DNA from: Chthoniobacterales bacterium
GTDB lineage: Bacteria > Verrucomicrobiota > Verrucomicrobiia > Chthoniobacterales > UBA10450
Assembly (NCBI GenBank): GCA_025934755.1
Contig: JAICWQ010000013.1
Span: forward strand, 1 to 32,305
Length of the DNA stretch: 32,305 bases
Direction: 5' to 3'
In this document: positions 1 to 32,305 of the stretch, piece by piece
Layout: every line of letters starts with the position of its first letter
Position numbering within the stretch: position 1 is the first letter of the stretch
The notes under the pieces: generated by a model
Seen by the model: only the letters and a program-made list of their open reading frames with translations
Databases searched by the model: none
What the model was told of the DNA's origin: nothing
Made by a program: the position numbers and the translations under genes

Positions 1-670
1 TGATCGGCGCCGGGATCGCGTCGATGAGTTGGGAGCGCGGGTCATAACGCAAAAGCAACCCCGCGAGTTTGTTGTTTTTAACCAGCGGAATGGTGTAGCT
101 GTTTTCGCGATACTGCATCGGCAGACTGATTCGATAGGTAAGAAACTGGCCGACGTCGGCCGGATATTTCGTCATCTGGATCGTCGTGACCAGCCCTTCG
201 GTCGCGACCAGCGCACCGGTTGGTTCCAGCTGCCAGGCGGCAATTCGATCACCGACCACGGTGTCTCCGGCAATATCGAGCGGCGAAATTCCCTGGAGAA
301 AATTTTTATCGGTGGGCTCGAGCAAAGCCAGGTTCGCTTCGTAATCGATCACCGCGACGTTGGCCGCGTTTTTTTCGCCAGACTCCGCCCGTTCCAGCTC
401 AACATAATTCTGGTTGGAAACGAGATCGGCCGTTACAAGGACGCGGCCCTTGGAGAGGACCGCCCCCAGAGCGCGCTTGGAGATCGGCGCCTTTTTTTGC
501 CAAGGTCGAAAATTATCGTATGACTGGCCGGTCACATTCACTCGCACCAGCGACAGCAACTTTTGTTTGATATCTCTGTTGGCCGGCGCAGGAGACGGAG
601 CTTCCTTCTTTGCCAAGGCAGCGGTTGCGACGATTGAAACCAAACTGAGACTAACGATTAACTTTCGCAT
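1..670 (-). CDS. Trypsin-fold, Deg/HtrA-like protein lacking catalytic residues (partial, C-terminus outside window)
   Basis: Open from the ATG at 670 to the window edge (223 residues, no stop). Residues 1-20 form a signal peptide (MRKLIVSLSL start, ending near ALA), so the product is exported. The body reads like the protease domain of HtrA/Deg proteins: GAVLSKGRVLVT is the strand before the usual TNAHVV motif, but here it reads TADLV, so Asp82 stands where the catalytic His belongs. ANLALL (Asn113) replaces DLAL, the catalytic Asp. Around Ser191 the NSGGP loop reads NSYTIP. It starts 2 bases after the stop of the active protease at 673-2328, so the two are surely co-transcribed. I infer a non-proteolytic partner or substrate-binding subunit. 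The family fold is judged from motif order only. Confidence 0.75.
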   Translation of the reverse strand, partial: MRKLIVSLSLVSIVATAALAKKEAPSPAPANRDIKQKLLSLVRVNVTGQSYDNFRPWQKKAPISKRALGAVLSKGRVLVTADLVSNQNYVELERAESGEKNAANVAVIDYEANLALLEPTDKNFLQGISPLDIAGDTVVGDRIAAWQLEPTGALVATEGLVTTIQMTKYPADVGQFLTYRISLPMQYRENSYTIPLVKNNKLAGLLLRYDPRSQLIDAIPAPI

Positions 671-672
671 CT

Positions 673-2328
673 TTAAAGCTGCGTTTGCATCGCGGGCGGT
701 TTGGTACCCGGCTGTTCCTGGAGATTTTCCTCCCGGACCACGTTGTAACGGGTCTTGATTCGCTCGCGCGCTTCTTCCACCTGCTTCGGATCGAGCACCA
801 GCGGCGGTCCGTCTCCAATCATGTTGATGACCAAACGATCGCCCGGTTGTGCGAATGCCTGGGCCAGATCATCCATGGTCCGAATTTTCTTTCCGTTGAT
901 TTCATCAACAATTCCTCCGCGATAAGCCGACAAATAGGTATTGATCGGATCCGGCAGGATATTCGTGAGCACGATGACGTCCGGGTGCTCAAGATACAGT
1001 TGGTCGATCACATAGAAATCGAAGAAGTGGCGCAACCGGAGATCGCTTGGCTGATACGCTTCCAACAAGTCGAGGGAAAGCGGTTGAAATAAAAGTCCGC
1101 CATAAACCACGTAGCGCGGGCGGACATCGTATCGGTGGCTCTGCATCAAATATGGCGGCACAGTTTGGAGTTGCACGCTTCCGCTGATCGTTTGCTTGTC
1201 GCGCCAAACATCGAATTTTACGTGGTCGCCTTTGAATTTTCGTTCGACCACTTCCGGCATCTCGACGTGCTCGCCTTCGAGATCGACGTTGCCGTCGCTC
1301 GCGATCGGATGATTGTCGATCGACAATAAAACGTCGCCGGGCCGGAGAAGTTTGGCGCATGGCCCGGCTGCGACAACGGTTTCAACCAACACGCCGCGTC
1401 CATCGTCTTTCAATCCGAGGTACCTGCGTTGCGCCGGGTTTTGTAATTTCGCGAAAGTGATGCCGAGATCGACGTATCCGTCATAGCGGCCGTCCTCGAC
1501 ATCCTTGATGAAACGGTTAATCACCGGCGTCGGCACCATGTAGGCGACGCCTTGGGCGACGTCGCCGCTGTAGCCTTGAAAGGCCACCCCGACCACTTTC
1601 GCATTTTGCATTACCGGGCCGCCGCTGTTCCCAGGATTGATTTGGGCGCTGATCTGAATCGCGAGGTGCTGATCGATCGAAGAGTGAGTGTAGAGCTGAA
1701 AATCGATTCGAGATACGATGCCTGTCGTCACCGACATTCGTTCGCCGCCAATGGGATAACCGTAGGCCGAAACGGTCGATTCGAGCTCGGGTATGCCTCC
1801 GAATTTCAGCGGAGTCATCTTTTTGAAAAACGTCGGCGAATCCACTGTGATCAGCGCGAGATCGCAATCATGGGCAACGAACAAGACTTTCGCTGGATAT
1901 TTATTCGGATCCCCGTCGCGCTCGACCGTGAGATAGCGGCTGTTGCTTACGACGTGGGCATTGGTCATGATCCGGTTACCGTCGATGACAAAACCGGCGC
2001 CAATTCCGCGGCCCAGCATTCCTGCATTCCAGGGAGCGCGATAATCGGGCGCGACTTCGGTGGCCGTGATTCGGACCAGGCTTTTCTGGACTGGCCCGTT
2101 CGGCTGGGGTGGCGCGATCGGTATCGGAACAGCGACGACATTTGGAGGCGGGGTTTGCTTCGGTCCGAGTCCCGGCGGTCCTGGTTGGCGAGGGGAAGGT
2201 TCTGGCGGCGCGCCTCCATTTTGCGGCCGTTGCTGTGACGGAGGCAATTGAGGAGCAGGGGGTTGCTGACCAAACAACGTCGCTGCAAACAACGCCAGAA
2301 CACAAACAAAAATGGGAACGCCCTTCAT
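673..2328 (-). CDS. Exported Deg9/Deg10-like serine protease with PDZ domains
   Basis: A 551-residue trypsin-like protease. I start it at the ATG at 2328 (MKGVPIFVCVLALF), which gives a clean signal peptide; a TTG 14 codons upstream would bury it. A proline- and glutamine-rich stretch (about 22-78) follows. The catalytic triad is complete: His125 in TNAHVV, Asp156 in CDLALI, Ser235 in NPGNSGGPV. The C-terminal half carries a PDZ-like region (GVLVETVV...LLRPGDVLLSI) and then the segment RYVVYGGLLFQPL, typical of the Do-like PDZ_3 domain of plant-type Deg9/Deg10 proteases rather than DegP/DegS. It probably acts in the periplasm on misfolded or specific envelope proteins. It is followed after 2 bases by a dead homologue and preceded by a glycosyltransferase-like gene. 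Confidence 0.88.
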   Translation of the reverse strand: MKGVPIFVCVLALFAATLFGQQPPAPQLPPSQQRPQNGGAPPEPSPRQPGPPGLGPKQTPPPNVVAVPIPIAPPQPNGPVQKSLVRITATEVAPDYRAPWNAGMLGRGIGAGFVIDGNRIMTNAHVVSNSRYLTVERDGDPNKYPAKVLFVAHDCDLALITVDSPTFFKKMTPLKFGGIPELESTVSAYGYPIGGERMSVTTGIVSRIDFQLYTHSSIDQHLAIQISAQINPGNSGGPVMQNAKVVGVAFQGYSGDVAQGVAYMVPTPVINRFIKDVEDGRYDGYVDLGITFAKLQNPAQRRYLGLKDDGRGVLVETVVAAGPCAKLLRPGDVLLSIDNHPIASDGNVDLEGEHVEMPEVVERKFKGDHVKFDVWRDKQTISGSVQLQTVPPYLMQSHRYDVRPRYVVYGGLLFQPLSLDLLEAYQPSDLRLRHFFDFYVIDQLYLEHPDVIVLTNILPDPINTYLSAYRGGIVDEINGKKIRTMDDLAQAFAQPGDRLVINMIGDGPPLVLDPKQVEEARERIKTRYNVVREENLQEQPGTKPPAMQTQL

Positions 2329-2374
2329 GCCGGAGAGTTTTGAAGATGAAACGAAGTGATCGAAAAGCAACCGC

Positions 2375-3547
2375 TCAAATTCCAGCGCGTTGGAGGAGCA
2401 TTTTCAGAACCGTTTCAGCCTCAAAAACTTCGCGCGCGATGCGCCGGGCCGCGCCCGAGTGCTTTTTGTAGTCGCTGCGAATCATTTTTGCCGCTTCCGC
2501 GATATCATTCAACGACTTGAAGGCGAGCAAACCGGCATCGCCTCCGTAATTTTTTGTGAACCCCGTTTCCTGGGTGATGACGGGGCGTCCAGCCGCCAAA
2601 TAACAGGCGCTACGATCGCTGAACCAACCAGTGTTGAGTCGCACATACTGGTCTTTCGCAACCGTGAATTCGCCTTTCGAGTGTTGGATGTAATCGCGAT
2701 AGAGCCAGTAATCGACGCTCATTTGCAACGGTGAGACCAATCGCCAGCCATTGCGTTCGAATTTTGTGCGCGTTCTCGGTTCAGAAATGTTTGTCGCCAG
2801 CTCAAACGTTTCTCCTGCTTTCTTTGGCGCGGTCACAAAACGCAAAAACTCGCGTGATTTGCTCCAGAGATATTTCCGGCCTCGCCAGGTGATATCTTTC
2901 AAACCGCTGGTCGACCAATTGGCAATCGATGTGAAAACTGCAGCCTTTTTCGGCGCGCGGTCCGTTTTCCACAAATCGGTCACAATTGGTTGCCGGGTCC
3001 GGTGCCACTTGAACCCATGCAACGGCACCGGAAATTTTTTCGTGCCGACATTTTCGCCAAATGTAAACAGGGCATGATGGCGAGCGAGGTATTCGGCGGT
3101 CGATGTCACGCCGTTATCGATTTTGATTTGCTCAACCCCGGGATCACTTTCGACATAAATGATCCGATCCGACTTTAAAAGGTCGTCGTTGAATTCCTGG
3201 GTGCCGCAGATATTCAAGACCGCGTCCGCGTTGCGATACAATTCGCGGATCTTTTTCAGCGGCATGCCTGCCGTCGGATTTTCTTTCGCGTAACGCGCGC
3301 AGTACGACCAGCGGTTTTTGAAATCGAACTCGCTGGCGAGGCGTCGAAGGGTTTTCGCGGCATAATCGAATTCCACATTCACTTCGAACGTTTCGGGGTT
3401 GTAAGGAATCCGGGCCGAGTCCTCGATATAGTAAACCTCGTGTCCGAGACGCTGCAGGCCGACAATGTAGTGGATGTGCTGCCAGATCACGCCCGCGATC
3501 GGCATTCCACCCATGAAGCCTATCACCACTATTCGCTTCTTTTTCAT
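2375..3547 (-). CDS. GT-B-fold glycosyltransferase-like protein
   Basis: A 390-residue cytoplasmic protein starting at the ATG at 3547 (MKKKRIVVIGFMGGMP); further upstream the reading frame runs through repeat DNA, so I reject the longer start. The N-terminus is a Rossmann-like strand-glycine turn, and IVGLQRLGHEVYYIED is the usual second helix and strand of GT-B enzymes. Near the C-terminus CYLAAGRPVITQETGF matches the conserved region where GT1/GT4 enzymes bind the nucleotide sugar (acidic residue, LA-x-G-x-PVI). No specific substrate can be named. It sits between a hexapeptide acyltransferase/ABC exporter pair and the Deg protease, which fits cell-surface glycan work, but this is inference from context. 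Confidence 0.65.
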   Translation of the reverse strand: MKKKRIVVIGFMGGMPIAGVIWQHIHYIVGLQRLGHEVYYIEDSARIPYNPETFEVNVEFDYAAKTLRRLASEFDFKNRWSYCARYAKENPTAGMPLKKIRELYRNADAVLNICGTQEFNDDLLKSDRIIYVESDPGVEQIKIDNGVTSTAEYLARHHALFTFGENVGTKKFPVPLHGFKWHRTRQPIVTDLWKTDRAPKKAAVFTSIANWSTSGLKDITWRGRKYLWSKSREFLRFVTAPKKAGETFELATNISEPRTRTKFERNGWRLVSPLQMSVDYWLYRDYIQHSKGEFTVAKDQYVRLNTGWFSDRSACYLAAGRPVITQETGFTKNYGGDAGLLAFKSLNDIAEAAKMIRSDYKKHSGAARRIAREVFEAETVLKMLLQRAGI

Positions 3548-3555
3548 CGAAGCGA

Positions 3556-3639
3556 CAACGTCCAACGCCCCACGTGCAACGCCCAACGTTTAACACTCTG
3601 AATTGAGCGTTGAGCCTTGGGCGTTGGGCGTTGGGCGTT
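3556..3639. repeat. Palindromic heptamer array, 12 units (CAACGCC / GGGCGTT)
   Basis: Eighty-four bases that divide exactly into twelve 7-mers. The left six are CAACGTC, CAACGCC, CCACGTG, CAACGCC, CAACGTT, TAACACT. After one centre unit (CTGAATT) come GAGCGTT, GAGCCTT and three identical GGGCGTT units. The right half is the reverse complement type of the left, so the array can fold back on itself in several 7-nt registers. It fills the space between the acyltransferase and the GT-like gene in the same operon. The same unit type recurs at 31928-31962. Confidence 0.85.
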
Positions 3640-3650
3640 TTCCGCTTCTT

Positions 3651-4238
3651 TCACTTGAATTTCTTCACTTCCACAGCGGGATTTCCGGCAACAATAGTGT
3701 TTGCAGCCACCGACTTCGTCACCACCGCGCCGGCGGCCACGACCGAATTCTCGCCGATCGTCACGCCTTTCAAGATGACGGCGTTCATGCCGATCCACAC
3801 GTTGTCTCCAATTTTTACGGGCGCGGTTTTCAGCTTTGGACGGGGCGGTCGATTTTTGAAGAATGGCGCCAGCGCCTGAGAATCAATCATTCGCTGGCCA
3901 GGTTCGAGGGGGTGAAAATCGGAATCGGCAATACCAACGCCCCACGAAATCAGACAATGCGATCCGATCTCCACCAATTCCTCGGCCATAACAATCGCGC
4001 CGTTGAGAAGGGTGAAATCGCCGACGACGCAACGGCCATCGTTGTGGATGGCGAATGAACAACCGGCATAGACCGAAACGTGATCGCCAAACACAACGGC
4101 GTGCGGATTTTTGCTGAGCAGCTTTTTAAAAACCTGCGCGCTCTCGCAATAAAAGCCTTCGCCGAAGTCGACGTTGGCCGGGATCGGTTCCGGATACCAA
4201 TCGTCCTGAACATGTCGATCTTGCTTGACGTTGCTCAC
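3651..4238 (-). CDS. Hexapeptide-repeat (left-handed beta-helix) acyltransferase
   Basis: A 195-residue protein with hexapeptide-repeat turns along its length (GDHVSVYAGCSF, GDFTLLNGAIV, IGSHCLISWGVGI). It has the C-terminal cap typical of maltose/galactoside O-acetyltransferase-like enzymes (IGDNVWIGMNAVILKGV, then AAGAVVTKSV and IVAGNPAVEVKKF). Such enzymes are trimers that move an acetyl or other acyl group from CoA to a sugar or sugar nucleotide. The acceptor is unknown. The start is GTG at 4238, overlapping the ABC exporter stop by 4 bases (GTGA), a sign of translational coupling. Together with the exporter and GT-like gene it suggests modification and export of a surface glycan or glycolipid. 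Confidence 0.85.
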   Translation of the reverse strand: MSNVKQDRHVQDDWYPEPIPANVDFGEGFYCESAQVFKKLLSKNPHAVVFGDHVSVYAGCSFAIHNDGRCVVGDFTLLNGAIVMAEELVEIGSHCLISWGVGIADSDFHPLEPGQRMIDSQALAPFFKNRPPRPKLKTAPVKIGDNVWIGMNAVILKGVTIGENSVVAAGAVVTKSVAANTIVAGNPAVEVKKFK

Positions 4239-5995
4239 GTTGGAAATTTTCCGGAGGTGAATAGTTTCGCGTAAACGCCGCCGCGCGCGAGTAATTCAGC
4301 GCCGCGACCCTGTTCCACGATCCGGCCGCCCTCGACTACAACGATTCGGTCGACATCGTGAATCGTGGCCAACCGATGGGTGGCGATCAAGGTCGTCCGG
4401 CCTTGCATCAGCTCCTTGATTGTCTCCATGATCGCGGCCTCGGTGGTGGGATCGAGGGCCGACGTCGGCTCGTCCAGGAGCAGAATGGGCGCGTTTTTCA
4501 AAAAAGCGCGTGCGATCCCGATGCGTTGACGTTGGCCAACACTCAACTGCTGTCCGCGTTCGCCAACGGTGCTGGCGTAGCCGTTTGGCATTTGGCGGAT
4601 GAATTCGTCAGCCTGCGCGCGTTTCGCTGCATCGACGATTTCGTCCTCGGTCGCGTCTGGCCGGCCGTAGGCAATATTTTCGCGAACGGTGGTGGAAAAG
4701 AGCAACGTATCTTGCAGGACGATTCCGATCTGGGCGCGCAGCGATTTCTTTTTGATTTGGCGAACGTCCCGACCATCGAGGGTTACGAATCCGCAAGTTG
4801 GATCGTAGAATCGCGGGACCAAACTGAGGAGCGTGCTTTTGCCGGCGCCGGTGCCGCCAACAATCGCGATCATATGATTCGGCTCGACCGAAAGATCGAC
4901 CTCGTGCAAGACCGGCCGGTCCTGCGCGTAGCCAAACGACACATTTTGAAATCCGATCGCGCCTTTCGCCGATTCGATCTCGACCGCATTCGGCGAATCG
5001 ACCACGTCGTCAGGTCGATCGAGCACTTCGAAACAACGTCTCGCGCCGGCGGTGGCGCCTTCCATTGCCCACGCCGTGTAGGTGAGGGATTCGATCGGCT
5101 GATAAAGCATCAAAAGATATGCCGTGAAAACAAGCAGGGTTCCGAGGGTTAGCGTTCCGTTCAGAACGTGGAGAGCTCCGACGTAATACATCGCCGCGGT
5201 GCCGATCACCATCAATGTGCTGATGACCAGCGCGCTGTTTACGTTGGTCAGGGTCAACCGCAGATTTGCCTGCAAGCTTTGCTGCGCTCGCTGATGAAAT
5301 TGGAGGACTTCGAATTCCTCGCGACCAAACGCGTGGACCATCCGGATCGAGCTCAATCCTTCCTGAGCTTGGGTCAGAACTGCGCTTTCGTGTTCCTGAA
5401 TGAAGGTGGACTCGCGGCGAATCCGGTGGGCGAAGAAATAAATCGCCACGATGATAAACGGAACAATCGCCAGTGAGAGCAAGGTCAGTTGCCAATCCAG
5501 CCGAATCATCACCGCGAATGTACCGATCAAGGTGATGATCGATCCAAAGATTCCGGTGAAACCTTTGTTGTAGATCGTTTGGATCGATTGCGAATCGTAG
5601 GCGACCCGGAAACTTGAGTCACTTGACCGGCGAACGTCGTGGTACTTCAGCGAAAGCGACTGGAGATAGGCGTAGAGGTCGGTGCGAAGTTTAAGCAGCG
5701 CCTGCAGACCCACCTTTACCAACAAGTAATTGGTAATCCAGTTGATGACGCCCCACAGAAATTGAATAATCACGAGGGCGAGACATAAACCGACGATTGC
5801 CCGGCCTTTCGGCTCGATCACCCAAAATTCACTCCGAAACTGCGTCCCGCTTCCAAGTATATCGTCGACGATGATCTTGAACGGCCACGGTTTTAGCAGA
5901 TTCAGGCCAATGCCGACGATCGACAGCAAAAGTCCGATGACTGTTTGGGGAAGAAACGGCCGGTAGTAGCGAAGAACGCGGCGGTAGATCGACAT
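4235..5995 (-). CDS. MsbA-like ABC exporter (fused membrane and ATPase domains)
   Basis: A 586-residue half-transporter. Residues 15-320 hold about six membrane helices (for example 17-37, 67-85, 150-190, 255-300) of the type 1 exporter fold. The ATPase domain has Walker A GGTGAGKST (380-388), Q-loop LQD (427-429), signature LSVGQRQR (484-491, with V where LSGGQ is usual), Walker B ILLLDEP (504-510) and the switch His in ATHRL (540). It would act as a homodimer in the inner membrane, flipping or exporting a lipid-linked substrate; MsbA (lipid A) and lipid-linked glycan flippases are the closest types. The substrate cannot be decided from sequence. It is the first gene of its minus-strand operon. 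Confidence 0.92.
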   Translation of the reverse strand: MSIYRRVLRYYRPFLPQTVIGLLLSIVGIGLNLLKPWPFKIIVDDILGSGTQFRSEFWVIEPKGRAIVGLCLALVIIQFLWGVINWITNYLLVKVGLQALLKLRTDLYAYLQSLSLKYHDVRRSSDSSFRVAYDSQSIQTIYNKGFTGIFGSIITLIGTFAVMIRLDWQLTLLSLAIVPFIIVAIYFFAHRIRRESTFIQEHESAVLTQAQEGLSSIRMVHAFGREEFEVLQFHQRAQQSLQANLRLTLTNVNSALVISTLMVIGTAAMYYVGALHVLNGTLTLGTLLVFTAYLLMLYQPIESLTYTAWAMEGATAGARRCFEVLDRPDDVVDSPNAVEIESAKGAIGFQNVSFGYAQDRPVLHEVDLSVEPNHMIAIVGGTGAGKSTLLSLVPRFYDPTCGFVTLDGRDVRQIKKKSLRAQIGIVLQDTLLFSTTVRENIAYGRPDATEDEIVDAAKRAQADEFIRQMPNGYASTVGERGQQLSVGQRQRIGIARAFLKNAPILLLDEPTSALDPTTEAAIMETIKELMQGRTTLIATHRLATIHDVDRIVVVEGGRIVEQGRGAELLARGGVYAKLFTSGKFPT

Positions 5996-5999
5996 CGGA

Positions 6000-6034
6000 A
6001 TTTCAGATTGCAGATTTCAAATTTCAGATTGAAC
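6000..6034. repeat. Heptamer array, 5 units (ATTTCAG type)
   Basis: Five successive 7-mers: ATTTCAG, ATTGCAG, ATTTCAA, ATTTCAG, ATTGAAC. It starts 4 bases upstream of the ABC exporter start codon, in the divergent gap to the DedA gene, where both promoters must lie. No inverted partner is visible nearby. Confidence 0.75.
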
Positions 6035-6086
6035 TAGGGCGGCATCCAAGACTGAAAGGTTCTTCGACTTCGCCAAGAATGACAAT

Positions 6087-6716
6087 ATGCATCATCTGAT
6101 TCAAATCTGGTCGGAATGGGTTCTGACCGGCGGCTACCTTGGCATCATTGTTTTGATGGCGATGGGAAGCACGCCGATCCCGTTACCGGCTGAGGTTGTC
6201 GTTCCGCCGGCTGCATTTCTTGCCGCCCAAGGACGCTTGAGCCTGGTGGGCGTAGTTTTGGCAAGCACTTTTGGCGCGTATCTCGGAGCGGCGCTCATGT
6301 ATTGGCTCTCACTTTGGCTGGGTCGACCGTTAGTCGTTCGATTTGGGCGATTCATTCTATTTCCACCGAAGAAATTGGAAGAGGCCGAGCATTGGCTGGC
6401 CCGTTACGAAGCGGGCGGCATTTTCTTTGCCCGACTTCTGCCCGGGGTGCGACACTTGATTTCCATCCCCGCCGGGATCGTGAAAATGAATTTCAGGGTC
6501 TTCAGCATAATGACCGTGCTGGGCTCGGCGATTTCATGTTACATCCTCGCTTATTTGGGGGTTCGGGCGCAGCATGTCGCTCCCGATTTACTGAAGGATC
6601 CGGAGGGATTGGTCCGTTTTGTCCGAAGCCAGACCAAGTGGCTCCTTCTTGTAGTCCTCGCATTTGCAGTGCTTTACGTTTTATCGATGTGGCTTTCCAA
6701 GCGGAAGGCGGAATAA
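6087..6716 (+). CDS. DedA-family membrane protein
   Basis: A 209-residue polytopic protein of the DedA/SNARE-associated family. The N-terminal hydrophobic hairpin ends in STPIPLPAEVVVPPAAFLA, the family's PxPxE re-entrant motif. The central FFARLLPGVRHLISIPAGI is the conserved FxxRxxPxxR region with both arginines. Two hydrophobic helices follow (about 138-155 and 186-204). DedA proteins are thought to be proton-dependent lipid scramblases or transporters, needed for recycling undecaprenyl phosphate or for polymyxin and pH resistance; which applies here is unknown. The start ATG is 91 bases from the divergent ABC exporter start. Confidence 0.9.
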   Translation: MHHLIQIWSEWVLTGGYLGIIVLMAMGSTPIPLPAEVVVPPAAFLAAQGRLSLVGVVLASTFGAYLGAALMYWLSLWLGRPLVVRFGRFILFPPKKLEEAEHWLARYEAGGIFFARLLPGVRHLISIPAGIVKMNFRVFSIMTVLGSAISCYILAYLGVRAQHVAPDLLKDPEGLVRFVRSQTKWLLLVVLAFAVLYVLSMWLSKRKAE

Positions 6717-6803
6717 CGTCGCGAGTAGACGGCCCGCGAATTGCCGGCCGCCCAAGTAAGATTGAACAAAGGCACCGAAGATGCTGTCGAAAGACATACA
6801 GCA

Positions 6804-6986
6804 ATGAAGAAAAACAGCCTCATCCTAAAGCCTCGAACCAAACTTTCGCTTGGCGATTTGATTCTCGCCGTTAGCTCGTGCACCACCAACACCAAGGAGA
6901 CAGTCGCGACTGTGGCTGATCTGCTCGGCAGCGGAAAGGTCCGCGTCCAGAGCGACGGCAAATTCCTTCGCGCCAAAGTTTGCTAG
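6804..6986 (+). CDS. Small conserved-looking protein of unknown function (60 aa)
   Basis: A 60-residue basic protein starting MKKNSLILKPRTKLS, followed by a helical stretch (GDLILAVSSCTTN, ETVATVADLLGSGKVRV). I choose the ATG at 6804 because the frame upstream has no start with a better context. The pattern of a strand, an amphipathic helix and a second helix ending in GKVRV suggests a small compact domain. A strong terminator 25 bases downstream supports a real transcript. No function can be assigned; by memory, similar short reading frames occur in verrucomicrobial and planctomycete genomes. Confidence 0.6.
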   Translation: MKKNSLILKPRTKLSLGDLILAVSSCTTNTKETVATVADLLGSGKVRVQSDGKFLRAKVC

Positions 6987-7010
6987 GGTCCTAAATAAAC
7001 CGAATTTCAA

Positions 7011-7049
7011 AATCGCTCCGGTGGATTGTCTGCCGGAGCGATTTTTTTT
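7011..7049 (+). terminator. Rho-independent terminator
   Basis: An 11-bp perfect stem (AATCGCTCCGG at 7011-7021 with CCGGAGCGATT at 7033-7043), an 11-nt loop and a run of eight T ending at 7049. It closes the DedA/small-protein transcript ahead of purB. Confidence 0.9.
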
Positions 7050-7155
7050 GTTCTTTGTTTCGAAAGCGGTCAAGTCGCAGCAACGCGCTGAAGTGTGATG
7101 TTAACGGGACCAACAAACCTCTTTTCGTTTTGCGAGACGCTTTTATCTTGGCCGC

Positions 7156-8451
7156 GTGATTGATCGTTATTCCCGTCCGCAAATGCGACAAATCTGGTCG
7201 GACGAGCGCAAATATCAGATTTGGCTCGAGATCGAGGTCCTCGCTTGCGAGGCGATGGCTGAGCTGGGTCAAATCCCGAAACAGGACGCGGCCGAAATTC
7301 GCAAAAAAGCGCGGTTCTCGATTCCAGAGATCCTCGAGATCGAGAAGCGCACTAATCATGATGTCATCGCGTTCCTGGAAAATGTCGCGGGCTCTGTCGG
7401 TCCGGCGGCGCGCTGGATCCATCAAGGTCTCACTTCATCCGATATCCTCGACACGACCCTTTCGGTTCAACTTACCGAGTCGATCGACATTCTGGCTGAC
7501 GGTTTGAAACAGGTCCGCAACGTGATCGCGGTCCAGGCTCGGCGCCACAAAATGACTCCAATGATCGGGCGCAGTCACGGGGTTCATGCCGAGCCGATCA
7601 CATTCGGATTGAAAATGGCGTTGATGTATGACGAATTCGGTCGCGCAGAAGAGCGGCTGAACCAAACGCGCGAACGCGTTCGCGTCGGCAAGATCAGCGG
7701 CGCAGTCGGGACCCACGCGCACGTCGATCCAAAAGTGGAGCGCGCGGTCTGCGAAAGGCTTGGACTCAAGCCGGCGACCTTGTCGACTCAGATTGTCCAA
7801 CGCGACCGTCATGCCGAGTTTATGACCACTCTTGCCCTAATTGCTTCGAGCATCGATCGCTGGGCGACTGAATTCCGCCACCTTCAACGGACGGAAGTTT
7901 TGGAGGTGGAAGAGTATTTTGGAGAAGGGCAGAAAGGCAGCTCGGCCATGCCGCACAAGCGCAACCCGATCACCAGCGAACGTTTGAGCGGCCTCGCCCG
8001 CGTCATCCGCGGAAATTCTCTGGTGGCATTGGAAAATGTCGCCCTTTGGCACGAACGCGACATCAGCCACTCGAGCGCGGAACGCATCATCCTCCCCGAT
8101 TCCTGCATTCTGATGGATTTTATGCTGAACGACCTGCGCAATCTGGTCGAACGATTGAAGGTTTATCCGGAACGGATGCAGCAGAATCTCGAATCAACCA
8201 AAGGGTTATATAATAGCCAATCGATTTTGCTCGCCCTCACTCGCGCCGGCGCCGAGCGCAAACCCGCTTATGAAGCAGTTCAACGCGCTGCGATGAAAAC
8301 ATGGAAAGGTGAGGGGAGTTTTGCCGAGAACGCTAAAAAAGAAGCCGAGATCACCGCCAAACTTTCCGGAGCGGAAATCGAGCGCCTCTGCTCGCTCGAC
8401 ACTCATTTCAAACACGTCGAGGAAACCTTCAAGGCACTTGGCCTCGACTAA
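7156..8451 (+). CDS. purB: Adenylosuccinate lyase
   Basis: A 431-residue enzyme of the fumarase/aspartase superfamily. It cleaves SAICAR to AICAR and adenylosuccinate to AMP, both with release of fumarate, in purine synthesis. The superfamily signature GSSAMPHKRNP is intact. The TSSDILDTT segment and GRSHGVHAEPITFG carry the other active-site parts, including the catalytic His of GRSHG. The length fits the short bacterial PurB class. The start is GTG at 7156 (MIDRYSRPQMRQIW), the conserved N-terminus. The last 4 bases overlap tail to tail with the regulator gene on the other strand. purE lies about 10 kb away, so purine genes are scattered. Confidence 0.96.
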   Translation: MIDRYSRPQMRQIWSDERKYQIWLEIEVLACEAMAELGQIPKQDAAEIRKKARFSIPEILEIEKRTNHDVIAFLENVAGSVGPAARWIHQGLTSSDILDTTLSVQLTESIDILADGLKQVRNVIAVQARRHKMTPMIGRSHGVHAEPITFGLKMALMYDEFGRAEERLNQTRERVRVGKISGAVGTHAHVDPKVERAVCERLGLKPATLSTQIVQRDRHAEFMTTLALIASSIDRWATEFRHLQRTEVLEVEEYFGEGQKGSSAMPHKRNPITSERLSGLARVIRGNSLVALENVALWHERDISHSSAERIILPDSCILMDFMLNDLRNLVERLKVYPERMQQNLESTKGLYNSQSILLALTRAGAERKPAYEAVQRAAMKTWKGEGSFAENAKKEAEITAKLSGAEIERLCSLDTHFKHVEETFKALGLD

Positions 8452-10502
8452 CGCGCCGGTCTGATCGGACTTAAAAGAAGTTCGGCAATCCGTCCGGTGC
8501 TATCGAGTTTTTCGACCCACATTTCGAACTTGGCCGCTGTCTGTTCCGGCGCTTTAGGATTCAGGGTGACTCGAACTGCGTTCGTCGGCCAATCCAGGAG
8601 CAACTGCGATACTTGAAAGCTCGAGTTCAATTCAACCGCGCTTAGTTCCAGATGGGCGATTAACTCCATCGTCATCGGAGTGGTCCCGGCAGGGGTAAGC
8701 TGAACACGCGCGCGCGTGTCATTTGGTATGACTGCCACCCCGCCGATCTCAAAAGCGTTTCTCATTTGGGTCGGTTGCAGCGGTTTCGACGTCGGCACCA
8801 ATCGAAGGGCCGAGATTCGTCCTTCGCCGCTGAACTGTGCGGTCCCAATTTGAAATCCTATTTCCGCGGGAATCGCGTTACGTGCTGCGGCGGATTGCAA
8901 TCGGAGCGAAGCAGTCAACGAAGCCGGTCGTGCCCGAATCGCGCCCATCTGAAGTTGCGAAGTCAACTGCATGGAAAGCACTTCAAGGAAAAGACCGAGG
9001 ATGGCCCCGTTACCATCAGTTGGAGCAACCCGAACCGTGGGAGGGGTGATCGGTATCGGCACATGTCGCTCCAAATGTGCCTGGGTTGGAGCAAGCGTCG
9101 GGGTCGTAACTACTCCCGGTGCCCGCTCGGGAGGAGAGATTTTCTCTGCCAACTTGACTGGTGCTGGCGCTGGAGGCGGGGCGACTGGCTCAGGCCGGAC
9201 GCGACGTTTTGGTTCCAGCGAAATCACCTGTCTTGGTGGCGGCGGAGGGGGGGGTGGAACAAGCGGTTCCGGCGCGACTTCTTCTTTTGGCGGCGCCGGC
9301 ACAACTGGTTCGGTGATTGGCGCCGAGTAAGCTGGCGGCGGCGGCACTCCTTCAATCACTCGTTTACCGCTCGCCAGAGTCCGTCGGACAAGATCGACCA
9401 GCGCGTCGGATAGAAATGGTTTTTCGATGGTCGCGACGACGTTCGGAAACCGCGCAGCAGTCGCGGCCATCTGTTGAACGTGACCGGACATCATGAGAAC
9501 CGGGACGCGCGCGGTTTGCTGGTTTTCCAACATCCGCCGACAAACCTCGTCGCCGTTGAAATCGGGCAGGCTGTAATCGAGAAGGACAAGGTCCGGATTA
9601 ACCCGCTCAATTTCCCGCAAGCCTTCGTTTCCGTTCGTCGCGGTGGTGATCTGCCAATCCGGTGCGGCGCTCGCCAGGACGTCCTCCACGAAAATCAACA
9701 ACATCTCGGTGTCGTCGATGACGACGATTTTCTTACCAACTTTGGGTTCAGCTACGCGCGGTTGCGGTCGCGCGGGTTCTACAGCTTCCGCCTGAAATTC
9801 TCGCAACGCTTCAACGATTAAAGCCGGCCATTCACTTCCAATGGTTCGACGTTTTGGCCCCGACAGCTTTTTCTCGCTGAGGTGGACCTTGGGCCAGGTC
9901 AACATTTCGGCGAGAGCGTCCTCGCCTTTGCGTTTGCCCGTGTCGGCGTGTGAGACTTGTCCGGCCGCGATATGAATTTCGCCAACTCGAGCGCGGGAGC
10001 GGACCTCGAGAATGACGTTGGCGCCCGCGGCGCAATGCAGCAACACCAGGTCAATCGTGCCGACAGCGCGCAACGTGCCGCGGGATTCGTTTTCCCGCCA
10101 CGGGCCAAGCAACGCCTGCACCGCCGCGCCGAACGCGGCCAGTTCAAACGGCTTTTCGACAAATTGAAGCCCCCCGAAAGAGCCGCGTTCGGCGGCGATT
10201 TCCGGAGGAATCACCGTTCCAATTACAAGAGCCCGCGCGCCAGGGTGCGAATCGCGGAGTTGTTCGAGACATGTCGTGATCCCCGACCACGGCGGATCGA
10301 CATCGAGGATGAAGAGCTCGGGACTTGATTCCGCGCTGAGCTTTTCAAGTTCTTTAACTGTGCGGGCGATGGCTCCGACATGTTGGGGGGCAAATTTTTT
10401 GAGCGCGGAGCTGATCGCGGCAGCCAACGCATCATACTCCTCGAGCAGGATGATGTTTGGCTGCGATACGCCTGTATGAGTGGATTTGGGACGAGCCGGC
10501 AC
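8448..10502 (-). CDS. Tandem receiver protein: REC - DUF4388 - REC - Pro-rich linker - novel C-terminal domain
   Basis: A 684-residue cytoplasmic protein starting at GTG 10502. The first receiver (about 15-132) has a candidate phospho-acceptor Asp67 (FILDVDP) and Lys117 (VEKPF), but Glu21/Glu22 instead of the usual Asp pair. Residues 143-235 look like a DUF4388/PATAN domain (GTIDLVLLHCAAGANVILEV, GEIHIAAGQVSHAD), found in bacterial signalling and gliding regulators. The second receiver (257-376) is canonical: Asp263/264, Asp309, Ser339, Lys361. A long proline-rich linker with an eight-proline run (380-490) leads to a C-terminal domain (495-684) that I do not recognise; it reads as mostly beta strands. 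There is no DNA-binding or enzymatic output motif, so output is probably by protein contact. It lies 98 bases beyond the export operon on the same strand. Confidence 0.85.
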   Translation of the reverse strand: MPARPKSTHTGVSQPNIILLEEYDALAAAISSALKKFAPQHVGAIARTVKELEKLSAESSPELFILDVDPPWSGITTCLEQLRDSHPGARALVIGTVIPPEIAAERGSFGGLQFVEKPFELAAFGAAVQALLGPWRENESRGTLRAVGTIDLVLLHCAAGANVILEVRSRARVGEIHIAAGQVSHADTGKRKGEDALAEMLTWPKVHLSEKKLSGPKRRTIGSEWPALIVEALREFQAEAVEPARPQPRVAEPKVGKKIVVIDDTEMLLIFVEDVLASAAPDWQITTATNGNEGLREIERVNPDLVLLDYSLPDFNGDEVCRRMLENQQTARVPVLMMSGHVQQMAATAARFPNVVATIEKPFLSDALVDLVRRTLASGKRVIEGVPPPPAYSAPITEPVVPAPPKEEVAPEPLVPPPPPPPPRQVISLEPKRRVRPEPVAPPPAPAPVKLAEKISPPERAPGVVTTPTLAPTQAHLERHVPIPITPPTVRVAPTDGNGAILGLFLEVLSMQLTSQLQMGAIRARPASLTASLRLQSAAARNAIPAEIGFQIGTAQFSGEGRISALRLVPTSKPLQPTQMRNAFEIGGVAVIPNDTRARVQLTPAGTTPMTMELIAHLELSAVELNSSFQVSQLLLDWPTNAVRVTLNPKAPEQTAAKFEMWVEKLDSTGRIAELLLSPIRPAR

Positions 10503-10600
10503 CTTGTAAGACCCTTGAGGTTTCTAGGGTACGACAAAGCGGAAGCGCTGGTCAAAGGGAAGGTCCTGGGGGTTGCAGGTTGTTGGCTTCCCGCAGGCGC

Positions 10601-11842
10601 TTATTCGTACCGCAGGGCGTCGATCGGATCAAGGCTGGCCGCCCGATATGCCGGGTAAAAGCCGAAACCGATGCCTATGGCCGAACACACGACAAGGCCT
10701 GCAATTGCCCAACCGAAAGGAAAAATCGTGTCGACTTTCAACAAGATGGCAATCAGATCGCCCATCACGATTCCAAGAACGATCCCAAGAATGCCGCCGG
10801 CCTCGGAAATAAAAACGGCCTCGGTCAAAAACTGTCGCAAAATATCGTTGCCGCGCGCCCCGATCGATTTCCGCACGCCGATTTCTTTCGTTCGCTCGGT
10901 CACGCTCACCAGCATGATGTTCATGATCCCGATACCCGCGGCCACCAGAGCGATGAAACTGATTACGAACGCTCCCACCCGGACAATGCCGGCGACCGAA
11001 ACGAATGCGCTTTTAAGGGAGTCGTTGGAATAGATTTCAAAATCATTTTCGTCAGTCGCCCGCAACCCGCGCGCAATCCGCATTGCTCCGACTGCTTTGT
11101 CGAATGTCGCATTGTAGGTTTCAGTCGAAGGCGCTTGAGTGGCGATATTCACGGTGCGTCGGGCGGACCCGAAATCCTCAAAGAATCGGGTGATCGGCAT
11201 CATGCAAATATTGTCCTGGCTCTGGCCAAACGCCGTCCCTTTCTCCGCCAGGATTCCGATGATCGTGTAAGTATGACCGCTGACCCGCACTATTTTCCCG
11301 ATCGGCGATTCGTGGGGAAATAATCGGTTCTCAACCAGTTTGCCGACGACGATTACGTTGCGGGCGAGATCGACATCTTCGTCGTTAAGATTTCGGCCGT
11401 AACCGAGGGTATAGGCGTTAGCGGTGAGGAAACTGCGATTGGTTCCGACCACGAGCAGGTTGGGGGTCGTCTTCACGCCATTGTAGACCGCCTGGCCTTT
11501 TACTTCGTAACCGAAACATTTCAGGCAAATTTCGCGGGCATTGCCTTCCATCAGCTTCTGATAATGCACCGCCTGTTGATAGGTGATGTTCCGGCGGTTT
11601 TGATACTTTTTCTTTACATCACCTCCCGCGCTGACATTTGCCGGGTATTTCGCGAACTGAAAAATATTCGAACCGAGAAAGCTGATGCCATTCTCGATCG
11701 AGTATTGCAGGGCGCCGATCGCGGTCATGACCGAAATGACGGAAAAGACTCCGATGGTGATACCGAACATAGTCAGGCCGGAACGCAGTTTGTTCACGCC
11801 CAACGAGCTCAGGGCCATGGCGATGATTTCGCTAAAGCGCAT
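10601..11842 (-). CDS. MacB-type ABC transporter permease (second permease)
   Basis: A 413-residue FtsX/MacB-fold permease without ATPase domain. The N-terminal helix (about 20-43, LTMFGITIGVFSVISVMTAI) is followed by a periplasmic core (about 45-285), then three C-terminal helices. The coupling segment VTERTKEIGVRKSIGARGNDI and the end DALRYE are the family hallmarks. The periplasmic part carries a CLKC pair of cysteines not seen in the sister permease at 12327-13610. With the ATPase at 13607-14413 and the adaptor at 14784-16145 it would form a mechanotransmitting tripartite exporter. The sister permease is similar in outline, so the pair may make a heterodimer. An inserted four-helix-bundle cassette separates the two. 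Confidence 0.9.
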   Translation of the reverse strand: MRFSEIIAMALSSLGVNKLRSGLTMFGITIGVFSVISVMTAIGALQYSIENGISFLGSNIFQFAKYPANVSAGGDVKKKYQNRRNITYQQAVHYQKLMEGNAREICLKCFGYEVKGQAVYNGVKTTPNLLVVGTNRSFLTANAYTLGYGRNLNDEDVDLARNVIVVGKLVENRLFPHESPIGKIVRVSGHTYTIIGILAEKGTAFGQSQDNICMMPITRFFEDFGSARRTVNIATQAPSTETYNATFDKAVGAMRIARGLRATDENDFEIYSNDSLKSAFVSVAGIVRVGAFVISFIALVAAGIGIMNIMLVSVTERTKEIGVRKSIGARGNDILRQFLTEAVFISEAGGILGIVLGIVMGDLIAILLKVDTIFPFGWAIAGLVVCSAIGIGFGFYPAYRAASLDPIDALRYE

Positions 11843-11847
11843 AAATC

Positions 11848-12327
11848 AAAATTCGAATGTCGAATATCGAAATCCGAAACAAACTCGAAATGTTAAATTC
11901 AAACGCATCTTTCAGTTTTGCGCACGATTGCTCCGAAAATTTTCATCAGCTCTGTCGCTTCAGCTATCAGGCAGTCGCGGTCAGATATGGAGTCAGTCTC
12001 GATGTCTAGTAGGCGCAACCAATAACGGCTTTCTTTTGCTTCCCTTCGACAGGTTTTTACCTTCATCGCAAAATCCTTCTTACCAATCGATTCGTTGGCT
12101 TCAATGTAGTTTGCACCGATTGAGCCAGAGGCGCGGATGAATTGTTTCGCGTCTTCAATGTTCGCTATGGTTCGTCGCAACTTCTTAACAAAGACGCGGC
12201 TCGCGCTTGCGAATTGAAATGTACGTTCTTCGAGGTCGTATTTAACTTCACGGGTCTGCATTGTTGTTGGGGGTGAATTTTGATTTTCGAATTTGTTTCG
12301 GAATTCGAGATTCGGATTTCGAATTTC
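11848..12327 (-). mobile_element. Inverted heptamer-repeat cassette carrying a four-helix-bundle gene
   Basis: A 480-bp unit filling exactly the gap between the stop codon of one permease and the start of the next. Its ends are 53-nt inverted repeats (11848-11900 and 12275-12327); by hand count 42 of 53 positions match. Each repeat is a 7-nt-periodic array: left units ATTCGAA, TGTCGAA, TATCGAA, ATCCGAA, ACAAACT, CGAAATG; right units (reverse complement) ATTCGAA, ATCCGAA, TCTCGAA, TTCCGAA, ACAAATT, CGAAAAT. The left arm overlaps the stop codon of the inner gene and the right arm touches the stop codon of the upstream permease. In RNA the arms would pair into a long stem with the gene in the loop. 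Mobility is inferred from the arrangement. Confidence 0.75.
11899..12261 (-). CDS. Four-helix-bundle protein (23S rRNA intervening-sequence / S23 family)
   Basis: A 120-residue basic, all-helical protein. IRASGSIGANYIEANES, KDFAMKVKTCRREAKES and RYWLRLLDIETD match the conserved core of the family first found encoded inside 23S rRNA intervening sequences of Leptospira and Coxiella (usual core about SG-S-GANY-EA, DF--K----KEA-E--YWL). Members form four-helix bundles, oligomerise and probably bind nucleic acid; the related Avd protein works in diversity-generating retroelements. Its cellular role is not known. It is in the same orientation as the export operon, has no obvious promoter of its own, and is bracketed by the inverted heptamer arrays. 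It belongs to a different subgroup from the copy at 14379. Confidence 0.85.
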   Translation of the reverse strand: MQTREVKYDLEERTFQFASASRVFVKKLRRTIANIEDAKQFIRASGSIGANYIEANESIGKKDFAMKVKTCRREAKESRYWLRLLDIETDSISDRDCLIAEATELMKIFGAIVRKTERCV

Positions 12328-13610
12328 TACTCATACCTCAGCGCCGTTACCGGATCGAGCCTCGACGCGGTCCAGGCCGGCGCGAAACCGGAGACCAAAC
12401 CCGTCAGCACCGACACAAACATGCTGGCGATCACCAGACCGAACGAAAACTGGATCGGGAACGAGGGGAAAGCTTTGCCGATTCCGAAGCAAAGCAGATA
12501 AGCGAAGGCCAGTCCGATAAATCCGCCCAGCAAACAAAGTGCTGTCGATTCGATCAAAAACTGCAGGAGAATCGTGCGTCGGCGCGCGCCCAGCGCTTTA
12601 CGCGTCCCAATTTCCTTGGTGCGCTCCTTTACGCTCACGAAAGTGATGTTCATGATTCCGATCGCGCCGACGAAGAGTGATAAGCCGGTGATAAAGAGTC
12701 CGGCGATCGCAATCGTATTTTTCACCGGATCGAGCGTGCTCTTGAAGGCTTGCTGCTCGTTAATCGAAAAATCATCCTTTTTTTCCGGGGAAAGACCGCG
12801 GACCCGGCGCATAATTCCGGTGAGCTCGTCTTTGGCTTCAGCCAGTTTCTTTTTGTCCTTCACTTTCACTCTCACGTCGGACTCGGTGGATGCGGCGCCA
12901 AGCCGCGCGTCCGAAGCGCTTTTCGAGCTAAAATATTTGTTAAACGCCGTCAACGGGATCGCGACCATCGAGTCCCAACTGAACAATCCCAGAAAGGTCC
13001 CTTGCCGCGCGTTGACGCCAATCACCTTGAAATTCTGTCCATTGATCAAAACGGTTTTATCGATCGCGCTCGCCGACGGAAATAACGCGTCGGCCACGTC
13101 GTAGCCGACCACCACGACCTGGGCGCCCTCGCGCGATTCGATTTCGTTGAAGAAGCGGCCCTCTTTACAATCGATCGTCGAGGTCACCGTGAAATCGGAA
13201 GTCGTGCCGAGGGTGAAGACGCCGTCTACCTCGTTGCCGCCAGACTTCACAGAGCGCATCAGACTCGAGGTTGGCACTGCGACGATCAGGTTTGAATTCG
13301 GCGTGGAGGCGATGATCCGGTTGATCTTTTCCGCGTAATCAGTCTCGATTTTTTTCCGGTCGCGGTAGTTCCACCAATCGTCTACCGGCTTCCATGGCCA
13401 TTGGGTGACGTACAGGACATCGTCGCCGAGCACGGACATGCTGTTGTCGAACCCGATCGAAATTCCGCTGATCGCGGTGCCCATCAACGTGACCGCGACG
13501 ATGCCAATGATAACGCCGAGGGCGGTGAGGGTTGATCGGGTCATGTTCGAGCGCATCTGCGCGGCAGCGATCTTCCAGCTTTCCTCCAGCTCGTAGAGAA
13601 AACGTTTCAT
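12327..13610 (-). CDS. MacB-type ABC transporter permease (first permease)
   Basis: A 427-residue FtsX/MacB-fold permease. One N-terminal helix (about 27-50, [20 protein letters not shown]), a large periplasmic domain (about 52-310) and three C-terminal helices (about 315-340, 365-390, 395-415). [21 protein letters not shown] is the coupling region contacting the ATPase, and the protein ends VTALRYE like its sister. The start ATG at 13610 overlaps the ATPase stop by 4 bases (ATGA), which ties the two translationally. Its stop codon is the boundary of the inserted cassette. The substrate of the exporter is unknown; macrolides, peptides, toxins or lipoproteins are handled by family members. Confidence 0.92.
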
Positions 13611-14413
13611 GTCGTCATCGTGGCATCGGGTTCCAGCCGATGGTCCATCGACGAGATGTCGGTGCCACCAAATCCCACCTGATCCGCTTCGATCACCCCA
13701 TCTCGAAGATGAATCGTCCGGCGAGCATGCGCCGCAATATCGCGTTCGTGGGTGACCAGGATAATTGTGTTGCCGCGCAGATAAAGGTCCTCGAGCAACG
13801 CCATGATCTCGTCGCCGGTTTTTGAATCGAGATTACCCGTCGGCTCGTCCGCCAGGATGATGGAAGGATTGTTGACCAGCGCGCGCGCGATGGCGACACG
13901 CTGGCGTTGGCCACCCGACAATTCGTTAGGCTTATGATGAATGCGGTCTCCCAGTCCAACATCGATCAACGCTTGTTCGGCGCGCTGCCCGCGCGTATCC
14001 GGATCCATGCCCGCGTAGATCAGGGGAAGCTCGACATTACGCAATGCATTGGCGCGCGGAAGCAGGTTGAACGTTTGAAAAACAAAACCGATCTCCCGAT
14101 TACGGATCGCCGCCAGTTCATCGTCATCCATTTCTTTGACGTTGCGTCCGTTAAACTCGTATCGGCCCGAGCTCGGGGTATCGAGACAACCGAGCATGTT
14201 CATCAAGGTGGATTTGCCACTGCCGCTCGGCCCCATCACCGCGAGATATTCGTTCCGGCGAATTTGTAACGTCACACCGCGCAACGCCCGCACGACCTCT
14301 TCTCCCATCACGTATTCTTTGGTGATGTTTTCAATGTCGATGACCACCGCTCCGGGCGGTCGAGTCGTGAGTGACGAGTTATCCACGAGAGATAAGTTGG
14401 CGTCGCAAAACAT
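13607..14413 (-). CDS. MacB/LolD-type ABC transporter ATPase subunit
   Basis: Stand-alone ATPase of the export system. Walker [10 protein letters not shown], signature [15 protein letters not shown], Walker [14 protein letters not shown] and switch His in VTHERDIA are all intact. The N-terminus is uncertain: homologues begin close to [17 protein letters not shown], but upstream DNA belongs to the inserted second four-helix-bundle cassette. Candidate starts are ATG at 14413 (inside that gene), GTG at 14386 and GTG at 14347; the last gives the most normal protein. The C-terminus is also altered: the final 17 or so residues ([17 protein letters not shown]...) are encoded by a REP-like palindrome at 13620-13669. 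Both ends of this gene have therefore been remodelled by repeats, yet the catalytic core is untouched. Confidence 0.9.
13620..13669. repeat. REP-like palindrome, diverged copy inside the ATPase gene
   Basis: Begins GTGGCATCGGGTTCCAGCCG and ends with a degenerate CATCG...GGTGCCAC arm, so it has the same two-module layout as the copies at 17043, 18619 and 21836. It encodes the last residues of the ATPase in frame, on the minus strand (DHRLEPDAT, matching HRLEADAT in tsaC). Confidence 0.7.
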
Positions 14414-14787
14414 TCAACATCTTGCGCAGGTCGGTGATCAGCTGCAAAGCTCGCTCGGTATTCGCATCATTGCAGAACTTTAACTCGATGCTTAGGCTCA
14501 ATTGGGTATCGAGTTCTGCGACCGAGCCTTCAGCGTCCGAGATAAACTGGACAAATTCTCCAGTAGTATGGCGTGCTTGCCCTTCCGCGAGATTTGATGG
14601 AATAGAGACGGCTGGGCGACGCATTTGCGATACCAAGCCGAATTTCTCCTCAGCCGGATAGTCTTGCGTCAGTCGATAGATAACTTTGGCGAGCTCGATT
14701 CCTTTGTTCCAGACGATCAGATCTTGGTAATTGCGGGGGCTTGTTTGCATAACCATGAGTTGTATTCCAACTCTCGTCACCCGTCAC
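14364..14787 (-). mobile_element. Second heptamer-bounded cassette with a four-helix-bundle gene
   Basis: The gene at 14379-14756 is bracketed by short inverted heptamer repeats: GTCGTGA GTGACGA GTT at 14364-14380, and on the other strand GTGACGG GTGACGA GAGTT at 14769-14787. The right arm includes the stop codon of the adaptor gene and the left arm contains the stop codon of the four-helix-bundle gene. The layout copies the cassette at 11848-12327 with a different heptamer unit. The insertion has displaced the start region of the ATPase gene. Confidence 0.6.
14379..14756 (-). CDS. Four-helix-bundle protein (S23/IVP family, DLIVW subgroup)
   Basis: About 125 residues. The N-terminal [21 protein letters not shown], split by [21 protein letters not shown] and ending [15 protein letters not shown], is the classic signature of the larger four-helix-bundle subgroup (usual: DL-VW-K---L, L--Q-RRA--S-P-NIAEG, EL-TQL). 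I start at ATG 14756; ATG 14750 is equally possible and a GTG at 14780 would extend it into the flanking repeat. The family is all-helical and of unresolved function, related to the protein of 23S rRNA intervening sequences and to Avd. The frame is open throughout. Its 3' end overlaps one candidate start of the ATPase gene by 35 bases. Confidence 0.87.
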
Positions 14788-16145
14788 TTCGACGCCTCTT
14801 TATCGTAAGCGACCTTTGCGCCATCTTTCAGTTTGCGACTGATCGCGCTGTAGCTGCCGGAAATGACTTCATCGCCGGCCTGAACCCCGCTTTTGATTTC
14901 CATGTAGGTGTCGTCAGAAATTCCAGTCGTGACTTTCACTGATTGGGCTTTGCCGCCTTTTTTCAAAAAGACCACCTTCGAAAGTTTTTCGCGTTCCTCC
15001 TTCTGGGCCGCTTTCTCCTGCTTCTCATTGACGTAATCGGCGTTGTTATCGCCCTTATCGCGCGCGTTTGCCTTCAGTTTCCTCTTTTCAATTTCTTCCG
15101 GGCTCAAGTTGCTCTCACCGGTCCGAATCGTGACTGCCTGCATTGGAACCGCCACCGCGTCCTTCACCATGTTTGTTTCAATGTCGGCGGTGCAACTCAA
15201 TCCCGGTTTCAACGGCACATCGTGATCGTCGATCCGGACCTTCACCTGAAAATTCGTCACCTCTTCCTGTGTGCCTGAGCCGGTGGTCGTCCCGGTGTTG
15301 GCGATCTGGTAAACCGTTCCGTGAAATTTGCGATCGCCGTAAGCATCGATTTTCACATTCGCTTTGTCGCCGACCTTCACATTGACGACGTCGTTTTCGT
15401 TCACATCGACGCGCGCCTCCATGTGATTGAGGTCGGCGACGCGCATTACCTCCGTTCCCGCAAATTGTCCGGTGGCGACGATCCGCTCCCCAAGTTTGCT
15501 GTTCAGCATTGTGATGGTTCCGTCGATCGGCGAATAGACCGTGGTCTTGGAAAGTTGGTCCCGGGCCTGACTTGAACCTGCCTCCGCCCGTTCGATCTCG
15601 TGAACCGAGCTTTCGTAGGTGTTCTTGGCCACGTCGGCCGCGGCCTGGGCGGCGTTGTATTCCTGGATCGAAATCGTCTTCTTGGCGAACATGTCGTCGG
15701 CCCGTTTCAGATCCTGAGCTGCCTTCAACATCGTCGCCTTCTGTTGCAAGTTTGTGGCCTTGGCCGAGCTGATCGCCGCCTCTTGCTGTTCGAGCAGCGC
15801 CTTGTAGGAATCGGGTTTAATTTTAACCAGAAGGTCGTCTTTCTTGACTGCCTTACCGTCTTCCACCGGCAACTCGATGATCTCACCCGCGACTTCCGGC
15901 GAGATCTTCACTTCAGTTTCGGGCTGAATCTTGCCGGTCGCCGACACGGTTTGAAGAATTGTTTTCCGCACCGCCTTTTCGGTGGTGACGGGGATCGGCT
16001 TTTCTCGTTTGGAAAGCGCAATCGAAACGATTAACCACAGGACAAACAATCCAACCGCGCCCCAAATGATTTGTTTGCGGCGACGAGCGCGTTGCTTGCG
16101 CGCTGCCTGCGGCGAAGTCTCGGGCGTGGTCAAGGCTTGGTGCAT
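14784..16145 (-). CDS. MacA/HlyD-type periplasmic adaptor subunit
   Basis: A 453-residue membrane fusion protein. A basic cytoplasmic N-terminus (RKQRARRRKQ) precedes one membrane anchor (about 28-46). The lipoyl half-motifs (SATGKIQPETEVKISPEVAGEI and, later, VYSPIDGTITML) flank an alpha-helical hairpin rich in Ala, Gln and Lys (about 110-205). The beta-barrel and membrane-proximal parts follow (VGDKANVKIDAYGDRKFHG, LKPGLSCTADIET). An unusual charged insert (about 350-400, KRKLKANARDKGDNNADYVNEKQEK) lies before the last domain. It would link the MacB-type inner membrane complex to an outer membrane TolC-like channel, which is not encoded in this window. It starts 65 bases after queG and is followed by the inserted four-helix-bundle gene. 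Confidence 0.92.
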   Translation of the reverse strand: MHQALTTPETSPQAARKQRARRRKQIIWGAVGLFVLWLIVSIALSKREKPIPVTTEKAVRKTILQTVSATGKIQPETEVKISPEVAGEIIELPVEDGKAVKKDDLLVKIKPDSYKALLEQQEAAISSAKATNLQQKATMLKAAQDLKRADDMFAKKTISIQEYNAAQAAADVAKNTYESSVHEIERAEAGSSQARDQLSKTTVYSPIDGTITMLNSKLGERIVATGQFAGTEVMRVADLNHMEARVDVNENDVVNVKVGDKANVKIDAYGDRKFHGTVYQIANTGTTTGSGTQEEVTNFQVKVRIDDHDVPLKPGLSCTADIETNMVKDAVAVPMQAVTIRTGESNLSPEEIEKRKLKANARDKGDNNADYVNEKQEKAAQKEEREKLSKVVFLKKGGKAQSVKVTTGISDDTYMEIKSGVQAGDEVISGSYSAISRKLKDGAKVAYDKEASK

Positions 16146-16210
16146 GGCGACTCAGGGAACGGGAAACGTCGGAAATTACCTCACTTTAGACCTTTGCCAA
16201 CGCAACGCGT

Positions 16211-17404
16211 TCACCGTCCATACTGGGATGCAGGAACCGCGCCGGTTGGATTCAACTGAGCAAGCCGCCGGGCGCGGATTTGGCCAACGGCCCATTGCGC
16301 ATGTTCGGCGATCAACGGCTCGGGATCGGTTGTGCTCCGCTCGAGGGCGGCCAAATCGTCCCGGGTGCCGACGTTGCCCAGGGCTACGCAAACGTTTCGC
16401 AGAAAGCCGCGTCGCTTGATTCGTTTGATCGGCGAGTTGCGAAATAGCGCGCGAAATTCGGCGTCAGTCAGTCGCAGATAATCGCGCAAGGCAAATCCGG
16501 TTGTCGATTGTTGCGCGGTGAACGCGCTTTCACGAGAGGTCTTGGCAAATCGATTCCACGGACAGGCGTCCAGACAATCATCGCAGCCAAAAATTCGGTC
16601 ACCTATCAATGGCCGCAAGTCCATGGGAATAGCACCTTTCAATTCGATCGTGAGATAGGAAATGCAGCGGCGCGCGTCCAGTTTGTGGGGCGCGGTGATC
16701 GCGCCGGTGGGGCAAGCGTTGATGCAGCGTTCGCATGTTCCGCAACGCTCGCGCACTGGCTCATCCGGCGGAAGTTGAATCGTCGTCAGAATTTCGGCGA
16801 TGAAAAACCACGTCCCGAGTTTTTCGTCGACCAACATCGTGCTCTTTCCGTGCCATCCGATTCCGGCGTGGGCTGCGTGATCGCGTTCCAAAATTGGTCC
16901 GGTATCGACATAACATTTTTGCGCGCCGCCAGATTCGCGGAGGAACTCGTCGATTTTCTTCAGCTTGGCCTCTATAACAGCGTGATAATCATCCCCCCAC
17001 GCGTAGCGCGCGATCCTTCCTCTGGCGGGCATGGCATCTGCCGTGGCATCGGCATCCTGCCGATGTGGCATCAACTGGAAGCCGATGCCCGTTTGTTCAC
17101 CCTGAAAATAATTCAGCGCCAAAACGATTATCGATTTCGCGCCGGGCAAAATCTGCTGTGGATCGCGCCGCTTTTCTTCACCGCGCGCCATATATTGCAT
17201 CTCGCCGTGCGCGCCGTTTTCCAGCCAGGCCTGAAATTCATCGACATGCGGAGGGGGATCGCAGAGTGCGACGCGGCACGAATCAAAACCAAGCTGATGC
17301 GCAAAATCGACAAGCCGCGTTTTTAGGCGGATGGCACTGTCCCCATCGCTGCAGTCCGGGCCGGACTGGAGCGTTCCACCAATGTCTTGTTTTATCGCGT
17401 TCAT
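16211..17404 (-). CDS. queG: Epoxyqueuosine reductase with an in-frame repeat insertion
   Basis: A 397-residue enzyme making queuosine from epoxyqueuosine in tRNA (cobalamin and two 4Fe-4S clusters). Cluster ligands: Cys221, 224, 227, 231 (CGTCERCINACP) and Cys247, 274, 277, 281 (CDDCLDACPWN). Asp167 in VDTGPILERD is the expected general acid. The C-terminus is the usual HEAT-like region (RRGFLRNVCVALGNVG). Residues 105-126 (TGIGFQLMPHRQ then DADATADAMP) are absent from normal QueG between ALNYFQGE and RGRIARYAWGDDYH; they are encoded by a REP-like palindrome. The site is a surface loop, so activity is probably kept. ATG at 17404 overlaps the aroK stop by 4 bases. Confidence 0.95.
   Translation of the reverse strand: MNAIKQDIGGTLQSGPDCSDGDSAIRLKTRLVDFAHQLGFDSCRVALCDPPPHVDEFQAWLENGAHGEMQYMARGEEKRRDPQQILPGAKSIIVLALNYFQGEQTGIGFQLMPHRQDADATADAMPARGRIARYAWGDDYHAVIEAKLKKIDEFLRESGGAQKCYVDTGPILERDHAAHAGIGWHGKSTMLVDEKLGTWFFIAEILTTIQLPPDEPVRERCGTCERCINACPTGAITAPHKLDARRCISYLTIELKGAIPMDLRPLIGDRIFGCDDCLDACPWNRFAKTSRESAFTAQQSTTGFALRDYLRLTDAEFRALFRNSPIKRIKRRGFLRNVCVALGNVGTRDDLAALERSTTDPEPLIAEHAQWAVGQIRARRLAQLNPTGAVPASQYGR
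17043..17090. repeat. REP-like palindrome in frame inside queG
   Basis: Forty-eight bases starting GTGGCATCGGCATCCTGCCG and ending CTGGAAGCCGATGCCC. It contains the hairpin CATCGGCA-TCC-TGCCGATG (8-bp stem, 3-nt loop) and outer arms GGCATCGGC/GCCGATGCC. On the minus strand it is translated GIGFQLMPHRQDADA. Confidence 0.85.
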
Positions 17405-17943
17405 GGCTGCGCCAAGTGTTCGATCTTGACTAAAATCATGTCAGCGATCTGGTCGTGATTCACGCTCGCGGTGTTGATTTCAAAGTCGGCCGCCGCCTGG
17501 TAAAGGGGCACCCGCTGACGGAAGAGGTCGGAAAAAATTGTACGCGGATTGCTATTTTGAAGCAACGGCCGCGTGTTCCGTCGTGAAGCCCGTTCGAAGA
17601 GAGTCGGTTCATCCGCATTCAACCAAACAATCGTGCCCAGCCGCTTCAAACGTTCGACATTCTCGGGACGGAGCACGATTCCGCCGCCTGTCGTGATAAT
17701 CGACGCCCGACCTGGCGCAAGGCGGCCGAGCAGTTCGGTTTCCGCGTTACGAAACTTTTCTTCGCCATGTTTTGCAAAAATTTCCGCGATGGACATTCCG
17801 AACTGTGCTGCAACAGCTTCGTCTGTGTCGATTCGGCCCAAACCCGTTCGCCGTGCCAGCACTCGACCCACCGATGATTTGCCGGCGCCCATCATGCCGA
17901 TGAGGACGATCGATTTGGCGGCATTCACGGCGAAATATCTCAT
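17401..17943 (-). CDS. aroK: Shikimate kinase
   Basis: A 180-residue P-loop kinase that phosphorylates shikimate at the 3-position in the chorismate pathway. Walker A is GMMGAGKSS; GRIDTDEAVAA carries the substrate-binding Asp of the DTD motif (here IDTD); ITTGGGIVLRPEN is the conserved GGG shikimate-binding loop; the lid region is RNTRPLLQ. I use the ATG at 17943; a TTG two codons upstream is weaker. That ATG lies inside the terminal TTAATGAG of a 115-bp intergenic repeat, so the repeat supplied the start codon. It is translationally coupled to queG by a 4-base overlap. Confidence 0.94.
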   Translation of the reverse strand: MRYFAVNAAKSIVLIGMMGAGKSSVGRVLARRTGLGRIDTDEAVAAQFGMSIAEIFAKHGEEKFRNAETELLGRLAPGRASIITTGGGIVLRPENVERLKRLGTIVWLNADEPTLFERASRRNTRPLLQNSNPRTIFSDLFRQRVPLYQAAADFEINTASVNHDQIADMILVKIEHLAQP

Positions 17944-18055
17944 TAACAACCGGCTTCAGCCAGATGGGTTTCGAGCCGGCTAAATAGGCAATCCGTTTAA
18001 ACAGGTTATCGGGTCGCGTAGACATTGCACCGCGCTGAAGCGCGGTGTTAATGAG
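17941..18055. repeat. Intergenic repeat of the TTAACACC...GGTGTTAATGAG family, copy 1
   Basis: About 115 bases with inverted ends (CATTAACAACCGGCTTCAGCC at the left, GCTGAAGCGCGGTGTTAATG at the right) and a central CCGTTTAAAC core. It fills most of the divergent aroK/purE promoter region. Related copies are at 23169-23304 and 30888-31000, and a fragment resembling one end (CGCGCTGAAG...TGTTAAC) lies upstream of purB near 7085-7105. Confidence 0.75.
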
Positions 18056-18107
18056 AATACAGTGCTGAAAGAAGTTGCGGCAAAGCCGTGTCCGACCAAA
18101 CTGCAAC

Positions 18108-18599
18108 ATGGCTGAATCGAAACCGCTGGTCGCGATCATCATGGGGAGCAAATCGGATTGGGATACCATGCGTCACGCTTCCGAGACACTGGATGAGCTT
18201 GGCGTGCCTAACGAGGCCCGTGTGTTATCTGCGCATCGCACGCCGGAAGCGACCACAGATTTCGCGCGCAAAGCTTCCGACCGCGGGCTACGGGTAATCA
18301 TTGCCGGCGCAGGCGGGGCCGCGCATTTAGCAGGAGTTATCGCTGCCCATACCATCTTGCCGGTGCTTGGGGTGCCGATTCAATCGAAGTTGCAAGGGTT
18401 GGATTCACTTTTGTCGACCGCCCAAATGCCCGGCGGGATTCCGGTTGGAACTCTCGCAATCGGGGACGCCGGCGCAAAAAACGCCGCCCTTCTTGCCGTG
18501 GCCATCCTCGCTACCACTGACAAAAAACTTCGGCAAAAGCTCGAAGCGTTTCGCAAGAAACAATCCGAAAGCGTTCTTTCCGCGAAACTCCCGAAGTGA
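18108..18599 (+). CDS. purE: N5-carboxyaminoimidazole ribonucleotide mutase
   Basis: A 163-residue class I PurE, which moves the carboxylate of N5-CAIR to give CAIR in purine synthesis. [14 protein letters not shown] is the phosphate-binding loop; [11 protein letters not shown] carries the catalytic His; [20 protein letters not shown] and [10 protein letters not shown] complete the site. I start at ATG 18108 ([17 protein letters not shown]). The stop overlaps the GTG start of tsaC by 4 bases (GTGA), so the two are coupled. No purK is present next to it. Confidence 0.96.
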
Positions 18600-20224
18600 A
18601 GACGGAAATTCTGGCCGCGTGGCATCGGCATCCTGCCGATGATCATGGGCTGGAAGCCGATGCTGCAATACGGGCGGTAGAATTGCTGAGCAAAGGCGAA
18701 GTCGTCGCGCTCCCGACCGAAACGGTCTACGGGCTCGCGGCCGACGCGCTTGACCCGATTGCCGTCGCGAAAATTTTCGAGGCCAAGGGCCGGCCGCGCT
18801 TCGACCCGTTGATCGTTCATCTGCCGAATCGCGATTGGCTGGAGAAGATCGCGGACGTTTCGCCGCGCGATCGGGAATTCGTTGCAAAGCTCGCTGAAAA
18901 ATTCTGGCCCGGGCCGCTCACAATTGTTTTGCCAAAAGTCGCAGAAGTTCCGGACATCGTGACTGCCGGGTTGGACACGGTCGCCGTTCGAATCAGTGCC
19001 CATCCGGTTTTTGCTGAAATCGTTCAGAAATTTGGAAAACCGTTGGCGGCGCCGAGCGCAAATCGATTTGGTCGAATTAGTCCGACGACGGCGAAACACG
19101 TCATGGACGAACTCAACAATTTGGTTCCGTTGATTATCGACGCCGGCCCGACCACGCATGGGATTGAATCGACCATCGTGCGTGTCTCGGACAGCAAACT
19201 AGAGATTTTGCGGCGCGGTCCGATCACGTCCGAACAGCTTCGTGGCATGGGTTTCCAGCCGATGAATCCCCAGGAAGACATCTCGATTCGCGACGGGGCA
19301 AATCTGCCGCACTGGCAACAGGAAGGCGCGACTTATTCAGTGACTTTTCGTCTCGCGGATGCGCTGCCGCAGCGCGTCATCGGGGAATGGAAATCTGAAC
19401 GTCGGGATATTGTTTTGACCGCGTGCCAGCATAACCGCCAACTCACGGACATGGAACGATCACGTTTAGCTAAACTATTTTCCGAAAAGGTTGAGAAATA
19501 TCTGGATGCGGGCCATGGAAGGTGCTGGCTGCAAGACGCCCGCATTGCCCAGGTAATCCGTGACGCGCTTCTTCATTTCGACGGCGAACGTTACTATCTT
19601 TCAGCGTGGTGCGTGATGCCTAATCACGTCCATGCGGTTGTTCGACCAAAACCCCGCCATTCGCTTTCTGACATCCTGCACGCCTGGAAATCATTTACTG
19701 CAAAGGAAGCAAATCGAATACTGAATCGTCGCGGTCAATTTTGGCAGCCGGAGTCGTACGATCACTTGATATGCGACGAGGACGACTTCCAAAACCAAAT
19801 CCGTTACGTGATTGAAAATCCGACGAAAGCTGGGCTCAAGGCATGGCCGTGGGCGAGCCGCCCCGACTTGGGAATAGAAGCTCATCGGCTGGAAGCCGAT
19901 GCCACAAGAGTCTCTGCGCCGGGGCAATTGCCATCGCACTACGCGCCAAAAACACCCCTTCGCCTTGTTGACCACTTAACAACGTTCAAGTCCAGCCAAC
20001 GCTGCGGATTACTCGCCTGGAATCCGGTCGAGAAGGACGAGCGTTTCGTCGCGATTCGAAATTTGAGCGATAAACAGGATCTTCGGGAAGCGGCCGCGAA
20101 TCTGTTTCGGTATTTGCGCGAGCTCGACGACCTCGGCCTCGATCTTATCGTTGCAGAACAAGTTCCTTCTCAGGGACTCGGGGCTGCGATTTTGGATCGG
20201 CTGACTCGCGCGTCGCACGTTTAG
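18596..20224 (+). CDS. tsaC: Threonylcarbamoyl-AMP synthase (TsaC/Sua5) with a RAYT transposase embedded in frame
   Basis: A continuous 542-codon frame with three parts. Residues 24-215 are the YrdC domain that makes threonylcarbamoyl-AMP for tRNA t6A37: [18 protein letters not shown] (Lys64, Arg66), PSAN (Ser154, Asn156), THGIESTIV. Residues 439-542 are the Sua5 C-terminal domain, opening with [16 protein letters not shown], the linker motif that closes over the active site. Between them, about 216-438 are a complete REP-associated tyrosine transposase: [22 protein letters not shown] motif [11 protein letters not shown] (His344, His346), [11 protein letters not shown], and [13 protein letters not shown] with likely nucleophile Tyr404. 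Residues 8-23 ([15 protein letters not shown]) come from another REP copy. Normal Sua5 has only a short linker here. Start GTG 18596, overlapping purE. The product may be a working chimera. Confidence 0.9.
18619..18664. repeat. REP-like palindrome in frame at the tsaC N-terminus
   Basis: Starts GTGGCATCGGCATCCTGCCG and ends GGCTGGAAGCCGATGC. Same hairpin modules as the queG copy, but here translated on the plus strand in another frame ([15 protein letters not shown]). Confidence 0.85.
19242..19905 (+). mobile_element. REP-associated tyrosine transposase (RAYT) unit with terminal inverted REP modules
   Basis: The unit of about 664 bp begins with a 24-nt module (19242-19265, GTGGCATGGGTTTCCAGCCG...) and ends with its inverted copy (19882-19905, ...GGCTGGAAGCCGATGCCAC); 22 of 24 positions match by hand. 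The transposase has its own plausible start at ATG 19262 ([12 protein letters not shown]) within the left module, but no stop of its own: it reads through the right module into the host gene. HUH and Tyr motifs are intact, so it may still be active. RAYTs are single-strand transposases of the IS200/IS605 type associated with REP palindromes; the same palindromes are found elsewhere in this window. Confidence 0.88.
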
Positions 20225-21821
20225 GATCAAAATTCAGGCAGGCCTCAATGAATCCTTTGAACAATGGATGCGGCTTGTTCGGCTTGCTTTGAAATTCGGG
20301 GTGATACTGGCAGCCGACGAAATAGGGATGATCGCGAAGCTCGATCAGTTCCGCCAGGGTCCCGTCGGGCGAGGTTCCTGAGATCACGAAACCTTTGTCC
20401 GCCATTCGATCGCGATACTGCATGTTGAATTCGTAACGGTGCCGGTGCCGTTCCATGACATCGCGGGCTCCGTAAATTTTCTCGGCCAGGGTGCCTTTCG
20501 CGATCTTGGTCGGCCAGGTGCCGAGCCGCATGCTGCCTCCTTTGCTCTGAATTTTTTCGCGTTGCTCCTCCAGCAAAGAAATCACCGGGTCGGGCGTTTC
20601 GGGATCGAACTCAGTGCTGTTTGCGTTTTGAACGCCGCAAACATTGCGGGCAAATTCAATTGTCGCCACTTGCATTCCCAGACAGAGACCGAGAAAGGGC
20701 ATGCCGTGCTCCCGGGCGTAGCGGGCCGCTTTGATTTTTCCCTCAACCCCGCGCTCGCCGAATCCGCCGGGAATCAGAAGCCCATTCACGTCCTGCAATT
20801 GGGCGCCGACTCGATCCTGAAGCGATTCGGCGTCGACCAACTTCAGTTCAATGCCGCAATCCTGGCTTGCTGCCGCGTGGGTGAGCGATTCGTAAATACT
20901 TTTGTAAGCGTCCTGCAGGTGAATGTATTTCCCCACCACCGCGATCTTGACCCGTTTTCGCGGATTGATGACGCAATCGACAAATTTCTTCCAGCTCGTC
21001 AGGTTCGGCTCCGGAGTTTTCAGGTGAAGCAAATCGCAAACGAGTTTGTCCAAACCTTCCTCGTGCAGCATCAGCGGCGCTTCGTAGATGGTGTGCTCGA
21101 CGTCGCGCGCTTCGATCACCGCCTTCTCTGAAACGCTGCAGAACATCGACAGTTTCTGCCGCAGTTCGCGATCGATCGGTTTCTCGCTCCGGCAAATCAA
21201 CACCTGAGGTTGCAACCCGATTTCGCGCAGCTTGGCCACGCTTTGCTGGGTCGGCTTCGTTTTCAATTCGGCCGCCGCTTTGATGTACGGCACAAGCGTG
21301 ACGTGCATGTTCACCACGTTCTGGGCGCCGACTTCCAGAATGAATTGGCGGATTGCTTCCAAAAACGGCAGACCTTCGATGTCGCCGGTCGTTCCGCCGA
21401 TCTCGGTAATCACGACGTCGTATTTGGATTCATCGGAAATTTCGCGGATCCGGTCTTCGATCTCGTCAGTGACGTGCGGAATCACCTGGACCGTTTTGCC
21501 CAGGTAATCGCCACGGCGCTCTTTGAGAATGACCGATTCGTAAACCTGGCCGCTGGTCAGATTGTTGTGGCGCGACAGCACGCAATTGGTGAAACGCTCG
21601 TAGTGGCCGAGATCGAGATCGGTCTCGGCGCCATCATTTAACACATAAACCTCGCCGTGTTGAAACGGATTCATCGTCCCTGGGTCGACATTGAGATAGG
21701 GATCGAATTTTTGGAGAACAACGCGCAGTCCGCGCGCTTCCAGCAGAGTGCCAAGGGACGCCGCGGCCAGGCCTTTGCCTAACGAACTAACCACACCGCC
21801 GGTGACGAAAATGTACTTCAT
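20145..21821 (-). CDS. pyrG: CTP synthase
   Basis: A 558-residue enzyme that aminates UTP to CTP with glutamine. The synthase domain starts KYIFVTGGVVSSLGKG and holds GGTTGDIEGLPFLEAIRQ. The glutaminase domain has the nucleophile Cys in LGLCLGMQVA, the GGFGERGVEGK oxyanion loop and the HPEFQSKPNKPHPLF His/Glu region. The final 80 bases overlap the end of tsaC on the other strand; the overlap covers the C-terminal tail beyond the conserved fold ([16 protein letters not shown]). It starts within the stop of kdsB (ATGA overlap). CTP is the co-substrate of KdsB, so the pairing makes metabolic sense. Confidence 0.97.
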   Translation of the reverse strand: MKYIFVTGGVVSSLGKGLAAASLGTLLEARGLRVVLQKFDPYLNVDPGTMNPFQHGEVYVLNDGAETDLDLGHYERFTNCVLSRHNNLTSGQVYESVILKERRGDYLGKTVQVIPHVTDEIEDRIREISDESKYDVVITEIGGTTGDIEGLPFLEAIRQFILEVGAQNVVNMHVTLVPYIKAAAELKTKPTQQSVAKLREIGLQPQVLICRSEKPIDRELRQKLSMFCSVSEKAVIEARDVEHTIYEAPLMLHEEGLDKLVCDLLHLKTPEPNLTSWKKFVDCVINPRKRVKIAVVGKYIHLQDAYKSIYESLTHAAASQDCGIELKLVDAESLQDRVGAQLQDVNGLLIPGGFGERGVEGKIKAARYAREHGMPFLGLCLGMQVATIEFARNVCGVQNANSTEFDPETPDPVISLLEEQREKIQSKGGSMRLGTWPTKIAKGTLAEKIYGARDVMERHRHRYEFNMQYRDRMADKGFVISGTSPDGTLAELIELRDHPYFVGCQYHPEFQSKPNKPHPLFKGFIEACLNFDPKRATRESADPKSQPRVPEKELVLQR

Positions 21822-22630
21822 CTTGAATCGTCATATTGGCTTCCAGCCAAAGTCTTCATCGGCAGGATGCCGATGCCACGTTTTCGGTTTGCGCGAGCCA
21901 GCTTTCGCTCCAGCGCTTTTGCGTCGGCCGGCGTGTCTACGCCAGGCGATCCATGTTTCGTGAGAAGCACATGAACCGTTACACCATTTTCCAGCGCGCG
22001 CAATTGCTCGAGCGATTCCGCGCGTTCCAGCGGACTCGGTTTCCATTTCACAAAGTCGAGCAATGTTTTTCGCCGAAAACCGTAGACACCCTGGTGCCGT
22101 AAATATTTGATCGCCACCGATCGATTCCGCGGGAAGGGGATCGCGTAACGCGAAAAGTAAAGAGCGTTGCCATCAAGGTCGACAATCACCTTCACCTGAT
22201 GGGGTGAAGCGGCTTGGGCGGCGTTTTCGAATGGATGCGCCGCGGTGACCACGCCGATCTTGGGATTTGACCGCAGAGTTTCAACCAAACGATTCAGGAG
22301 GGCTGGCTCGACCAGCGGTTCGTCGCCTTGAATATTTAGAACAAAATCGAAATGGGGGCTCTTGCCGGCCACCTCAGCGATCCGATCAGTCCCGGTCTGG
22401 TGACTTTTCGAGGTCAGCGCTACCTCGGCGCCCCAATCGAACGCGGCCTTTGCGATCCGCATGTCGTCCGTCGCGATGAGGACCGAATCCAAGCTCTTGG
22501 CTCGGCAACATTGTTCCCAGACGTGTTGAAGAAGCGGCTTGTTTGCAATAAGATGCAACGGTTTTCCCGGAAAACGCGTCGAACCCCAACGGGCTGGAAT
22601 TATGCCTACCGCTTTAGTTGCGCGTTTCAT
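21818..22630 (-). CDS. kdsB: 3-deoxy-manno-octulosonate cytidylyltransferase
   Basis: A 270-residue CMP-KDO synthetase, activating KDO for lipopolysaccharide inner core. IIPARWGSTRFPGKPL is the nucleotide-binding N-terminus; NIQGDEPLVEP, YFSRYAIPF and KYLRHQGVYGFR are the family motifs. The fold normally ends near the segment KALERKLARANRK; here a tail ([15 protein letters not shown] then YDDSR) is added, encoded by a REP-like palindrome. The start ATG 22630 lies inside the gmhB 3' end (17-base overlap), and its stop overlaps the pyrG start. It belongs to the hldA-gmhB-kdsB-pyrG LPS precursor operon. Confidence 0.95.
   Translation of the reverse strand: MKRATKAVGIIPARWGSTRFPGKPLHLIANKPLLQHVWEQCCRAKSLDSVLIATDDMRIAKAAFDWGAEVALTSKSHQTGTDRIAEVAGKSPHFDFVLNIQGDEPLVEPALLNRLVETLRSNPKIGVVTAAHPFENAAQAASPHQVKVIVDLDGNALYFSRYAIPFPRNRSVAIKYLRHQGVYGFRRKTLLDFVKWKPSPLERAESLEQLRALENGVTVHVLLTKHGSPGVDTPADAKALERKLARANRKRGIGILPMKTLAGSQYDDSR
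21836..21880. repeat. REP-like palindrome in frame at the kdsB 3' end
   Basis: Contains TTGGCT-TCC-AGCCAA (6-bp stem, 3-nt loop) and CATCGGCA-GGA-TGCCGATG (8-bp stem, 3-nt loop), then GCCACG. On the minus strand it is read RGIGILPM...LAGSQ. It lies just ahead of the pyrG start codon. Confidence 0.85.
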
Positions 22631-23159
22631 TAAGAATGATCTTCGCCGCCGCCGGGAAATCTTCCCCGACCCAGTCGGCGCAGCTTCCGTTGGTCATCTT
22701 ATCGAAGCCGGTTCGGACCCGGATCGCTCGGACGCCGGCATTATGCGCGCATTCGGCATCGATCTCCTTGTCTCCGATCAAAAATGAACGCGCAAGATCG
22801 ATATTATGATCGCGGGCGGCTTGCAGGACCATTCCCGGAGCGGGTTTTCGGCACTCCGACGGTTGTCCGGGAACATCCGGGCAAAAATAGGTCGCGTCGA
22901 TCAATCCATTGCCCAGCTGGCGCGAAACTTCCGCTTCGACGGCGCGATATTGGTCTTCAGTGAAAAAGCCGCGACCGATCCCGCTTTGGTTCGTGATGAC
23001 AATGATTTTGTAACCGGCGTTCTTGAGGTTACGCAACGCAGGCGCAACGCCGTCGAAAACCCGCACCTGGTCGGGTCGCGAACAATAATCAGCATCGTGC
23101 ATCAAAGTGCCGTCGCGATCGACAAAGACTGCTGGCGATCCTGGTCTATTGGACGACAT
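22614..23159 (-). CDS. gmhB: D-glycero-beta-D-manno-heptose 1,7-bisphosphate 7-phosphatase
   Basis: A 181-residue HAD-superfamily phosphatase that removes the 7-phosphate in ADP-heptose synthesis. FVDRDGTLMHDADY holds the nucleophile Asp14 and acid Asp16; ITNQSGIGRG is motif II; CRKPAPGM carries the motif III Lys; FLIGDKEIDAECAHNAG is motif IV. The structural zinc site of E. coli GmhB (CPHHP and CDC) is reduced: only Cys93 (CPDVP) and Cys103 (SECRKP) remain, so zinc may be absent. Specificity for the heptose rests on the hldA and kdsB neighbours; a histidinol-phosphatase-like HAD is the alternative. Confidence 0.88.
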   Translation of the reverse strand: MSSNRPGSPAVFVDRDGTLMHDADYCSRPDQVRVFDGVAPALRNLKNAGYKIIVITNQSGIGRGFFTEDQYRAVEAEVSRQLGNGLIDATYFCPDVPGQPSECRKPAPGMVLQAARDHNIDLARSFLIGDKEIDAECAHNAGVRAIRVRTGFDKMTNGSCADWVGEDFPAAAKIILNETRN

Positions 23160-23168
23160 AGCCTCTGA

Positions 23169-23304
23169 TTTAACACCGGCCTTCGGTCCGGTGATTTACA
23201 GACGGCGCGACCGAAACTGTTTTAACAGTTTTCCACCAAGAGAAGCCGCTAAAGCGGTTCGGTTCATCGTTGCCACTGCCGCCCGGCTGAAGCGGGGGGT
23301 TAAC
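23169..23304. repeat. Intergenic repeat of the TTAACACC...GGTTAAC family, copy 2
   Basis: About 136 bases between hldA and gmhB, inside the operon. Ends are TTTAACACCGGCC and GGCTGAAGC...GGGTTAAC. It contains internal hairpins (CACCGG-ccttcggt-CCGGTG, AAACTGTT-TT-AACAGTTT, AAGCCGC-TAAA-GCGGTT). As RNA it would be strongly folded and could uncouple expression of hldA from gmhB. Confidence 0.7.
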
Positions 23305-23311
23305 AAAATCT

Positions 23312-24319
23312 CTACTGCGCCTCATGTTCGAAACTAGCGATCAATTCGTCGCGCGTCACCGTGGCGGTGCCGAGTTTTCCAACCACCACCGCGCTGGCGT
23401 GGTTCGCGATTTGAGCCGCTTCCAGCGGCGTTGCGTCACAAGCGAGGGCGAGAGTAAATATCGCGATCGCGGTGTCGCCTGCGCCGGACACGTCGAAGAC
23501 ATCGCGCGCTTTAGCCGGAATGTGGTGAGGATGTTTTCCTTTTTCGAAAAACATCACGCCCTGTTCGCCGAGGGTGACCAAAAGATATTGGACGCCCCAT
23601 TTCTCGAGCAGGGCTTTTCCAGTGCGCACAAGGTCGACATCCTTTTTTGGCGCAAGATCAGCGTCGCGATTTGGAATACCCGCCGCAAGAAACGCTTCTG
23701 CCCGGTTCGGCTTCACCGCGGTAATCCCGGTCCAGTCGATCAAATTGTGCGGATTCGGATCGGCGGTAACGATCTTCTTCGCCCTCCGTGCGTCGCGGGC
23801 GATTTGCGCGACCAGCTCCGCAGCTAAAAATCCTTTGCCGTAGTCTTCGAAGATAATCGCGTCGAAATCTTTCAATCGTTTTCGCACCGCGGCGGCGACC
23901 TTCGCGATCTGCCTCGCCGAAAGCGCGGCGATTTTTTCGCGATCAACCCGGACCACCTGCTGATGGCGGGCAATGATTCGGGTTTTAACGATCGTAGAAA
24001 ATTTCTCATCCTCGACCGCGTCGGACACATCGATTTTGCACTGGCCGAGTAAATCGCGGAGTTGCTGACCGGTGCGATCTTTCCCGACCAAACCAATAAC
24101 CGAAACATGATCGACAAATTCCCGGAGATTGCGGGCGACGTTGGCGGCGCCGCCGGGGAAATAGGATTCGCGGGTGACTTCGACCACCGGCACCGGGGCT
24201 TCTGGCGAAATCCGGCCGACTTTGCCCCAGATAAACTCGTCCAGCATGAGGTCGCCGATGACCAGAACGCGCTTGGACGAGGTGCGGTCGAGAATTTGAC
24301 GGAGCCTTTTTAAGTCCAT
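23312..24319 (-). CDS. hldA: D-glycero-beta-D-manno-heptose-7-phosphate kinase (stand-alone RfaE1 domain)
   Basis: A 335-residue PfkB/ribokinase-family kinase that makes heptose 1,7-bisphosphate. GDLMLDEFIWGKVGRISPEAPVPVV is the characteristic RfaE N-terminus; YFPGGAANVARNL and DVSGAGDTAIAIFTLAL are the two PfkB signatures with the catalytic Asp in GAGDT. It ends after the kinase domain; the adenylyltransferase half found in E. coli HldE is not fused and is not in this window. It heads the hldA-gmhB-kdsB-pyrG operon. The start ATG 24319 faces the divergent gene at 24471. Confidence 0.93.
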   Translation of the reverse strand: MDLKRLRQILDRTSSKRVLVIGDLMLDEFIWGKVGRISPEAPVPVVEVTRESYFPGGAANVARNLREFVDHVSVIGLVGKDRTGQQLRDLLGQCKIDVSDAVEDEKFSTIVKTRIIARHQQVVRVDREKIAALSARQIAKVAAAVRKRLKDFDAIIFEDYGKGFLAAELVAQIARDARRAKKIVTADPNPHNLIDWTGITAVKPNRAEAFLAAGIPNRDADLAPKKDVDLVRTGKALLEKWGVQYLLVTLGEQGVMFFEKGKHPHHIPAKARDVFDVSGAGDTAIAIFTLALACDATPLEAAQIANHASAVVVGKLGTATVTRDELIASFEHEAQ

Positions 24320-24395
24320 AGGTGCGGCGAGACGCGATTTGGAGCGGAAAGAAGTGGGCGTGGGTAACTCAAAATTGCAAGGCGCAGGTATTTGT

Positions 24396-24413
24396 GCAGA
24401 ACCAAGGTTCTGC
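24396..24413. promoter_or_regulatory. Palindrome in a possible promoter ahead of the secreted-protein gene
   Basis: GCAGAACC-AA-GGTTCTGC is a perfect 8-bp inverted repeat. It sits between a weak -35-like TTGTGC (24392-24397) and a good -10-like TACAAT (24415-24420) with 17-bp spacing. An operator is possible; a stray REP-like hairpin is the alternative. No binding protein can be named. Confidence 0.3.
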
Positions 24414-24470
24414 TTACAATGGCTTCATTAATCCTGAATACGAAGCCGAAATCAACAGTCGAAGCTGCCG

Positions 24471-25274
24471 ATGATAGCCTTTTCTAAAACTCTAAAAATC
24501 AGCGCGAGCGCCCTTCTTGGGTCGACGCTTTGCGCCCATGCCGCCCAGGCCCCGCAACACATCGACGTCAAGCAGATGTCGAAGCAGGTGGAGAACGTAG
24601 TGGTGCCTCTGCCGAACGAAATCTTTGGCGCGCTGAACAAACTCGGCTCGGTCAACTGGCGGGAATATGTTCGCACCGAGAAAACCAGCAATTTTACCGA
24701 ACGGCCCCGAATCGCCCTGCTGTTGGGAACGGTGATCGCCGATGGTTTTATCGCGGTTCAAGCGGAAGACGCTCCCGCGGTGAAGGAGATTGGCCAGCGG
24801 GTCTTGAATTTGTCCAAAGGCATTGGCGTTGGGAATTCCATAACCCCGCACGCCAAAGCGATCACCGAAGCGGCGGACAAGCGGAAATGGGAAGAGGTTC
24901 GAACGGAACTGGACCGGACCCAAAGCAGTGTCCAGGCGGCAATGAATGAGGTGCACGACGAAAAACTGTCGCAACTGGTGAGCCTTGGCGGTTGGTTGCG
25001 GGGCACGCAGGTGTTGACCTCGGTTGTGACGAAACATTTCTCACCCGACGGTGCCGAGTTACTCCATCAACCTGATTTGCTCGTGCATTTCCAAACCCAG
25101 TTGCAAGGCATGCCGGAATTTAATCTGCCGATCATTCACGATATTCAGACTGCGCTCGGCCAGGTCAAACCGCTGGTAGACGTCGGCGGTTCCACCCATA
25201 TTTCTGCGGAGTCGGTGCGAAAGATTAACGATATCACCACGAAACTCGATAGCGGGATCGTAACGAAGGATTGA
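24471..25274 (+). CDS. Exported protein of unknown function (267 aa)
   Basis: Begins MIAFSKTLKISASALLGSTL with a signal peptide cleaved near HAAQA (about residue 25). The mature part is helical and soluble: PLPNEIFGALNKLGSVNW, RIALLLGTVIADGFIAVQA, then EIGQRVLNLSKGIGVGN, KWEEVRTELDRTQSSVQAAM and LGGWLRGTQVLTSV. There are no cysteines in the mature protein and no enzyme motif that I recognise. The regular helices suggest a periplasmic helical-bundle or TPR-like domain. It has its own upstream region and is followed 10 bases after its stop by a second small secreted protein, so they are probably co-expressed. Confidence 0.75.
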   Translation: MIAFSKTLKISASALLGSTLCAHAAQAPQHIDVKQMSKQVENVVVPLPNEIFGALNKLGSVNWREYVRTEKTSNFTERPRIALLLGTVIADGFIAVQAEDAPAVKEIGQRVLNLSKGIGVGNSITPHAKAITEAADKRKWEEVRTELDRTQSSVQAAMNEVHDEKLSQLVSLGGWLRGTQVLTSVVTKHFSPDGAELLHQPDLLVHFQTQLQGMPEFNLPIIHDIQTALGQVKPLVDVGGSTHISAESVRKINDITTKLDSGIVTKD

Positions 25275-25284
25275 ACGCCCTCCC

Positions 25285-25734
25285 ATGAATCGCTCCATTA
25301 AATTCAGTTTGCGGGCAAGTCTGATCGTTCTCGTTTGTTTGCTTTTGCCGCGCGGGGCCGGTGGCACGGTCGATGACGCCCAATCATTCGCCCTTCAAGC
25401 GGCCGAGCCCTACGTGAAAGAGGGTTTTCAGGTGCGTGAAGATTACTGGGGCGGTGATCTTGGATCGGGCGAAAAGAAAGCCGTGCGCCAGCAGCTATTC
25501 AAGGGCAACGAATACTGGTTTTGGATGGGGACCGAAGTCGAGCGGGCAAAGATATCGGTCCACATTTATGACTCCGAAGGAAAATTGGCCGAGCAACCGG
25601 ACAGTTGGGAAAAAGGCCATTTCGCCGCGGCCCATGTGATCCCCAAAGCCACCAGCAGCTATTTTATCATTGTCGCGGTGGAAGAGTCGTCCGAGGAACG
25701 GACCCATTGGGCGCTGGTTTACGGGTTCCGCTAA
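25285..25734 (+). CDS. Small exported protein of unknown function (149 aa)
   Basis: A signal peptide (MNRSIKFSLRASLIVLVCLL, cleavage near GAGG) precedes a compact domain of about 120 residues: YVKEGFQVREDYWGGDL, QQLFKGNEYWFWMGTEV, KISVHIYDSEGKLAEQ, SSYFIIVAVEESSEERTHWA. The alternation of strands and the HIYDSEGK turn suggest a beta-sandwich fold of the kind found in periplasmic pre-peptidase-like domains. No catalytic residues stand out. It sits directly behind the 267-aa secreted protein. Confidence 0.72.
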   Translation: MNRSIKFSLRASLIVLVCLLLPRGAGGTVDDAQSFALQAAEPYVKEGFQVREDYWGGDLGSGEKKAVRQQLFKGNEYWFWMGTEVERAKISVHIYDSEGKLAEQPDSWEKGHFAAAHVIPKATSSYFIIVAVEESSEERTHWALVYGFR

Positions 25735-25764
25735 TCGCGAGTGATTGTCCATCCTCCAGAATGC

Positions 25765-25782
25765 CTGCGCGCCATGGCGCAG
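25765..25782 (+). terminator. Hairpin between the secreted-protein genes and phoH (possible weak terminator)
   Basis: CTGCGC-GCCATG-GCGCAG, a 6-bp stem with 6-nt loop, followed after 10 bases by TATATTTTTA. The T-run is not directly adjacent, so this may instead be another repeat. Confidence 0.3.
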
Positions 25783-25799
25783 AAGCGTTATATTTTTAA

Positions 25800-26774
25800 A
25801 TGACCGAAACGCGAACGCTGCATTTCGATAACGCCCGCCAGGTGCAATCACTTTACGCGAACGATCTCCAGCTTTTGAAGCGAATGGAGGATTCGCTCGG
25901 GGTCAAAGTCACAACCCGCGAGGGCTGGGTGAAAATCGAAGGCGAACCGGAAAAAATCGATAAGGCCCAGCGCGTGTTCGACCAGTTGGAGGAAGCGCAA
26001 AAGAAGGGTGTGCCGATCCAAAAGCATGAATTCCAATACGCCCTGAATTCGGTGAATGAATCGCGGGCAGATAATCTGACCGACGCCGTCTCGATGAAGA
26101 TTACGACGTCGTCGCGCAAGGCGCCGATCGTCGCCCGCTCGGCCGGTCAAAAAAGTTATCTGGAGGCGATCGAGAAACACGACATTGTTTTTGGAATCGG
26201 CCCGGCGGGAACGGGTAAAACCTATCTTGCCGTTGCCATGGCGGTGTCAGCGTTAAAGAAGGATCAGGTCAGCCGAATCGTTTTGACCCGGCCCGCGGTC
26301 GAGGCCGGCGAAGCGCTCGGGTTTTTGCCAGGTGAACTCGAACAAAAAATCGCGCCTTATTTGCGTCCTCTCTACGACGCGCTCCGCGACATGCTCGAGC
26401 CGGAAGAGATCGAGCGTTCGATTGCGCGGCAGACCATTGAAGTGGCGCCGCTGGCCTACATGCGCGGACGGACTTTAAACAACGCGTTTGTGATTCTGGA
26501 CGAAGCCCAAAACACCACGACCGAGCAGATGTTCATGTTGCTCACCCGGATCGGTCCCAATTCCAAATGCGTGATTACCGGGGACGTGACCCAGATCGAT
26601 CTTCCGCCAAATAAGCGCTCCGGGGTTGTAGAAGCTTTGCAGGCGTTGAAAAACATTCACGGGATCGCAATTGTCTACTTAAATGAGCGCGACGTGGTAC
26701 GTCATGAGCTCGTCCGTTCCATTATCACCGCTTACCAACAACATCGATCGCCTGCGCCGTCATCGCGCAAATAA
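25800..26774 (+). CDS. phoH: PhoH-family ATPase (YbeZ type)
   Basis: A 324-residue PhoH-like protein. The N-terminal 65 residues form a KH-like RNA-binding fold (LGVKVTTREGWVKIEGEP). The ATPase domain has Walker A GPAGTGKT (134-141), ILTRPAVEAGEALGFLPG-type substrate loop (here IVLTRPAVEAGE), the core FVILDEAQNTT, and the arginine-bearing GDVTQIDLP motif. YbeZ partners the endoribonuclease YbeY in rRNA maturation. It ends 3 bases before the PgpH-like gene; phoH-pgpH-ybeY is a common order, but ybeY is not found downstream here. Confidence 0.93.
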   Translation: MTETRTLHFDNARQVQSLYANDLQLLKRMEDSLGVKVTTREGWVKIEGEPEKIDKAQRVFDQLEEAQKKGVPIQKHEFQYALNSVNESRADNLTDAVSMKITTSSRKAPIVARSAGQKSYLEAIEKHDIVFGIGPAGTGKTYLAVAMAVSALKKDQVSRIVLTRPAVEAGEALGFLPGELEQKIAPYLRPLYDALRDMLEPEEIERSIARQTIEVAPLAYMRGRTLNNAFVILDEAQNTTTEQMFMLLTRIGPNSKCVITGDVTQIDLPPNKRSGVVEALQALKNIHGIAIVYLNERDVVRHELVRSIITAYQQHRSPAPSSRK

Positions 26775-26777
26775 ATC

Positions 26778-28421
26778 ATGTTTGATTTCATAAGACGCCG
26801 ACGGCTGTTGAAACGCGGGCTCGCTTCGAAGAAGCAACGCCGCCGCCGCACCCGCAACGAATTGCTGCAGAGCCTGGAAGTGGCGAAGTCGGTCAAAGTC
26901 GTCATTCTCGCCGCTTTCGTCGCCGGGTTGGCATTCCTGATCTTTGGCGGGCAGCAGCCCGAGCCGACAAAAAGCTTTATCATCGCGCTCCTGTTTTTCG
27001 CCACCGCGGTCGCGGCGTTATGGATTAATCATCCGGCCACCTTTATCCAAAACTCGCGGGTGTTCCTGATTTTCGGCACCATCTTCATACAGCTCGCGGC
27101 GATCAAGCTGGTCCTGATGCTGTGCAGCGAGCACGCATTCAAATTTCTCACGCCCGAAATGGGATGGTTGCTCGCGCCTTACGCCTTCGCGCCGCTCGTG
27201 CTCAGCGTTTTGCTCGGGCGCAATCACGGACTTTACGCGGCCTTCTTTGTCAGTTTTTGGAGCAGTGTTCTCTTTGTAAAAATCGATGCGCCGCTTTTGG
27301 TCATCAGTCTGATCGGCGGATTCACCGCGGTGTATCTCACCCTGCAGGTGCGGCGTCGCGGGAAGCTTATTCGAGCCGGTCTCGGTGTCGGCGTCGGGAT
27401 TTGGCTTTCGTCACTCTGCTTTGGACTGATCACCATCAACCTCTTTCCGCCGACCGACAACGATTGGGGAATGATCGGAATCCAAAGCGCCCTCGCCCTC
27501 GGCAATGGAATCGTCACGGCAATGATCGTCGGCGGCGCGTTACCGCTCCTCGAACATCTCTTCCAGGTGACGACAGACATTTCGTGGCTCGAATTGTCCG
27601 ACCTCAACCATCCGTTATTGCGGCGAATGACAATTGAAGCGCCCGGCACGTATCACCACAGTTTGGTGGTCGCGAATCTGGCCGAAGCCGCCGCCGAAGC
27701 GATTGGGGCCAACGCGACGATGTGCCGCGTCTGTGCCTATTTCCACGACGTCGGCAAGTTGGTGAAGCCGCAATACTTCACCGAGAACATGAGCTTCGAG
27801 CGCAATCCCCACGACGATCTCGCGCCGAGCATGAGCGCGCTCATCATTATCGCGCACGTGAAAGAAGGCGTCGATCTTTCGCTCAAACACAAATTAAATC
27901 AGCGCATCGTCGATATCATCCAGGAGCATCACGGCACCTCACTCGTTTATTATTTCTATCAACGCGCCCTTCAGCAGCAGGAGGACGCCCGGGCCGGCGG
28001 CAAGATCATGAACATCCGCGAGGAAGACATTCCAGAGGTCCAGGAGGAAAGCTTCCGTTACCCCGGACCGAAACCGCAAACCAAAGAAAGCGCGATCGTC
28101 AGTTTGGCCGATATCGTCGAGAGCGCGTCGCGGAGTTTGGAAAAACCGACGCCGCAAAAAGTTGAGCAGCTCGTGAACGAACTGATCGAAGAACGGATCG
28201 CCGACGGTCAGTTGGACGAATGCGATCTCACTCTCGGGAACTTGCGCGTCATTGCCGAGCGGTTCCGCTTCACTCTGATGACCATGCTGCACACTCGCAT
28301 CGCATATCCGAAGGGCGAATCACGATTCACGCCGACGGAAGACGACACCGTGCGGATGCGACCGGATGTCATGGCATCGCTGCGCAAGCCGGAATCGGCG
28401 CCGCCGGTGTCGGCGGCCTGA
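26778..28421 (+). CDS. pgpH: Membrane HD-domain phosphodiesterase (7TM-HD, PgpH/YqfF-like)
   Basis: A 547-residue protein. A basic N-terminus (RRRRTR) precedes membrane segments at about 41-57, 65-83, 94-115, 130-147, 152-167, 172-190 and 200-222, then a cytoplasmic HDIG domain: TYHHSLVVANLAEAAAEAIG (His293/294), YFHDVGKLVKP (His323, Asp324), with later His residues in IIIAHVKEG and IIQEHHGTSL. PgpH enzymes hydrolyse cyclic di-AMP to pApA. The extracellular 7TMR-HDED sensor domain between the first two helices is missing: only about seven residues separate them. The gene follows phoH by 3 bases. Confidence 0.9.
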   Translation: MFDFIRRRRLLKRGLASKKQRRRRTRNELLQSLEVAKSVKVVILAAFVAGLAFLIFGGQQPEPTKSFIIALLFFATAVAALWINHPATFIQNSRVFLIFGTIFIQLAAIKLVLMLCSEHAFKFLTPEMGWLLAPYAFAPLVLSVLLGRNHGLYAAFFVSFWSSVLFVKIDAPLLVISLIGGFTAVYLTLQVRRRGKLIRAGLGVGVGIWLSSLCFGLITINLFPPTDNDWGMIGIQSALALGNGIVTAMIVGGALPLLEHLFQVTTDISWLELSDLNHPLLRRMTIEAPGTYHHSLVVANLAEAAAEAIGANATMCRVCAYFHDVGKLVKPQYFTENMSFERNPHDDLAPSMSALIIIAHVKEGVDLSLKHKLNQRIVDIIQEHHGTSLVYYFYQRALQQQEDARAGGKIMNIREEDIPEVQEESFRYPGPKPQTKESAIVSLADIVESASRSLEKPTPQKVEQLVNELIEERIADGQLDECDLTLGNLRVIAERFRFTLMTMLHTRIAYPKGESRFTPTEDDTVRMRPDVMASLRKPESAPPVSAA

Positions 28422-28427
28422 AGCCGC

Positions 28428-28551
28428 AAAATCCAAAATCCGAAATCCGAAACAATCTCGAGTGTTCGAAGTCGATGCGGATCTGGAATTTCGGATTTGA
28501 TTGATTCGGGCTTGTTTCGCGATTCGATATTCGGATTTCGAATTTGAAATT
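28428..28551. repeat. Inverted pair of AT-rich heptamer arrays without an internal gene
   Basis: The left array reads AAAATCC, AAAATCC, GAAATCC, GAAACAA, TCTCGAG (28428-28462). The right array (28485-28551), read on the other strand, gives AATTCGA, AATCCGA, ATATCGA, ATCGCGA, AACAAGC, CCGAATC. These match the arms of the cassette at 11848-12327, but only about 20 bases lie between them. It follows the pgpH stop by 6 bases. Confidence 0.75.
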
Positions 28552-28553
28552 GC

Positions 28554-28607
28554 AGGGCAGGCGCATCGCCTGCGATTTTAATGGACGGCAACCGATGCGC
28601 TTGCCCT
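28554..28607. repeat. BIME-like palindrome ahead of the nucleoside phosphorylase gene
   Basis: Outer arms AGGGCAGGCGCATCG (28554-28568) and CGATGCGCTTGCCCT (28593-28607) are inverted with 14 of 15 matching. An internal hairpin CAGGCG-CAT-CGCCTG lies at the left. It ends 13 bases before the start codon and may influence initiation. Confidence 0.75.
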
Positions 28608-28620
28608 ACAATTGGCCAGA

Positions 28621-29466
28621 ATGGCAAAAGGACTCGAACGCCTCCGTGACCACCAGGCCGACACCGCCATCATTCTCGGCTCCGGTCTCAGTTCGCTCGT
28701 TGGCGATCCAAACAAAAACCGGGTCATTCCGTATTCCGGGTTCTCGGAAATTCCCGAGCCGGCCGTTTCCGGCCACGTCGGCCAATTCGTTCTTGGTGAA
28801 ATCGAAAAGACGAAAATCATTTTCGCGCAAGGCCGGGTTCATCTCTACGAAGGGCACTCGGCACGGGACGTCACTTCGATCGTTCGCGTCCTGGCCGAAG
28901 CTAGAATTAAGACACTCATCGTCACCAACGCCGCCGGCGCCCTTAATCCCAAATTCAAGCCGGGCGATTGGATGATGATCACCGATCACATCAATCTCAC
29001 TGGCACAAGTCCACTGGCAGGGTTGGCCCGCTGCGCCGGCCGTCGGACATCGCCGCGCGATGTCCCTGCCTTTGTCGACATGAGCGAACCTTATTCGCGA
29101 CAACTTCAGGAAAAATTCCGCGCCGCCGCAAAGAAGCTTGCCGGGCGTAGCTCAAGCGAAGGCGGGATCGATCTTGTCCTGCACGAAGGCGTTTACGCGG
29201 GCAATTTTGGTCCGCAATATGAAACGCCGGCCGAAGTTGGGATGTTACAAAAGCTCGGCGCCGACGCCGTTGGCATGTCGACCGTTCTCGAAGTGATTCA
29301 GGCCCGGGCGCTCGGTCTCGAAGTTGCGGGATTCTCCTGCCTAACGAATCTTGGCGCCGGCCTCTCCCAAGAAAAGCTCAGTCATCATGAAGTTTTGGAA
29401 GTTGGAAAAAAAGCAGCTGCCGATTTTGCAAAGTTGCTGAGCTATGTGATGTCGGCCGCACTCTGA
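28621..29466 (+). CDS. punA: Purine nucleoside phosphorylase with an in-frame palindrome
   Basis: A 281-residue trimeric-type phosphorylase that splits guanosine and inosine with phosphate. GSGLSSLV is the phosphate loop; FAQGRVHLYEGHS, VTNAAGALNPKFKPGDWMMITDHIN, the base-binding EGVYAGNFGPQYETPAEVGML and VGMSTVLEVIQARALG are all present. Between NLTGTSPL and FVDMSEPYS, where homologues carry a short GPN-type loop, this protein reads AGLARCAGRRTSPRDVPA. That stretch is encoded by a 55-bp palindrome (29016-29070). The loop is near the active site in the family, so substrate handling could be altered. I start at ATG 28621. The gene follows pgpH after about 200 bases of repeats. Confidence 0.93.
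   Translation: MAKGLERLRDHQADTAIILGSGLSSLVGDPNKNRVIPYSGFSEIPEPAVSGHVGQFVLGEIEKTKIIFAQGRVHLYEGHSARDVTSIVRVLAEARIKTLIVTNAAGALNPKFKPGDWMMITDHINLTGTSPLAGLARCAGRRTSPRDVPAFVDMSEPYSRQLQEKFRAAAKKLAGRSSSEGGIDLVLHEGVYAGNFGPQYETPAEVGMLQKLGADAVGMSTVLEVIQARALGLEVAGFSCLTNLGAGLSQEKLSHHEVLEVGKKAAADFAKLLSYVMSAAL
29016..29070. repeat. In-frame palindromic element of a second family inside punA
   Basis: Ends are inverted GGCAGGG and CCCTGCC. Internally GGACATCG-CCGCG-CGATGTCC is a perfect 8-bp hairpin, and GCGCCGGCCG is near-palindromic. It is unrelated in sequence to the GTGGCATCGG family. Confidence 0.75.
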
Positions 29467-29564
29467 TTCCCAGGGAACGCATGCCGCGCCGATGCTGGCG
29501 GTGGCGGCCGGCCAGCGCGAACTTGAAAAGCATTTCGGCGAGGGCTCCGAAATGAATACTTGAA

Positions 29565-30137
29565 TTAGATTTCCGGCGGGCGCGCGCGCGGTTCGCGGAA
29601 TTTGGTGATGGCGGTGCTGGGTTGAGTGACGAACGGGCCGCCTTCGAGCGGCGCGGACTTGGTGAAAGCGACGTCGGGCATTTCGCTGGGCAGACCTTCC
29701 AACGGAAATTCCTTCCGCAAGGGAAAGAACGGATAGCCGTCCCACATCAGAATCCGGCGGAGATCGGGATGGCCTTTGAATTTGATTCCCATCATGTCGT
29801 AAATCTCGCGCTCGTGCCAATTCGCCGTCGGCCAGATATCGGAAATCGTGTCGACTTGTTCTTCCTCGCCGGCTTTTAACTTCACTCGGAGGTGCACCGC
29901 CAGGGTCATCGAATAAAGTTCGTAAACGATTTCGAACCTTGGCTCTGCGCCTGCGTTGTCAACGCTGGTGATATCGAGCAAATAGTCGAACGAGAGGTCT
30001 TCGCGGCAAAGCTTGGCGATTTCGCGCAGGTCGCTCGGGGCAATGGTGTAAGTCGTTTCGCCGCGAAATTCTGTCTTCGTCTGAAGCTTTGGCCCGAGCA
30101 GTTTGCCTATTGAATCGAGCAGCTCTTTACCAGTCAT
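29565..30137 (-). CDS. nuoC: NADH-quinone oxidoreductase subunit C
   Basis: A 190-residue 30-kDa subunit of complex I. The family core is clear: LSFDYLLDITSVDN, FEIVYELYSMTLAVHLRVK, then WPTANWHEREIYDMMGIKFKGHPDLRRILMWDGYPFFPLRKEFPL, of which ANWHEREIYDMMGI is the signature. It sits in the peripheral arm between NuoB and NuoD. The proline- and arginine-rich tail (REPRARPPEI) is of no known role. It is not fused to NuoD. nuoB lies 170 bases upstream on the same strand; no nuoD follows, since the next gene on that side is punA on the opposite strand. Confidence 0.95.
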   Translation of the reverse strand: MTGKELLDSIGKLLGPKLQTKTEFRGETTYTIAPSDLREIAKLCREDLSFDYLLDITSVDNAGAEPRFEIVYELYSMTLAVHLRVKLKAGEEEQVDTISDIWPTANWHEREIYDMMGIKFKGHPDLRRILMWDGYPFFPLRKEFPLEGLPSEMPDVAFTKSAPLEGGPFVTQPSTAITKFREPRARPPEI

Positions 30138-30146
30138 CGAGCGAAA

Positions 30147-30174
30147 GGATGAAGGTTGAGGGATGAAGGATGAA
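30147..30174. repeat. Heptamer array, 4 units (GGATGAA type), in the nuoB-nuoC spacer
   Basis: GGATGAA, GGTTGAG, GGATGAA, GGATGAA lie just upstream of the nuoC start. The rest of the 170-base spacer (to 30306) has no gene; it holds short palindromic pieces such as GGGAGGTCCCTC and GTCCGTTCGGGATGAC. Confidence 0.65.
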
Positions 30175-30306
30175 AGAAAAACAACAGCGCGGTCACTCCG
30201 GGCGGAGCGAGGAACCCCGCAGTTGAAGTGAGCGTCACACTTAATAGATTGTCTGATCCAGGACTTTTTGGGAGGTCCCTCACGTCCGTTCGGGATGACA
30301 GAAGTT

Positions 30307-30843
30307 TCATGCGACCGCGCCTGTTAACTTCTTGGTCCACTCCGGTTTCTGGGCAGCGAACGATTTCTCGCCGGAAATCTTTTCCTGGAGTTTCATCAAC
30401 CCGGCAAGCAGCGCTTCCGGGCGCGGCGGACAGCCGGAAATGTAGATGTCCACCGGCAGAAGTTGATCGATTCCCTGAAGCACAGCATAGGAGCGATACA
30501 TGCCGCCGGTAGAGGCGCAGGCGCCCATGGCGATGACCCACTTCGGATCGGGCATCTGTTCGTAAATCCGTTTCACCGCGAGGGCCATTTTGTAGGTGAC
30601 GGTGCCGGCGACAATCATGACATCGCATTGCCGCGGCGAAAATCGCATCACTTCGGCTCCGAACCGGGCGATGTCGAACCTTGATGCGGCCGTTGCCATC
30701 AGTTCGATCGCACAGCAGGCCAGACCCATTGGCATCGGCCAAAGGGAGTTTTTGCGGATCCAATTGAAGGCAGCGTCGATGCGGGTGAAGATGATGTTGC
30801 CCTCGATTTTGGAATCGTAAGCCGTTGAATGACTTTGCGGCAT
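30307..30843 (-). CDS. nuoB: NADH-quinone oxidoreductase subunit B
   Basis: A 178-residue complex I subunit carrying the terminal 4Fe-4S cluster N2. All four ligands are present: Cys43 and Cys44 (LACCAIE), Cys109 (MGACAS), Cys138 (SGCPPRPE). [20 protein letters not shown] is the conserved loop that faces the quinone site. There is no nuoA upstream: that side holds a repeat and the divergent cysD. With nuoC it forms an isolated pair, so the remaining complex I genes must be elsewhere. Confidence 0.96.
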
Positions 30844-30887
30844 ACCGAAACATTAACGTTCAGGATTCCGCGCGCAAGATCGACATC

Positions 30888-31000
30888 TTACTAACACCTG
30901 GCTTCAGCCAGGATTTGCGGCTCGCATCAGACCGAAAGGCGTTTAAACGGCTTGTGATTTCTTGCGAGGTCCCGCCGGTCTGAAGAGAGGTGTTAATGAG
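30888..31000. repeat. Intergenic repeat of the TTAACACC...GGTGTTAATGAG family, copy 3
   Basis: About 113 bases in the divergent nuoB/cysD region. The left end TACTAACACCTGGCTTCAGC and right end GGTCTGAAGAGAGGTGTTAA are inverted, and the centre GGCGTTTAAACGG matches the core of copy 1. It ends with the same TTAATGAG as copy 1. Confidence 0.75.
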
Positions 31001-31060
31001 AGTTCTGGCCCATCCATTGACCTCAATCGCCCGCTCGGTGATTGTCATGGCTCGTGTGGC

Positions 31061-31081
31061 GGGCGGTTCGGTGAACCGCCC
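31061..31081. repeat. GGGCGGTTC-GGT-GAACCGCCC hairpin upstream of cysD
   Basis: A perfect 9-bp stem with a 3-nt loop, 16 bases before the cysD start codon. The size and loop resemble REP hairpins; a role in cysD translation is possible. Confidence 0.7.
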
Positions 31082-31097
31082 CTACCTGAGAGAATCG

Positions 31098-31916
31098 ATG
31101 AACAAACCGACCCGCACTCATTTGGACGCGCTCGAAAACCAGAGCATCTTTATTTTTCGCGAGGCCTATCACGCGTTCAAAAACGTCTGCATGCCCTGGT
31201 CGATGGGAAAAGACTCGAACGTCCTGGTCTGGCTGGCGCGAAAAGCTTTCTTCGGACGGGTGCCATTCCCAGTTCTGCATATCGACACCACCTACGAATT
31301 TCCGGAAATGATCGAGTTCCGCGAGTGGGCGAAAACGCATCACAGTTTGAATCTGATTGTGAAGATCAACACTGAAGCCCGCGGGCGCGGAGTCGGCTAC
31401 GAGACGCACGATCCGGTGACCGTGACGCACGAACTAAAAACCGTCGCCCTCCAACAAGTGCTGGCCGAGCACAAATTCGACGCGTTGATTACCGGGATTC
31501 GCCGCGACGAAGATCCGACCCGGGCAAAGGAGCGATATTTCTCGCCGCGCAACGCTCAGTTCGAATGGGACTACAAAGATCAGCCGCCGGAGTTTTGGGG
31601 ACAATTCGCGACCAGCGCGGCCAAAGGCGAACACGTGCGCGTTCAACCGTTGCTCGATTGGACCGAAGTGGACGTGTGGCGATATATCCAGCGCGAGAAA
31701 ATTCCGATCCCCCGGATGTATTACGCGCGAAACGGTAAGCGGTTTCGTTCGTTAGGCTGCAGCCCGATCACCCATCCGATCGAAAGCAATGCCTCGAACA
31801 TCGAGGAAATCATTGCCGAGTTGGAATCGACAAAGGTTGGAGAACGGGCCGGCCGGGCCCAGGACCATTACGAGCGCAATGCGATGCAGAAGCTGCGGGC
31901 GCGCGGATTTATGTAA
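31098..31916 (+). CDS. cysD: Sulfate adenylyltransferase subunit 2
   Basis: A 272-residue ATP-sulfurylase small subunit, forming APS from sulfate and ATP together with CysN. The PP-loop is [57 protein letters not shown] and [16 protein letters not shown] are the conserved regions; it ends KLRARGFM as usual. I start at ATG 31098 ([23 protein letters not shown]), the conserved N-terminus; in-frame starts further upstream lie in repeat DNA. The stop is followed directly by the cysN ATG with no gap. Confidence 0.96.
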
Positions 31917-32305
31917 TGCAACAAGCAAACGTCCAACGCTCAACGTCCAAGGCTGAACGTCGAATCAACGACGAACAGCGAGACGCCGGTATTCCGTTGC
32001 GGATCGTTTTTGTCGGTCATGTCGATCACGGCAAGTCGACGCTGATTGGAAGAATCCTTCATGACACAGACAGTCTTCCCGAAGGCAAACTCGAGATGGT
32101 GAAGAAGGCCTGCGAGGCGGAAGGAATGGAGTTCGAATTCGCCTTCGTTCTCGACGCGCTCCTTGAAGAACAAAGCCAGAACATCACGATCGATACGACC
32201 GAGATCCGCTTCAAAACGAAGCAGCGCAAATACATCATTATCGACGCGCCCGGTCATAAAGAGTTTTTGAAGAACATGATTACGGGTGCGTCACGGGCGG
32301 ACGCA
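31917..32305 (+). CDS. cysN: Sulfate adenylyltransferase subunit 1, GTPase (partial, runs off the window)
   Basis: The first 129 codons of the CysN GTPase that drives APS synthesis. G1 is GHVDHGKST, the switch I region reads NITIDTTEI, and G3 is DAPGHKEF. The first 20 or so residues ([16 protein letters not shown]) are not part of the GTPase fold; they are encoded by a heptamer array. The start at 31917 touches the cysD stop codon; a start after the array is possible but no ATG or GTG occurs before LRIVFVGH. Whether an APS kinase domain is fused at the C-terminus cannot be seen. Confidence 0.95.
31928..31962. repeat. Heptamer array, 5 units (AACGTCC type), translated in the CysN N-terminus
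   Basis: AACGTCC, AACGCTC, AACGTCC, AAGGCTG, AACGTCG. It is the same unit type as the palindromic array at 3556-3639. Thirty-five bases is not a multiple of three, so successive heptamers are read in changing frames. Confidence 0.75.

Follow-up and report, generated by a model that had tools for sequence, protein, structure and literature searches.

REP sequences of the GTAG class are short hairpins that carry a GTAG tag (also GYAG or GTGG), have stems of 6–13 bp and loops of 2–3 nt, and have RAYTs (REP-associated tyrosine transposases) as partners (Di Nocera et al. 2013, PMC3733652). In the verrucomicrobium Opitutus terrae they form dimers with spacers of 1–2 bp and occur as in-frame copies inside genes, and the targets of the class include DnaE2 (PMC3733652). 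The same source gives a precedent from Xanthomonas, in which recB of two species carries different REPs at about the same site. In Pseudomonas fluorescens, two inverted REPs act as one hairpin-capable, RAYT-associated unit, the REPIN; these units are extragenic and have longer spacers (PMC3116915). Rickettsia palindromic elements (RPEs) are in-frame palindromes in conserved genes that are tolerated in the protein, and a DnaE gene has also been struck; in the account given there, their tag is CGTC and they have no known transposase partner (PMC3733652).

Here we describe a 55-bp palindrome in the purine nucleoside phosphorylase (PNP) gene of a Chthoniobacterales bacterium, like O. terrae a verrucomicrobium. 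The window, that is, the whole stretch of DNA analysed, has 32,305 bp. The palindrome and its relatives share with the GTAG REPs of O. terrae and other bacteria the tag, the stems and loops, the head-to-head heterodimers, the in-frame copies (including one in DnaE2) and, in one subfamily, the association with a RAYT (PMC3733652). They resemble the Pseudomonas REPINs as units of two inverted REPs, and differ from them by spacers of 0–3 nt and by several copies inside genes. Relative to the 24 published GTAG consensus families (PMC3733652), the element is placed by tag and architecture. The text on GTAG REPs considered here does not mention PNP, PurL or Lhr among the targets (PMC3733652). The element is a fresh member of an already known repeat class; the more interesting part is the swapping of repeats at fixed protein sites.

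A REPIN within the PNP gene

The element has the sequence GGCAGGGTTGGCCCGCTGCGCCGGCCGTCGGACATCGCCGCGCGATGTCCCTGCC, ends exactly in GGCAGGG and CCCTGCC and lies in frame within the PNP open reading frame (Table 1), as a preliminary description had stated. Judged from its sequence, it consists of two GTAG-type REPs placed head to head, that is, a REPIN. Firstly, the element is repeated. A query of 301 bp around it matched five other places of the 2.97-Mb genome (an assembly of 258 contigs) over the element only (BLAST, 80–85% identity, E 4.5e-10 to 1.5e-6), and a covariance model built from eight copies found the two-hairpin architecture in about 65 distinct places, the dimers being dispersed. 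The palindrome family announced in the preliminary description is thus borne out. Since the model includes the PNP copy, the score of this copy is not independent, and the BLAST matches are the independent evidence for it. Within the bacterial family, 59 of the fetched non-orthologous loci match the PNP element. Its first 20 bases have one match in the window, where chance alone would give 0.01. The exact pattern GGCAGGG..CCCTGCC occurs in only three places of the genome, a search that undercounts the element family because most copies carry GGTAG. Secondly, the aligned copies have a common design: a GGYAG tag, a 9-bp stem with a 3-nt loop, a spacer of 0–3 nt, a second 9-bp stem with a 3-nt loop, and CTRCC. 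Nearly all carry a GTAG-type tag, either GGTAG or GGCAG; the PNP copy has GGCAG at both ends, a variant that is allowed in the class and is possibly a sign of age. Thirdly, 94.5% of the cells in the aligned stems are paired, and 6 of 23 pairs are changed on both sides yet still paired (shuffled mean 2.1; none of 500 shuffles as high).

Table 1. Positions of the REPIN and neighbouring features in the window
Feature	Position	Strand	Basis
PNP gene, with a possible alternative start codon (ATG) at 28621	28612..29466	+	NF006054 and PF01048 matches; model pLDDT 91.7
GTAG-type REP head-to-head dimer (REPIN), subfamily A; encodes residues 136-153, AGLARCAGRRTSPRDVPA	29016..29070	+	Sequence; genome copies; architecture and covariation
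First REP: tag GGCAG (GGTAG variant), 9-bp stem, loop GCT	29016..29041	+	Alignment and pair counts
Inverted second REP: 9-bp stem, tag GGCAG read from the opposite strand	29045..29070	-	Alignment and pair counts
Second small in-frame extra stretch in PNP (about LAGRSSSEGG, about 10 residues), absent from sister species G006	29143..29172	+	Alignment
Dimer of subfamily B with this architecture, degraded, lying just upstream of an ORF that was named cysD-like by eye	31012..31088	-	29-32 bp exact matches to other copies; sequence

The evidence for a non-chance hairpin is therefore the repetition and the compensatory stem changes, rather than folding energy. The latter is unremarkable for the PNP copy alone (z -1.8), as would suit an ordinary variation of the loop that is palindromic by chance, or an RNA signal similar to a terminator, without any mobile element. 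This reading is contradicted by the copy number, the many genome copies having conserved length and ends as well as the stem changes, and the element sits midway in an open gene; we give it next to no credence. No more credible is an assignment to the RPEs, whose in-frame palindromes in many genes show the same behaviour (PMC3733652): the ends of the element are GGYAG and CTRCC, not CGTC, and its sibling subfamily B is linked to a RAYT, whereas CGTC repeats are reported in that source without transposase genes (PMC3733652). Membership of the CGTC REPs or RPEs was rejected on the tag.

The flanks of 62 copies were also compared. No target-site duplication of the kind that a MITE of a DDE transposase would have was found in them, flank matches being equal to the shuffled expectation for 2–8 bp. 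Nor do these flanks hold an extended target consensus; their sole bias is an outer A/T pair, 90 of the 124 outer positions being A on the strand that runs into the element. This bias suggests that the element may have one more base pair at its ends.

Subfamilies and in-frame copies

The copies fall into three subfamilies, A (GGTAGGGACGGCGC-GCT-..., the PNP type), B (GGTAGSGGCGGTTCACC...) and C (GGTAGGGGCCGTTGCCC...). Subfamily A, with about 20 copies, is GC-rich and without stops in four of its six frames; B and C, together about 47 copies, have more stop codons. Seven element copies sit in frame inside genes and have coding signal to either side: those in PNP, DnaE2, PurL, the Lhr helicase, an EgtB-like protein, a DUF255 protein and a sulfotransferase (two of the seven score just below the strict covariance-search cut-off, but are in clear genes). 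All seven are subfamily-A copies, with B and C contributing none. Nearly identical insert peptides are found in unrelated proteins. Six of the seven share one reading frame, which is suggestive of a preference, the copies being too few to claim one. In-frame insertion had been taken for a general trait of this genome; with at least seven copies it is general there, and it is not limited to this genome, since it runs through the whole bacterial family.

The sulfotransferase copy (L061:1470-1541) has 72 bp because a second palindrome (AGTCCGAGCCGGACT) is nested inside the element, both in frame. In a MeaB-like GTPase ORF (L007:1-1638) the C-terminus is formed by a subfamily-A element, and a GRRSLGEGS stretch in the middle of the ORF looks like another repeat-encoded peptide.

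The inserted loop of PNP

The interrupted ORF matches NF006054 with 292 bits (cut-off 218) as well as PF01048; it encodes a PNP of the trimeric class, and its predicted structure compares with solved PNPs at a TM of about 0.8. The preliminary description had the element near the active site, in place of a short loop and between intact conserved residues, and on each of these points it was right. The TGTSPL motif precedes the element and F-x-D-x-x-x-x-Y-S follows it. From SPL to F, the gene has 54 bp (18 codons) against 15 bp (5 residues) in relatives, a net gain of 39 bp, or 13 residues, which implies that some 15 bp of the former loop have been replaced. A 5-residue loop (for example IGSAN in the sister species, or LGAPQ) is present in 24 of the 25 other PNPs of the bacterial family, that is, the site is empty in these relatives; the remaining one, in G002, has a different repeat insert in the same loop. 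The loop sequence of this PNP was looked for in other PNPs, the refuting condition set in the preliminary description, and was not found there.

F154, directly after the insert, aligns with F159 of bovine PNP, the only active-site residue that is supplied by the neighbouring subunit (PMC9916683). Hence the insert adjoins the border between active site and subunit, a position that would suit a useful loop, recruited because a longer, arginine-rich and disordered stretch alters trimer packing, substrate access or the regulation of PNP; many PNPs of other phyla are, moreover, longer here than those of this bacterial family. Against such a use, 5 residues suffice in 24 of 25 relatives, the Phe159Ala change barely alters the activity of human PNP (PMC9916683), and the occurrence of nearly the same peptide in unrelated proteins argues for passive insertion. 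In addition, the insert, with the predicted junction-spanning peptide DVPAFVDMSEPYSR, is predicted to be disordered: the model has a pLDDT of 91.7 overall and above 90 in the core, falling below 50 for loop residues 141-146. We consider recruitment for a function very improbable. On the best-supported reading, the insert would form a disordered loop which the enzyme tolerates at the edge of its active site, and would add nothing new to catalysis.

The second extra stretch of this PNP (Table 1) is repeat-like by eye, and no other copy of it was found beyond this gene among the fetched loci. At the same point, the PNP of G002 has a different, repeat-like insert.

Different repeats at the same protein sites

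We compared orthologous sites in up to 83 genomes of the bacterial family. In G002, which belongs to another genus, the PNP loop is occupied by a palindrome of an unrelated kind, TGCCGGTCCGAGCCGGACTGGCA; the core of this palindrome is found many times over, both in G002 and in the genome of the window. Each of the 29 aligned DnaE2 orthologs contains an in-frame insert (30–120 bp) in a single linker that separates the HHH domain from the OB domain. Of these 29 inserts, 24 match non-orthologous loci, which makes them dispersed repeats. By inspection, they belong to at least six repeat families. On a DnaE2 tree of the 29 genomes from which the insert had been removed, at least 15 changes of family label are needed (11 without the unassigned inserts), a number that is approximate, the labels being assigned by eye and some forks being weak. 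This species and its sister G006 are 95% identical in DnaE2 and have different repeat families in the linker. As a control, non-orthologous matches were obtained for 75 of 200 DnaE2 fragments at the site versus 22 of about 1,700 elsewhere in DnaE2. The Lhr site is empty (12 bp), holds single GTAG REPs (about 30 bp) or, in three genomes, holds subfamily-A dimers in both orientations, and the PurL site has empty and variously filled states among relatives. All repeats at the compared PNP, DnaE2, Lhr and PurL sites are in frame. A late rise of the matches of PurL fragments was disregarded as most likely an artefact, probably caused by another fetched locus that overlaps PurL. In three DnaE2 linkers (L284, L288 and L293), a long palindrome encodes a HPERSEAKSRDP-like peptide; this repeat type looks unrelated to the GTAG REPs.

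The turnover in the DnaE2 linker, reaching down to sister species, the range of states in Lhr and the two unrelated repeats at one PNP spot could reflect true insertion hot spots, at which RAYTs or repair act on sites that are palindromic or hold a repeat, and a new repeat preferentially replaces an old one at the same place. Tolerance alone, however, likewise leads to an accumulation of surviving inserts in permissive linkers, and the sites in DnaE2 and Lhr do lie between domains; the flanks of the copies are devoid of extended consensus and duplication, their outer A/T pair looking like a part of the element; we judge such hot spots unlikely. Passive tolerance at permissive linkers, with insertions elsewhere being purged, explains most of the site sharing. 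Only tentatively, and with rather more doubt than belief, can it be proposed that fixed linkers (DnaE2, Lhr, PurL, PNP) in this Spartobacteria-like family are interchangeable sites for in-frame repeats, with unrelated palindromic families actively displacing each other from one sister species to the next, beyond mere tolerance. So far, neither a target motif nor remnants of old repeats lend support to active replacement.

Link to RAYTs

A RAYT gene of the genome (G000:C229; 154 aa, NF047646, 93.9 bits) is flanked by subfamily-B REPs: one lies some 20 bp upstream of the start codon, and a second overlaps the stop codon. Among 13 Y1 transposase loci of this genome and about 30 related ones (this genome and eight relatives), none was a RAYT with subfamily-A REPs at its flanks. 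We infer that a RAYT mobilises subfamily A.

The preliminary description had held the PNP element to be unrelated to a RAYT-linked palindrome family of the window, which we take as GTGGCATCGG... (at 18618 and elsewhere). The stem sequences do differ; the plan of tagged hairpins is the same, with a GTGG tag in that family, and subfamily B flanks a RAYT. The original observation is confirmed and its interpretation holds in part, the separation from the RAYT-linked kind being the part that does not stand. At 18596-20224 of the window, one open frame of 542 aa comprises a Sua5/YrdC domain, then a whole RAYT, then a Sua5_C domain; a complete RAYT and its REPs appear to have been inserted in frame in a tRNA-modification gene.

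Discussion

We regard it as highly probable that a REPIN, most likely mobilised by a RAYT, landed in the PNP gene, replaced surface-loop sequence in frame and survived because it was tolerated. The element is part of a repeat population that spreads through the genome and its relatives, most likely as single-stranded DNA mobilised by a RAYT. One copy would have landed in the PNP gene, where 54 bp of the element took the place of 15 bp of a surface loop (18 codons for 5), presumably in one step. Its survival may be ascribed to the stop-free frames of the GC-rich subfamily A and to a loop that tolerates changes of length: the encoded, probably disordered stretch would end just before the equivalent of bovine Phe159 and leave the catalytic core intact, and the insertion would then be neutral. 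Against this origin stands the net gain of only 39 bp, which means that target sequence was lost, a loss for which clean insertion alone does not account.

With this origin, a selfish repeat would write new protein sequence in core metabolism, and the presence of REPs inside genes would extend to an entire family of bacteria. Across species, unrelated repeats have been exchanged again and again at a single codon position. Nature thereby offers sites in an empty, an occupied and a re-occupied state, with which one could test the landing of REPINs, their loss and a possible dependence of proteins on them.
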